A DNA stretch of 52,360 nt. It comes from Candidatus Kapaibacterium sp. Lineage in GTDB: Bacteria; Bacteroidota; Ignavibacteria; Kapaibacteriales; UBA4661. Each line of letters starts with the position of its first letter. The first letter of the stretch is position 1. The position numbers and the translations under genes were made by a program. Where the stretch lies: positions 1-52,360 of the forward strand of contig RDXM01000129.1 of NCBI GenBank assembly GCA_004292595.1, read 5' to 3'. Below, one piece after another: positions 1-52,360 of the stretch. Below the pieces are notes generated by a model. That model saw nothing but the letters and a program-made list of their open reading frames with translations. It was not told the origin of the DNA and ran no database searches.

Positions 1-1
1 A

Positions 2-64
2 GAGCCAGTGTACCAGAAGCCCAAAAAACGTGGGCGACCGAAAAAACAGGTCAAGAACGAATAA
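2..64 (+). CDS. C-terminal end of a protein with an AT-hook-like basic tail (partial)
   Basis: Only the last 20 codons of this gene lie in the window, ending at a TAA. They read EPVYQKPKKRGRPKKQVKNE. The core KKRGRPKK matches the AT-hook (Arg-Gly-Arg-Pro flanked by Lys), a minor-groove DNA-binding motif often appended to bacterial nucleoid or replication proteins. The rest of the protein is outside the window, so its family cannot be named. It converges on hslU. Confidence 0.6.
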   Translation, partial: EPVYQKPKKRGRPKKQVKNE

Positions 65-78
65 TGTTCATACTCCAC

Positions 79-107
79 GCTTGAGTGGGGTGCGACCCGA
101 CTCAAGC
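79..107. terminator. Nearly perfect hairpin between convergent genes
   Basis: An 8-bp outer stem (GCTTGAGT / ACTCAAGC) encloses a second GGGT-GCG-ACCC stem, so almost all 29 bases are paired. It sits 15 bp after the AT-hook gene stop and before the hslU stop on the other strand, where a shared terminator would be expected. No long T-run follows on either strand, so intrinsic termination is only a suggestion. Confidence 0.45.
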
Positions 108-169
108 CTGTCGCGGTAAAATCCGTGTTTTTTGCTTTATTTTTTCGTCAGTCCTACCTATCACACAAT

Positions 170-1600
170 TTACAAAATATACTTACTCAAATCTTGATTC
201 CGCGCAATCTCTGTCAGTCGCTCGGTAACAAGGCTTGCGGTAATTGTTACCGTTTTATCGGTGATGTTATCGGGTGTGTTGTAGAGAATTTCTTCGAGCA
301 GCGTCGTGAGAATCGTATGCAAGCGCCGTGCGCCGATATTGACGACTTCTTGGTTCACATATGCCGCCGTTGCTGCGATTTCGCGGATAGCAGCCTCCTC
401 AAAGACCAGCACTAAATCCTCCGAAGCCATCAAGGCTTGATATTGCTTGATAAGCGCGTTTTCGGGAATGGTGAGAATTTTATAGAAATCTTCTTCCTGC
501 AAGCTCTCAAGCTCCACGCGAATCGGGAAGCGTCCTTGCAATTCGGGAATAAGGTCGGACGGCTTTGCTATATGGAATGCACCAGAGGCGATAAACAGCA
601 CGTGGTCGGTGCGAAGTGCGCCGTATTTGGTGGAAACCGTCGAGCCTTCGACAATCGGCAGCAAATCGCGCTGTACGCCTGAGCGCGACACGTCTGGACC
701 GCCCGTGCCGCCATTGGCAACAGCTACTTTGTCAATTTCATCAATAAACACAATGCCTGTGTTTTCGGCGCGAGTAATGGCATCGCGTGTTACTGCTTCC
801 ATATCAATGAGCTTTTCTGCTTCTTCCTGCTCCAAAAGCTGACGAGCTTCGGCAACCGTTACCTTGCGTTTTTTTGTGCGTTTCGGCATCATGCCGCCCA
901 ACATATCTTGCAAATTCATCGACATCTCGTCCATGCCGATTGGTCCTAATACCTGCATTTGCGGGGCATTATCTTGGATTTCAATTTCGATACTGCGTTC
1001 TTCCAAATCACCATTTTGCAGTTGAGCCAAGAATTTATCCCGCGTTCCAGCGTTTTCAATCACTTCTTCCTCGTCGCCATTTTCAAATCCAAAACTTCCC
1101 GCACGGCGAATCACCGGCGGAATAAGAACATCCAAAATGCGCATTTCGACTGCTTTGTAGGCGGCGAGGCGCACCTCTGCTTGCTTCTCAGCACGAACAA
1201 TATTTACGGCAATTTCCGCGAGGTCGCGTATCATGGATTCCACATCGCGCCCCACATAGCCTACTTCGGTAAATTTTGTGGCTTCTACCTTCACAAACGG
1301 CGCACCAGCCAGTTTTGCCAAACGCCGCGCAATTTCCGTTTTCCCAACGCCCGTTGGTCCAATCATAATAATGTTGTTCGGCATGATTTCATCCCGCATC
1401 GAGCCTTGCACTTGCTGCCGGCGCCAGCGATTGCGCAGCGCAATAGCGACCGATTTTTTTGCATTTCCCTGACCGATAATGTATTTGTCGAGTTCGGCAA
1501 CAATTTCGCGGGGTGTGAGCGATTGAAGTTTTTGTTGTTGAGTAAGTGTATCTTTAGACAGAGTGCTGGTAAGCATGGTAGAGCCTTGTGTTGTGGACAT
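170..1600 (-). CDS. hslU: ATP-dependent protease ATPase subunit HslU (ClpY)
   Basis: AAA+ unfoldase that feeds proteins into the HslV peptidase in the cytoplasm. The N-terminal part has LTPREIVAELDKYIIGQ, the Walker A IGPTGVGKTE, the pore-loop GYVGRDV, then Walker B IVFIDEIDK and an acidic I-domain insertion. The ORF is open further upstream, but those residues (a hydrophobic stretch) do not belong to the family. The ATG at 1600 gives about 476 residues, and an ATG at 1576 is also possible. hslV, usually adjacent, is not within this window on either side; the upstream neighbour is a TonB gene. Identification is very secure; the start is moderately so. Confidence 0.95.
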   Translation of the reverse strand: MSTTQGSTMLTSTLSKDTLTQQQKLQSLTPREIVAELDKYIIGQGNAKKSVAIALRNRWRRQQVQGSMRDEIMPNNIIMIGPTGVGKTEIARRLAKLAGAPFVKVEATKFTEVGYVGRDVESMIRDLAEIAVNIVRAEKQAEVRLAAYKAVEMRILDVLIPPVIRRAGSFGFENGDEEEVIENAGTRDKFLAQLQNGDLEERSIEIEIQDNAPQMQVLGPIGMDEMSMNLQDMLGGMMPKRTKKRKVTVAEARQLLEQEEAEKLIDMEAVTRDAITRAENTGIVFIDEIDKVAVANGGTGGPDVSRSGVQRDLLPIVEGSTVSTKYGALRTDHVLFIASGAFHIAKPSDLIPELQGRFPIRVELESLQEEDFYKILTIPENALIKQYQALMASEDLVLVFEEAAIREIAATAAYVNQEVVNIGARRLHTILTTLLEEILYNTPDNITDKTVTITASLVTERLTEIARNQDLSKYIL

Positions 1601-1666
1601 ACGGTGTATCACAAAAATGAAAAGGAATATCAGAAAGTAACTATCAAAGACGAATCTCGGAAGGCA

Positions 1667-1674
1667 CAAAGATA
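1667..1674 (-). promoter_or_regulatory. Possible Bacteroidota-type -7 element upstream of hslU
   Basis: On the minus strand this reads TATCTTTG, an exact match to the TAnnTTTG -7 motif of Bacteroidota primary-sigma promoters. It would give a leader of about 60 nt before the ATG at 1600. A TTG lies roughly 20 nt further upstream, but the -33 element is weak. An 8-bp motif occurs by chance, so confidence is low. Confidence 0.3.
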
Positions 1675-1768
1675 CGAGAGAGTTGTGATTTTACACAAGG
1701 TTAAAAATACTTCTGATGGAGATACACTGCTAGAATTTGCCACTTTTCTCTGCATTTTTTCTCTGCAT

Positions 1769-2479
1769 TTACCGCAGTCGGAAGACAATCGGAATACTTA
1801 TCCAACAATCAATCGGCTGGTTGTTTTGAAGAGCGGGCGTAAAGACCGAATTCATCACAACGCGCACTGCCTCATTATTCAAAAGGTCGGAGTCTGTTGA
1901 TTCAATAATAGGCTTTCTCGGAATACCATTTTTGCCAACAATAACACGGATATTAACTCTGCCTTCGATTTTTGCTCGTTTGGCAAGAGCGGGATAAACC
2001 ACTTTTTTCTGCACCTCTTTAAGGTCAATGAACGGCTCTTTTTCAACAGGAAAATCAGCGTAAGGATCATTATCATCCGAGCTTTCCGTGTCTTCAGCAT
2101 TTGCCCATTCCAAATAACCTGTGTCTGAGATGTCTGCATTTGTAGCGTTTGTGCTACCAATGTTATCTATGTTCTCAAAATTGCAACTGAACCCATACGT
2201 AACGAGAATATCCGGTACTGGCACAAATGTACCAACACGAACACGAGGTTTTATGGGCGATTGAGGCAGCGCAGCTTTCGTAGAACTTTCAGAAACTATC
2301 GCTGCTGTGGGCTGCAATAGTTTCATTCTATTGACTCGCACGTTCTGTTTTGGCTGTGAGGAGTACATTGTTGCAAAACCTACATATCCAAGCAACCAGA
2401 CCATACAGACACCCGCAAGTACCGTAAAACCTCGTCGTGTGGGTTGCACAATGCGTTTATGAAAAGAATGGAGTGCCAT
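1769..2479 (-). CDS. Energy transducer TonB-like protein (short paralogue)
   Basis: About 236 residues. There is a short basic cytoplasmic N-terminus, one membrane segment (about residues 16-38), a Ser/Thr/Pro-containing periplasmic linker, and a TonB C-terminal domain (VQKKVVYPALAKRAKIEGRV through the end FRLR). TonB proteins transmit proton-motive force to outer-membrane receptors. It is a close tandem paralogue of the next gene; the C-terminal domains match almost residue for residue, but this copy lacks the long cytoplasmic N-terminal region. The ATG at 2479 was chosen because the open frame upstream of it translates palindromic intergenic repeats rather than protein. Confidence 0.85.
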   Translation of the reverse strand: MALHSFHKRIVQPTRRGFTVLAGVCMVWLLGYVGFATMYSSQPKQNVRVNRMKLLQPTAAIVSESSTKAALPQSPIKPRVRVGTFVPVPDILVTYGFSCNFENIDNIGSTNATNADISDTGYLEWANAEDTESSDDNDPYADFPVEKEPFIDLKEVQKKVVYPALAKRAKIEGRVNIRVIVGKNGIPRKPIIESTDSDLLNNEAVRVVMNSVFTPALQNNQPIDCWISIPIVFRLR

Positions 2480-2517
2480 GATATTACTCTTAGGACTTTT
2501 TAGGACGTTCGCAAACC

Positions 2518-2644
2518 TCACAGGCAAGAATGCCTGTGCCACTACAAAACTGATAGATACTGGCTTTGGTGGTGGCACAGACATTCTTGTCTGTGAGTCT
2601 TTAAGCCTATCAGGACTCACAGGCAAGAATGCCTGTGCCACTGA
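2518..2644. repeat. Three copies of a dispersed intergenic palindrome
   Basis: Three roughly 26-bp units based on TCACAGGCAAGAATGCCTGT lie between the two tonB genes: 2518-2543, 2571-2597 (inverted) and 2614-2644. The second and third form a hyphenated inverted repeat of about 28 bp with two mismatches. The same unit recurs at 39901-39979. Translated, it yields the spurious peptide AQAFLPV, which extends the apparent tonB ORF. Confidence 0.85.
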
Positions 2645-2693
2645 AGTCTAAAAAAACACTTTATTTTTCAACCGTTCCTTGGCTGCTCACATT

Positions 2694-3806
2694 CTATCGC
2701 AAGCGGAAAACAATCGGAATACTCACCCAACAATCAATCGGCTGATTATTCTGAATAGCGGGCGTAAAGACCGAACTCATCACCGCCCGCACTGCTGCGT
2801 CGTTCAAGAGGTCGGAGTCTGTTGATTCGATAATGTGCTTTTTCGGCACACCATTTTTCCCAACCAGCACACGGATATTGACTTTCCCTTCGATGCTCGC
2901 TCGCTTGGCAAGGTCGGGATACACCACTTTTTTCTGCAAATCTTTGATGTCGATGTACGGCTCTTTTTCGACGGGAATAAAACCATATGGGTCTGCTTCT
3001 TCTTCGCGGACTTCCGTATCTACGTCGCTTGCCAAGCCCAAGTAGCCAGTATCGGTGCCGTCTCCACCCGATGTGCTTGCGCGGGAGATTTCATCCACAT
3101 TCGCAAATTCTTTCACGTCGGGCGCGACGAGCGCGTCCGGCACAGGCACGGGCGTTCCTGCGCGGGCGGCTGGTCCAGCTGTTGTTAAGGGCGGTGGTGG
3201 TGCGGCTTCCATCGTCGCGGGTGGTGGCGGAAGATTGGTCAATTTCATTTTGTTGATAGCGGGTCCGCGCTTCAGGCGAGCGGAAGAAATCGTCATCAAG
3301 CCCATGTAGCCCAGCAAAAACACAAGACAAATGCTTGCAGCCGCCATAAAACCTCGCGTTGTGGCTTTGGGAATAAACTGCAAAAGTTCGATTGCACCGT
3401 AGCGCGTAACGGAATACGTTGCTGCGCCAGCAAAGGAGACGTTATGCGGCATTTGGGGCATAACGGGTTTTTGGGAATCTGAAAATTGTGTCATCATTGT
3501 TCTCCGTAAATGTGTCCATTGTTGTTCAAAAAAAATATCGTCGGAAGCAGTGTTGGTGGGGCTTTGAGAAGAACTACGTTGAGAAGAAACATTCCGGTTA
3601 TGTTCCTCTTCGCTGTCGTCCTCGCTGCTTGCTGTCAAAAATGCTGCCAGTCGTTGAAAGGCGCGTAATTCCTGCGTTTCCTCTGTTGTCAAAGTTTGTT
3701 CTTGTTGCTGTTCTTCAACAGATTCGCCGTACAAAGCGCGTAAAATCTTGTCTCGGCGAGATTGCTCGTCGTCTGGCAAATAATCAATATGTCCGTTCAG
3801 ATTCAT
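2694..3806 (-). CDS. TonB-domain membrane protein in an anti-sigma position
   Basis: 370 residues. Residues 1-150 are a hydrophilic, Gln/Ser/Glu-rich cytoplasmic region; about 152-174 form one membrane segment; 189-225 are a Pro/Ala-rich periplasmic linker; about 285-370 are a TonB C-terminal domain. The gene overlaps the ECF sigma gene by 4 bp (ATGA), the position and topology usual for a membrane anti-sigma factor. The N-terminus (HIDYLPDDEQ... ELRAFQRLAAFL) loosely resembles anti-sigma helices but has no HxxxCxxC zinc motif. I infer that it may sequester the sigma factor and sense the envelope through the TonB domain; this is unproven. A shorter paralogue follows. Confidence 0.8.
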   Translation of the reverse strand: MNLNGHIDYLPDDEQSRRDKILRALYGESVEEQQQEQTLTTEETQELRAFQRLAAFLTASSEDDSEEEHNRNVSSQRSSSQSPTNTASDDIFFEQQWTHLRRTMMTQFSDSQKPVMPQMPHNVSFAGAATYSVTRYGAIELLQFIPKATTRGFMAAASICLVFLLGYMGLMTISSARLKRGPAINKMKLTNLPPPPATMEAAPPPPLTTAGPAARAGTPVPVPDALVAPDVKEFANVDEISRASTSGGDGTDTGYLGLASDVDTEVREEEADPYGFIPVEKEPYIDIKDLQKKVVYPDLAKRASIEGKVNIRVLVGKNGVPKKHIIESTDSDLLNDAAVRAVMSSVFTPAIQNNQPIDCWVSIPIVFRLR

Positions 3807-4531
3807 GCAACACCTCCGCCAAGTGAGGATTGTTGCGCTTTTTGGGTTTGTGCTTCAGTGCGATTTCCTTCACCACGAAGTTCAGGATAATGCACTTGGA
3901 GAATGTTTTGTAACTTCTTCAAAGCCCTGAAATGCAGTGTTTTCGCCGTTCCTTCGTGCGAACCGAGTTCGTGCGCAATTTCCTTGAAGGTCAAATCATG
4001 GAAATGCTTTGCCACAAACACAGTGCGCTCGGCGGGCGTAAGGCGTGCCAATGCTAATTCCACCAACGCCTGTGCCGATGCGGTTTCTGCGCCATGTTCG
4101 GGATTGTGCTTCTCAGGCGGCGCGAAATGCGCTCCTAAGGCGGATGTCTCAGAAGCCGCATCGTTGCTGGTGTTTTCTAATCGTGAAATTTCCATTTGTA
4201 CCGCCGACCGCGCAGAATCAGCATTCGCGCCACTTCCGCCGTTTTGCACCAATGCGTTTTTCTTATCCAAATACGTCGTCATTGCCACGCGATACACCCA
4301 CGACATGAGTTTGGATTCGCCCCGAAAGCCGCATAAATGCTTCCAGAGTTTCACCCAAATCTCCTGCGAAAGGTCGTAGGCGTGTTCGCCGCGCCCGCTT
4401 AAATGCACGGCTATCCGCAAGACCGCGTGTTTACAGGAATCGTAGAAGGCACGGAACGCCGTTTCATCGCGCTCGCGGCAGTAACGCTCCATCTGGGCGC
4501 GGAGTTCGGTATCTGGGGGAGTTTGGGGCAT
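3803..4531 (-). CDS. ECF-type RNA polymerase sigma factor
   Basis: 242 residues with the two-domain ECF layout. Region 2 is at about residues 20-85 (YDLSQEIWVKLWKHL, then WVYRVAMTTYLD). A long low-complexity Ala/Glu/Asn linker follows (about 95-155), then region 4 (LTPAERTVFVAKHFHDLTF, KEIAHELGSHEGTAKTLHF). These factors redirect RNA polymerase to small regulons, often for envelope stress or nutrient uptake. The linker is longer than usual. It is the first gene of an operon with the TonB-domain protein (4-bp overlap), suggesting that protein controls it. The ATG at 4531 is plausible; no strong ribosome-binding site is visible. Confidence 0.92.
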   Translation of the reverse strand: MPQTPPDTELRAQMERYCRERDETAFRAFYDSCKHAVLRIAVHLSGRGEHAYDLSQEIWVKLWKHLCGFRGESKLMSWVYRVAMTTYLDKKNALVQNGGSGANADSARSAVQMEISRLENTSNDAASETSALGAHFAPPEKHNPEHGAETASAQALVELALARLTPAERTVFVAKHFHDLTFKEIAHELGSHEGTAKTLHFRALKKLQNILQVHYPELRGEGNRTEAQTQKAQQSSLGGGVA

Positions 4532-4713
4532 TGGTGGTTGTGTTTGCTTGTGGAAATGCTCTTTTGTGAACGCTCTTTCGTAAACTCGCTGGACGGGTGA
4601 TGATATACTGACAAAGGTTTGTTGCTTCAGATGTAATTAATCCACCTTTGAGATGGACTACATCTCACTCTTTTACTTTTTGATATGCAATTTTTACCCG
4701 TTTTTAGTATACA

Positions 4714-6822
4714 TCAATCCTTCCTCGTAACCCCACTCACCAGCATTTGTGCTGTCTCCACAAGGCGGATAAACTCTGCGCGGTAGCCTTCCACATCTTT
4801 CCCTGTTGCATTGCGAGCAAGGTTCAAGACCTGATTATAGCTTGCGTTTGCCTTAAACGGCGACTCGCGCAGAATCATTGCAAACTCCGCAACGGCAGCC
4901 GAAAAGCGGAAGTTATTGGAAGAAGCGGCAAGCGGCGCAGCAATGTTCGGTACAGGGCGTTCAATGAGCTTGGAAACAGCACCATCAGGCTCTTTATAGC
5001 GAATTTTTACCGTGAGTGCTTCTTCAATGCTATTGGCTAAAGAGCGCACAGATTCTGGCTTCACAGGTGTTTGATATTTGAGCGCGTCCACCGAACCATT
5101 TCCGCTTGGATTTTGGAATGCCACACCAACAGGAATAACCTCGTAAAGCGCAGTAACGCTATGTCCCGCGCCAATTTCACCTGCATCTTTTTTGTCATTA
5201 TTAAAATCTTCTTTTGCGAGCATCCGATTTTCATAGCCGATAAGACGGTACGCCTGCACGACGGCGGGGTTAAATTCCACCTGAATTTTCACATCTTTTG
5301 CAATGGTGTACAGCGTGCCAGACATCTGTCCGACCAAGACTTTCTGCGCCTCGCGGAGGTTGTCAATATACGCATAGTTTCCATTTCCCTTATCGGCGAG
5401 TTTTTCCATTTTGGAATCTTTGTAATTGCCCATGCCAAAGCCCAGAACCGTAAGAAACACGCCCGTTTCACGCTCTTTTTCGATGAGCCGCGTGAGGTCG
5501 CCCTCGCTGGATGTGCCGATGTTAAAATCGCCGTCGGTGGCAAGAATGACGCGGTTGTTGCCGTTTTTGAGGAAATACTGATTTGCCAGTGAATACGCAA
5601 GACGAATACCCTCGCCACCAGCCGTAGAGCCGCCTGCGTGGAGATTCTCCAATGCCGCAAGAATACGTGCTTTGTCGTTACCATCGGTCGGAGGCAGCAC
5701 CACACCTGCCGCGCCAGCATAGACCACAATAGACACGCGGTCTTGAGCGCGAAGTTGCTTTGCAAGCAGCGTAAATGCTTCTTTCAAGAGCGGTAATTTT
5801 TCAGGAGAATCCATCGAACCCGATACGTCAATCAAAAATACGATGTTCGAGGCAGGAAGCTCGGCAGCAGGTATTTCCTTGCCTTGCAGCCCAATATGCA
5901 CAAGATGATGCGCGGTATTCCAAGGGCAAGTCGAAATCTCGGTATTCACCGAAAACGGCTCTTTTGAGCGCATATCTGCGCCCTTTGGCTGCGGATAGTC
6001 ATAGCGGAAATAGTTGATACATTCCTCGCTGCGTACCGCGTCTTTGGGCGGGAATTGCTGCATGGAAAGGAAGCGGCGCATATTCGAGTACGAGGCGTTG
6101 TCCACGTCGATAGAGAAGGTAGAAAGCGGGTTCTCGCGTGAGAACAGGTATTCGTTGTCGTTTTGGTGGGCGTATTCTTCGGTGTTGAAATTGTCAGAAA
6201 ATTTATCATTCTCGCGCTGAATGCTCGGAACCGTGTATCCATGCGGCATGGTGGACATTTTCATGTTTGCGCCGCCCCACGTGGAGCCGCTTTTTCCGCT
6301 CATTCCATCAAGCATAGATTTTGCTGCACGGCGCATATAACCTTGGTCAAGGTCTTGTGCCGGTGCGGGTTGCGTGGTGCTTGGTTGCTGCTTATTTTCA
6401 ACTTTTACAGCTTCTTCACTGCGGTCAGTTTCTTGGGAAACAACAACATCTTCAATGGGAATATCTGCACCTTCCGAAAGCCAAGCATTGATGCGGCTTG
6501 TCGAATCTTTTGCAATGCGGATATTTTCCAAAACGACACTTTTGTAGCCGTGCAAGGAAAAGCGCACCGCCACAACGCCGCTTGGCACAGAAGCAAGTGA
6601 ATACGCGCCTTTTGAGTCGGTTTTGGTGCTGTGGTTTTTGTCAATGCTCACAGAAACTCCTGCAAGCGGCTTGGAGTCTGCCGTTGAGACGACAACGCCT
6701 GTGAGTGTACCTGTGTTTTTATCAATCTCGGTCGGTGCGAAATTTGCCAACAAGAGCGCGACGCTTGTGAGAAATGCTGCACTGAGCGCGATTACTTTTG
6801 CGGAAAAAGCTGTTGCTTTCAT
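4714..6822 (-). CDS. Secreted von Willebrand factor A protein of the YfbK type with CarboxypepD_reg-like domain
   Basis: About 702 residues from the ATG at 6822, which is preceded by GGAG at a suitable distance; the ORF opens 9 codons earlier. Order: signal peptide or anchor (1-30), a carboxypeptidase-regulatory-like beta-sandwich (about 35-110), a low-complexity linker, the YfbK N-terminal region (FSIDVDNASYSNMRRFL), a vWA domain with intact MIDAS start DVSGSMD near residue 330 and ATDGDFNIG further on, then the DUF3520-like C-terminal region. Proteins of this type are envelope-associated and of unknown exact role. It lies divergent to the structured RNA candidate. Confidence 0.88.
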   Translation of the reverse strand: MKATAFSAKVIALSAAFLTSVALLLANFAPTEIDKNTGTLTGVVVSTADSKPLAGVSVSIDKNHSTKTDSKGAYSLASVPSGVVAVRFSLHGYKSVVLENIRIAKDSTSRINAWLSEGADIPIEDVVVSQETDRSEEAVKVENKQQPSTTQPAPAQDLDQGYMRRAAKSMLDGMSGKSGSTWGGANMKMSTMPHGYTVPSIQRENDKFSDNFNTEEYAHQNDNEYLFSRENPLSTFSIDVDNASYSNMRRFLSMQQFPPKDAVRSEECINYFRYDYPQPKGADMRSKEPFSVNTEISTCPWNTAHHLVHIGLQGKEIPAAELPASNIVFLIDVSGSMDSPEKLPLLKEAFTLLAKQLRAQDRVSIVVYAGAAGVVLPPTDGNDKARILAALENLHAGGSTAGGEGIRLAYSLANQYFLKNGNNRVILATDGDFNIGTSSEGDLTRLIEKERETGVFLTVLGFGMGNYKDSKMEKLADKGNGNYAYIDNLREAQKVLVGQMSGTLYTIAKDVKIQVEFNPAVVQAYRLIGYENRMLAKEDFNNDKKDAGEIGAGHSVTALYEVIPVGVAFQNPSGNGSVDALKYQTPVKPESVRSLANSIEEALTVKIRYKEPDGAVSKLIERPVPNIAAPLAASSNNFRFSAAVAEFAMILRESPFKANASYNQVLNLARNATGKDVEGYRAEFIRLVETAQMLVSGVTRKD

Positions 6823-6901
6823 TTGGTCTATCTCCAAAATATTGAACAAAATGAGTATTTGTGCTACTTAGGAGATAAGACCGATGTTCAGAGAAAAATG
6901 G

Positions 6902-6929
6902 TTGACAAGGTTGAGTGAATTGCTATAAT
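6902..6929 (+). promoter_or_regulatory. Consensus sigma-70 promoter
   Basis: TTGACA at 6902-6907 and TATAAT at 6924-6929 are both perfect consensus hexamers with a 16-bp spacer. The expected transcription start is near 6936, exactly where the long inverted repeat begins. There is no coding gene immediately downstream, so it most likely drives the structured RNA. Confidence 0.7.
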
Positions 6930-6935
6930 TTTTTT

Positions 6936-7090
6936 GTAACTGGGCAGGTCTTCCCGTTCTATGCTTTCTCAAGCGGTGAACGGGTTTCGCGGTAATGGAT
7001 TGCTCAGAAAAAATAGTACCGTGAAACCCGTTCTACCGTTCAGAAACGGTAGGACGGGAAGAACAAAATCTCACCAGTTATATTTTTTTC
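6936..7090 (+). ncRNA. Structured small RNA candidate with 6S-RNA-like architecture
   Basis: About 150 nt that fold back almost completely. A closing stem TAACTGG/CCAGTTA (6937-6943 with 7074-7080) is followed by an asymmetric internal loop, a 9-bp stem TCTTCCCGT/ACGGGAAGA, and a central open region of about 20 nt per side. The 3' side of that region holds a perfect small hairpin (CTACCGTT/AACGGTAG, 7033-7052). Beyond it is a 17-bp terminal stem (GAACGGGTTTCGCGGTA with one wobble) closing a large loop. A T-run (7082-7089) follows the closing stem and the consensus promoter precedes it. Closing stem, central bubble with a 3'-side hairpin and long terminal arm are the hallmarks of 6S RNA, a mimic of open promoter DNA. 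A MITE is the alternative. Confidence 0.55.
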
Positions 7091-7106
7091 ACACAACGTT
7101 CTTCGC

Positions 7107-7136
7107 TTGACAAATACCTCCAAGAAAGCATATATT
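7107..7136 (+). promoter_or_regulatory. Sigma-70-like promoter upstream of the secreted vWA gene
   Basis: TTGACA at 7107-7112 and TATATT at 7131-7136 with an 18-bp spacer, about 115 bp upstream of the ATG at 7252. It lies just after the small-RNA T-run, so the vWA gene would have its own promoter. Confidence 0.45.
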
Positions 7137-7251
7137 GGGCTTGGTCTCTTTCCGAAGAGCTTCTGAATATCCTTGTTCCCAAAGCCGTTCTGGTAAAGAT
7201 TATCGTTGATGTTCACTCCAACATCCTGAATGTGCTATTTTCCTTGAATCT

Positions 7252-7533
7252 ATGATGATTTCTCCTCGCTCTTTTCTCGCCGCTTGTGCGCGTTGGTGCG
7301 CTCTTGTGCTTGTTTTTGCAACTGTTCCGACGTTTGCACAAAGCCCCAATACCGCATCGCAACTGACAGTATTCGATGTTGATGCTTCACAATTTCCCCA
7401 AATGAAAGCGCGGTTTTTGGTGTTTGATACGACGGGAAAGCCGCTTCAAAACACGATTTCTCCGCAACAAATCGTTCTGCGTGAAAATGGTGTTTCGCGC
7501 ACCGTTCTTGGCGTAATACCGTTTCGATTGTAA
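7252..7533 (+). CDS. N-terminal fragment of a split secreted vWA-domain protein
   Basis: 93 residues. A signal peptide (ALVLVFATVPTFAQS) is followed by a strand-rich segment (QFPQMKARFLVFDTTGKPLQ, then QQIVLRENGVSRTVLGV). This matches the usual leader of secreted vWA proteins in this group, in which 'ENG..RTV' is followed directly by a segment leading to the vWA domain. Here the frame stops at 7533 and the vWA domain continues from 7535 in another frame. I read the two as one disrupted gene, though they may still be expressed as separate polypeptides. Confidence 0.55.
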   Translation: MMISPRSFLAACARWCALVLVFATVPTFAQSPNTASQLTVFDVDASQFPQMKARFLVFDTTGKPLQNTISPQQIVLRENGVSRTVLGVIPFRL

Positions 7534-7534
7534 A

Positions 7535-8317
7535 ATGAATAGTTTCAATTCTCCGAAACAAGGCAGCATGCTGCCTTGCTCAAATCAAAGTATTCAAAAT
7601 ACAGTCAAAACTCCTCCGGCGCAAAAGGTACAGCCACTTTCCGCCGTTTTGACGATTGATATTTCTGGTTCAATGTCGTGGGGAAAAGGAAAATTTACCA
7701 ATCTCCAACTGGCGCAACAAGCCGCTTCTGCGTTTGTGCGGGCGTTGCAGTTGCCGCCGTCGGAATGCGCTGTTACGAGCTTCAATGGCATTAGCTTTAT
7801 CAATCAAGATTTTACCGCCGACCGCGCATCGTTGCTTGCTGCCATAAACGCACTTCAGCCCGACGACGGCACACATTACATGGAAGGCTTGCTGAATGAG
7901 CCGGCGAGCGGGATTCCGATTGCCAAAGCCGGACGCAACAAGCGCGTCGTAATTTTCCTCACCAACGGCTTGGGCGACGGCGACGAAGAAGCGATTGTGA
8001 AAGCGGCAAAAGACAAGACGATTGAGATTTATTGCGTTGCGGTGGGTTTGCCCGCTCCGTCGCTTTTGCGCAATATCGCTCGGCGCACAGGCGGTGTCTG
8101 CTTTGAAAATGTGAACGATTTTGTGCGGATTACGCATGTCTATCAAGCAATCGTGCAGCTTGCGCAAGGTAGAACGCCATGCGAATTTACGTGGCGCAGC
8201 GATGCTCCATGCGACACGGAAGAAAACACACTCACGGCGCGTTTGCAAAATGAAGCCGATTCCCTTGCGACAAATTTATCTTACCTATCCAGAATCTACA
8301 TACAAAACGTAGCATAA
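7535..8317 (+). CDS. vWA-domain portion of the split gene
   Basis: 260 residues. The first 18 or so (MNSFNSPKQG...) translate a palindrome-containing insert. The vWA domain then begins (SAVLTIDISGSMSWG, intact DxSGS metal site) and runs through VVIFLTNGLGDGDEEAIV to about residue 210, with a short tail ending YIQNVA. Without the upstream fragment it lacks a signal peptide, so it is probably not exported and the locus is probably decaying. The last 11 codons belong to the block duplicated at 11038, showing that this gene was the original upstream neighbour of dnaE. Confidence 0.6.
   Translation: MNSFNSPKQGSMLPCSNQSIQNTVKTPPAQKVQPLSAVLTIDISGSMSWGKGKFTNLQLAQQAASAFVRALQLPPSECAVTSFNGISFINQDFTADRASLLAAINALQPDDGTHYMEGLLNEPASGIPIAKAGRNKRVVIFLTNGLGDGDEEAIVKAAKDKTIEIYCVAVGLPAPSLLRNIARRTGGVCFENVNDFVRITHVYQAIVQLAQGRTPCEFTWRSDAPCDTEENTLTARLQNEADSLATNLSYLSRIYIQNVA
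7559..7578. repeat. Perfect 20-bp palindrome at the break point of the vWA gene
   Basis: CAAGGCAGCATGCTGCCTTG is fully self-complementary. A GTTTCG/CGAAAC pair flanks the sequence just upstream. It lies within the roughly 90 bp separating the two reading frames of the vWA gene and could be part of a small insertion that caused the frameshift. Confidence 0.6.
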
Positions 8318-8513
8318 ATTGCATTCGTGGAACTTCTTTCATTTTGTTGGCTATGGTCAAAAAACGTATTTTGTTTCCACCATAAGTTATTCGTTCAAAA
8401 AACAACTTCCCATGCCCCAATTCATCCACCTCCACAACCACACCCACTACTCCCTCTTGGACGGCGCAGCCACACCCGAAACACTGCTCAAAGCTGCATC
8501 AGAGCAGGGGCAC
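8281..8513 (+). repeat. Duplicated dnaE 5' region, copy 1
   Basis: This block holds the last 11 codons of the vWA gene, the intergenic region and the first 34 codons of dnaE. It aligns with 11038-11270, about 80 percent identical in the intergenic part by eye. It marks the left boundary of restriction-modification module 1. It was probably the original dnaE upstream region. Confidence 0.85.
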
Positions 8514-8621
8514 GATGGCTATATTCGCACCCGTGCCGAGCGTAGTAGCCGTGCGGCTTTTGAGGAGGCTTTGGCGAGTGTTTCTGTGGCGGAGGCGGAG
8601 GAGTGGGATAAAAGAGGGTGA
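8412..8621 (+). pseudogene. Truncated dnaE 5' fragment (copy 1) running into foreign sequence
   Basis: The ATG at 8412 opens with MPQFIHLHNHTHYSLLDGAA, the PHP-domain start of DnaE. Homology ends after about 34 codons (KAASEQGHD). The frame then continues with an unrelated tail (RTRAERSSRAAFEEALASVS... EEWDKRG) to a stop at 8621. That acidic tail resembles the C-terminus of small antitoxin-type proteins, but this is only an impression. It cannot function as polymerase. Confidence 0.75.
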
Positions 8622-8715
8622 GGCTAAATCTCATTGTTTTTATTGAATTTTCGCATTATATTTGCATACAAAAAGTAGCATACGCGATTTTGCAAGACAA
8701 TCACATTACCATACA

Positions 8716-9867
8716 ATGCAATCCACACTATTTGCATTAGACCAACCAAAAATGTTGGAAAATGTCTCTCCTTCGCATGGCGCAAAGGTGACGGGAACAC
8801 TCGCGCGTGTAGGAAGATATGAAGCATTGAAAGAAAAACTTGATAACGATATACTGTTCAATAATAACTGGTATGAAGTTAATACAGAACTAGAGATTGC
8901 ATCACAAACAGAATTTACTTTTTTTGACCTGTTTTCTGGTGCAGGTGGAATGTCCGTTGGCTTTAGAGATGCAGGTTTTATCAAAGTTGCAAGCATTGAG
9001 ATTGATAAAGATGCCTCTGCTACTATTCGCCGTAATTTTCCTACATCACATCATTTCGAGCAAAATATTCAAGAAATTCAAGCCGCAGAAATAGATGCCG
9101 TCGTGAAGCAGCGACACATCAATATCGTGTGTGGAGGTCCACCATGCCAAGGTTTTTCGGTTGCAGGACTGCGCAAAGCAGACGACCCGCGCAATCAACT
9201 TTTTCGTGAGTATATCCGCATTGTACAACATCTACAACCAGATTTTATTATCATGGAAAATGTACCAGGGCTTTTGACGATGCAAAATGGAGCAGTGTAT
9301 GAAGAGATTCGTCATCAACTTGGCGACGCTGGATATCCGAACATATCCGTCAGGATTTTGGAAGCCGCAGAATTTGGTGTGCCACAGCTTCGCGCACGTG
9401 TTGTTATTGTCGGCAATCGCTTGGGACTGAAAAATCCTTATCCTAAGCCGTTTGTTTCAAAGGAGCAGTATTTGACGATACACGATGCGATTGAGGATAT
9501 GAAAAATATGCCGTTTGATTCACACTGGCATCATATCGGCACAACGCACTCAAAAGAAATGGAGCAGCGTTTAGCCGCAATACCGCCTGGAGGCTCGTTG
9601 TATGATAAATTTCGTGATGCGTGGAAACGTCAATATCGCAACGCACCAAGCATGACGGTAAAAGAAAATCACGGTGGGGTTCATGTTCATTACGAACTCA
9701 ATCGGGTGCTGACGGCAAGAGAAATGGCACGGCTACAAACGTTTCCCGATGACTATATTTTTAGCGGAACATTCAAACGGGCATATTGGCAAATTGGCAA
9801 TGCTGTTCCGTGTTTGCTGGCGCGGCATATTGGTCTTGCGATTAAAACGGCTCTCCCAGCCAAATAG
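8716..9867 (+). CDS. DNA (cytosine-5) methyltransferase, type II restriction-modification
   Basis: About 383 residues. All key C5-methyltransferase motifs are present in order: motif I FFDLFSGAGG (about residue 70), motif IV GGPPCQGFS with the catalytic Cys near 144, motif VI MENVPG, motif VIII QLRARVVIVG, then ARLQTFPDDY and the motif X-like QIGNAVP. A roughly 65-residue N-terminal extension precedes motif I. An upstream TTG at 8662 is in frame, but the ATG at 8716 seems more likely. It protects host DNA against the convergent endonuclease; the two genes overlap tail to tail by 26 bp. Confidence 0.95.
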   Translation: MQSTLFALDQPKMLENVSPSHGAKVTGTLARVGRYEALKEKLDNDILFNNNWYEVNTELEIASQTEFTFFDLFSGAGGMSVGFRDAGFIKVASIEIDKDASATIRRNFPTSHHFEQNIQEIQAAEIDAVVKQRHINIVCGGPPCQGFSVAGLRKADDPRNQLFREYIRIVQHLQPDFIIMENVPGLLTMQNGAVYEEIRHQLGDAGYPNISVRILEAAEFGVPQLRARVVIVGNRLGLKNPYPKPFVSKEQYLTIHDAIEDMKNMPFDSHWHHIGTTHSKEMEQRLAAIPPGGSLYDKFRDAWKRQYRNAPSMTVKENHGGVHVHYELNRVLTAREMARLQTFPDDYIFSGTFKRAYWQIGNAVPCLLARHIGLAIKTALPAK

Positions 9868-10789
9868 CAAGCGTCCTATTCAGGGCTTTGCGCCATGCGT
9901 CAATATCGTACCAAGGGCAGCCCAAACACCCGATTTCTGCCTCCGCACCGATTTTTACTACGGGCAGTTCTCGTTCAATAAAGTTTGTAGCCCAATTGTT
10001 ATCGCCTTCTGCAAAGAAGTCAATGCCAAATATCTGCCCACGCTGATTCGTTTGAAAACACTGCCGACAGACTTCACGCTTTTGCTGATTACGTTGGTTA
10101 TCTATCAATTGAAATTTGCTGCGTATTGCTTCATCACTCATTGTTTCGGGGTTTTCGGCTTTTGTGTGAGCATCCCAACGGATTTCGGGAAATTTATGGT
10201 CGGGCAGTAAGCCCGCCTTATTTGCTCTGCTGATCTCGTACACATTCACGTATTCCAACACACGCAATGCCTTTGCACGAAAAGCCTTACTGAGTGCTTC
10301 ATAGCCTGTTTCCAAACCACGTGGAAGCGGCAACAGTAAGCGCTCCGTTTTCTGCCCAACGCGCCGACTGGCAATCGTATAGCCCATTTCTTTAATGTCC
10401 TGAATCCTGCGCTGTGGGTTGTCATTGGCGGGAAAAGCACTTGTCCATTCTAATTTTGCGAGTTCGTCGAAAAATGGTTTTGTTACCGTGCGACCGCTCA
10501 AATGCTCATTCCAATACGCTATTTCCTGCTGAATCCATATCGCACGGGCGTTGGGCTGAAAATATTCTGCAATACCTTCCAAATATGCCGCGATTGTGCG
10601 TTCATCATCAAGAAATAATCCAGTACGGCGATACTGATATGGCACGAGTCCTGACCAATACGACCTCTCCGCGCCATCAAGAAACTCAAGTTCAACATAA
10701 GATTCAGAGGCTTTTGTATGAGGCTCCGGCAGAGAAATAATGCGGATGCGAGAATTGGCGAGATATTCACGCAGAAGGTCAATACTCAT
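9842..10789 (-). CDS. Probable type II restriction endonuclease, HNH-like
   Basis: 315 residues. The C-terminal third contains DHKFPEIRW (about 197-205), then NQRNQQKREVCRQC and a second CLGC pair (Cys 241/244 and 288/291). A DH-x-x-P-E motif followed by Asn and two CxxC pairs is what a zinc-supported HNH (beta-beta-alpha-metal) nuclease looks like. The assignment rests equally on context: it pairs with a C5-methyltransferase and a controller protein, overlapping the controller by 4 bp. The recognition sequence cannot be told from sequence. Confidence 0.75.
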   Translation of the reverse strand: MSIDLLREYLANSRIRIISLPEPHTKASESYVELEFLDGAERSYWSGLVPYQYRRTGLFLDDERTIAAYLEGIAEYFQPNARAIWIQQEIAYWNEHLSGRTVTKPFFDELAKLEWTSAFPANDNPQRRIQDIKEMGYTIASRRVGQKTERLLLPLPRGLETGYEALSKAFRAKALRVLEYVNVYEISRANKAGLLPDHKFPEIRWDAHTKAENPETMSDEAIRSKFQLIDNQRNQQKREVCRQCFQTNQRGQIFGIDFFAEGDNNWATNFIERELPVVKIGAEAEIGCLGCPWYDIDAWRKALNRTLAIWLGEPF

Positions 10790-11001
10790 AATTTTGGTGT
10801 AATGACATCGGTAATGCTCACATTTAATGCCTCTGCCAAACGCTCAAGGTTACGAAGCGTAATGTTGCGCTCGGCACGTTCAATCATACCGATATAAGTA
10901 CGATGAAAACCTGCTTTATCAGCAAGTTCTTCCTGCGACAAACCCTGTCGAATACGCTCGGTGCGAACATTTTCGCCAAGAATAGTGAGAATATCAGCCA
11001 T
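10786..11001 (-). CDS. XRE-family controller (C) protein of the restriction-modification module
   Basis: 71 residues, almost entirely a helix-turn-helix domain (LSQEELADKAGFHRTYIGMI, then ERAERNITLRNLERLAEALN). Size, fold and position directly before the endonuclease, with a 4-bp overlap, match C proteins. These delay endonuclease expression until methylation is established by binding an operator upstream of their own gene. The operator would lie in 11002-11060, at the junction with the duplicated dnaE upstream block. Confidence 0.88.
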   Translation of the reverse strand: MADILTILGENVRTERIRQGLSQEELADKAGFHRTYIGMIERAERNITLRNLERLAEALNVSITDVITPKL

Positions 11002-11015
11002 GATGTTTGATTGTG

Positions 11016-11039
11016 AAAAGAACAGAATATACGTCTTTT
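11016..11039. promoter_or_regulatory. Possible C-protein operator
   Basis: AAAAGA (11016-11021) and TCTTTT (11034-11039) form an inverted repeat with a 12-bp spacer, 15 bp upstream of the controller start codon. Location fits autoregulation; the match is short and AT-rich, so this is tentative. Confidence 0.3.
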
Positions 11040-11363
11040 ACCTATCCAGAATCTACATACAAAACGTAGCATAGTTTATATTCACCGTTCTTCTTTCATT
11101 TTGTTGGCTATGGTCAAAAGCCGTATTTTGGTGCGACCACAAGTTATTCGTTCAAAACACAACTCCCCATGCCTGAGTTCATCCACCTCCACAACCACAC
11201 CCACTATTCCCTCTTGGACGGCGCAGCCACACCCGAAACACTGCTCAAAGCCGCTTCCGCACAGGGACACACAGCCGTCGCGCTCACCGACCACGGCGTG
11301 ATGTTTGGCACATTCGAGTTTTACAAAAAAGCGAAGAAGTACAATATCAAGCCCATTTTGGGC
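11038..11363 (+). repeat. Duplicated dnaE 5' region, copy 2
   Basis: The block contains the tail of the vWA gene, the intergenic region and 65 codons of dnaE. Its left part repeats 8281-8513. Its right part (11169-11363) repeats 15541-15735 with four differences in 195 bp. It separates restriction modules 1 and 2. It contains the only full copy of the old dnaE upstream region on the dnaE-proximal side, so it may hold the promoter for module 2. Confidence 0.9.
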
Positions 11364-11366
11364 TAA
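11169..11366 (+). pseudogene. Truncated dnaE 5' fragment (copy 2), 65 codons
   Basis: This encodes the first 65 residues of DnaE (MPEFIHLHNHTHYSLLDGAA to NIKPILG) with an amino-acid sequence identical to the intact gene. A TAA follows immediately at the junction with module 2. All four base differences from the intact copy are synonymous. It could make a short PHP-domain peptide, but no function is expected. Confidence 0.85.
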
Positions 11367-11456
11367 AGACGAAAATTGCTTCTTAGAATGCGGAAATATC
11401 TCTATTTTCATGGTGTCATTGCTTATCTACACTTCTTCCTCATTATCAATGTACCA

Positions 11457-12356
11457 ATGGACATTCTATCATCTGTTTCCGATATTGCTGATAATCAGAG
11501 CAATGGAGAGACTGAAAAAAACGCAAAAGCTGTTGATAAGCGAAATAAGTTAAACGAACTCACGGGTTCTGAGTGGATGCCCGAAACCAAAAGTTTCTTT
11601 TATCAAAAAGGACTTGGTGCAAAGCATCCCGATACGAAGTATGAAAAAATGCACCCCGCGCCTTTTTCCTACACAGATATTATACGACTTATTCGCTTTT
11701 TTACGAAGACAAATGACCGCGTTCTGGACCCGTTTAGCGGTATAGGTTCCACATTAAAAGCCTGTCTTGAAACCGAGCGGGATGGATTTGGTGTCGAACT
11801 AAGCGAGGATTGGTGCGCCTTGACACGAGAACGCCTTCACCAAGAAAGTGCAAAATCTATTGACAAACATCATCTCCTCTGCGAGGATAGTCGCAATCTT
11901 ACAACGCTCTTTTCAAAAGAGACGTTTGATTTTATCGTTACCTCACCACCGTATTGGAGCATTTTAGATAAAAAAGATCATAAAGCAAAAATGCGGGTCG
12001 AAGATGGCTTAGAAACCAAGTACAGTAACGATACCAGAGATTTGGGTAATATTGAATCATACTCTGATTTTTTAGAGGAGCTGCTCAATATCTGCTTTCA
12101 GTGCTATGATGTTCTCAAAAAAGGGAAGTATTTCTGTTTGATTGTCAGTGATTTTCGCCATAAGTCTCATTTTATTCCTTTCCATAGCGATTTGGTACAA
12201 GCACTTTCGCAAAATCCCAAAGCAGAACGCCAATTCATGCTCAAGGGGGTAAAAGTGCTTCTCCAAAATGCGAAAAAACTGTTCCCCTACGGCTATCCGT
12301 TCAGCTACGTCGAAAATATTCATCATCAATACATTCTTATTCTGCAAAAGCCATGA
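11457..12356 (+). CDS. DNA methyltransferase, N4-cytosine or N6-adenine (TSPPYW type)
   Basis: About 299 residues from the ATG at 11457; the frame is open further upstream (TTG 11376, ATG 11388) but that part is hydrophobic and unlike the family. Motif X-like HPAPFSYTD and motif I DPFSGIGSTLKAC (about residues 91-103) precede motif IV TSPPYW (about 162-167), so the order is X-I-IV, opposite to the next gene. SPPY favours N4-cytosine but does not exclude N6-adenine. It overlaps the following methyltransferase by 4 bp. Two methyltransferases with one endonuclease suggest an asymmetric recognition site with each strand modified separately. Confidence 0.88.
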   Translation: MDILSSVSDIADNQSNGETEKNAKAVDKRNKLNELTGSEWMPETKSFFYQKGLGAKHPDTKYEKMHPAPFSYTDIIRLIRFFTKTNDRVLDPFSGIGSTLKACLETERDGFGVELSEDWCALTRERLHQESAKSIDKHHLLCEDSRNLTTLFSKETFDFIVTSPPYWSILDKKDHKAKMRVEDGLETKYSNDTRDLGNIESYSDFLEELLNICFQCYDVLKKGKYFCLIVSDFRHKSHFIPFHSDLVQALSQNPKAERQFMLKGVKVLLQNAKKLFPYGYPFSYVENIHHQYILILQKP

Positions 12357-13210
12357 ATAGCTTGCCAAATTTGAATACGATACACAATATGGATTGCGTT
12401 GAATTTATGCAAACAATTCCTGATGCTTGTGTTGATGCCGTTATCGCCGATCCGCCCTATAATCTCAACAAAAATTTTGGCAATGACAGTGATGTGTGGA
12501 ATACCGCAGAAGATTGGGTGCAATGGTCAAAAACCTGGATTGATGAATCTCTTCGCATTTTGAAGCCGACCGGCTCTATCTTCATCTATGGTATTCACCA
12601 TTTTACGTGCTATACGCAATGCTATTTGTACGAAAAACAGATGAAGTATCGTCGGCAAATTATTTGGCACTATGAAAATGGCTTCTCCATGTATCGTAAT
12701 GCTCCTGCCGCTCACTATGAAACGCTCTTATGGTTTTCTAAAAGCAACAATTATACTTATCATCCCATTCGAGAAGCCTATAAAAGCCAAGAACGCTTGC
12801 GGCACAAAATCATCAAAAATGGCAAAATTTGGACACCACACCCTGACGGCAAACACGCCGGAGATGTTTGGAATATTCCAACTCTTGCCGGCAGGCGATT
12901 TCAGGATGAACGGACGGCGCATCCCACGCAAAAGCCCTTAGTTTTGGCTCATCGTTTAACAAAGCATTTTACAAATGAAGGAGATGTTATTTTTATACCG
13001 TTTGCTGGAAGCGGTACAGAATGTGTCAGTGCGGCTTTCCATAACCGACATTTTCTTGCAACTGAACTGAACACAGAGTATATCTCCATTGCAGAAAAAC
13101 GTCTAAAAAGCATTCAAGCTGATGTAGCAACAAGGGAGCAGAGCCATGCGACAAGTAATGCAAAAGATTATTTGATGTATGATAGACAAGTTGCCGAGAC
13201 ACTTTTTTAA
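12353..13210 (+). CDS. DNA methyltransferase, probably N6-adenine, beta class (DPPY)
   Basis: 285 residues. Motif IV ADPPYNLNKNFG is at about 33-44, then motif X HPTQKPLVLAHRL (about 193-205) and motif I PFAGSGTECVSA near 220: the IV-X-I order of beta-class amino-methyltransferases. DPPY usually goes with N6-adenine. The start ATGA overlaps the stop of the preceding methyltransferase, indicating translational coupling. The nuclease gene follows after 21 nt. The class differs from its partner, so this is not a simple tandem duplication. Confidence 0.9.
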   Translation: MNSLPNLNTIHNMDCVEFMQTIPDACVDAVIADPPYNLNKNFGNDSDVWNTAEDWVQWSKTWIDESLRILKPTGSIFIYGIHHFTCYTQCYLYEKQMKYRRQIIWHYENGFSMYRNAPAAHYETLLWFSKSNNYTYHPIREAYKSQERLRHKIIKNGKIWTPHPDGKHAGDVWNIPTLAGRRFQDERTAHPTQKPLVLAHRLTKHFTNEGDVIFIPFAGSGTECVSAAFHNRHFLATELNTEYISIAEKRLKSIQADVATREQSHATSNAKDYLMYDRQVAETLF

Positions 13211-13231
13211 ACATACTTTCCTGCTGCGACG

Positions 13232-15532
13232 ATGATTCGTATTCCAAATCCGAAGTCTGACATTTTCGAGTACATTACTATCGTATCGCTTCTTGAAGAA
13301 CATACGAAAACATCAGGACAACCAACCTTTACGTTTGATGATATTTCTCTCGTGCTTGCCTCCAAAGGAAAAATTTCCTCTCAAAAAGCTGTTGGCTCAC
13401 AGGCGGTACAAGCGAGTTTCCGAAAAGATAGAAGTCTCGACGGTGTTTTTAATCAATCGAAAGCATTATCGGAAGTGCTGCGGCTTATGGGATTGATGGG
13501 AAAGGTGGAGAATCAACACACATTCCGCCTGACGATATTCGGGCAGATTGTTGCACAATATCCTCACAACGACCATCCCGAATACAAGCGCGGTGTATTG
13601 CATTTGCTTCGTTGGTCGTTTGTCAATATGAATTTCAAGCATCCGCTTATTCAAGCGAATGCGGATTGTGATGTGAAGCCTTTTTCGGCATTAATTGCTT
13701 GCTTGCCTTCACTTGAAGGCTTTATTACAAAAGCAGAAATTAATTATGTAATTTTAACGCTCAAAACTGATAATAAAGCCGCTTGCAAGCAAGCAATCCA
13801 AGACATTCAGCGTTTACGAAAAGAGGCAGGATATTTTCACACGTACAAAAGCGTGCAGCTTCGCACGGCTCAAATCGCCGAGGCTACTGCCGATAATTAC
13901 ACCCGTATTCCTATTTCATTTCTGCAACAACTTGGTATTCTACAAAAAAAAACATGGCAGGAAGCATTACCAATACTGGGTTTAACAGAAAATGGTGAGT
14001 ATTTTCTTGGCGAGAAAAAAGCTAAAAACAGCACCGAAGTTTTTATCGCGGGTGGTCATTTCCAAGAAGTATCGGAAAAATTACATTCATCGGAAAGTGT
14101 TACATTTGCGAGGTTTGAGCGTTACTCTACTGCGGAAAAAATTGCGATGAGCATTAAGTGTTTATTAGACAGTTTCAGCGACCTACCCGCGCAAAACCCT
14201 CCACCGATACAAAGCCCCAATTTGCCTGAGAAGTATCGTACAACACCGATATATGCCTTTCCGTATCAACTCCTCACGGACAAAGAATCAATAGAATTTG
14301 AACGCTATCTTGCTTCAATGCAAAGCAGTGCCGACATCAATTTTTGGCTGCCTCATTACGCGTTACAACGCTCTGGGCAGCGCAGAATATGGTATGAATT
14401 GCCTCAAGATGTTGTTTCTATCAGGGCATCACTCCATAAACACCCCATAGCGGCAATACGACCGAAAGAAGCAGAAAACATATCGTGGACTTCGTTTTCC
14501 TGCGTAAACTGCCAACCCCGAAGATGCTGCGAATATTCGTCTGATGAATTACGCTATTCCACCACTATTTTTCAAGAAATCCCCGATAGCCAAGAAAAAC
14601 AAGTCTGCCCGACTGGTGCAATATCAATAAGCGCGGAACTTGTGCCTACCTTGGACTATAATAAGTGTATAGACTGCGGGGTCTGTATTTCTCGGTGTAA
14701 TTTTGGGGCAATTTATTACGAAAATAATGCACTCACTATTTCTACCCGCCTATCAGCACAAAACCTTACGTCGAGCGATGCCGAAGAGCCTACACAATAT
14801 TTCACATCGTTGAATGTGCCTCGTCATTACAGCATTTCCGATGACGAAGTTCTTGCGCAATGCCGAAATTTTTTCAATAAAGTCAAGACATTGCGCAAAA
14901 ACGAGTTTTATCCACTTGTGCGCAATTTGTTTCGCAGTTTAGGATTCAAAGCTAAAATTGGTCGTAGCGGAGATACGCAATGGCGGTATGATGCCTTGGT
15001 TCTTGAGCCGTTTGTCATGCCTATTGAAATCAAATCCCCCACAGAAGTTCAAGCGATTTCACCCGATGCTGTTCGCCAAGCGATTGAGAATTCTATAACG
15101 ATTGAGGGGAATCACCACCTCACTCGAAAAGCCATAAGTGCTGTTGTTGCTCTGTTGTACTCTAACGAGCGCAGTGCTTCCAAAGATATGCTCACGTCTG
15201 CCAATGATTTGCATAACATTCGGATATTGCTGGTTTCTGTGGTCGTCCTGCATTACCTGAACCTGAAAAATTTGGATAATTATTTCTTGCCTCAAGATAT
15301 TCAGTTTCTTTTCCAATCCACTATCGGGGCGTTTGACGAGGAAGCAATCAAAGAGTTTTGGCTTCACTACCTTGCACGGCGCTTAGAATTTGATGCTTTG
15401 GGTAAGGAATCTCGGTATTCAAGTGTCGCTCATGAAGTTTTTATGCCCGATGAATTTATGCTACAGGATAAGTTAAAAAGTGAAGTTGAAGCATTCAAAG
15501 CAATCTACGATTTGATTCGACCAACCAAGTAA
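13232..15532 (+). CDS. Putative restriction endonuclease: PD-(D/E)XK domain plus dicluster ferredoxin-like region
   Basis: 766 residues. Residues 1-260 look like winged-helix DNA-binding segments (FRLTIFGQIVAQYP, LGILQKKTWQEALPILGLTE). Residues 424-489 hold nine cysteines: CVNC (424, 427), a CC pair (432, 433), CPTGAIS (459) and the classical CIDCGVCISRCNFGAIYY (479, 482, 485, 489). The last four plus Cys459-Pro follow the bacterial 2[4Fe-4S] ferredoxin pattern. A PD-(D/E)XK core follows: RYDALV with Asp587, then PIEIKS with Glu599 and Lys601. It ends an operon with two methyltransferases, so a restriction function is the natural inference. Cluster binding and cleavage are untested. Its stop lies 8 nt before the dnaE start. 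Confidence 0.8.
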   Translation: MIRIPNPKSDIFEYITIVSLLEEHTKTSGQPTFTFDDISLVLASKGKISSQKAVGSQAVQASFRKDRSLDGVFNQSKALSEVLRLMGLMGKVENQHTFRLTIFGQIVAQYPHNDHPEYKRGVLHLLRWSFVNMNFKHPLIQANADCDVKPFSALIACLPSLEGFITKAEINYVILTLKTDNKAACKQAIQDIQRLRKEAGYFHTYKSVQLRTAQIAEATADNYTRIPISFLQQLGILQKKTWQEALPILGLTENGEYFLGEKKAKNSTEVFIAGGHFQEVSEKLHSSESVTFARFERYSTAEKIAMSIKCLLDSFSDLPAQNPPPIQSPNLPEKYRTTPIYAFPYQLLTDKESIEFERYLASMQSSADINFWLPHYALQRSGQRRIWYELPQDVVSIRASLHKHPIAAIRPKEAENISWTSFSCVNCQPRRCCEYSSDELRYSTTIFQEIPDSQEKQVCPTGAISISAELVPTLDYNKCIDCGVCISRCNFGAIYYENNALTISTRLSAQNLTSSDAEEPTQYFTSLNVPRHYSISDDEVLAQCRNFFNKVKTLRKNEFYPLVRNLFRSLGFKAKIGRSGDTQWRYDALVLEPFVMPIEIKSPTEVQAISPDAVRQAIENSITIEGNHHLTRKAISAVVALLYSNERSASKDMLTSANDLHNIRILLVSVVVLHYLNLKNLDNYFLPQDIQFLFQSTIGAFDEEAIKEFWLHYLARRLEFDALGKESRYSSVAHEVFMPDEFMLQDKLKSEVEAFKAIYDLIRPTK

Positions 15533-15540
15533 ATATCACC

Positions 15541-18500
15541 ATGCCTGAATTCATCCACCTCCACAACCACACCCACTATTCCCTCCTGGACGGCGCAGCC
15601 ACACCCGAAACACTGCTCAAAGCCGCTTCCGCACAGGGACACACAGCCGTCGCGCTCACCGACCACGGCGTGATGTTTGGCACCTTCGAGTTTTACAAAA
15701 AAGCGAAGAAGTACAATATCAAGCCCATTCTGGGCTGCGAACTCTACATCGCCGCCGGAAGCCGTTTTGACAAGACTTCGGGCAAAACGAAAACCAAAAA
15801 TTACTATCACCTCATTGCGCTCGCCAAAAACAACAAAGGCTACGAAAACCTGATGAAACTGAGTTCCATCGGGCATACCGAAGGCTTTTACTACAAGCCG
15901 CGCATTGACAAGGAAGTTTTGGAGCGGCATAGCGAGGGCTTAGTCATTACCTCTGCTTGCGTGGGCGGCGTGTTGGGAGCGCATTTGGTGAATCACGACT
16001 ACGACAAAGCCCGCGAGGAAGCCGTTTGGTACAAAGAACGCTTTGGGGATGATTTCTATGTGGAAGTACAAAATCACTTCATTGACCTCGACAAGCCGCT
16101 TTTGGAATATGCTCCAAAACTGGCGCAGGAACTGGGCTTGAAGCTGGTTGCCACGAATGATTGTCATTACATCAAGCAAGAACACGCCACCGCGCACAAT
16201 GTCCACCTCTACATCAAGGATGCAAGCCAAGCAAATGCCGGAACGCTTGATGTGATGCGCCTTCGCTACGGCACACCCGAATATTATTTCAAAACCGCCG
16301 ACCAAATGGCGGATTTGCTAGGGCATCTGCCGGGCGCGATTGAAAATACGCTTGAAATTGCCGAAAAATGCAACGTCAATCTCAAGACCGATTTGTATAT
16401 GCCGGAGTTCCCGATTCCTGCGGATTCCAAGGCGACCAACCTTGATGAATTCATGGAGGAACTCACCTTCAAAGGCATTGAAAAACGCTACAAGGTTGAT
16501 GATTACAGCAAAGCCACCGATGCCGTCAGGGAGCGCACCGAATTTGAACTCGGCGTTATCAAAAAAATGGGATTCGCGGGGTACTTTCTCATTGTGCAAG
16601 ATTTCATCAATGCGGCGAGGGAAATGGGCGTGAGCGTGGGTCCCGGACGTGGCTCTGCTGCTGGTTCGCTGGTGGCGTATGCTCTGGGAATTACCAACGT
16701 AGATCCGCTTCAATACGACCTTCTTTTTGAGCGATTTTTGAACCCCGACCGCGTGTCCATGCCCGATATTGACGTGGATTTCAACGACGAAAAGCGTGAA
16801 CAGGTCATTCAGTACGTCCGCGATAAATACGGCGAAAATTCCGTTGCACAGATTATCACCTTCGGAACGCTTTCCACGAAAGCCGTCATCAAAGACGTGG
16901 CGAGGGTTCTGGGGATTCCGCTTGCAACGGTGGATCAAATCACCAAGCCCATTCCGACGATTTTGGGCAAAGTTACACCGCTCAAAGAAGCACTCGAACT
17001 GCCCGAACTGCGCTGGGTGAAGGAGTCCGACGACCCCAAAATCAAGCAGCTTATTGAGTACGCATCCGTGCTGGAAGGTTTTGCCCGCAACTCCTCTATC
17101 CATGCGGCTGGCGTGGTAATTGCGCCCGGCGATATTTCGCAATATGTGCCGCTTTATAAGTCTGATTCTGGGCTGGCAACGCAGTACAATATGAAAGATT
17201 TGGAGGACGCGGGGCTGCTTAAAATGGACTTCCTGGGGCTTCGGACGCTTTCAATTATTGACAATACGGTCGCAATGATTGAACGAAATCACGGCGTAAA
17301 AGTGGATGTGGATGCGCTGGATTTGTTCGACAAAAAAACCTACGCCATGCTCAGTGCGGGCAAGACGACAGGCGTGTTTCAGTTTGAATCCGAGCCGATG
17401 CAGAAGTATTTGAAAATGCTCAAACCCACGAGTCTTGAGGATTTGACTGCTATGAACGCGCTCTACCGTCCGGGTCCGATGGATAACATTCCCGATTTCT
17501 GCGACCGCAAGCAAGGCAAACAGGCAATTACGCTGCTGCACCAGCTCATGGAGCCGTCTCTGCGACCCACCTACGGCATTATCGTCTATCAGGAACAGGT
17601 GATGCAACTTGTGCGGGATTTGGCAGGTTTTTCGCTCGCGCAAGCCGATATTATGCGGCGAGCGATGGGCAAAAAAGATGCAAAACTGATGCAAGAGCAA
17701 AAGGTTTTATTCGTCGAAGGAGCGCAGAAAAACGACATTGGCGAAAAGTTGGCAGGGGAAATTTTCGATTTGATTTTGAAGTTTGCCAGCTATGGTTTCA
17801 ATAAGTCCCACGCTCTTGCGTACTCGTATTTGGCGTTTCAAACGGCGTGGCTGAAGGCGCATTATCCCGCAGAATTTTTGGCAGCGAACATGACGGCAGA
17901 GCTTGGAAACCTTGATAAAATCGTGGGTTTGATTGACGAAGCAAAGTATTTCGGCATCGAAGTTTTGCCACCCGATGTGAATGAATCGTTTGCAAGTTTT
18001 ACAGCAATTCCCCAAAAACCAAGCAGTAATGAGCCTTCTGACAGCGAAACTCAACACTCAACACTTAGCACTCAACACTCCGCAGGAAAGATTCGCTTCG
18101 GTCTCGCTGCCATCAAAAATGTGGGCGAAGGAGCGGTCGAGAGTATCATCAAAGCAAGGAATGAAGCGGCTTTTGCGTCGTTCTTTGATTTCGCCAAGCG
18201 CGTGGACACGAAGGCAGTAAACAAGCGGGCTTTGGAGGCATTAGTCTGTGCGGGCGGCTTCGATTCCCAGAACTTGGGACATCGCGCCCAGCTTTTCCAC
18301 GCCATTGACGATGCAATCCGTTTTGGCAATGCGCAGAGCAATCAAGAGGATAACGGCATGGACAGCCTTTTTGGAGCGGCAGATGTTGTTGCGGTTTCAG
18401 AACCAAAACTGCCCCAAGTGCAGGCGTGGAGCTACTTCGAGCAGCTCAAACGTGAAAAAGAATTTTTGAATTTCTACGTGAGCGGACACCCGCTCGAACG

Positions 18501-19086
18501 CTACCGCCCGCACGTGGAGGCATTTGCGACGCTGCAATTGGGACAAAAAAACAGCCCGCTTATCGGCAAAAATGTCCGTGCGTGCGGCATTGTTGCTGGT
18601 ATTCGGCAGAAATTAGATAAAAAAGAACAGTCTATTGCGTTTGTGCAAATCGAAGATTTTTCGGGCAAAGCAGAGTGTATTTTTTGGAGCGATTCCTTTG
18701 CAAAATTCCGTCATCTGCTCGTGGAGGACGCAATCATCATGGTTTCGGGGAAATCGCAAATTGACGGCTCGGATTCGCTGAAAATTGTGGTAGATGATAT
18801 TTTTCCCGTGAGCGAAGCAGCGACGCGCTTTGCCAAGGGCGTAAAAGTTATCACCTCGCGCCAGCGCACCAAACCTGAGCATATCCAAAAGGCACGAGAG
18901 CTGATGAATGCTCATCCGGGTAAGATGGAAGTCGTCTTTTCGGTGTTTGATGAAAACGCTGAAGACCGTACCAAACCTTGCGCCATGTACCGCGCAAAGG
19001 ATTTTCGATTTTCTCCCGATGATACGACAATCGAAGCACTGATGCGGCTTTTTGGGCATAAGCAAGTGAAGTTTTGGACGGAGTAA
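15541..19086 (+). CDS. dnaE: DNA polymerase III alpha subunit
   Basis: 1181 residues, the normal length for DnaE1. The N-terminal PHP domain begins HLHNHTHYSLLDGA (residues 6-19) and continues ALTDHGVMFG. The catalytic palm has PGRGSAAGSLVAYAL and PDIDVDF (about 408-414, two metal-binding Asp). Fingers, a helix-hairpin-helix region (IRFGLAAIKNVGEGA) and an OB fold (VQIEDFSGKAECIFW) follow. It replicates the chromosome. The intact gene starts 8 nt after the nuclease gene; its native upstream region is displaced to 11038-11168 (and an older copy at 8281), so its transcription now probably depends on the module 2 operon. Confidence 0.97.
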   Translation: MPEFIHLHNHTHYSLLDGAATPETLLKAASAQGHTAVALTDHGVMFGTFEFYKKAKKYNIKPILGCELYIAAGSRFDKTSGKTKTKNYYHLIALAKNNKGYENLMKLSSIGHTEGFYYKPRIDKEVLERHSEGLVITSACVGGVLGAHLVNHDYDKAREEAVWYKERFGDDFYVEVQNHFIDLDKPLLEYAPKLAQELGLKLVATNDCHYIKQEHATAHNVHLYIKDASQANAGTLDVMRLRYGTPEYYFKTADQMADLLGHLPGAIENTLEIAEKCNVNLKTDLYMPEFPIPADSKATNLDEFMEELTFKGIEKRYKVDDYSKATDAVRERTEFELGVIKKMGFAGYFLIVQDFINAAREMGVSVGPGRGSAAGSLVAYALGITNVDPLQYDLLFERFLNPDRVSMPDIDVDFNDEKREQVIQYVRDKYGENSVAQIITFGTLSTKAVIKDVARVLGIPLATVDQITKPIPTILGKVTPLKEALELPELRWVKESDDPKIKQLIEYASVLEGFARNSSIHAAGVVIAPGDISQYVPLYKSDSGLATQYNMKDLEDAGLLKMDFLGLRTLSIIDNTVAMIERNHGVKVDVDALDLFDKKTYAMLSAGKTTGVFQFESEPMQKYLKMLKPTSLEDLTAMNALYRPGPMDNIPDFCDRKQGKQAITLLHQLMEPSLRPTYGIIVYQEQVMQLVRDLAGFSLAQADIMRRAMGKKDAKLMQEQKVLFVEGAQKNDIGEKLAGEIFDLILKFASYGFNKSHALAYSYLAFQTAWLKAHYPAEFLAANMTAELGNLDKIVGLIDEAKYFGIEVLPPDVNESFASFTAIPQKPSSNEPSDSETQHSTLSTQHSAGKIRFGLAAIKNVGEGAVESIIKARNEAAFASFFDFAKRVDTKAVNKRALEALVCAGGFDSQNLGHRAQLFHAIDDAIRFGNAQSNQEDNGMDSLFGAADVVAVSEPKLPQVQAWSYFEQLKREKEFLNFYVSGHPLERYRPHVEAFATLQLGQKNSPLIGKNVRACGIVAGIRQKLDKKEQSIAFVQIEDFSGKAECIFWSDSFAKFRHLLVEDAIIMVSGKSQIDGSDSLKIVVDDIFPVSEAATRFAKGVKVITSRQRTKPEHIQKARELMNAHPGKMEVVFSVFDENAEDRTKPCAMYRAKDFRFSPDDTTIEALMRLFGHKQVKFWTE

Positions 19087-19225
19087 GAACGGTTTTGCCT
19101 ATTGCACTGCGTACTATGTGATGTGTGCGTGCCTCTCAGTTACTACACCCAACGCGAAGGAGTGCTTACAAGCAACTACAAGCACAGGCAGCATCGCTCC
19201 CAAGACGACAAAGCCAACTTCCGCG

Positions 19226-19498
19226 GGTCGTGTCCTAAAAGTGTTGCTTTCGAGTATTGATTCTGATAGTGTCGTTGGAAATTGCGTTTGCAGCATTGGC
19301 AATAGTACCGTTGTTGGTAGATATTGCTTTTTCCGTTGAGTTTTATCTTTTCGCTGTTGCAATCAGGACAGCGGACGAGAATGATTTCTGTACAAACCAT
19401 GTCAGAAAACTACGCCGTTTTCCTGACTTTTTTGTGCTTTCTTTTCATGCCTAGAAATAGGCTTGAATACTACATAGCAACACTTTTAGGATACGACC
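19226..19498 (-). mobile_element. MITE derived from an IS1-like element
   Basis: A 273-bp element bounded by inverted repeats of about 22 bp (outer end GGTCGTRTCCTAAAAGTGTT), 19226-19247 and 19477-19498, with one mismatch. On the minus strand it keeps only the start of an InsA-like transposase frame from 19400: an N-terminal zinc ribbon (CPDCNSEKIKLNG ... YYCQCCKRNF), which then runs into the terminal repeat. It has no catalytic domain, so it could move only with help in trans. No clear target-site duplication is visible. The 139 bp between dnaE and the element (19087-19225) contain nothing I recognise. Confidence 0.75.
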
Positions 19499-20235
19499 GT
19501 TTCTACAGCAAGCGTCAGTAATCTTGACCAGCTGCAAACATATTTTTGGCGTGTGCATGGCGTAAACTCACGCGGTGCGGGCGCGTGGTCAAGCACGGTA
19601 ACGTTTACGACGATTCCGCCGAATGTTTTGTTTACGCTTTCGCGCACGGAATTTGGTACGGTCGCCCGCTTGGATACGAGTGCGCAGACGATGACCTTGC
19701 AAAATGTGAGTTCTGCATCAATCGTTGTGGAGCGCGTTGTGGTAGATTCTAGCCATTTTTCTCTGGCAACACTCGCAACGACGCGCCTTCTGCCGCAAGC
19801 AAGTCTGCGCATTCCCGCACTCTTTTTCCCGCAGCGTTTGGGTGTGTTGCAAAGTAGTGTTCGTGTGGAATATCGCACAGAAGCAAGCAATGGTGTGCTT
19901 TCTGGGGTGCAAGGCGTATCCTTGAGCAATCGTCTTGTAGGAACGGGTCTGGGCTTGAAAGTTCTTGCACCAAACTTCGACACGGTGCTGGTCGGTCAAA
20001 CCCGCATCGTTCCTGCGTTTGTTATCAATCGCAGTTTTCATTCAGCATTGCTCAATCAAATGACGATCAGCTCTTTGGACAGTGCGTACGATTTTGTGTC
20101 GGATATTGACAACAAGGGCGTGGAGAATATAGCATGGAAGCAGCATTGGTGCGGACATTGCCGAGCGGGGCGTATATGCTGCGTTTGCAGACGGCGGGCG
20201 TAGTCAAGACGGTCAGGGTGAATGTCGTGCGATAG
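19499..20235 (+). pseudogene. Broken type IX-secreted protein: Fn3 end, anchor-D-like domain, sorting-signal tail
   Basis: The frame enters directly from the MITE end without a start codon. It reads as the end of a fibronectin type III domain (QLQTYFWRVHGVNSRGAGAW), then an Ig-like 'choice-of-anchor' type domain (LSRTEFGTVARLDTSAQ... LQNVSSASIVVERV). Near 20130 the frame is lost. In another frame from 20134 to a stop at 20233-20235 a typical Por sorting-signal end is seen (LPSGAYMLRLQTAGVVKTV). The 5' part is missing, probably lost on MITE insertion, and at least one further deletion or frameshift has occurred. The ancestral product would have been a secreted surface protein. Confidence 0.75.
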
Positions 20236-20282
20236 AGCGACGAGGCTAGAAGTATGGTTTATTAGGTGTGGTTTGCTGTCTG

Positions 20283-20307
20283 AGGTGAACTGCACCTGTT
20301 TTTTTTT
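20283..20307 (+). terminator. Weak rho-independent terminator-like hairpin
   Basis: AGGTG-AACTG-CACCT followed by G and nine T. The stem is only 5 bp but the T-run is strong. It lies 48 bp after the pseudogene stop. Confidence 0.45.
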
Positions 20308-20455
20308 GCCTCATCATACCGTTAGGAAATATTCTGCAAGGTGTGTATTTTGCTGAATGAATCACGCCCAACATAGTTGTTACGCGGCGTGTGGCGGTAA
20401 TGATTGGTGTGTTATCGCCGAAAAAAGGGGATTTTTTCACATTTCATACTTTGCT

Positions 20456-23400
20456 ATGAACACTCGCATCGTTCTTGCTTTGAGCATTCTTGTCTGTTTC
20501 TTGAATATCTCTGCGGTACAGGGACTATCTGCTGCCACTTGTCCAACGGTGGTCTTTACCGCTTCGCAAGGAACATTTTCCAGCCCGCCATCCTCACAAG
20601 GGGATATTCACTATGATTCGCAGTTGAATTGCCGATGGTTGCTGCAAGCAGCAGGGGCGCAGCAGATTCGCCTGTGGTTCACCGACTTTGCAACCGAAGA
20701 AAACCGCGACGTGGTCCGCATTTATGACGGTGCAGACACAACCGCACCGCTCCTTGCTGAATTGAGCGGCAATACGGTCGATGCGGCGCAATCAGTGGTG
20801 TCGTCGGGGGGACAGATGCTTGTTGTGTTTATCAGCGATAATCTCAAAAATATTGACACTGATTTCGGCTGGAAAGCACAATATATCTCGTCTCCCGTAC
20901 GAAGTTTTTTACGCATCAGCCCCGATAACATTGACTTTGGCGTTGTGACGCTCGGGAAAATTGCACCTCTCAAATCCTGCACCGTTACTGGACTGCGCCT
21001 TACCGAAGATATTCGCCTTGCCGCACCGCGTGGATATTTGCTCGCGCTTCAGGCAGCAGGACCCTTTTCCGATACGCTCACCGTGCCTGTCACAAACCGT
21101 GATTCCATCTCGTTTTCGTTGTTTATTCAATTCGCGCCTCCCGTCGTTGGTGATTTCGATAGGCGAATTTCAGCGACAAGCCGCACGGCATTTGGTATTG
21201 TTGCTGCACAGGGCATTGCGCCAGCCGCAATTTATTGGGAGCCGATGACTGGTCCCTACACCGCGTCAATCCTCAGTATGGCAGGTGATGTGAACGATGA
21301 TGTTTTTGTTGGAACGCATAATGGCGTGTACCGCTCAAATACAAACGGTCATGCGTGGATTCAAAGCAATGACGGCTTGAATAACGGCGCGGCGCAGACC
21401 GTGAACGGCATAACGGTGCTGGGTGAAGAGGTGTTTATTGCTACGGAAGATGGTGTATACAAATCAGACGATGCAGGAAAGTCGTGGAAACCGCGTGGCA
21501 ACGGCTGTCCGAAGTTTGTCCATACAATTATCAGCAAAGGCGATACCTTACTTGCTGGAACAGACGAAGGTATTTTTCGCTCAACGGATGATGGTGCGCT
21601 CTGGAAGCCGCTTAATAACGGCATTCCTGCACGTACCGACATTACCGCGCTCTTTATTTCAGATTTTATTACATATGCCGCAACGAGCGACTCGCTGCTG
21701 TATCGCTCGACAAATCACGGCGAGATGTGGACGCTGGATGCAGGTTTCCCCAAAGAACGCATCGATTGTTTTGCGCGGCATAAAACCGTGATTCTGGCAG
21801 GTACGCAGAACGCGTGGATTTATCGCAGTGATAGCCTAAGTGCGTGGAAAAAGTTGGACAAACCTGAAAATGTCGAGGAAGGCTGGCAAACTGTGCTTTC
21901 GATGACAACCGACAAAGACGGCGTATTTTATGCAGGAACTGAAGGCGGTGTGCTGCGCTCTGGTGACGACGGCAAAACGTGGGAACTGCGCAACAAAGGG
22001 CTTACTGAACCGATTGTAACCGCATTGATTGTCGAAGGAACGGACATCTATGCTGGAACCGATGCAGGTGTATTTGTTTCGGAAAACAAGGCTGCATCGT
22101 GGCGCGAAGCAAATACGCTGCTTACGGGCGCAATCGTGACCGATATGCAAGAGCATCGAGGATTGATTTTTGCGGCAACATCAGGAAGCGGCGCGTACCG
22201 AACACCCGACAACGGCGCGACGTGGCTTGCCTCCGATGCTGGCTTGCAGGCTCGGTATTTGCGCGGGTTTGCCTCGCGTGGTAAGGATTTGTACGTGGCT
22301 GCGTATGATGAATACAATCCCGCCAATCCGAATATTACCACGCCGGGCATCTATCGCTCGAACAATAATGGTACGTCGTGGACGGCTGTTCTCATAGATA
22401 CGGTGCGGGATGCAGGCGGAAAAATCAAAACACTTCATCCATTTCATTCTATCATCGTTACAGGCTCAGGAACACTTGTTGCAGGTGGCGATGACGGCAT
22501 TGTTGCTCGCTCGGTGAATGGTGGCGTTTCGTGGACAAAAACGACGATTGTTCCGCTTGGGTCAAAAACAATGCCGTCGGTAACGACAATGATTGTCGGA
22601 CTTGAAAATGCCTTGTTCGCAGGGACAATCGGCGGCGGCGTGTTTCGCTCCGACGACGACGGACTGAGTTGGCGACGAGTGCTGGGCGATGAACGTGGTT
22701 TCCCGCCGTCGGTGTTGCGCGTGAATCATCTTATCCGCGAGCAAACGGCTATTTTCGCGGCGACCGATGCAGGAATGTACCGTAGTTTGAGCAATGGTTT
22801 GTCGTGGTTGCGCCTCAATTTTCCCGATTCTTCTTTTGCCATTTCCGATACCGTTTTGCCGCAAGCAATCATCGCTATTGGCGGGGCATTGTACGCCGGG
22901 ACGAATGCGCACGGCGTTTGGCGGTCGCTGAATGACGGAATATCGTGGGAGCGCACCAACGAGGGATTGAGCGACGATGCGGATGTTACCTCGTTTGCAG
23001 CAGCTGGAACGTCCGATTTGTACCTTGGGATGCATGGCGGAGTCATCCATCGAACATCACTTCAAAGCTCGGTCAATTCTGCACGGGCATTTTTGGAAAT
23101 TCCCGACAATCTCACCGCAAAGCCTGGCGACGAAATAGAAATTCCCATAATTTTGAAAAGCATTCAATCGCCACCCGCGAATATTCGCTCCATCAAAGCG
23201 CGGTGCATTCTTCGCTTCAATGCTGCCTTGCTCGACCCTGGACCCGCGCTGCGGCAAGAAGCTGTCGTGAACGGTGAACGCCTTATTCCGCTTACCTTCG
23301 ACTTGCGCCCCAATGCTGGAACCGCGCTGACCACCTTGCGTTTTCGTGCGCGTTTGGGCGATGCCATAGCTACACCACTTTTGCTCACAAATTTGAGTGC

Positions 23401-23755
23401 CGATGGGGTAATTCTGCTTGCTCCGAAGCCAGGAATTATGACGCTTGCAGGGCTTTCCTACGCTGGCGGCGCACGGCTCTTTAGCTCGTCGCGCGCACCC
23501 GTACTTGCCACGACCGCGCCGAATCCAACGTCCGATAATGCTATTGTCCGCTACACGCTCAAGGAAACAAATGATGTACGGCTTACGCTGGTTAATGTTT
23601 TTGGGGAAACCGTACAGACGCTTGTTGTGAAGCGGCTTTTGCCGGGCGATTACGAAATGAATATTTCGACCGACGAGCTTCCGACAGGGGCGTATTTCCT
23701 TGTCTTGGAGACCGCATCGCACCGCGTTTCTCAGCCAATTCGTGTTCTGAAATAA
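20456..23755 (+). CDS. Large type IX-secreted protein: CUB-like, BNR/YCF48-like repeats, sorting domain
   Basis: 1099 residues from the ATG at 20456, chosen because a signal peptide follows at once (IVLALSILVCFLNISAVQG); the frame is open 33 codons earlier. A CUB-like domain with CP...NCRW and RIYDGADTTAPLLAEL covers about 28-145. A long array of propeller-type repeats (VYKSDDAGKSWKPRGNG, IFRSTDDGALWKPLNNG and similar) covers about 270-880. A cohesin-like segment (IPDNLTAKPGDEIEIPIILK) follows, then a C-terminal Por sorting domain of about 85 residues (APNPTSDNAIVRYTL ... LPTGAYFLVLET). It is exported and probably surface-attached or released; ligand unknown. The N-terminal CUB resemblance is the least certain part. 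Confidence 0.88.
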   Translation: MNTRIVLALSILVCFLNISAVQGLSAATCPTVVFTASQGTFSSPPSSQGDIHYDSQLNCRWLLQAAGAQQIRLWFTDFATEENRDVVRIYDGADTTAPLLAELSGNTVDAAQSVVSSGGQMLVVFISDNLKNIDTDFGWKAQYISSPVRSFLRISPDNIDFGVVTLGKIAPLKSCTVTGLRLTEDIRLAAPRGYLLALQAAGPFSDTLTVPVTNRDSISFSLFIQFAPPVVGDFDRRISATSRTAFGIVAAQGIAPAAIYWEPMTGPYTASILSMAGDVNDDVFVGTHNGVYRSNTNGHAWIQSNDGLNNGAAQTVNGITVLGEEVFIATEDGVYKSDDAGKSWKPRGNGCPKFVHTIISKGDTLLAGTDEGIFRSTDDGALWKPLNNGIPARTDITALFISDFITYAATSDSLLYRSTNHGEMWTLDAGFPKERIDCFARHKTVILAGTQNAWIYRSDSLSAWKKLDKPENVEEGWQTVLSMTTDKDGVFYAGTEGGVLRSGDDGKTWELRNKGLTEPIVTALIVEGTDIYAGTDAGVFVSENKAASWREANTLLTGAIVTDMQEHRGLIFAATSGSGAYRTPDNGATWLASDAGLQARYLRGFASRGKDLYVAAYDEYNPANPNITTPGIYRSNNNGTSWTAVLIDTVRDAGGKIKTLHPFHSIIVTGSGTLVAGGDDGIVARSVNGGVSWTKTTIVPLGSKTMPSVTTMIVGLENALFAGTIGGGVFRSDDDGLSWRRVLGDERGFPPSVLRVNHLIREQTAIFAATDAGMYRSLSNGLSWLRLNFPDSSFAISDTVLPQAIIAIGGALYAGTNAHGVWRSLNDGISWERTNEGLSDDADVTSFAAAGTSDLYLGMHGGVIHRTSLQSSVNSARAFLEIPDNLTAKPGDEIEIPIILKSIQSPPANIRSIKARCILRFNAALLDPGPALRQEAVVNGERLIPLTFDLRPNAGTALTTLRFRARLGDAIATPLLLTNLSADGVILLAPKPGIMTLAGLSYAGGARLFSSSRAPVLATTAPNPTSDNAIVRYTLKETNDVRLTLVNVFGETVQTLVVKRLLPGDYEMNISTDELPTGAYFLVLETASHRVSQPIRVLK

Positions 23756-23792
23756 TTTGTATCTGCTCAGGTTGTGATTTTTTTTGGACGCA

Positions 23793-23882
23793 GATGAAGA
23801 TGATTGAATGGATGAAAATGATATGTGAACGTTTGGTATGTTTCGCTCTTTTATCATCTTCATCCATTCAATCATCTTCATC
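23793..23882. repeat. 30-bp hyphenated inverted repeat
   Basis: Arms at 23793-23822 and 23853-23882 are complementary with one mismatch (core GATGAAGATGATTGAATGGA), separated by 30 bp. It lies between two genes on the same strand, 38 bp after the secreted-protein stop, so it could end transcription or protect the mRNA, but no T-run follows. Confidence 0.8.
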
Positions 23883-23952
23883 ACCGTCCCATCTTCATTG
23901 TTGATGCCTGACTGGTTCAGTTTCCCCTTTTTTAGTATATCACATCTCGGCT

Positions 23953-26208
23953 ATGAATCACACATCTCACCACCTTTCCGAAGGCGCGTACAGTATCTCG
24001 AATGTTGTCCGCCGTGCAGTGAATATCTGCCTCTTGCTGATGTTCATTTTGCTCACTACTGTGCAAAATGCCTCCGTCTTTGCGCAGGCACCAGCATCTA
24101 CAATAGCATCTTCCACGCAAGCAAGCACTCAGGCGACTCCGCCCGACAACGACGGCATTCGCTACGGTTTTTCGGGAATGTTCAATTATACCCTGCACAA
24201 CGCACGATTCCTCGATTTGCCATACATTTCCAACAGACAAAATCTCACCGATTACATCTTCAATAATGGCATGGGACTTGGCTTCTCCGCAGGTGCGCAG
24301 GTAGAGTTTCCGCTTTTGCGTTGGTTGAATCTAGGCGTGAGGGCTTCCTACGTGCAGCGAAACGGCACATTGCTTTCCAACCTAGATTCTATGCTGGTTG
24401 GACGCATTGATGACGGTTCGAGCGATATGGGGATATTCCGCAGAATGCTTTCGACGGATTATGCGACGTTTGGCTCGGATGTCTTTCTCACCATCAATCC
24501 CGCAGGTGGCTTGAACATTTACTTGGGCGGGCGTGTGGAATTTGCTGTGTCAAAATCGTGGCAGGAAGCCGAGTATTTGCTCGCACCGTCGGACGGCGTT
24601 TTTCACGATACAGGCGAGCGGACACGTAACGCCAAAAGCGGCATCATTCCTAATGTTCGGAACTTTGGCATTGCAAATATGAACATTGAAATTTTTCAAG
24701 GAATTGGCTATGAAATTCCCGTGCATCCCTCCGGCGCGTGGACGGTGGAGCCGTCGGTGTTCTACGGAACGCAAATGCTGAACATCCTTTTTGATATGGC
24801 AAAGGGCGAATACTGGAACACACGCGCCGTGCGAGGCGGTCTGACGCTGCGGTATTATCCCGTGCGCGAGGCGGGATTTGATGCGCAGTTGTACAAAGTC
24901 AAGCAACTCGCCGCGCTCGAAAAGCAGATGTTGGAAGAGCGCAAAAAAATTCAATCCGAACTCCGCGAACTGCGTCAGTCGGGCGTTCTTGTGAAATTAC
25001 CGCCACCAGTGGGCTTATTTGCTGACGGAACACGTGCTGAGAACCCAACAGTGCGCGTAGAGCAGTTCCGCTCAACGATGGTGGTGTCGCTTGTGCCGCA
25101 CGTTTTTTTCAATGAAGGTTCGTCGGTGATTCCCTCGCGCTATCGGCGTATTAACAGCCCCGACCGCAATACTTTTTCGCTGAATCGTTTGACAAAACTG
25201 CCAACACTTGAGATGTACCGCCATCTTTTGAACATCATCGGCAAGCGCATGACCGAACGCCCTGATGCCCGTCTGACGCTGACTGCGTACAATGCCGCAT
25301 CGGGAAGCGAAGCTGCCAACAAGAAACTTGCCCAACAACGCGCCGAGACGGTCAGCGATTATTTACAAGATGTCTGGAAAATTCCTGTAAGCCGCATCAG
25401 TACAAGCATTCAAGATGCCTCATCGCAAAATAATGCGGATAAAAATATGGATAAAAATGCTGCAAGCGAAGAAGATATGCGCCGTGTGGATATTGCCTCT
25501 TCCGACCCCGCTCTTTTACTCCCCATTACGCTGGAATCGGTCTATCAGCGCATCTCGCCACAGGCAATTCAGTTTTCTCCCGAAATCAATGCTGGTGCGG
25601 GCTTGAAGCAATGGGGCTTGGAAGTATCGCAGTTTCAGGACAATGAAATTGCAACCGTGTATCAGGCAGAAGGCACAAGCACATATCCGAAGGAGATTGT
25701 TTGGCAAATGAATGAAGGTTCTGTCGAAATGACATCGGGCTTGATGGAATGCCGCTTGGACGTGACGGACGTGAACAATCGCCAAAGCGACGCGCCTATT
25801 CAAGCCATTCCTGTGCAGGTGAAACTCTTAGCGGACAATATCGCTCCCAATGCACGTGTGGACATCGCGCTCCTTGCTGCGCCGCTCGGAAAAACGCTTG
25901 GGGAAAATGATGTTCAAAATGCGACAAAAACAAGTATTCAAGCAGGTTCGGTGGTAATTGCGGAGGGATTTGCCGAACGAAGCGACCTCAAAAATGAAAA
26001 CAGCCCCTTCGATACCGATGCCGCCGATGAACGCGCACGGCGTGTCAGCACGATACTCGGCGGCATTCAAGGCGTTTCAGCAAGCGTTGTCAGTAGCAAA
26101 AAACCCGCCGCGTGGATGCGCTCCTTGCACAACGATTCTGGCACACCTGAAGGGCGATTGTACAATCGTGGTGTGCGTGTGGAAATCCGCTCTGGTGCTG
26201 CGAAGTAA
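23953..26208 (+). CDS. OmpA-family outer-membrane protein with N-terminal beta-barrel-like region
   Basis: 751 residues. A long basic N-region precedes the signal hydrophobic core (ICLLLMFILLTTVQNASVFA, about 28-47). Residues 60-320 are rich in alternating aromatic strands like an outer-membrane barrel (GMGLGFSAGAQVEFPLLRWL). A short coiled-coil segment (LEKQMLEERKKIQSELREL) follows. Residues about 400-520 form an OmpA/MotB-like domain (HVFFNEGSSVIPSRYRRI; KKLAQQRAETVSDYL), and a second degenerate OmpA-like part lies near the end (ADERARRVSTILGGIQGV). It should bridge outer membrane and peptidoglycan. Confidence 0.82.
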   Translation: MNHTSHHLSEGAYSISNVVRRAVNICLLLMFILLTTVQNASVFAQAPASTIASSTQASTQATPPDNDGIRYGFSGMFNYTLHNARFLDLPYISNRQNLTDYIFNNGMGLGFSAGAQVEFPLLRWLNLGVRASYVQRNGTLLSNLDSMLVGRIDDGSSDMGIFRRMLSTDYATFGSDVFLTINPAGGLNIYLGGRVEFAVSKSWQEAEYLLAPSDGVFHDTGERTRNAKSGIIPNVRNFGIANMNIEIFQGIGYEIPVHPSGAWTVEPSVFYGTQMLNILFDMAKGEYWNTRAVRGGLTLRYYPVREAGFDAQLYKVKQLAALEKQMLEERKKIQSELRELRQSGVLVKLPPPVGLFADGTRAENPTVRVEQFRSTMVVSLVPHVFFNEGSSVIPSRYRRINSPDRNTFSLNRLTKLPTLEMYRHLLNIIGKRMTERPDARLTLTAYNAASGSEAANKKLAQQRAETVSDYLQDVWKIPVSRISTSIQDASSQNNADKNMDKNAASEEDMRRVDIASSDPALLLPITLESVYQRISPQAIQFSPEINAGAGLKQWGLEVSQFQDNEIATVYQAEGTSTYPKEIVWQMNEGSVEMTSGLMECRLDVTDVNNRQSDAPIQAIPVQVKLLADNIAPNARVDIALLAAPLGKTLGENDVQNATKTSIQAGSVVIAEGFAERSDLKNENSPFDTDAADERARRVSTILGGIQGVSASVVSSKKPAAWMRSLHNDSGTPEGRLYNRGVRVEIRSGAAK

Positions 26209-26238
26209 AGGAGCAGCAATTTCGTATTTTTTGCTGGG

Positions 26239-27435
26239 TTATTCTTCGTGCAAACGCGGCACACGCGCCGTCATTCCCGTGCAGATTTCGTAGGGAATTG
26301 TTCCGAGCGCAGTTGCCCAGTCATCAGCAGTGATGCGGTTTTCCGAGCCGTTTGGTGCTTGCGCTGCGCCGAGCAAAATTACTTCGTCGCCGACGCGAAA
26401 CTGCTCGTCACTAATATCAACCATACATTGGTCCATGCAAATTGTTCCCACAACGGGAAAGAATGTTCCTTGAATAATCACCTGTGCTTTTCCCGTCAAG
26501 CCGCGCCGAAAGCCGTCTGCGTAGCCAATCGGAATCGTTGCAATCGTTGTTTCTTTCGGTGTGATGTAGCGGCAGCCGTAGCTCACGGCTTCGCCCTTTG
26601 GCAAGCGGCGCAGAGAAATAATGCTGCTTGTGAGCGACATCACGGGCTGCAGCGCAAGTGGATTCAGGAGTTCATGCGAAGGATTGTAGCCGTAGAGCGC
26701 GATTCCGGGACGCAAAAGCGTAAAGAGCGCACTATTATTGGCTTGTGGGCTTGCTTCTGCAATCGCCCCACTATTTGCCGCATGAATATAGCGAAAGCTG
26801 AACCCCGCATCACGCAAGGCGTTCAGGCTTTCCGTGAAAATGCGCACTTGCTTGTAGTAATAGCTTTTATCGGCTTCATCGGCAGTCGCAAAATGTGTAC
26901 AGATGCCATGAATGTTGATGTTCGGCAATGTACTTACCGAGCGCATAAATTCAAGTGCTTCGTGGGGTTGGATGCCATCGCGGCGCATTCCTGTGTCGAG
27001 CGTTAAGTGAGCATTCAATACGCGCCCTGTTTTAGCAGCTTCCGCCGAAAATGCTTGCATGGTCGTGCGAGAAGCCGCACAAAACTCAAGATTTAACCTG
27101 CAATATTCGGCCGCTCCGTGCGCAAAGGGCGGTGTTACAACGGCAATGCGCGTGTCGGGCATATCCTCTGCCGCTCGCAGTGGTGTGGCTTCTGCGGCAA
27201 ACGCCACGCCGAGCATTGTTTCAATTCCAAGCGTTTTTCCTTCTTCTAAAATTGCTTTTGCGCACGGCACAATGCCGTGTCCGTAGGCATCCGCCTTGAC
27301 GACTGCCATCATTGCAGGGCGTGGCGCATCGCTTGCCAGTGATGCAGAGGCACGCTCGGCAAGCGTACGAAAATTGTGGCGTAAGCGAGAAAGATGAATG
27401 GTTGCAAGCGTTGAACGAAGCGGTTTTGCTGGCAT
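26239..27435 (-). CDS. alr: Alanine racemase
   Basis: 398 residues. PLP enzyme interconverting L- and D-alanine for peptidoglycan. The PLP-lysine motif is VVKADAYGHG (Lys near residue 46). The GICTHFATADE, IPIGYADGFRRGL and CMDQCMVDISD segments are all present, and AVSYGCRY is recognisable from the C-terminal domain. It converges on the OmpA gene with a 30-bp gap that holds a weak hairpin (CAGCAA/TTGCTG). The start has no obvious ribosome-binding site. Confidence 0.95.
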   Translation of the reverse strand: MPAKPLRSTLATIHLSRLRHNFRTLAERASASLASDAPRPAMMAVVKADAYGHGIVPCAKAILEEGKTLGIETMLGVAFAAEATPLRAAEDMPDTRIAVVTPPFAHGAAEYCRLNLEFCAASRTTMQAFSAEAAKTGRVLNAHLTLDTGMRRDGIQPHEALEFMRSVSTLPNINIHGICTHFATADEADKSYYYKQVRIFTESLNALRDAGFSFRYIHAANSGAIAEASPQANNSALFTLLRPGIALYGYNPSHELLNPLALQPVMSLTSSIISLRRLPKGEAVSYGCRYITPKETTIATIPIGYADGFRRGLTGKAQVIIQGTFFPVVGTICMDQCMVDISDEQFRVGDEVILLGAAQAPNGSENRITADDWATALGTIPYEICTGMTARVPRLHEE

Positions 27436-27520
27436 GGTGGCTGAAAAAATAAATGAGAAAATATGCTGGAAATGAGCATTGCTGTACGAAAAAGCGTACT
27501 ATTGCGATTTCTGGACGTAC

Positions 27521-27557
27521 AAAAAAAGCGCGGCAAATCAAGTATTTACCGCGCTTT
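27521..27557 (-). terminator. Rho-independent terminator of the glutamate dehydrogenase gene
   Basis: On the minus strand, AAAGCGCGG and CCGCGCTTT form a 9-bp stem with a 15-base loop followed by a T-run. It begins about 24 bp after the gdhA stop. Confidence 0.8.
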
Positions 27558-27580
27558 GAGCGTTGTACTGCAAGCATTCT

Positions 27581-29116
27581 TTACGGGAACAAGCCCAACT
27601 GACGATACGTCGTGGCAACTTTGTCAATCGCTGATGCGAAGGCTGCTGTGCGGAGGTCGCCAATTTCTTTGTGCATACGGTAGTATTCCTTGATTTCCTC
27701 GTACGAACTCATCATCGTATCTTCCAAGCCCGAATTTACGAGGTCTTCCTCGCCTGCGCCGCGAATCATCAGGTCGCGCTCGGATTGGCGGAAATTGCGC
27801 CCGACCAAGTCCTCAATCGAAGAAACCATGCGAGATTGCGTATTTTCCTCGAAGCGGCGTTCCATGCGTCCGAAGCGCACGTGCGAGATGTTTTTCAGCC
27901 ACTCAAAGTAGGAAACCGTTACGCCGCCTGCATTCAGGTACATATCGGGAATAATTAAAATACCTTTTTTCAAGAGAATGTCTTCAGCATCCGCCGTAAC
28001 AGGACCATTTGCGCCTTCAGCAATAATTTTTGCTTGGATGCGCGGCGCATTTTCCGACGTGATTTGGCTTTCCAATGCTGCTGGAATCAAAATGTCGCAC
28101 TCCAGTTCCAATGCGGCTTTGCTGTCCTTCATGGTCTTTGCTTTGGGATAGCCAGTAATGGATTTATTCGCAATGCGATACTGATTCAATTCTTCAACAT
28201 TAATACCTTTTTCGTTGATAACTGCGCCGTCCCACTCAATAATGCCCGTAATCAGCGCACCTTGCTCTTGCAAAAATTTCGCCGCGTAATAGCCTACGTT
28301 TCCAAAGCCTTGGATAATCACGCTTTTGCCTTCCAAGCCGGGCGTGAGTTTCAAGAGCTTCATATCGTGCTTGTCGGCGGTTGCTTGGCGCAGACCGAAC
28401 ATGACACCGCGTCCTGTTGCCTCACGGCGACCACGCACACCACCTTGTGCAATCGGCTTACCTGTTACGCAGCCAAGCGCATTGATGTCGCGTCCGCCGT
28501 GAAATGCCATGTAGGTATCGGCAATCCACGCCATTTCGCGCTCGCCTGTGCCGTAGTCGGGCGCTGGTACGTCCACTGCGGGTCCGATAAAGTTTTTGCT
28601 GATAAGTTCCGACGTGTAGCGGCGTGTGATGCGCTCCAGTTCGTCATCGGTGTAATCGCGTGGGTTGATTTTGATGCCGCCCTTCGCGCCGCCAAACGGC
28701 ACGTGGACAATCGCGCATTTGTAGGTCATGAGCGCAGCCAAAGCCATTACCTCGTCTTGGTCCACCATTGTCGAATAGCGAATGCCGCCTTTGGTCGGCA
28801 GTTTGTGATGGCTGTGTTCGCAGCGCCATGCTTCAATAACCTGAATTTCGCCTCTGATGCGCACAGGGAATTGAAAATAATAGACCGAATTACACGCTTT
28901 AATCTGCTCTGCCAGACCGCTTGGTAGTTTCAGAGCCTTTGCTGCTTTATCGAAGTTCTGCGCAACAGACTTGAAAAACGGTGCTGGTACGTGTACGCTG
29001 CCGATGGTGTTTGTACCGTTAGTTGTTGTTGCAGCCGACGTTGTAGCTGGTTTCGCCGCAGTTTTTGCGGCGGTTTTCGGTTTTGCTGTCGGCTTTGCCG
29101 CAGTTTTTGTTGCCAT
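27581..29116 (-). CDS. gdhA: Glutamate dehydrogenase with a basic Ala/Lys/Pro N-terminal tail
   Basis: 511 residues from the ATG at 29116, which has AGGAG 8 nt upstream; the frame opens 7 codons earlier. Reversible oxidative deamination of glutamate to 2-oxoglutarate. The substrate region [11 protein letters not shown], the catalytic-site segment [28 protein letters not shown] and the NAD(P) fold [16 protein letters not shown] are all visible. The first 34 residues are almost only Ala, Lys, Thr and Pro ([20 protein letters not shown]), like a histone H1-type tail, which is not usual for the family and adds about 35-70 residues to a normal hexameric enzyme. Confidence 0.95.
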
Positions 29117-29217
29117 AATCCACACTCCTGAAATCAAAACTGATGAATGAAAAGAATACCGTTTGTTAGCTTGAAAAATGTATGCACCGCCATTTCAAAG
29201 AGTTAAGGGCGATGTTG

Positions 29218-29823
29218 CTACACTGCATCAACAATCCATTGCAAGGCGGCAAGCACATGATACGGATTGCTAAAACTTAAACTGACATAGTCGGGGTCAA
29301 TGCTGATGATGTTCTGCTCTAACTTGAGAAAACCCCAACTGTAGGCTGATGTTACACATCCAAAGACCGTATTCGTCGGCTTGCCCTTTTGGGCGTTAAA
29401 AAGCTGCGCTGCGTATAATTCCGCGCTGCATTGTGCAATGGCGTTATCGTCAATATCTGTTTTTTTTGTTTCCACGATAAAAAAAGCTGGAGCTTCAACG
29501 ATAAATGTGTCGCTCGCCGATGCGAAAATGAAATCACAAAATCCGTTTAGTCCTTTGTTTTTATCAATCGTAAATTCGTACCCAGAAAAAATAGAATACT
29601 TAGCTTGATTTTTTCTGTACAATGCTTGCAGCACTGGCGTAACGACAAATTCCGACCGTGCTTTTTCGCTACCAAGATATATTTTCGCGGCTTCCTGCAA
29701 CGAGCTGGCAAGGTGCGTGTCTTCGGCAAATGTAGGCAATTCTTTTGGCAGCCAGTAGTTCCGTTGGATATGAATGCCAAGCTGCTCTTTAAGCGTTCGG
29801 ATTTTGAATTTGTTGTACGACAT
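29218..29823 (-). CDS. Uncharacterised PD-(D/E)XK nuclease-like protein
   Basis: 201 residues. A possible PD-(D/E)XK active site is GLNGFCDFIF (Asp97) followed by FFIVETKKTD (Glu118, Lys120), with Gln131 in the helix after it, similar to the N-terminal nuclease domain of type I restriction HsdR-like or stand-alone proteins. No translocase or methyltransferase is nearby. It starts 3 nt after the hisS stop on the same strand, so it is co-transcribed with hisS. I do not recognise a named family. Confidence 0.6.
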   Translation of the reverse strand: MSYNKFKIRTLKEQLGIHIQRNYWLPKELPTFAEDTHLASSLQEAAKIYLGSEKARSEFVVTPVLQALYRKNQAKYSIFSGYEFTIDKNKGLNGFCDFIFASASDTFIVEAPAFFIVETKKTDIDDNAIAQCSAELYAAQLFNAQKGKPTNTVFGCVTSAYSWGFLKLEQNIISIDPDYVSLSFSNPYHVLAALQWIVDAV

Positions 29824-29826
29824 ATA

Positions 29827-31089
29827 TCAGGAGGATTTGAGCAGTGAAAGCAGTGTTTGTGCGTCATCCAGCCCAATTTCTCTTTGCTCGCCTGTCGCCA
29901 TTGTTTTCAAAATTGCTTTGTTGTTCAAACGCTCTTGTTCGCCGATAATCGCTACAAAGCGAGCTTTGGTGCGGTCTGCGTCGCGCATTTGTGCTTTGAA
30001 GGAACGGCGCAGTGCGTCGGTTGTTGCCGAAAAGCCCTGTTCGCGGAGTGTTTGTGCGAGTTTCATGGCGAGTGGAGAAGAATCGTCGTCGAGGGCAATC
30101 ACGTACGCATCGCATGAAATCTCGCTCACAGGCAATTTTCCTTCTTCTTCCAACAACAGTAATAATCGCTCAATCCCAAAAGCGAAGCCGATGCCAGGCG
30201 TTTTTTTGCCGCCTAATTGCTCAAACAGCCCGTCGTATCTGCCGCCGCCGCCAATTGCATTTTGCGAACCCAAGCGCGTGGTGACAAATTCAAATGCTGT
30301 GTGGCAATAATAGTCCAAGCCCCGCACTAAACGTGGATTTACGCTAAAGGGAATGCCCAGCGCAGTGAGTAAATGCTGCACTCGCTCGAAGTACGCACGG
30401 CTGCTTTCGTCCAAGTAATCAATGAGTAATGGTGCGCCTTTTACGGCTGCTGCATCTTCGGGATGCTTGGAATCCAAGATACGAAGCGGGTTGCGCTCCA
30501 AGCGGCTTTTGCTGTCGTCCGACATCGTAGCGATAAACGGCGCGAAATGTGCTTGCAATGCCTCGCGGTAGCGTGTGCGGCTTTCGGTGCTGCCAAGCGA
30601 GTTTATTTGTAATTCAAACGCCGTCAAGCCGATTTCCCGCAAGATATTTGCTGCAAGTGCGATAGCTTCTGCATCGCCTTCGGGTTTGTCCGAGCCAAGT
30701 ATTTCTGCATCGAATTGGTGAAATTGACGCAAACGCCCTTTCTGCGGGCGTTCCTGACGAAACATCGCGCCCATGTACCACAGGCGCACAAGCGGATTTT
30801 TCTCAACAAGTGTGTTTTCAATTACCGCACGAACAATGCTTGCGGTGGCTTCAGGGCGCAGTGTAAGCGAGTTCTGACCTTGGTCAAGGAAGGTGTACAT
30901 TTCCTTGCCAACGATGTCAGTGGTTTCGCCGATACCGCGTGAGAAAAGTTCCGTAGATTCAAAAAAAGGAGTGCGAATTTCTTGAAAACCGAAAGAGGCT
31001 GCAACGCGCCGAAACGTGCTTTCCAGCGTGTGCCAGGCGTGAATGTCGCTTGGGAGGGTGTCTTTTGTGCCGCGTATTGCTTGAATCAT
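29827..31089 (-). CDS. hisS: Histidyl-tRNA synthetase
   Basis: 420 residues. Class II synthetase charging tRNA-His. It begins MIQAIRGTKDTLP. Motif 2 RLWYMGAMFRQERPQKGRLR, the histidine-specific LVRGLDYYCHTAFEF and motif 3 GIGFAFGIERLLLLLE are all intact, followed by the anticodon-binding domain. Length is normal. The downstream PD-(D/E)XK gene is almost abutting. Confidence 0.96.
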   Translation of the reverse strand: MIQAIRGTKDTLPSDIHAWHTLESTFRRVAASFGFQEIRTPFFESTELFSRGIGETTDIVGKEMYTFLDQGQNSLTLRPEATASIVRAVIENTLVEKNPLVRLWYMGAMFRQERPQKGRLRQFHQFDAEILGSDKPEGDAEAIALAANILREIGLTAFELQINSLGSTESRTRYREALQAHFAPFIATMSDDSKSRLERNPLRILDSKHPEDAAAVKGAPLLIDYLDESSRAYFERVQHLLTALGIPFSVNPRLVRGLDYYCHTAFEFVTTRLGSQNAIGGGGRYDGLFEQLGGKKTPGIGFAFGIERLLLLLEEEGKLPVSEISCDAYVIALDDDSSPLAMKLAQTLREQGFSATTDALRRSFKAQMRDADRTKARFVAIIGEQERLNNKAILKTMATGEQREIGLDDAQTLLSLLKSS

Positions 31090-31147
31090 TGCAAAGGATA
31101 AAATCTGCGTAAATCTGTTAAAATATTTCTATCAAATTATTCCAAGA

Positions 31148-32071
31148 TTATTGTTCACCAAGTTTTCGTCGTAGTTCTTGGATAATTTTCTGTTGTTCTT
31201 CGAGTTGTTGGTCTTTTTGCTCAAGAACTTGGTCTTTCTGCCCAAGTTCTTGCTGGGCTTGTTCCAGTTCTTGCTGGGCTTGTTCCAGTTCTTGCTGGGC
31301 TTGTTCCAGTTCTTGCTGGGTTTGTTCGAGTTGGACGCGCTGTGGTCCTAAGACCGCATTTATGCTACGCCACGCTTCTTGCTCAATGTCGAGTTGCTCG
31401 CGTTCTTTCGGCTCGGTGCCGACGTAGTGCAAAATGTCCGTCATAAGGCGTACTCCTTCGACATCTGGTTCGTGAAGAAATTCTTTTATCGTCGTCGTGT
31501 CGCCGGTGAAGTGGCGTTGCTCAAAAATGCTCAGAAGTTTATCCAAGCGAGATTGGTAACGGTCCGTGATTCTACCAACCTGAACAACAAAACTATCATG
31601 CGTGAGTTTTTCAATGAAATCGCTTTTTGCGGCAATGATGCTGTTGGTCACGAGGTCTCGGTACTGGCGTTCTACCTTGATGCAGGCACTTTCAATGCTC
31701 GGAAGCGGAAAGCCTAAAATATAAATCGTTGTAATCGGCAATGCTACTTCTTGCTCATGGACCGTATCTTCTTTTTTGTATTGTGCCGCGAGGTACTGGC
31801 GAAAGCGCATGAGGTCGAGCAGATTTCGAGCTTTCTGAATTTCAATCAGGACTTTTTTTACTTCCCCCGTGGCGGTCTGTATTGTTGCAATAAAATCCAG
31901 TCGAAAGATAGAAATCCCGACCAGTTCTTGTGTGTAGGTGAACTCTTGCGGCAATACTTGTACGCTTTCAATTACCTCATCCATCAGCGTTCCGATAAAG
32001 AATTTCACGACTTTATCATTTTCCATGAGGCGCTTGAAGACGACATCGTATATCGGATTTGCGATGACCAT
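31148..32071 (-). CDS. Rpn/PDDEXK_2-family nuclease with tandem coiled-coil repeats
   Basis: 307 residues. The N-terminal part (NPIYDVVFKRLMENDKV; FRLDFIATIQ with Asp59; VLIEIQKARN with Glu77-Ile-Gln79) is the PD-(D/E)XK form of the Rpn/transposase-like family, in which ExQ replaces ExK. Family members promote recombination or accompany mobile elements. The C-terminal 60 residues are a Gln/Glu coiled coil built of a repeated QQELEQA heptad, encoded by a 21-bp tandem repeat. Confidence 0.82.
   Translation of the reverse strand: MVIANPIYDVVFKRLMENDKVVKFFIGTLMDEVIESVQVLPQEFTYTQELVGISIFRLDFIATIQTATGEVKKVLIEIQKARNLLDLMRFRQYLAAQYKKEDTVHEQEVALPITTIYILGFPLPSIESACIKVERQYRDLVTNSIIAAKSDFIEKLTHDSFVVQVGRITDRYQSRLDKLLSIFEQRHFTGDTTTIKEFLHEPDVEGVRLMTDILHYVGTEPKEREQLDIEQEAWRSINAVLGPQRVQLEQTQQELEQAQQELEQAQQELEQAQQELGQKDQVLEQKDQQLEEQQKIIQELRRKLGEQ
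31244..31330. repeat. 21-bp tandem repeat encoding coiled-coil heptads
   Basis: Four nearly perfect copies of a 21-bp unit (AGTTCTTGCTGGGCTTGTTC plus one base). Because the unit is a multiple of three, copy-number change would lengthen or shorten the coiled coil without a frameshift. Confidence 0.9.
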
Positions 32072-32094
32072 ACGCTAGAGGAGGGATGAAATCT

Positions 32095-32190
32095 GAGGTT
32101 TGAGGGCTGAAATATTGAGAGAGCGTCTGTTTTCAAGCGGGTTCGAGGGCATCGTATCTTTGCCGTTTCATATTTCAGCCCTCACACCTC
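32095..32190. repeat. 20-bp hyphenated inverted repeat downstream of ptsN
   Basis: Arms 32095-32114 (GAGGTTTGAGGGCTGAAATA) and 32171-32190 are complementary with one mismatch, with a 56-bp loop. It fills the gap between ptsN and the Rpn-like gene. The loop contains TATCTTTG on the plus strand, a Bacteroidota -7-like word with no gene to serve. Confidence 0.75.
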
Positions 32191-32203
32191 ATCCTTTCTT
32201 ATC

Positions 32204-32674
32204 TTACATATCCAGCTTTTGTGCTTCTTCTTGGCTAATCATGTCAATAATTTCATTTGCTGAGGACGCTCCCAGAAGGCGTTCTCGGAATTCATCGCTA
32301 TTCATCAAACGAGAAATGCGTGAAAGCAAGCGCAGATGAGTTCCGACAGCATTTTCCTGACCAAGCAGCATGAAAATAATATTGACAGGTTTGTTGTCGA
32401 GTGCTTGATACTCAACAGGTTCATCCAACGTAACAAGTGCGCCGATAGGCTGCATCACTGCATCGGTCTTGGCATGAGGAAAGGCAAAACCCTTCCCAAC
32501 ACCAGTGGACATAATGTTTTCTCGCTCAAAAATAAGCGTTTCTACTTTATTGGTATCCGCAATGCCGCCTCGTTCACGCAGCATCGCAATCATAAAATTC
32601 AGTGCGTCGCTTTTGGTAGAGAGGTGCTGATGCACTGCTACGGAAGTTGTTTGCAAAACATCGGTGATACGCAT
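32204..32674 (-). CDS. ptsN: PTS EIIA-type (nitrogen PTS, PtsN-like) protein
   Basis: 156 residues from the ATG at 32674. One complete EIIA fructose/nitrogen-type domain with the phospho-accepting His67 in GKGFAFPHAKTD. Stand-alone proteins of this kind are usually regulatory, linking phosphotransfer to nitrogen or potassium metabolism, rather than sugar transporters. No other PTS gene is in the window. The frame extends upstream through a repetitive region (Phe/Ser/Pro-rich) that translates an intergenic inverted repeat, so the downstream start was preferred. Confidence 0.88.
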   Translation of the reverse strand: MRITDVLQTTSVAVHQHLSTKSDALNFMIAMLRERGGIADTNKVETLIFERENIMSTGVGKGFAFPHAKTDAVMQPIGALVTLDEPVEYQALDNKPVNIIFMLLGQENAVGTHLRLLSRISRLMNSDEFRERLLGASSANEIIDMISQEEAQKLDM

Positions 32675-32704
32675 AAAATCTGAAAGGATGAAGGTTGAAG
32701 GTTG

Positions 32705-32782
32705 AGGGATGAAGGTTGAAAATGCAAGGGTGAAAATATGAGAAAGAGTGCAATGCGCTTTCGCCCTCATCCTTCATCCCTG
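32705..32782. repeat. Inverted repeat upstream of ptsN with GGATGAAGGTTGA direct repeats
   Basis: AGGGATGAAGGTTGA (32705-32719) pairs with 32768-32782 with one mismatch. The word GGATGAAGGTTGA also occurs just upstream as a direct repeat. It lies between the PEBP gene stop and the ptsN start. Confidence 0.65.
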
Positions 32783-32796
32783 AAGCGTCTTTGCCC

Positions 32797-33387
32797 TTAT
32801 TTCCTTCCGTATAAACCTGTCAGTGTGGTCTTCGCAATCGTATTTTGGTAGATGTAGAACCCTACGAGTGCTGCGGTCGCACCTTGTGGGATGTCGAGTT
32901 TCTCAGTTTTTAAGGCATGAAGCGTAAAAATGTAACGATGCGGTTTATCGCCAAGAGGCGGACACGGACCGCCGTAGCCTTTCGCGCCAAAGTCCGTTGT
33001 ATTTTGGATGCTTCCTGCTGGTGCGAGGTTTAGGTCGGGATTTCCTGCATTTGCCGCAAGCGAGTCTGTTCCTGCGGGAATGTTATAGACCACCCAATGC
33101 CACCAGCCGCTTCCTGTGGGTGCGTCGGGGTCGTAGCAGGTGAGCGCAAAACTTTTCGCATCCTTCGGGGCATTTTTCCATGCAAGCGCAGGCGAAACAT
33201 TCTTGCCTGTGCAGCCAAAGCCCGAAAACACTTGCTCCATACTGAGTGTGCTGCCTTTTTTGAAAGCGGGGCTTGCGAGTTGGAATTGTGCGCTCGAATG
33301 TGCATGAACACCGAAAAGCAAAAGAAGCGTTGCAGTGAAAATGCGGAGCAATGCCGATAAAGGTGGAAAGAAAAAAGCGTGCTTCAT
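32797..33387 (-). CDS. Secreted phosphatidylethanolamine-binding (YbhB/YbcL) family protein
   Basis: 196 residues from the ATG at 33387, followed by a signal peptide (ALLRIFTATLLLLFGVHAHS). The PEBP ligand-site motifs are present: DPDAPTGSGWWHWVVYNIPA and GPCPPLGDKPHRYIFTLHAL. The bacterial members are small ligand-binding proteins of unclear function. Upstream in-frame residues contain no family sequence. It reads away from fadD. Confidence 0.92.
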   Translation of the reverse strand: MKHAFFFPPLSALLRIFTATLLLLFGVHAHSSAQFQLASPAFKKGSTLSMEQVFSGFGCTGKNVSPALAWKNAPKDAKSFALTCYDPDAPTGSGWWHWVVYNIPAGTDSLAANAGNPDLNLAPAGSIQNTTDFGAKGYGGPCPPLGDKPHRYIFTLHALKTEKLDIPQGATAALVGFYIYQNTIAKTTLTGLYGRK

Positions 33388-33978
33388 GGGTGGAGTCCGA
33401 TATTCAGGGTTTATGAATTCATAAATTGCGCGTGGAGGCGGAAAGGAAAGTACTGAGATGTGGAACAAGATTTTGGTGTAATTTGCTCTCATCCTAGCCG
33501 CGCAAACATAGTAAAAAGTTTGCATTTTACCGTCGCTATAGAGCATTTTTTTTTCTTTTTTCACGCGATTTTTTCAATGGCTTTTTACGGGTGTTGCAAG
33601 AGCAAGAGATTTTTTTTATTTCCCAGAGAGAGAGAGTAGATTTTTGGTATAAAAAATTGTATCTTCATACACTTTTACTTTTCGTGTATCGTCATTTTTG
33701 TAGGCTCATTGGAAGGCGTTTGTGTGTCTAGTGCTACAATGTGCGCTTTCGTAGTATATTCATGGGAATAGCTGTGTTGTTGTTGTGGGTGGTGGTGTTC
33801 AGCATAGAGTCTTTATGCGCCCTCATGCGGTGTTTTCATTGCTCGTCATCGCTCAAAAGTTCCCTTGATTACACCCCTCTTCACACCCTTTTCATTTTTT
33901 ATCTTACTTTTTTTGAATGTAAAAAACGTATTATTTTAATCTTTTGTATTCTTCCACCATTTATCGTGAGTTATCATT
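33388..33978. other. 590-bp divergent intergenic region, AT-rich, no gene recognised
   Basis: This region separates the PEBP gene and fadD, which diverge, so it should hold both promoters. It is rich in T-runs and has a short GA-repeat (near 33626). No convincing -35/-10 pair, hairpin or conserved RNA was seen. An 85-codon frame at 33741-33998 has a low-complexity translation and overlaps the fadD start, so it is not called. Confidence 0.6.
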
Positions 33979-35664
33979 ATGTCGCAGCAACCAGTTGAGA
34001 AAATTTGGCTTCCCCAGTATCCGAAAGGTGTTCCCGTTGACATCAATCCCGACCGCTATTCTTCACTTGTGGGTTTTTTGGATGACCGTATCAAAGAATA
34101 TGGTAATAAGCCCGCATATGAGAACTTAGGCGTTACGATGACCTATAACGAGGTGGATGCGTTGGGGAAAAATTTTGCGGCGTTTTTGCAAAAGAGAGGT
34201 TTGAAAAAAGGCGATAGAATTGCTGTGCAGATGCCGAACATGATACAATATGCTATCGCGGTAATCGGCGCACTCCGCGCAGGCTTGACCGTTGTTAATA
34301 CCAATCCGCTCTACACACCGCAAGAAATGAAGCATCAGTTTAACGACTCTGGTGCGGTTGCGCTGGTCATTGTAGCAAATTTTGCGGCAAATTTAGAGAG
34401 CGTTTTGAAAGATATTCCCAAGCTCAAAACGATTATCATTACTGAGGTTGCAGATATTGTGCCAGGTCTGAAAGGCTGGGTAATGAACATGGCATTGAAG
34501 CACGTCAAAAAAATGGTTCCAGCGTACAACATTCCAAGTGCCATCAAGTTCAACACCGCTCTGAGCGAAGGTGCGAAAGCGAAGTACACCGCACCCGATA
34601 TGAAAAGTTCCGACTTAGCGTTTTTGCAGTACACTGGCGGCACAACAGGCGTTTCCAAAGGTGCAATGCTCACACACCGCAATATTCTTGCCAATATGGA
34701 AATGCTCATGGCATGGATTTCTTTCAAGCTCAACAAAGACCACGACCAAATCGTTATTACTGCGCTGCCGTTGTATCATATCTTCGCGCTTACCTTTAAT
34801 TTCTTTGGTCCGATGAGCTATGGCGGCAAGAGTGTCCTTATCACAAATCCCCGCGATATGGATGCCTTTGTGGCAGAATTGAAGCGGCATAAATTTACCG
34901 TCATGAGCGGCGTAAATACGCTCTTCAATGGTCTTTTGAATAATGCAGAGTTTAAGAATGTTGATTTTTCGCGCTTGGTCATTAGCATTGGCGGCGGTAT
35001 GGCGGTGCAAGATATTGTTGCCGAAAAATGGGAAGCCACCACGGGCTGTGTCTTGAACGAGGCATATGGGCTTACCGAAACCTCACCAGGACTGACCGCC
35101 AACCCAATGGACGGTACGCACCGTCGCGGGCATATTGGCTTGCCGCTTTCCAGCACCGAAATTGGTATTTTTGATGATGATAACAACATGGTTCCGCTTG
35201 GCGAACGCGGTGAAATCTGGGCGCGTGGTCCGCAGATAATGAAAGGCTACTGGCTGCGCGACGACGAAACCGAAAAAGTAATGCACGGCGACTGGTTCAA
35301 AACTGGCGACATCGGCATTATGGACGCGCAAGGCTTCATTAAAATCGTGGACAGAAAGAAAGAAATGATTCTCGTTTCGGGCTTCAATGTTTATCCGAAT
35401 GAAGTGGAGAACGTCGTGGCAATGCACCCGAAAGTGCTGGAAGTCGGCGTAATTGGTGTGCCAGACGATAAATCACACGAAGCAGTAAAAGCCGTGATTG
35501 TGAAAAAAGACCAGAGCCTAACCGCAGAAGAAGTTAAGGAATTCTGCAAGCAGCACTTAACGGGCTACAAAGTACCAAAACACGTAGAATTCCGCACGGA
35601 ATTGCCAAAGTCCAACGTTGGAAAAATTCTCCGCCGCCTCTTGAAAGATGGCGCACAGCCGTAA
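33979..35664 (+). CDS. fadD: Long-chain fatty acid-CoA ligase
   Basis: 561 residues. Adenylate-forming enzyme that activates fatty acids as acyl-AMP and then acyl-CoA for degradation or lipid synthesis. The AMP-binding loop YTGGTTGVSKGAMLTHRN, the NEAYGLTETSP motif, TGDIG, and the C-terminal hinge VDRKKEMILVSGFNVYPNEV with the late catalytic Lys (SNVGKILRR) are all present. Length matches FadD. It is single-gene, with a strong terminator after it. Confidence 0.95.
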   Translation: MSQQPVEKIWLPQYPKGVPVDINPDRYSSLVGFLDDRIKEYGNKPAYENLGVTMTYNEVDALGKNFAAFLQKRGLKKGDRIAVQMPNMIQYAIAVIGALRAGLTVVNTNPLYTPQEMKHQFNDSGAVALVIVANFAANLESVLKDIPKLKTIIITEVADIVPGLKGWVMNMALKHVKKMVPAYNIPSAIKFNTALSEGAKAKYTAPDMKSSDLAFLQYTGGTTGVSKGAMLTHRNILANMEMLMAWISFKLNKDHDQIVITALPLYHIFALTFNFFGPMSYGGKSVLITNPRDMDAFVAELKRHKFTVMSGVNTLFNGLLNNAEFKNVDFSRLVISIGGGMAVQDIVAEKWEATTGCVLNEAYGLTETSPGLTANPMDGTHRRGHIGLPLSSTEIGIFDDDNNMVPLGERGEIWARGPQIMKGYWLRDDETEKVMHGDWFKTGDIGIMDAQGFIKIVDRKKEMILVSGFNVYPNEVENVVAMHPKVLEVGVIGVPDDKSHEAVKAVIVKKDQSLTAEEVKEFCKQHLTGYKVPKHVEFRTELPKSNVGKILRRLLKDGAQP

Positions 35665-35694
35665 TCATGCAAACGTGATACTGTTCACAAAAAA

Positions 35695-35737
35695 AGCTGT
35701 GGAGCAAGCAACGATGCGCTCCACAGCTTTTTTTTCG
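35695..35737. terminator. Strong rho-independent terminator after fadD, probably bidirectional
   Basis: AGCTGTGGAGC and GCTCCACAGCT form an 11-bp perfect stem with a 12-base loop. Nine T follow on the plus strand and a run of A precedes it, so it can also serve the convergent lipoprotein gene. Confidence 0.9.
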
Positions 35738-35780
35738 TATTTTCTCATTGGTAAGCTATTACCCAAAACCCTGATGTAGT

Positions 35781-36383
35781 CTATTCTGCAAGGTGGAATG
35801 CCGCTTTAACAGCATTGTAGTTAGAAATATCTACAAATTGTTTTAATTCCGCCGTTGTCGTTGCGGGAATAGCAACAACGCGGTAGCTGAAACTTCTTGT
35901 TGGGCGAAATGGTGCAACACCGCTAGGGCTATTGATAAATACTTGTACCTGTCCTAGCTGATACTGAGCATCAACCACTTGAAAAGTCCCACCTTCAGAA
36001 AAAGTAATTGGAAGTTGCTGCCAGATGACGGCTGTGGCTGACACGGCTTGCATTTGTGAGTAGACCAAAACTACACCCGTTGCCATAATATCTGCCGTAA
36101 TGTTTGCAACGTTGAACCATCCTGATTGTAAATACGCACCAGGTGAGCCAACACCTTGCGCAAGCCACTGCGACGGCTGCACGGTAAAGTTTATTGTGCG
36201 GGCTGTGGGCGCGGCAGTACCACCGCCTGTACCAGCTGGACCTTGTGGTCCAACGGGTCCTGGAGGTCCTTGTGGTCCAGCAGGTCCAGCTGGACCCTGC
36301 ACTGCGCAGCCTGCCAGAGCAAGAAAAAATAGAGCGCAACAGGCAATGAGCCTTTGCGTAGTGCCTTGTTTCAGGATATTCAT
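35781..36383 (-). CDS. Lipoprotein with collagen-like Gly-Pro-X repeats
   Basis: 200 residues. A lipoprotein signal peptide with lipobox LALAGC (Cys26) is followed at once by seven collagen-like triplets (GPAGPAGPQGPPGPVGPQGP, residues 30-51), then a Gly/Thr linker and a C-terminal domain of about 135 residues with no family I recognise. The start has GGAG 7 nt upstream. Such collagen-like lipoproteins are anchored by lipid and form short triple helices. Its ATG overlaps the stop of the upstream open frame by 4 bp, possibly by chance. Confidence 0.85.
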   Translation of the reverse strand: MNILKQGTTQRLIACCALFFLALAGCAVQGPAGPAGPQGPPGPVGPQGPAGTGGGTAAPTARTINFTVQPSQWLAQGVGSPGAYLQSGWFNVANITADIMATGVVLVYSQMQAVSATAVIWQQLPITFSEGGTFQVVDAQYQLGQVQVFINSPSGVAPFRPTRSFSYRVVAIPATTTAELKQFVDISNYNAVKAAFHLAE

Positions 36384-37066
36384 AGAAGTTCTCCGAAAAA
36401 ATAGAAAAGAGGTGAAAATAATGTGTTAAAAATATGCAATAAGCGTGTGCGTTCTAAACAGCAAGAAATATGACATTTCCAGCACATTATTTGCACAATT
36501 ACCAAGAAAGAGAATGTGCGAGGGCGAAAAGTTACATCGGCGTGTGCAGAAAGACAAGAAAAAAAACAGCCTCCACACCGCGCGCGCTCATTGTAATGGT
36601 GTGTGGAGGCTGTTGAATGCAGGTTTTCACCAGGAAGAGAATGATATTCTAACAGGGATATTCTAACAGGATGAGCAGAGTACAATTCTGTTGTTACGTT
36701 TGTTCTGAGGTTTGTTCTAACGTTTGTTCTAACGTTTGTTCTAACGTTTGTTCTAACGTTTGTTCTAACGTTTGTTCTAACGTTTGTTCTAACGTTTGTT
36801 CTAACGTTGTGAAGTATCTGAATGACACCCTCAGAAAGTTCGTGCCATTCCAAGAAAAAATGAATTGTCAAAACGCCGCTTTTGTCCTTGAAGCAGAGGC
36901 GTAACTGCTGGCTAAACTCAATGTATCGCGCCTCGACAATATCCTCCAAAGCAATAATTTTCATCATACTACCAGGATTTTTCTCGTCGAATAAATAGTC
37001 GCCATAGCGTACAATCAAGACCGCTAGCGAAGGTGCGTAATGACATGACGAAAAAAAATCTTTCAT
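36380..37066 (-). CDS. Hypothetical protein carrying an internal Thr-Asn-Val-Arg repeat; 3' half doubtful
   Basis: 228 residues. The ATG at 37066 has a good ribosome-binding site (AAGGAG, 7 nt upstream). The first 86 residues (MKDFFSSCHYAPSLAVLIVR to GVIQILHN) look like a real small globular protein of unknown family. About nine TNVR tetrapeptides encoded by a 12-bp tandem repeat follow, then a Cys/His-rich tail that looks like translated non-coding DNA. A strong minus-strand terminator (36559-36612) lies inside that tail. I suspect repeat expansion removed the original stop codon. Confidence 0.5.
   Translation of the reverse strand: MKDFFSSCHYAPSLAVLIVRYGDYLFDEKNPGSMMKIIALEDIVEARYIEFSQQLRLCFKDKSGVLTIHFFLEWHELSEGVIQILHNVRTNVRTNVRTNVRTNVRTNVRTNVRTNVRTNLRTNVTTELYSAHPVRISLLEYHSLPGENLHSTASTHHYNERARCGGCFFSCLSAHADVTFRPRTFSFLVIVQIMCWKCHISCCLERTRLLHIFNTLFSPLFYFFGELL
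36559..36612 (-). terminator. Rho-independent terminator inside an open frame
   Basis: On the minus strand CAGCCTCCACACACC pairs with GGTGTGGAGGCTG and is followed directly by eight T. The stem is at least 11 bp. It would stop transcripts from 37066 before the end of that reading frame, arguing that the frame beyond it is not coding. Confidence 0.8.
36696..36808. repeat. 12-bp tandem repeat array
   Basis: About 9.4 copies of ACGTTTGTTCTA, nearly perfect; the two units at the low-coordinate end are variant. On the minus strand each copy encodes Thr-Asn-Val-Arg. A separate direct duplication of GATATTCTAACAGG lies nearby at 36643-36670. Confidence 0.95.
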
Positions 37067-37303
37067 TTGAAACTCCTTTCACAAAGAATTCTTCAATAAA
37101 GAAAATGACGATGCGGCATTTCTTGGTTAGCTATTGATTGTTTTTCCAAGAATCCGTATCTTACATATCTTTTTCAATCTCAAAGATTTCTAAGACCGAT
37201 TCTCTCTATCTCAAGGACAATGTTACCAGACGACTAAACTGTGCGAACTATCTACTACAAAAATACGCAATGCAGACGTGGGATATGAAACAAAGTCCTT
37301 TTC

Positions 37304-37411
37304 GGTCGAAAATACTACCGAATTCTCCCAGTTCACATTTTGTGGTCAAAAAGTGCTATCATTTTTGAGAGAAATTGAAAAATCTAGGAGAATTCGGTAG
37401 TAAAAACGACC
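37304..37411. repeat. Long imperfect inverted repeat in a 637-bp gene-free region
   Basis: The core arms ACTACCGAATTCTCC (37314-37328) and its complement (ending 37401) are perfect, and pairing extends outward through GGTCG/CGACC after a small mismatch. The loop is about 55 bp. The region 37067-37703 otherwise holds only the possible promoter below; a 76-codon frame at 37138 has no recognisable content. Confidence 0.75.
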
Positions 37412-37546
37412 ACTTTCGCCAAAAGTAAGGTTCTATCAGGCTTGTAGAAAGCAGTTGTTACGAAAGTTCAGGTTTTATGCGCTTTGCAGAAACTAAAAAA
37501 ATCTGTTTGAGTATGTACTAAAAATATATTTATCCTCAGCTAAATT

Positions 37547-37575
37547 TTGACAAGCGATTTTGTCCACAATAGACT
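37547..37575 (+). promoter_or_regulatory. Possible promoter for the LytTR gene
   Basis: TTGACA at 37547-37552, 17-bp spacer, then TAGACT (four of six consensus bases), about 130 bp upstream of the chosen start at 37704. Confidence 0.3.
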
Positions 37576-37703
37576 CGGCAAATCGGTCGTTTTCATGGAG
37601 TTTTTTTTGTACTTTTTGTGCGCTTTTCTTGTTTGAATTTTTGTTGCCAGCATTTTTTTTTCACCACCTTGAGATGTTGTTCTGGTACAACAAACTATCT
37701 GAT

Positions 37704-38729
37704 ATGACAAGCAATACCTTCGATATTCTCTGCATTGAACCAAAACGAATCTATGCTCTGAGCCTGAAGCGAGATTTGCAGAGGGAACACGTGCTGTTTA
37801 GTAATTTCTCGCATACGGCAGTTTTGGAGGAAGCATCAGAGATTATCCGCAAAACTCCGCCGCATTTGGTTTTTTTGAGTATTAATTTTCCTATGGCGGA
37901 ACTCACAAAGTTTTTAGAGGTTTTTAGCCCTCGCACACGGAGTTTCGCGCTTATTTTTGTCGAATCCACACCAGAGCATATTCACAAAATGCGCCCAACC
38001 TTGCACCAGCAAACCCAACGCGCAAATTTTTCCACTCAGCACCAAGCAGGATATTTATTCGTTGGTGGATTTGGCAATAAAATGCTCGTTGATGCCGTTA
38101 ATACTGCCCGCGAATGGCTGCAACACCACCTGCACTCGCGGCAGAAAGAAGAATTGGCGCGGTCTCTGGAGCAGTATCTTTCTCATCCCTACATTATTGC
38201 CCAGCAACGAATGCTTCCAGAAAAGCAAAACACGAGCGAGCGAGCGCAAAAGCTCTATGTTTTGAATAATGAACTGCGTTATCCCTTGAACCACGAAGAG
38301 GAATTGCGTATTTCATTCGACCGCATTGTTCATATCGAAGGCGACAACAAGTATTGCTGGCTGCATTTTTTTGATGAAGAAATTGGCTTAACAAAGCGGC
38401 ATTTGCTCAAAAAAATCGTTCTTGAGCAGTTGGACGAGCATATTTTTGTGCATACTCATCAGTCGCACTGGGTCAATATCGCCTACATCCGCTCATTTGC
38501 GGCGGAAACCGTTGAATTACTTACAGGCAAGGTAGTTCCTTGCTCGCGCCGAGAGCGTCCGAATGTAGAGGCGATGATTCGCACAACGTCGCCTCAGCTT
38601 TTTGCTGCCTTGTTATTGAAAAATTCTTTGCCAGAAATTTCGACATCTCTGCAAAAAAGCGGTTTTTGGGATATTCGCGCCGAAGAATCTCACGCAAAAA
38701 ATATGAGCATAAAACGACCCAAAGCCTGA
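37704..38729 (+). CDS. LytTR-family transcription regulator with a phospho-Asp-less receiver-like domain
   Basis: 341 residues from the ATG at 37704; the open frame upstream has a low-complexity hydrophobic translation and was left out. Residues 1-120 resemble a response-regulator receiver (FDILCIEPKRIYAL; HLVFLSINFPMAEL), but where LVFLDINMP is usual the acceptor Asp is Ser59. Residues about 225-310 are a LytTR DNA-binding domain (ISFDRIVHIEGDNKYCWLHF; LLKKIVLEQLDEHIFVHTHQ; HWVNIAYIRSF). It is probably regulated by something other than phosphorylation. No sensor kinase is adjacent. Confidence 0.82.
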   Translation: MTSNTFDILCIEPKRIYALSLKRDLQREHVLFSNFSHTAVLEEASEIIRKTPPHLVFLSINFPMAELTKFLEVFSPRTRSFALIFVESTPEHIHKMRPTLHQQTQRANFSTQHQAGYLFVGGFGNKMLVDAVNTAREWLQHHLHSRQKEELARSLEQYLSHPYIIAQQRMLPEKQNTSERAQKLYVLNNELRYPLNHEEELRISFDRIVHIEGDNKYCWLHFFDEEIGLTKRHLLKKIVLEQLDEHIFVHTHQSHWVNIAYIRSFAAETVELLTGKVVPCSRRERPNVEAMIRTTSPQLFAALLLKNSLPEISTSLQKSGFWDIRAEESHAKNMSIKRPKA

Positions 38730-38771
38730 TGAATACTCATTCTCATCTCTTCATTCTCATTTCTTCATTCT

Positions 38772-39035
38772 ATGAATTGCCGCATCGGTTGCGCTGCCTG
38801 TTGCATTGCGCCCTCTATTTCCTCGCCAATACCCGGAATGCCGCATGGGAAGCCAGCCGGAGTGCGATGCGTCCAACTCACAGACGATAATCGTTGCCGT
38901 CTTTTCGGCAAGCCAGAACGCCCTGCCGTTTGTTGTAGTCTCCGCGCACACGAGGAAATGTGCGGTTTCTCGAACGAAGAAGCATTTGTGCGCCTCACCG
39001 CATGGGAAGAAGCCACAAGCCCAACAACCAGATAG
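38772..39035 (+). CDS. Small YkgJ-type cysteine-cluster protein
   Basis: 87 residues. It starts MNCRIGCAACCIAPSIS, with GMPHGKPAGVRCVQL and CRLFGKPERPAVCCSLRA following. The CxxxCxxCC cluster and later Cys residues match the short YkgJ/UPF0153 family, thought to bind zinc or an iron-sulphur centre. birA starts 12 nt downstream, so the two are probably co-transcribed, possibly with the LytTR gene 42 nt upstream. Confidence 0.88.
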   Translation: MNCRIGCAACCIAPSISSPIPGMPHGKPAGVRCVQLTDDNRCRLFGKPERPAVCCSLRAHEEMCGFSNEEAFVRLTAWEEATSPTTR

Positions 39036-39047
39036 AAAAACCAAGCC

Positions 39048-39824
39048 ATGAAACATTCTCACTACGACGAACTGCCTTCCACCAATGACAAAGCAAAAGA
39101 GCTTCTTCGCCTGAACACCGCACCACTCCTCGCTGTTACCGCCGATTTGCAAACACACGGACGCGGACGCAACGGCAAAGTCTGGATTGGCGAACACGAG
39201 GCAAATGTGTATTGTTCGGTTGGGATGCGCCATTTTGCGCCACTTTCAGAGCAGCGTTTGATAGCCTTTCAAATTATTGGATGCTTGGCGGCAAAAGCAG
39301 CATTGCAAGAAGCAAGCAGCGAAGCAAGGAATCATGCGGGCTGTACGGCAGAGTTTTGTTTGAAGTATCCCAACGATGTGTATCTTGTTTTGCCGAACGT
39401 CACGCCCGTGCAACGACGGAAAGTCTGCGGTGTGCTTGTCGAGCATGAATTTATCGGCTCTTCGTGCGTTTCGAGCGTCATCGGTATTGGTATCAACGTG
39501 CGGCAAAAAGTGTTTCCCGAAGACTTGCAAATGAAGGCAACATCGCTGCTCCGCGAGGGAATTGATGCTACGACCGAACACGTCCGCCACGCCTTGCTGC
39601 GCTATATCCAGCTTTTCTTAAAACAAAGCAATGACGCGCTGTTCACGGCATGGCGCGATGAACTTCAGTTAGAAGGCGAATATATCTCCATTGCCAAAGA
39701 GCAAGGACTATGGCGCGTGGAAAGCATACAAGATGATGGGCGTTTGCGCGTCATTCATACCGAGACGCAGCAGCAACGCTTTGTGGATAATGGCGATTCT
39801 ATCCTTCGTGCAGATTGGCAGTGA
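39048..39824 (+). CDS. birA: Biotin-[acetyl-CoA-carboxylase] ligase, without a DNA-binding domain
   Basis: 258 residues. It attaches biotin to carboxylase carrier proteins. The biotinyl-AMP loop is HGRGRNGKVWIG (residues 38-49), preceded by the substrate region ELPSTNDKAKELL; the LKYPNDVYL and VCGVLVEHEF strands and IGIGINV follow. The protein begins directly with the catalytic domain, so this is the short, non-repressor form. Confidence 0.93.
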   Translation: MKHSHYDELPSTNDKAKELLRLNTAPLLAVTADLQTHGRGRNGKVWIGEHEANVYCSVGMRHFAPLSEQRLIAFQIIGCLAAKAALQEASSEARNHAGCTAEFCLKYPNDVYLVLPNVTPVQRRKVCGVLVEHEFIGSSCVSSVIGIGINVRQKVFPEDLQMKATSLLREGIDATTEHVRHALLRYIQLFLKQSNDALFTAWRDELQLEGEYISIAKEQGLWRVESIQDDGRLRVIHTETQQQRFVDNGDSILRADWQ

Positions 39825-39857
39825 GGATAAGGATAAAATCTGTATGCTGAAGTCCTA

Positions 39858-40003
39858 AGTACCATACAAAACTCTTGTAAATCCCATAGAAACAGGCTTC
39901 AGTGGCACAGACATTCTTGTCTGTGTTTTCCCACTTGGAACCCGCGCCAACACTCACAGACAAAAATGTCTGTGCCACTGTTAAAGATTTTTTGTATAGT
40001 ACT
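39858..40003. repeat. Nested inverted repeats between birA and dsbD
   Basis: Inner arms at 39901-39925 and 39952-39979 are copies of the palindromic unit seen at 2518-2644 (AGTGGCACAGACATTCTTGT). Outer arms AGTACCATACAAAA (39858-39871) and its complement at 39990-40003 match with one mismatch. The whole block is symmetrical and resembles a miniature element or a strong mRNA hairpin. Confidence 0.8.
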
Positions 40004-40044
40004 GTGGATGAAGTCAATAATTTCTAAATTTTAAAAGCACCACC

Positions 40045-42117
40045 ATGACCTTTCGCAAACTTGCCTTTCACCTCGTCGCGCTTGTTTTCGCGTCACTTTT
40101 CCTTGCTCCTACGCTGAACGCAAAGCATATTGATTTCGCACTTTCGCCACAAAAACTTGTTCTGAAGCCAGGAGCGGAAGGCAAACTCACGCTTACCTTG
40201 ACGATTGAACAAGGCTGGTACACCTACGGCATGATTCCTCGCTTGGACAAGGATGGTCTTGGTCCGAAGGCAACGGAAATCACACTCAAAAGCAATAAAA
40301 TCGCCACGTTGGAGAAAATTATTGCTGCGAAACCTAAGCAAAAATTTGACCAAGGCTTTCAGATGGAGATTGATTATTATGAAGGTAAAGTAATCTTCAC
40401 TATTCCTGTCAAAGCACGTGTTGATGCACCTTTGGGAAAATATCCTCTGACGCTGAATGTGGAATACATGGTCTGCAACGCGCAAACCTGCTTGCCGCCC
40501 GACGATAAAGAATGTGCCTTCAGCGTAGAAATTATTGGCGATGAGATAACTGCTCAAACACAAGTCCCCATGCCGCCCAAGAACATTTTGCCCGCCCACG
40601 ACACCGCCGTTCCGACAGCAACCGTGCAAGCAATTCCCAAAGATACATCTATCTCAAGCAATCAAGCCCCAAGCAACCAAGCCCCAAGCAACCAAGCCCC
40701 AAGCAATCAAGCCCCAAGCAACCAACAACCAAGCACCGAATCCCAACGAGAAATCGCCGCAAAGCGCGACGAGGGAATTTGGGCGTACTTGTGGTTTGCA
40801 ATGGGCGCAGGTGCGACAGCATTGCTCACTCCGTGCGTCTTTCCGATGGTGCCGATAACGATTTCCTTTTTCACAAAACGCGCTCAGAAGAAGCGTTCAC
40901 GCGGCATTCGGGACTCGCTGGTGTACGCGCTGGGCATTATGTTTACGTTCACGGCGTTGGGTGTGATTTTATCGCTGCTTTTTGGTGCGACGGGCATTTC
41001 CGATTTTGCCGCAAACCCTTGGGTAAATCTTGCATTGGCGGGATTGTTCATTGCCTTGGCATTCAATTTATTCGGCTCCTTTGAAATTCCCTTGCCAACG
41101 GGTTTGCTGAATAAAATGAACAACGCCGCAGGTAACGGAGACAGTATTGGTGCGGTTTTGCTGATGGCAATTACGTTTTCAATTACGTCTTTTACTTGTA
41201 CCGTTCCATTTGTTGGCGCGGCACTTATTTCCGCGTCGTCGGGCGAATGGTTTTATCCGATTGTCGGCATGATTGGCTTTAGCGGTGTGTTTGCGTTCCC
41301 GTTTGTGTTGCTCGCGCTCTTCCCCGCAGCAATGGCGCGGCTTCCAAAGGCGGGCGGCTGGATGAATAACGTGAAAGTAGTGATGGGATTTTTGGAAATT
41401 GCTGCGGCAATGAAGTTTATCAGCAATAGTGATTTGGTCTGGGCGTGGGGTATTCTCTCGCGGGAAGTCTTTTTGGCAATTTGGATTGGTTGCTGCCTGA
41501 TGATTATGCTCTACGTGCTGGGCGTGTTCCGCTTCGCGCATGATTCGCCCGTTGCGAGTATTGGTGCGCCTCGTGCGGTGTTTGCGCTTCTTTTTGCTTC
41601 GCTTACGTTCTACCTCGTCGCTGGACTTTTCGGCAAAAAGCTCGGCGAGCTTGATGCTTTCTTGCCTCCAAGCAATTACGAGGAAATCATTGGGAAGGAT
41701 GAGGGCGGAAATATGAGGGATGACGTGCGCTCCCAAGCAACCAAGCCTCAAGCTCCAAGCAACCACCAATCCTGGCTGACAAGCTACGAAGCGGGTTTGG
41801 CGGTAGCACAGCAAACGGGCAAGCCCGTGTTTATTGATTTTACGGGCTTCACCTGCACAAATTGTCGTTGGATGGAAGCGAATGTATTCACAATGCCAGA
41901 AGCACGAGATTTGATGCGGGATATGGTCAAAGTGCAGCTCTACACCGACCGCAAAACCGAGCCATATTTGTCCAACAAAAAACGCCAGTTGGAGCAGTTT
42001 GGCACGATTGAACTTCCCCTGTACGTGTTGCTCAAGCCTGATGGCACGGTGCTTGCAACGAAAGCATTCACGCGGGATAGAGCCGAATTTGTGAATTTTT
42101 TGAAAAAAGCATTGTAA
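40045..42117 (+). CDS. dsbD: Thiol:disulfide interchange protein DsbD
   Basis: 690 residues. It carries electrons from cytoplasmic thioredoxin to periplasmic partners. Signal peptide (LVALVFASLFLAPTLNA), periplasmic N-terminal DsbD domain with the redox Cys pair in VCNAQTCLPPDD, a linker of Ser-Asn-Gln-Ala-Pro repeats, then eight hydrophobic segments (ATALLTPCVFPMVPITISFF with its first redox Cys; FTCTVPFVGAAL with the partner). A second linker (QATKPQAPSNHQ) follows, and a C-terminal thioredoxin-like domain with FTCTNCRWME (about 602-611). All three redox pairs appear intact. Confidence 0.95.
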   Translation: MTFRKLAFHLVALVFASLFLAPTLNAKHIDFALSPQKLVLKPGAEGKLTLTLTIEQGWYTYGMIPRLDKDGLGPKATEITLKSNKIATLEKIIAAKPKQKFDQGFQMEIDYYEGKVIFTIPVKARVDAPLGKYPLTLNVEYMVCNAQTCLPPDDKECAFSVEIIGDEITAQTQVPMPPKNILPAHDTAVPTATVQAIPKDTSISSNQAPSNQAPSNQAPSNQAPSNQQPSTESQREIAAKRDEGIWAYLWFAMGAGATALLTPCVFPMVPITISFFTKRAQKKRSRGIRDSLVYALGIMFTFTALGVILSLLFGATGISDFAANPWVNLALAGLFIALAFNLFGSFEIPLPTGLLNKMNNAAGNGDSIGAVLLMAITFSITSFTCTVPFVGAALISASSGEWFYPIVGMIGFSGVFAFPFVLLALFPAAMARLPKAGGWMNNVKVVMGFLEIAAAMKFISNSDLVWAWGILSREVFLAIWIGCCLMIMLYVLGVFRFAHDSPVASIGAPRAVFALLFASLTFYLVAGLFGKKLGELDAFLPPSNYEEIIGKDEGGNMRDDVRSQATKPQAPSNHQSWLTSYEAGLAVAQQTGKPVFIDFTGFTCTNCRWMEANVFTMPEARDLMRDMVKVQLYTDRKTEPYLSNKKRQLEQFGTIELPLYVLLKPDGTVLATKAFTRDRAEFVNFLKKAL
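40657..40731. repeat. 15-bp tandem repeat in the DsbD linker
   Basis: Four copies of AGCAAYCAAGCCCCA and one degenerate copy encode the Ser-Asn-Gln-Ala-Pro repeats. The same word (CCAAGCAACCAAGC) reappears in the second linker near 41730-41765. Confidence 0.9.
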
Positions 42118-42211
42118 AGAAATACTTACACAAATTTTGAATGTGGAAAATTCCTGCAAAGCACGTATTTTCGAGCCTTGCTGCTATCTTTTCATTTTTT
42201 CTTGTACTACT

Positions 42212-42325
42212 ATGAACATTCGTACTGCCTTCCTGCTTGCTGCGGCAAGCTGTGTGCTGCTCTTGCAAAGCCCGTCATTCCTTGCTGCGCAGGATGTTGT
42301 GATTAGCAAAATCTTTCAACAATAA
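42212..42325 (+). pseudogene. Truncated secreted protein: signal peptide and eleven further codons
   Basis: 37 codons from the ATG at 42212. A clear signal peptide (TAFLLAAASCVLLLQSPSFL, then AAQ) is followed by DVVISKIFQQ and a stop. DVVISQ(I/V) directly after the signal peptide is how secreted lamin-tail-domain proteins in related bacteria begin, so this looks like the 5' stub of such a gene. A translated 20-residue mature peptide is not excluded. Confidence 0.5.
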
Positions 42326-42335
42326 AGGAACACCC

Positions 42336-42704
42336 ATGAAAACTGCATCATATTCGCCGCTAACCCGCATCGTTCCGCTTGCTGTGCCAAATGGTCGGTA
42401 TCAAACTGGGAAACAAACTCTGCAACCAACGGAATTACGCACAGAGCGGCGTATCTTCTTGCTTACACGCCCTTTGCGGTGTAAGATTGAGAAACAAGGT
42501 CAGTATTGGTTTGCCTCCAACGAGGAATTTGCGATTGAAGTTCCCGCAAAAACTCGCTCCGAAGCAGAACGCACCTTTGCTGAAGCCTTTGAGGAACTAT
42601 ACGAGTTTTTTGTTGAAATGCCGTACTCTGCCGCAACCGATGGTGTCCGTGCGAAACAAGCTCTTTTTCAGGAGTACATTCAAGCAATTCGTAGAATGTC
42701 TTGA
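42336..42704 (+). CDS. Small hypothetical protein with HicB-like features
   Basis: 122 residues. The central part (RPLRCKIEKQGQYWFASNEE, then a helix of SEAERTFAEAFEELYEFF) has the strand-strand-strand-helix pattern of HicB-type partial RNase H-like folds, seen in antitoxins and related small proteins. No HicA toxin is adjacent. It starts 10 nt after the truncated secreted-protein stop. The function is unknown. Confidence 0.6.
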   Translation: MKTASYSPLTRIVPLAVPNGRYQTGKQTLQPTELRTERRIFLLTRPLRCKIEKQGQYWFASNEEFAIEVPAKTRSEAERTFAEAFEELYEFFVEMPYSAATDGVRAKQALFQEYIQAIRRMS

Positions 42705-42803
42705 TGCTCTCCGCAACTGATAAAATCAGGCTTCCAGAGGTTGAGACCTCAACAAAGAAGAAAAATAACCGATAACTTTTCTGTTTCAATTTTTTCTCAA
42801 ACC

Positions 42804-43691
42804 ATGCCCCAATCCTTCAAAACCGCACTCGTGCAAATGTCCATGAGTGCCGATAAAACCGAGAACCTGCGCAAAGCAGCCACCGAAATCGAACGCGCTG
42901 CCGACGGCGGTGCGCATTTGGTCTGCTTGCCAGAAATGTTCGTCACCCCGTATTTTTGCCAGCGCGAGGATTCCGCCTTGTTCGACCTTGCAGAAGAATT
43001 TCCCAACAGCGAGACCATTACAACGCTGCGGGCAGTAGCGAAAAAAACGAAAACTGTCGTGATTGCGCCTATTTTCGAGCGTCGCGCGGCGGGCGTGTAC
43101 CACAACAGCGCGGGAATTATTGATGCCGATGGCGAAATTGCTGGCTTCTACCGCAAAATGCACATCCCCGACGACCCCGCTTTTTACGAAAAATACTACT
43201 TCGCGCCCGGCGACTTAGGTTTCAAGGCGTTTGATACAAAAGTTGGGCGCATTGCCACGCTCATTTGCTGGGACCAATGGTACCCCGAAGGCGCACGGTT
43301 AGCGGCATTGCACGGCGCGACGATACTGTTTTACCCAACCGCAATCGGCTGGCATCCCGACGAAAAAGAACGCTACGGCGCAGCGCAGCACGACGCTTGG
43401 CGCACCGTGCAGCGCGGTCATGCGATTGCCAATGGCGTGTACGTGGCGGCGTGCAACCGCACTGGTCTGGAGACCGACCCCAAGACCGCATCAAAACTGG
43501 AGTTCTGGGGGCAATCCTTTATTTGCGACCCGCAAGGCGTGATGCTTTCGGAAGCCTCTGCAAGCAAAGAAGAAATCATCACCGCCGACGTAGATACCAA
43601 GCACTTAGAAACTATTCGCCGCAACTGGCCCTTCTTGCGCGACCGCCGCATTGATGCCTACGGCGAGATTACGCAACGTTTTCTTGCGTAA
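42804..43691 (+). CDS. aguB: Carbon-nitrogen hydrolase, probable N-carbamoylputrescine amidase
   Basis: 295 residues from the ATG at 42804 (the open frame upstream is unrelated). Nitrilase-superfamily triad: Glu44 in LPEMFVTPYF, Lys118 in YRKMHIPDDP, Cys155 in LICWDQWYPE. MHIPDDPAFYEKYYFAPGD and WDQWYPEGARL are characteristic of the putrescine-forming AguB group, which releases ammonia and CO2 from N-carbamoylputrescine. An agmatine deiminase (aguA) partner is not in the window. Confidence 0.9.
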   Translation: MPQSFKTALVQMSMSADKTENLRKAATEIERAADGGAHLVCLPEMFVTPYFCQREDSALFDLAEEFPNSETITTLRAVAKKTKTVVIAPIFERRAAGVYHNSAGIIDADGEIAGFYRKMHIPDDPAFYEKYYFAPGDLGFKAFDTKVGRIATLICWDQWYPEGARLAALHGATILFYPTAIGWHPDEKERYGAAQHDAWRTVQRGHAIANGVYVAACNRTGLETDPKTASKLEFWGQSFICDPQGVMLSEASASKEEIITADVDTKHLETIRRNWPFLRDRRIDAYGEITQRFLA

Positions 43692-43762
43692 ATTTTTTGC
43701 GGAAATAGACGGTCGTGAAATCATGTTTTACCTCAATCCAATCACATACCAACACAATTACG

Positions 43763-44212
43763 ATGGCACTTACAGAAACAATCAGCGAACAAATGAAAGC
43801 CGCAATGAAAAGCGGCGACAAACTCCGCTTGGAAACGCTCCGCTCCTTGCGTGCGCTTATTTTGGAGTTTGAAAAAAGCGGCGCAGACCGCGCTATGAAT
43901 GAGGAAGATGAGCAAAAAATGCTCCTTTCCGCCGCAAAAAAACGCAAAGATGCAATCGAACAATTCAGCAACGCGGGACGTAAGGAAGCCGCCGACAAAG
44001 AAGCTGCCGAACTTGCGATTATTCAAGAATTTCTTCCCAAGCAAATGGATGAAGCAGAAGTAGAAACGGCAGTAAAAGCGATTATCGAAAGCGTTGGCGC
44101 GAAAACACCGCAGGAAGTCGGCAAAGTGATGGGTGCGGCAATGAAGGAATTACGCGGCAAGGCGGACGGGAATCTCGTTCAGGCAGTAGCAAAGCGGCTG
44201 CTGGGCGCGTAG
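43763..44212 (+). CDS. GatB/YqeY domain-containing protein
   Basis: 149 residues from the ATG at 43763. The YqeY family is related to the tail domain of GatB, the tRNA amidotransferase. MKSGDKLRLETLRSLRA, AAKKRKDAIEQFSNAGR, IIQEFLPKQM and GKVMGAAMKEL are typical segments. It may take part in tRNA-dependent reactions, but the role is unproven. It follows aguB by 71 nt. Confidence 0.93.
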   Translation: MALTETISEQMKAAMKSGDKLRLETLRSLRALILEFEKSGADRAMNEEDEQKMLLSAAKKRKDAIEQFSNAGRKEAADKEAAELAIIQEFLPKQMDEAEVETAVKAIIESVGAKTPQEVGKVMGAAMKELRGKADGNLVQAVAKRLLGA

Positions 44213-44246
44213 GCTTTGGAAAACATTTGTGCGGAAGAGCAACTAA

Positions 44247-44283
44247 CAGAAAAAAGCTCGCTACACCTTGTGTTTGGCGGGCT
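44247..44283 (-). terminator. Rho-independent terminator overlapping the AraC-regulator stop
   Basis: On the minus strand AGCCCGC and GCGAGCT pair (with one G-U) around a 15-base loop, followed by six T. The hairpin includes the last codons of the regulator and its stop at 44261-44263. It also separates it from the convergent yqeY gene. Confidence 0.65.
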
Positions 44284-45595
44284 TTCTGGTTTCTCCCTGT
44301 TCTTGATGTTCGAGCGTTGCTTTGAATGCTGATGGTGTTTGCCCGGTGTGTTTTTTGAAGGCAGAATTAAAGGAAGATTTAGAATTAAATCCAACGATAA
44401 ACGCCATTTCTTGAATGGTTTGCGGCGATTCCCCTGCTTGAATGCGCTTTTTCCATTCTTCAATGCGATACCGATTGACAAAATCAAAGAAATTTTGCCC
44501 TAGTTCTTTATTCAAAAGCTCAGAAATGCGATAATTTGGCAGCCCAGTCGCTTCGGCAAGGCGTGAAAGCGTGAGTTGATGGCTCAAGTAGGGTTTATGT
44601 TCTTCCATAAAAGTAAGCAAATATTGTACCTGCTCGGACGGAGCCGATGGAGCGGCGGGCGAGAGAGAAAATGTCTCAGAGGGCGCATCATTACGCGATT
44701 CTTGGACAGAGGCGCGGTGCGAAGGCTGGTTGTGCAGCAGAGGATGAGCCAGAGAAGCCGATGGCAAGGCAAGAATCGGCTCGGTAGCGAGGAGTTGCCG
44801 CAATTCATCGGAATAAATGATTGTTTTTTGCAGCGCGAAATAGGCAATGCCGTACATCCAGAGCGCAGCCAAAATTGCCATAGCAGAATTAACTTCACTC
44901 GGACGCACAAAACCCAGCAGCCCCGCCAAACTTGATATTCCCACCAACACAACCAACACCGTTACTCCTGCCACAATATTCCGCAACCATTGCAAACTCA
45001 CAACCTCAATATCAGCAAAATGCTGGCGAATGCGCTTTGAATATTCTTGCAACAAACGCAGCGCAACCAGCAAATACGCGAGGTTATACCAAGGACGCAG
45101 TGCCGAAAGCAGGACATAATCGCGCTGTTTTCCTTGCAAGGCTTGCTGGACAAATGCTTCTTTTGCCGCTTCGCCACCCATAAAAAATGGTATCAAACAA
45201 AGAGCATACAGCAGCGTGGGAAGAAAGTGCAGCGCATCGTTCCAGCGCATCGGGCGGGCAATCATTTCTCGCACATACAAGTAAATAAGCGGTCCAGTGA
45301 GCAAGCGCAAAATATCATACAGGCGCAACGTATAGGGAAATTCCTTGTAGGAGTTGCTTGCCAGTAAGTAGGAGTTCCACAATGCAATAGACATGGTGAA
45401 GAAAATCACAGACAACAGCGCGTTTGCACGGCGGTTTCCTTGTCGCCATGCAAGCAGCGTTACAAATAAAAACAGCCCTTGCGCTGCGCCAATGAGGCTC
45501 ACAATGCTCAGAATATTCACATGAATAGCGTTAAATGGTTCTTGCTTGAATTCAAGCTCTTGGAAATGCACAAAGCACGTGCAAAGCACATACAA
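44261..45595 (-). CDS. Membrane-bound AraC-family transcription regulator
   Basis: 444 residues. The N-terminal 230 residues contain about seven hydrophobic segments (IVSLIGAAQGLFLFVTLLAW; ALLSVIFFTMSIALWNSYLL; and others). The C-terminal 100 are an AraC-type double helix-turn-helix (LTLSRLAEATGLPNYRISEL; QEMAFIVGFNSKSSFNSAF). Such proteins sense a signal in the membrane and bind DNA from there. The ATG at 45595 is used, but the first 25 residues are unlike the family and a GTG start near residue 26 is possible. The start is 2 nt after the manC stop. Confidence 0.85.
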   Translation of the reverse strand: MYVLCTCFVHFQELEFKQEPFNAIHVNILSIVSLIGAAQGLFLFVTLLAWRQGNRRANALLSVIFFTMSIALWNSYLLASNSYKEFPYTLRLYDILRLLTGPLIYLYVREMIARPMRWNDALHFLPTLLYALCLIPFFMGGEAAKEAFVQQALQGKQRDYVLLSALRPWYNLAYLLVALRLLQEYSKRIRQHFADIEVVSLQWLRNIVAGVTVLVVLVGISSLAGLLGFVRPSEVNSAMAILAALWMYGIAYFALQKTIIYSDELRQLLATEPILALPSASLAHPLLHNQPSHRASVQESRNDAPSETFSLSPAAPSAPSEQVQYLLTFMEEHKPYLSHQLTLSRLAEATGLPNYRISELLNKELGQNFFDFVNRYRIEEWKKRIQAGESPQTIQEMAFIVGFNSKSSFNSAFKKHTGQTPSAFKATLEHQEQGETRKPAKHKV

Positions 45596-45597
45596 AA

Positions 45598-46695
45598 CTA
45601 CAAAAAATCTTTCATTTGCTTGCGGCGCAGAAAATCTACCACTTCCTTCACGCTTTGCCCATGCCCAATGCGGCAGATAACCAGCGCGTCGTCGGAATCC
45701 ACAACCAAGACATCATCAATATCCACAAGCGTAATGAGCCGTTTTCCTGCCTTCACGTAGGAATTCGACACATTCACCGCAATCACCTCACCTTCTAACA
45801 CATTATCTGCAGCATCTTTTGCGGCAAGTTGATACATAGAATCCCAGCTTGCGAGGTCGCTCCAATCAAACGCGCCTTCGACAACGTAGGAACTACGCGC
45901 CTTTTCCATGATACCGTAATCAATCGAAATAGATTTCATCTGCCGATACAGCATAGCGATTGTGCTATTATAGCTGTCCTTCCCGAAGTGCTTTTGCAGC
46001 AAGCGCAGCACGTGGGCGTGGTCGGGCATAAACTCCTCAAAGCTGCGCCACAGCACGCTTCCACGTGCGAAGAAGATACCAGTATTCCACAAAAAATCAC
46101 CAGAATTGACAAAGCGAATCGCCGTTTCAATATCTGGCTTTTCGGCAAAGGTCAGCACCTTGCGCATGGCGTGGAGCGGGCTTGCGTAGGCATCTACTAC
46201 GCGGGGCGTTTCGTCGAAGGCTTGGATATAGCCTAAGCCAGTATCGGGGCGAGTTGGCGGCACACCGAGCGAAATAATTCCGTCGGTAATCGCCGCCGTT
46301 TCAGCGCAGAGCGAGGTTGCATACACAAAATCCCGCACATTGCTCACGATGTGGTCGGCGGGAAATACTGCGAGCGTAAATTCTTCTTCCATGCGGTATT
46401 GCAGCGTAATCAGTGCCAAACCGATAGCGGCTGCAGTATTGCGTCCGAAGGGTTCGATAATAAAATTTTCCTCACGAAGCTCCCGCAACTGCTCGCCCGC
46501 TAGAGCGCGTAGTTGCTGGCTTGTAACGACCATTATTTCCTCGTGTGCATATGTCTCCCGCAAACGCTCGTAGGTGTGCTGCAAGAGTGATTTATTGCCA
46601 AACAAGGTAAGAAATTGTTTCGGTTTGTGTTCGCGGCTGTGCGGCCAAAGCCGCACACCGCCACCGCCAGCGAGAATCACGGCAAATGTTTTCAT
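45598..46695 (-). CDS. manC: Mannose-1-phosphate guanylyltransferase
   Basis: 365 residues from the ATG at 46695. It makes GDP-mannose from GTP and mannose-1-phosphate for glycan synthesis. The nucleotidyltransferase signature is LAGGGGVRLWPHSREHKPKQ; FNP-type NTAAAIGLALI, FPADHIV and GLGYIQ are present, along with the C-terminal SIDYGIMEKARSSYVVEGAF. It has no fused isomerase domain. It sits in a minus-strand operon with the epimerase upstream (34-nt gap) and the AraC regulator downstream (2-nt gap). Confidence 0.92.
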   Translation of the reverse strand: MKTFAVILAGGGGVRLWPHSREHKPKQFLTLFGNKSLLQHTYERLRETYAHEEIMVVTSQQLRALAGEQLRELREENFIIEPFGRNTAAAIGLALITLQYRMEEEFTLAVFPADHIVSNVRDFVYATSLCAETAAITDGIISLGVPPTRPDTGLGYIQAFDETPRVVDAYASPLHAMRKVLTFAEKPDIETAIRFVNSGDFLWNTGIFFARGSVLWRSFEEFMPDHAHVLRLLQKHFGKDSYNSTIAMLYRQMKSISIDYGIMEKARSSYVVEGAFDWSDLASWDSMYQLAAKDAADNVLEGEVIAVNVSNSYVKAGKRLITLVDIDDVLVVDSDDALVICRIGHGQSVKEVVDFLRRKQMKDFL

Positions 46696-46729
46696 GGAAA
46701 ATCCTGATAGATACAAAAGATACTACTTC

Positions 46730-47722
46730 TCACAACCACTTATTGGCAATATACCATTCCACTGTTTGTGAAATGCCGTCTTGCAAGGAAACCTGCTGCC
46801 GATAGCCAAAATCCTGCATCGCACGATTGACCGAACACGTCCAGTAATCTTGGATAAAATCTTTCCCTTTTTCGTAATTAAAGACGGGCGGCTTGGAAGA
46901 AAATTTGCCAAAAAATTCCGATACGCCCGCAACGCCCATCACCACTGGCTCGGGCAAGCGAATCTTGAGTGCCGAGCGCGTCGAACCAAACGCTTTGCGT
47001 GTGCATTCCGCAATTTGCTCCCACGTGTACAATTCCTCCGAAGCTACAAAATATGCCTTCCCAACGGTGTTTGGTGCTTCCGCCGCATCCACAATTCCGC
47101 GTGCTAAGTCGCTGCTGTGAATCAGGCTCAAATACTTCGTGTTGAAGCCCATGAGCGGCAAAATACCCATTCTGCCAACGGTTTTGAAAAACGAAAAAAT
47201 TGCCGTGTCGCGCTGTCCAAAGACTGCCGGCGGGCGGACAATCGTAATCGGGAAAGCAGTGCTGCGAGCAAATACCTCATCTTCCGCCGCTTTTTTGCTT
47301 TCGCCGTAGGCAGTTATTGGATGCGGCACGGTATCTTCGTTCACAGGGCGTTCCAAGCTCGGCGACGGTCCAACAGCCGCTTGACTACTCACGTGCAGGA
47401 ATCGCTTGAGGTTTGGTGCGCCTTTTTGTGCTGCTTCCAGCAAGTTTTTCGTTGCAATATGATTGCCCTGAAAAAATTCCTCCCGATTCCGCGCTGCCGT
47501 CAAACCCGCCACGTGGACGATAATATCGGCATCTTTGACCGCATTGGTCAAAGATGCTGGGTCGGTAAGCGAACCCACCGCTCGCTCGACAGGCGTTCCT
47601 TCGAGCCACTGCAAACTACTGGTGGGGCGCGTCAGACAACGCACGGTATAGCCGCGTCGGACAAGTTCATCCGCAACATGGCTTCCGACAAAGCCCGTTG
47701 CTCCGGTTACAAATGCTATCAT
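46730..47722 (-). CDS. NAD-dependent epimerase/dehydratase (extended SDR)
   Basis: 330 residues from the ATG at 47722. Rossmann motif VTGATGFVGSHVADEL at the N-terminus; active-site Tyr-x-x-x-Lys as AYGESKKAAE; also VSSQAAVGP with the catalytic Ser. The substrate is not evident; with manC beside it, a sugar-nucleotide role is likely, though dihydroflavonol-reductase-like SDRs have the same motifs. Upstream, GGTATTGTTCAAT is duplicated, which extends the open frame spuriously. Confidence 0.88.
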   Translation of the reverse strand: MIAFVTGATGFVGSHVADELVRRGYTVRCLTRPTSSLQWLEGTPVERAVGSLTDPASLTNAVKDADIIVHVAGLTAARNREEFFQGNHIATKNLLEAAQKGAPNLKRFLHVSSQAAVGPSPSLERPVNEDTVPHPITAYGESKKAAEDEVFARSTAFPITIVRPPAVFGQRDTAIFSFFKTVGRMGILPLMGFNTKYLSLIHSSDLARGIVDAAEAPNTVGKAYFVASEELYTWEQIAECTRKAFGSTRSALKIRLPEPVVMGVAGVSEFFGKFSSKPPVFNYEKGKDFIQDYWTCSVNRAMQDFGYRQQVSLQDGISQTVEWYIANKWL

Positions 47723-47808
47723 TGGTTGTTGGTGATTGGTTTGTAGGTATTGTTCAATGGTATTGTTCAATGGTATTGTTGCAATTCATCCTATCACGCT
47801 CTCTTGCT

Positions 47809-49602
47809 CTACTGCAAGAGATGTGGAGTGTATTTGCTGGTGTTCAAGATGTTTTTTTCACGTTTATTTGTCTGGTCATAAATTTGGAAATTACGCATAA
47901 GCGCATCTAAACGCTCGGTAAGGCGGCTGAGGTCGTGTGCGGTGCGGGCAATTTCTCCTGTGGCGGCGGCAGATTCACCAATAATCGCACTAATGCTATC
48001 GGCATGCTCGGAAGCAGCACGAACACTCGTATTCTGCTCTTGCCCAGCAGAAGCAAGCTCGGTAACAATCGTTGCCACCTTGTTTGTACGCGAGAGAATG
48101 CCGTCGAGTGCCGTTACCGCTTGCGCGGCGGCTTGCTTGCCTGTGTTTACTTCCTGTGTGCCTTGATTGATAGATTCCACTGCCTTGTTGGTATCGTGCT
48201 GAATTTGCCGAATCGTTGTGCCAATTTCCTTTGTTGCTTTTTGGGTGCGCTCGGCGAGTTTTCGCACTTCGTCGGCAACGACCGCAAAGCCTCGTCCTTG
48301 CTCGCCTGCGCGGGCAGCTTCGATGGCGGCGTTGAGCGCGAGGAGGTTTGTTTGGTCGGCAATTTCTTCAATCACCTGCACAATTTCCCCAATCTGTTCG
48401 CTGGATTTTCCGAGAGCTTCAATCGTTTGTGCAGAGCGCATCACCACTTCTGCCACGCCATTGATACCGCGTATTGCCTCGCGCACAACGTTTCCACCAT
48501 GCACCGCATCACTTTTTGCTGCTTCTGCTTCCTGCACCGCCGCGCCCGCTTGACGATTAGTTTCTTCCAGTACGCGGCTTACGTGTTCGATAGAGCCAGC
48601 AATGCGCGATGTTTGCTCTGCTTGCTCGTTGATGCCGCTCGACATCTGTTCGGTCGCCGCAGAAATCTCGGTGCTTGCACTGGCAGCTGTTTGGATGCTT
48701 TCTGCAATTTCTTGCATCATCGTGCGTACCTTCGCCAGAGCTTGATTGAAGCCCTTGTAGAGCATCTGGATATGCGGATTCGTGGAATCGCCATGCGCTT
48801 TGACGGTAAGGTCGCCAGAAGAAAATTCGCTAATGGAGAAGAGCATTTGCTGAACACTTGCCGATAAATCCTGACGCTGCTCCTCTGACTCCTGTACTGC
48901 TTCGTCCACGCGCTGCTGAATCGCCTGATTGGTCGCTGCAAGTTCGACGTTTTTCACTTCGGTAATACGGTGCTGCGCTTCGGTTTCCGCACGTGCTTTG
49001 GCAATGACATCAAGCTCCTTCGCGCTGTCAAGGCAGGCTTTTATCAAAATAATATCTTCAAAAATCACCCATGCTGCGTGTTCGATTGTGCGCCAGAAAT
49101 TCACCCAGAAGCCCGCTTCTGCCAAAGGACCAAAGACCGAATAGGGATACAAAAGTCCACGAATCAAGTGTTCAGCAGCTATCACCACCGTTGCCGTAAC
49201 AATGACTTTCCAATCGCGGTAATAGGCAAAAAATGCAAGTGAGACAAAGTAACCGAAGTGTGTTTCGATGCGCCCTCCGGTCAAGTGAACGAACAAGCCA
49301 ATCATCAAACTTTGTGCAACAACAATGACGTGGCGATTGATAGTCGCGCCAGCATTCATGCGCACCAGCACCGTCGGAAACACTGCCAACAGTGCGCCCA
49401 AGCCCAAAGCAACAAACACGTGAATATTCGCCGAGGACTGCTCGCCAATCCACGTGTTTGGCGTAACAACAACGGCAAAAATAATCGCTACAACCCATTC
49501 GATGAGCAGCAAGCGACTGAGAATCTTATCAACACGAACATAAACATCGTACTGATAGCCCGACATAAGCTCGACGGTGCGAGCTGGCACAAGATGTGGC
49601 AT
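47809..49602 (-). CDS. Membrane methyl-accepting chemotaxis protein (first of a pair)
   Basis: 597 residues from the ATG at 49602, which has an excellent GGAGG 5 nt upstream. The N-terminal 190 residues hold about six hydrophobic segments (including [20 protein letters not shown] and [20 protein letters not shown]) rather than a periplasmic ligand domain. A HAMP-like region follows, then a long signalling coiled coil with the conserved hairpin [20 protein letters not shown]. It lacks a C-terminal NWETF-type CheR tether. No other che genes are in the window. About 50 percent similar by eye to the next gene. Confidence 0.93.
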
Positions 49603-49660
49603 AGTTTCCTCCAAAAAAATTGCTGTTAATTGTGGAATTGGGAATTTCGTTGTACGTTTA

Positions 49661-51325
49661 TCAATGCGACTGCAATGCAAATGAATTGCCGTTGCTCAAG
49701 CTAAAACGCCGCAGTAGATGTTGCAAACGCTCGGTAGAGTTCGCTAAATTATTGGCAGTCTCGGCAACGTGCGTGATTGCGGTAGAGGTTTCTTCTGTTG
49801 CCGCAGACATGGACATCATGTTGGCAGCAATCGTCTCGCTCGACTGTGTTTGTGCGGTGTGTGCGGCGCGGATTTCTTGCAGCATTGTTTTTATTGCCAC
49901 TGCACCAGAGATAACAATTTCAAGCGACGATTGCTTACGTGAGGCATGAATGCTTGTGTTGTGGCTGCGTTGTGCGAAGGTCTGCATGGATTCAATTTTC
50001 ACGGATTGCAGTTTTTCAATCAAACTCGTCATTTCTTCGGTAGAAACCTGTGTGCGCCGCGCAAGCTGGCGTACTTCTTCGGCGACGACCGCAAAGCCCT
50101 TGCCATGCCGCCCCGCACGAGCAGATTCTATGGCGGCATTGAGCGCGAGCAGATTTGTTTGGAAGGCAATTTCGCTAATCATAGAAATTTTGCTTAAAAT
50201 CTGCTTCACCATTGCGATAACGTCTTCGGCAATTACTTTATTTTGCTCGGCAAGCAGTGCGGCTTGGTCGGCAGCAGTGCTGTTGGACTCGACGGTGCTG
50301 CTCAAAACCTGCGTGGATTCGGTCATAATGCCAATTTGGGCAGCCTGTTCGTGCATTGCCGAGGCAATCTGTCCCGTCGAATGCGAAATGCTGCGAGCCG
50401 CTTGATTCGTGGTTTCAGCAAGGTCGGCGACATCCTGCAACATAGCACTCATCGTGTCAACGGCAGTATTAAAGCCTACAAAAAGCTGATTGATAGTTGG
50501 ATTGGAGGATTGCGCGGTAATACGGGACGTGAGATTGCCGTTAGAGAAGTGGCTCATGGCGTAAAGCATTGTATTGACGCTATTTGCAAGCTCTTCGCGC
50601 TCGGTCTCGCTTTCGTGGATTGCCTCGTGAATACGTGTATTGATGCTCGTATTTGCATCCAGAAGTTCTTTATTTTGTTCTTCCACGCGAGAGGATTGTC
50701 GTTCTAATGTGGCTTTGGATTCCGCCATTGCTCGTAGCTCGGAAGTGCTGTCAATACAAGTTTTTATCAAAATAATATCTTCAAAAATCACCCACGCAGC
50801 GTGTTCGATAGTGCGCCAAAAATTCACCCAAAAACCTGCCTCTGCTAAAACTCCAAAGACTGAATACGGATACAACAGCCCGCGTACTAAGTGTTCGGTG
50901 GCTATGACGACCGTTGCCGTCAGAATTACTTTCCAATCGCGGTAATATGCCAAAAACGCAAGCGAGGCAAAGTAGCCGAAGTGTGTTTCGATGCGCCCAC
51001 CCGTCAAGTGAACAAATAAGGCAATCATCAGGCTTTGTGCAATGGCAATCACGTGGCGGTTCATCGTCGCGCCGGCATTGGTGCGCACAAGAATTGTCGG
51101 AAAAAGAGCGAGGAGCGCACCCAGCCCCAATGCCGTGTACACGTGGATATTGATGGAAGATTGCGCACCAATCCACGTCTGCGGCGTAATCGTTACAGCA
51201 AAAACAACGGCAATAAGCCATTCAAACAGCAACAGATAGCTTAAAATTCTATCCGCCCGTGAGTATAATTCATGTTGATATTCTATCAGAAGTTCGTCGG
51301 TACGAGCGGGAATAAGATGCGGCAT
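49661..51325 (-). CDS. Membrane methyl-accepting chemotaxis protein (second of a pair)
   Basis: 554 residues. The N-terminal 190 residues are nearly identical in layout to the preceding receptor ([40 protein letters not shown]), a multi-spanning membrane domain also used by kinases and cyclases. The signalling tip is [20 protein letters not shown]. The cytoplasmic parts have diverged far more than the membrane domain, so the pair probably share a stimulus but signal differently. The start codon begins the common MPHLIPAR. Confidence 0.93.
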
Positions 51326-51421
51326 GATAATTTTAAAAATGATGTAAAGATGTTCCTCGTGTAATTCTGTGGTCTATGCTGTATGTGTCTGGCAAATACA
51401 GGATTCTGAATGCACCTATGA

Positions 51422-52081
51422 TTATTGCTTTGGGCGAAGGGTACAACCAAAAGTTGGAGCGATGGCAGATTGAATGACTGATGAATACTGAAATTCTGAG
51501 GAACGTGGCATTGCTGAGGTACGTACAATATCGTGCAATATCTTGCGCAAAACTGCCTCGCCTGCATTATTGCCTTCATGCCCGCGCGAGCCAGTAATTC
51601 CGCCATTGTAGAGCAGTTTTCCCGCAGCATTATAGGCAACAATAAAGCCAGAGATTTCTGCATGAAAGCGTTCGGATTCCTTGCCGCCTTCGTCAATACT
51701 AACGTGGACGTTGTTCAGCGTGGATGCGAGCGTGTGCGCCTTTGCAAATAAATTATCGTGTTCAATCCACGAAAGCTCTACTGATGCGGGTTTGAAGAAA
51801 ATAATGCGAAAGGTAGCCTGATTGCCGAACTCGCGTGCGAGTTTGGCAAATTCTGCCAACGACGCATGACTACAGGCACAGCGTGGATGTAGAAACATCG
51901 CAACGCTTGGTATCTCTGTGGGTAAAACGAACTGTGTAGTGGCGGGAAGCTCGTCCGGTGCGGCACTCTGCGATGTAGAGCGAACATCATACCACGCAAA
52001 AAAGCCAATTCCAGCACACACGCATACTGCCCAAAGTATCGTTATGGCAACAATACGTCGTTGAAGATTTTTTGCACTCAT
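51422..52081 (-). CDS. RedB-like thioredoxin-fold membrane-anchored protein
   Basis: 219 residues from the ATG at 52081. One membrane anchor (about 11-31), then a periplasmic thioredoxin-like domain beginning VAMFLHPRCACSHASLAEF. The active site is CxCS (Cys68, Cys70, Ser71) instead of CxxC. GFIVAYNAAGKLLYNGGITG and SRGHEGNNAG are typical of the RedB group known from several phyla. The molecular role is not established; the Cys-x-Cys arrangement suggests a redox or metal-binding task. The last 25 residues are poorly conserved in appearance. Confidence 0.7.
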   Translation of the reverse strand: MSAKNLQRRIVAITILWAVCVCAGIGFFAWYDVRSTSQSAAPDELPATTQFVLPTEIPSVAMFLHPRCACSHASLAEFAKLAREFGNQATFRIIFFKPASVELSWIEHDNLFAKAHTLASTLNNVHVSIDEGGKESERFHAEISGFIVAYNAAGKLLYNGGITGSRGHEGNNAGEAVLRKILHDIVRTSAMPRSSEFQYSSVIQSAIAPTFGCTLRPKQ

Positions 52082-52290
52082 AGTAGTTTTCAAAAGCATC
52101 ATCAAGATCACTATCTAACGAAAAAAGTAATATTTGGGGAAACCATTTGCTTATTTAGGCAAGCTACGCGCAACGTACAAAAAGCAGTTTGTGTGCGCAA
52201 GAGATATTTTTCGGCGGTGAGCGAAGAATAACAATCTCCTTCTCAAGGCTAGTTGCTATAACATTAGACTTTATCTAAGTTAGTTTGGCA

Positions 52291-52360
52291 ATGAAGAAAG
52301 AAAGTGCGAAATTCGTGAATGAACTACGAAACATTACACAAAAATCGGAAACAATTTCAA
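52291..52360 (+). CDS. Possible start of a further gene, cut by the window edge
   Basis: An ATG at 52291 opens a frame of 23 codons (MKKESAKFVNELRNITQKSE...) that runs off the end. It is hydrophilic and plausible as coding sequence but too short to judge. The preceding stretch, 52112-52290, shows nothing recognisable. Confidence 0.3.
   Translation, partial: MKKESAKFVNELRNITQKSETIS

Follow-up and report, generated by a model that had tools for sequence, protein, structure and literature searches.

A candidate restriction–modification family that keeps a ferredoxin-type module, with a single-chain form in Candidatus Kapaibacterium sp.

A 52,360-nucleotide stretch of Candidatus Kapaibacterium sp. 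DNA (hereafter the window) encodes a predicted restriction endonuclease in which a recognition region, a ferredoxin-type module and a PD-(D/E)XK nuclease share one chain, next to the DNA methyltransferases M1 and M2. Relatives at 47 other loci distribute these parts over two genes: gene A, encoding a recognition region and a PD-(D/E)XK nuclease, and gene B, encoding a ferredoxin module together with another nuclease domain, which is altered. Judged by sequence, the A/B/M1/M2 loci appear to form a so far undescribed restriction-system family in which a ferredoxin module is retained. We put at about two in three the probability that the cassette is a restriction–modification system whose mode of action resembles that of BspD6I, a heterodimeric Type IIS/IIT enzyme, and to which the ferredoxin-type module has been added. 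The analysis establishes the gene content, residue conservation, domain layout and predicted folds of the family, and the features of the window copy are collected in Table 1.

Table 1. Features of the fused-enzyme cassette and its flanks (window coordinates)
Feature	Positions	Strand	Remarks
Upstream copy of dnaE 5′ end (target duplication)	11164-11364	+	201-bp direct repeat
Inserted cassette: M1, M2, fused enzyme	11365-15535		exactly between two dnaE-start copies
M1 DNA methyltransferase	11376-12356	+	Pfam N6_N4_Mtase, E 9.6e-24; TSPPY
M2 DNA methyltransferase	12353-13210	+	Pfam N6_N4_Mtase, E 1.1e-45; DPPY; overlaps M1
Fused restriction endonuclease, predicted	13232-15532	+	ATG start, 766 aa; recognition region + ferredoxin module + PD-(D/E)XK nuclease
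Recognition-like region	13247-14281	+	residues ~6-350; counterpart of gene A N-terminal part
Ferredoxin-type region	14501-14698	+	residues 424-489; conserved Cys 424, 427, 432, 459, 479, 482, 485, 489
PD-(D/E)XK nuclease, A-type	14849-15271	+	residues ~540-680; D587, E599, K601
C-terminal tail	15278-15529	+	residues 683-766; low model confidence
Downstream copy, start of intact dnaE (ORF 15541-19086)	15536-15736	+	201-bp direct repeat

The gene of the fused enzyme begins 21 bases past the two overlapping methyltransferase ORFs, and a gene A profile run against the window's own genome matched at 13232-14011 of the window. The first-pass annotation had pointed to a cluster of nine cysteines, a PD-(D/E)XK core and two neighbouring DNA methyltransferases, and each of these features was recovered here. 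Nine of the 14 cysteines of the protein (the eight of Table 1 and Cys433) lie within residues 424-489, the three core residues are in place, and both neighbours are N6/N4 DNA methylases by Pfam. Among the Pfam, NCBIfam and PADLOC models, the single match above a curated cut-off is to PF00037 (Fer4) at residues 473-495 (27 bits against a gathering score of 21.1, E 3.6e-6); PADLOC has no cut-offs, and two weak PADLOC matches were obtained (E 0.0063 and 0.025). The Fer4 match covers one motif only, with dicluster models scoring under their cut-off, and PDB sequence matches fall chiefly in the ferredoxin-like stretch (best E 0.0022). For the 84-residue C-terminal tail no relative was found.

Relatives of the window protein were reached through successively broader queries. 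A single-protein search of 60 nearby genomes gave two matches, both restricted to the Fe–S region, and among the 20 matched genomes of a 395-genome search of the phylum, G205 alone, besides the window's own genome, was convincing outside that region; it carries an ORF for the N-terminal region, a nuclease ORF and a contig-edge ORF with the first half of the Cys pattern. The order (123 genomes) and a class sample (391 genomes) held no further relative besides G205, and the query P0002 found only G205 itself among 80 genomes of its family. The first two-row alignments of the window protein with G205 pieces have some misplaced ends and served solely for choosing motifs. Searching with an alignment that included G205 led to three viral loci, two of them identical, and locus L013 displays the whole layout, with an A protein of 559 aa, a B protein of 367 aa and relatives of M1 and M2 on the opposite strand. 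An alignment of A proteins extended the set to at least 43 loci in a species-level genome collection, a lower bound because the scan used two short patterns, and to two new viral loci. With identical viral copies removed, the relatives comprise 47 loci, 43 from genomes and four viral. In plasmids and phages the query P0001 gave weak matches only, centred on the Fe–S region, and none was confirmed for it in viral contigs; P0002 and P0003 had none in plasmids and none confirmed in viral contigs, and the A protein of locus L040 had no match in plasmids or phages.

All four genes are present at 42 of the 47 loci, and the other five (L016, L042, L043, L047 and L060) are incomplete and reach contig ends. 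The four genes occur together although loci were retrieved by A alone; the homologue search suggested by the first-pass annotation finds the cysteines co-conserved with the nuclease and both methyltransferases. Within the 42 full sets, L023 and L030 have a broken or partial M1, L030 also has a partial M2, and gene A is in two pieces in L036, L056 and L057. Gene B is separate from A and overlaps it in the 46 relatives with any B on the contig, its start lying at or ahead of the A stop codon in every case (longest-ORF starts). Complete copies of B have a nuclease-like domain of their own. The earlier description of a ferredoxin-type module and a PD-(D/E)XK nuclease is upheld, but the one-chain, ‘embedded’ layout was seen in the window copy alone. 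A chance fusion to a ferredoxin was considered and rejected, the module standing beside A in all 46 of these relatives. The methyltransferase genes are found upstream, downstream or convergent relative to A and B, and so the linkage survives rearrangement.

The loci carry some ten phylum labels, and many are from metagenome bins. Hosts include Polynucleobacter, Trinickia, Niastella and Oceanobacillus, which are aerobes, and Clostridium and Ruminiclostridium, which are anaerobes. One locus labelled Thermoproteota (L016) clusters with Polynucleobacter and viral rows in trees, and its contig may be misbinned. The B proteins of L030 and L036 are identical, so the counts given here are not all independent.

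The eight ligand cysteines are invariant in all 44 full-length B proteins (L028 and L042, where contig ends cut B, were left out), and as the median pairwise identity of these proteins is 33% (minimum 21%), this is more than chance would give; Cys433 is the one cysteine of the window cluster that is not shared in this way. In the same 44 proteins and in the window protein the eight cysteines form two CxxC-type motifs with remote fourth ligands. Fer4_7 and Fer4_10 also pass in some B proteins.

The nuclease domains of A and B are mutually related (E 9e-7) and differ in their catalytic residues. Equivalents of D587, E599 and K601 are invariant in 47 of 47 A proteins. In B, the aspartate is present in 43 of 44 proteins and the glutamate in 44 of 44, and the lysine position is a glutamate in 42 of 44, giving an ExE site (the alignment-based count, which we adopted; a pattern-based count gave 37 of 44). 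The B proteins that depart from ExE are the Bacteroidota copies L056 (ESQ) and L057 (EIG), and the Fe–S module is retained in both of these as well as in the window protein. ExE sites are found in enzymes that cut, BamHI among them, so B could be a working nuclease or no more than a partner.

The origin of the parts of the fused chain can be read from these comparisons. The B protein of L013 is colinear with residues 391-677 of the window protein (24% identity, E 4e-15), and the window nuclease bears the A signature PIEIKSP and lies on the A side of a branch (100/100) separating the 47 A nuclease domains from the 44 of B. The chain therefore combines an A recognition region, a B ferredoxin module and an A-type nuclease, and the smaller second catalytic subunit that gene B supplies in the relatives is absent from the window. 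Elsewhere in the window's own assembly (96.5% complete) there is no other A match and no separate B nuclease, and four further B-profile matches cover the Fe–S part only. As the ferredoxin module stays after loss of the B nuclease, it probably serves A in some way.

In L042, L056 and L057, gene A is divided into a recognition part and a nuclease part, which in L042 lie in one frame with one stop between them. These three loci form one clade in the recognition-part tree (100/99), and the split may therefore be one event. Had the B nuclease become dispensable in such a background, its absence from the window would be accounted for; against this, the same tree places the window outside the split-A clade. 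The terminal branches of the window enzyme are very long (4.4 for the recognition part and 4.56 for the nuclease, against medians of 0.25 and 0.36), so its exact placement in the trees is unsure.

This divergence, together with the retention of only 28 of the 34 columns that are invariant in A, means that the function of the window enzyme could be altered. It is possible, though we think it doubtful, that the family works as proposed and the fused copy is drifting or repurposed, so that it merely nicks, binds or is being lost. Such a course would fit the loss of the B nuclease, the six changed A-invariant residues and the long branches of both enzyme parts, all in a locus whose M2 is still 58% identical to its best relative, but it sits less well with an intact frame of 766 codons in which all eight conserved cysteines and D587, E599 and K601 are kept.

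Predicted structures were compared with known folds. For the window protein, AlphaFold2 returned a model with a mean pLDDT of 73.1 and a pTM of 0.53. It is confident at about residues 10-250 and 541-680 and fairly confident at 431-500, apart from lower values at 441-450, whereas confidence is low in the linker (364-423) and the tail; the L040 B protein was modelled with a mean pLDDT of 93.4 and a pTM of 0.92. In Foldseek, among the rows listed, the best eight for the window model are chains of Nt.BspD6I (E 2.7e-6 to 3.5e-5), followed by FokI. VIA-align scored the Nt.BspD6I comparison at Z 15.9 over 382 residues with an rmsd of 24.4, the domains being placed differently, and FokI at Z 10.1; with a whole-chain rmsd of 24 and query TM-scores of 0.17-0.21, the match to Nt.BspD6I is one of domain by domain. 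Against the ss.BspD6I small subunit (2p14) the window model reached Z 7.8, a level attainable by chance. The nuclease half of the L040 B protein likewise has Nt.BspD6I as its best fold match (Z 10.6, 165 residues, rmsd 3.5), ahead of FokI (Z 9.9) and HindIII (Z 9.5), and the L040 B model had no Foldseek match at E <= 0.001. FokI resembles the window protein in having a recognition region followed by one nuclease domain, and cuts through the pairing of two copies; to our knowledge it has no Fe–S module.

A sequence relation of A to Nt.BspD6I or FokI was sought by running a profile built from 43 A proteins on every PDB chain, and none was found, two unrelated chains being the only matches at E values up to 10. 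We therefore speak of a system that works like BspD6I, and not of a member of its family. Known restriction families in Pfam were also considered and rejected: no family matched more than three of the 43 A proteins, the one that matched this many reached E 0.0094 at best, and the names were unrelated.

The likeness to BspD6I extends to the division of labour. In the account of BspD6I drawn on here, binding and nicking fall to the large subunit, and the small one works only alongside an active large one (PMC6261011). The corresponding sections of a review of Type II enzymes describe BsrDI, BtsI and BspD6I as having a larger subunit that recognizes the sequence and cuts one strand and a smaller one that cuts the other, and add that a pair of separate methyltransferases is the general rule among Type IIT enzymes (PMC4081073). 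On these partial accounts, BspD6I and the present family have in common a large recognizing and cutting subunit, a small catalytic subunit and two methyltransferases (PMC6261011, PMC4081073). The same passages on BspD6I describe it without an Fe–S module, whereas the small subunit of the family has a ferredoxin module and an ExE site; the window form differs further in being one chain with one nuclease. Compared by description, BtsI and BsrDI resemble the family in carrying recognition and one catalytic site on the large subunit alongside a small subunit, and the single-chain BsrI and Mva1269I fusions keep two catalytic sites where the window protein keeps one.

Other nucleases and conflict systems that hold Fe–S clusters are organized differently. 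Cas4, AddB and Dna2 share with the window protein a PD-(D/E)XK nuclease with an Fe–S cluster (predicted in the window protein), and theirs is one cluster held by four cysteines that flank the nuclease core. The first-pass annotation had set the protein apart from these enzymes, and rightly so, since its eight conserved cysteines are gathered in a ferredoxin-type module of their own on the N-terminal side of the core and no conserved cysteine follows D587; a Cas4/AddB-type cluster was rejected because the cysteines are wrongly located for it. The PAPS-reductase-like proteins BrxP and SspD, and a fusion of HEPN-T with a ferredoxin dyad, also bring a 4Fe–4S ferredoxin-type region into conflict systems, and in the portions of the sources that describe them the region is not attached to a PD-(D/E)XK domain (PMC12839542, PMC3710099).

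The following scheme explains the data best; its statements on cleavage and specificity, on the binding of clusters and on what they do are inferences. In the usual form of the family, the two methyltransferases would protect the host site, presumably one per strand; subunit A would recognize DNA and cut one strand with its PD-(D/E)XK site; and subunit B, combining the ferredoxin module with an ExE nuclease-like domain, would cut the other strand or act as a dimer partner. The window enzyme, a single chain from which the B nuclease has gone, would cut by pairing two copies in the manner of FokI, or would only nick. The Fe–S module would be a connector, structural or allosteric, that sets where the nuclease lies with respect to the recognition part. 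This is its most likely role because the module is kept where the catalytic residues of B have changed or the B nuclease has been lost, and its place on the small partner in the family, and between recognition and nuclease parts in the window, suggests, by the logic of fusion, that it sits at the A–B interface near the hinge of A.

A role of this kind, structural or allosteric, seems to us more probable than redox gating. Gating, the idea of the first-pass annotation, would mean that two [4Fe–4S] clusters switch cleavage, or the second-strand cut, by changing redox state or by breaking down in response to oxygen or electron supply, and we consider this unlikely. The invariant eight-Cys pattern is the layout of an electron carrier, four cysteines would suffice for one structural cluster, and the B profile matches many electron-carrying ferredoxins in the PDB; but no redox partner recurs within the set of A, B, M1 and M2, and with hosts that span aerobes and anaerobes a structural role fits at least as well. 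A slightly less probable version, which we also consider unlikely, would have the ferredoxin on the partner subunit gate the double-strand cut, so that intact or suitably reduced clusters allow both strands to be cut and a nick results otherwise, the window protein being the single-chain form of this arrangement. Were gating true, restriction would be tied to the redox or iron state of the cell. A merely superficial likeness to ferredoxin, with cysteines that coordinate zinc or nothing at all, is very improbable: zinc modules are common in nucleases, but the pattern C-x2-C-x2-C-x3-C, when joined by a remote CP and by GAI, is a hallmark of ferredoxins, Fer4 exceeds its gathering score in the window protein and in all four B proteins scanned, and the front half of the L040 B model matches the Fe–S subunit 6x1o_B (Foldseek probability 0.98; Z 5.5 over 113 aligned residues, a chance-attainable level).

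Relatives of M1 and M2 adjoin the A/B genes in the related loci. TSPPY occurs in 43 of 46 M1 rows, where the exceptions are a fragment of 102 aa and two unrelated ORFs with low scores, and DPPY in 42 of 45 M2 rows, where they are two partial ORFs and one unrelated ORF. Under the rule that we take to hold for these motifs, they suggest that M1 is an m4C-type and M2 an m6A-type enzyme. The window M2 is nearest to that of L057, but the M2 of L056 lies in the opposite half of the M2 tree; exchange of methyltransferases and nucleases may therefore have taken place.

The genomic setting supports acquisition of the cassette as a mobile unit. The two flanking dnaE-start copies are 97.5% identical over their 201 bp, the G+C content of the cassette is 0.416 against 0.478 for the window, and different restriction genes occupy the same site in other species of the genus. 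The fusion was seen in one assembly of one genome, a metagenome-like assembly of 199 contigs, and no second fused copy occurs in the 47 loci; an assembly artefact that joined separate A and B genes of the true genome is nevertheless hardly credible, given a single frame of three domains with no frame break, a cassette bounded on both sides exactly by the dnaE duplication, and an assembly that otherwise yields no match to an A or B nuclease. A second cassette, with a C5 methyltransferase and a match to the PADLOC model REase_II, adjoins this one, ahead of the middle dnaE-start copy.

Neither A nor B outside its ferredoxin part matched a Pfam, NCBIfam or PADLOC model in the proteins scanned (43 A proteins for Pfam). 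A full-text literature search returned, among the matches listed, no restriction enzyme with an Fe–S or ferredoxin module, and an entry in REBASE is possible. The 2014 review of Type II enzymes contains no iron–sulfur, ferredoxin or Fe–S wording (PMC4081073), and a 2025 review of restriction has ‘iron-sulfur cluster’ once only, in a reference on DndC.

Overall, this would be a family of restriction enzymes in which a ferredoxin module is a fixed part, spread over about ten phylum labels. Nicking tools include the large subunits of heterodimeric enzymes of the kind that A resembles. Nature supplies the family in three forms: in one, the Fe–S subunit stands apart and carries an ExE nuclease; in another, the site of that subunit is degraded; and in the third, the parts are fused into one chain that lacks the second nuclease. 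With these in hand the role of an Fe–S module in a sequence-specific nuclease, be it in structure, in DNA contact or as a redox gate, becomes testable.

Upstream of the cassette encoding the methyltransferases M1 and M2 and the fused enzyme, the window carries an adjoining second restriction system, composed of a C5 methyltransferase and a convergent ORF. The dnaE start region occurs three times, flanking the two consecutive restriction cassettes at 8514-11037 and 11365-15535; its copies share 88-97.5% pairwise identity across their overlapping parts. Insertion with long target duplication is a reported phenomenon for restriction systems, and the arrangement of both cassettes between dnaE-start copies is such an insertion.

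Repeated dnaE start regions and second restriction cassette in the window
Feature	Position	Strand	Match
dnaE start region, copy 1	8281-8513		
C5 methyltransferase	8662-9867	+	PF00145, E 7.7e-73
ORF convergent to C5 methyltransferase	9842-10789	-	PADLOC type II restriction enzyme, E 2.1e-26
dnaE start region, copy 2	11038-11364		
dnaE start region, copy 3	15536-15736		

Among the relatives of the M1/M2 cassette, loci L042, L056 and L057 encode gene A as two ORFs, a recognition part and a nuclease part, and form one clade in the recognition-part tree. The four-gene system (M1, M2, A and B) is carried by viral contigs, namely L013 (1-12593) and its copies on other viral contigs; the L013 neighbours at 10790-12561 resemble phage head and terminase genes when judged by eye.

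We compared the region upstream of dnaE in same-genus loci from six genomes: L079 (G002), L080 (G007), L081 (G001), L078 (G005), L082 (G006) and L083 (G003). The C5-methyltransferase cassette of the window recurs at this position in G002, with 89% nuclease identity. In G007 the site is occupied by a Bpu10I-family nuclease and two C5 methyltransferases; G001 has one C5 methyltransferase there, and G005 has an N6 methylase together with a type I specificity domain. No restriction gene was seen at the dnaE-start locus of G006 or G003. Upstream partial copies of the dnaE start are present in G002, G005 and G007, and in the last a C5 DNA methyltransferase is joined in frame to the duplicated dnaE start as a single ORF (L080:1894-3201; Pfam PHP at 10-59, DNA_methylase at 44-430). 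The G007 cassette may borrow the translation start of dnaE. Across the genus, the start of dnaE looks like a hotspot for restriction genes.
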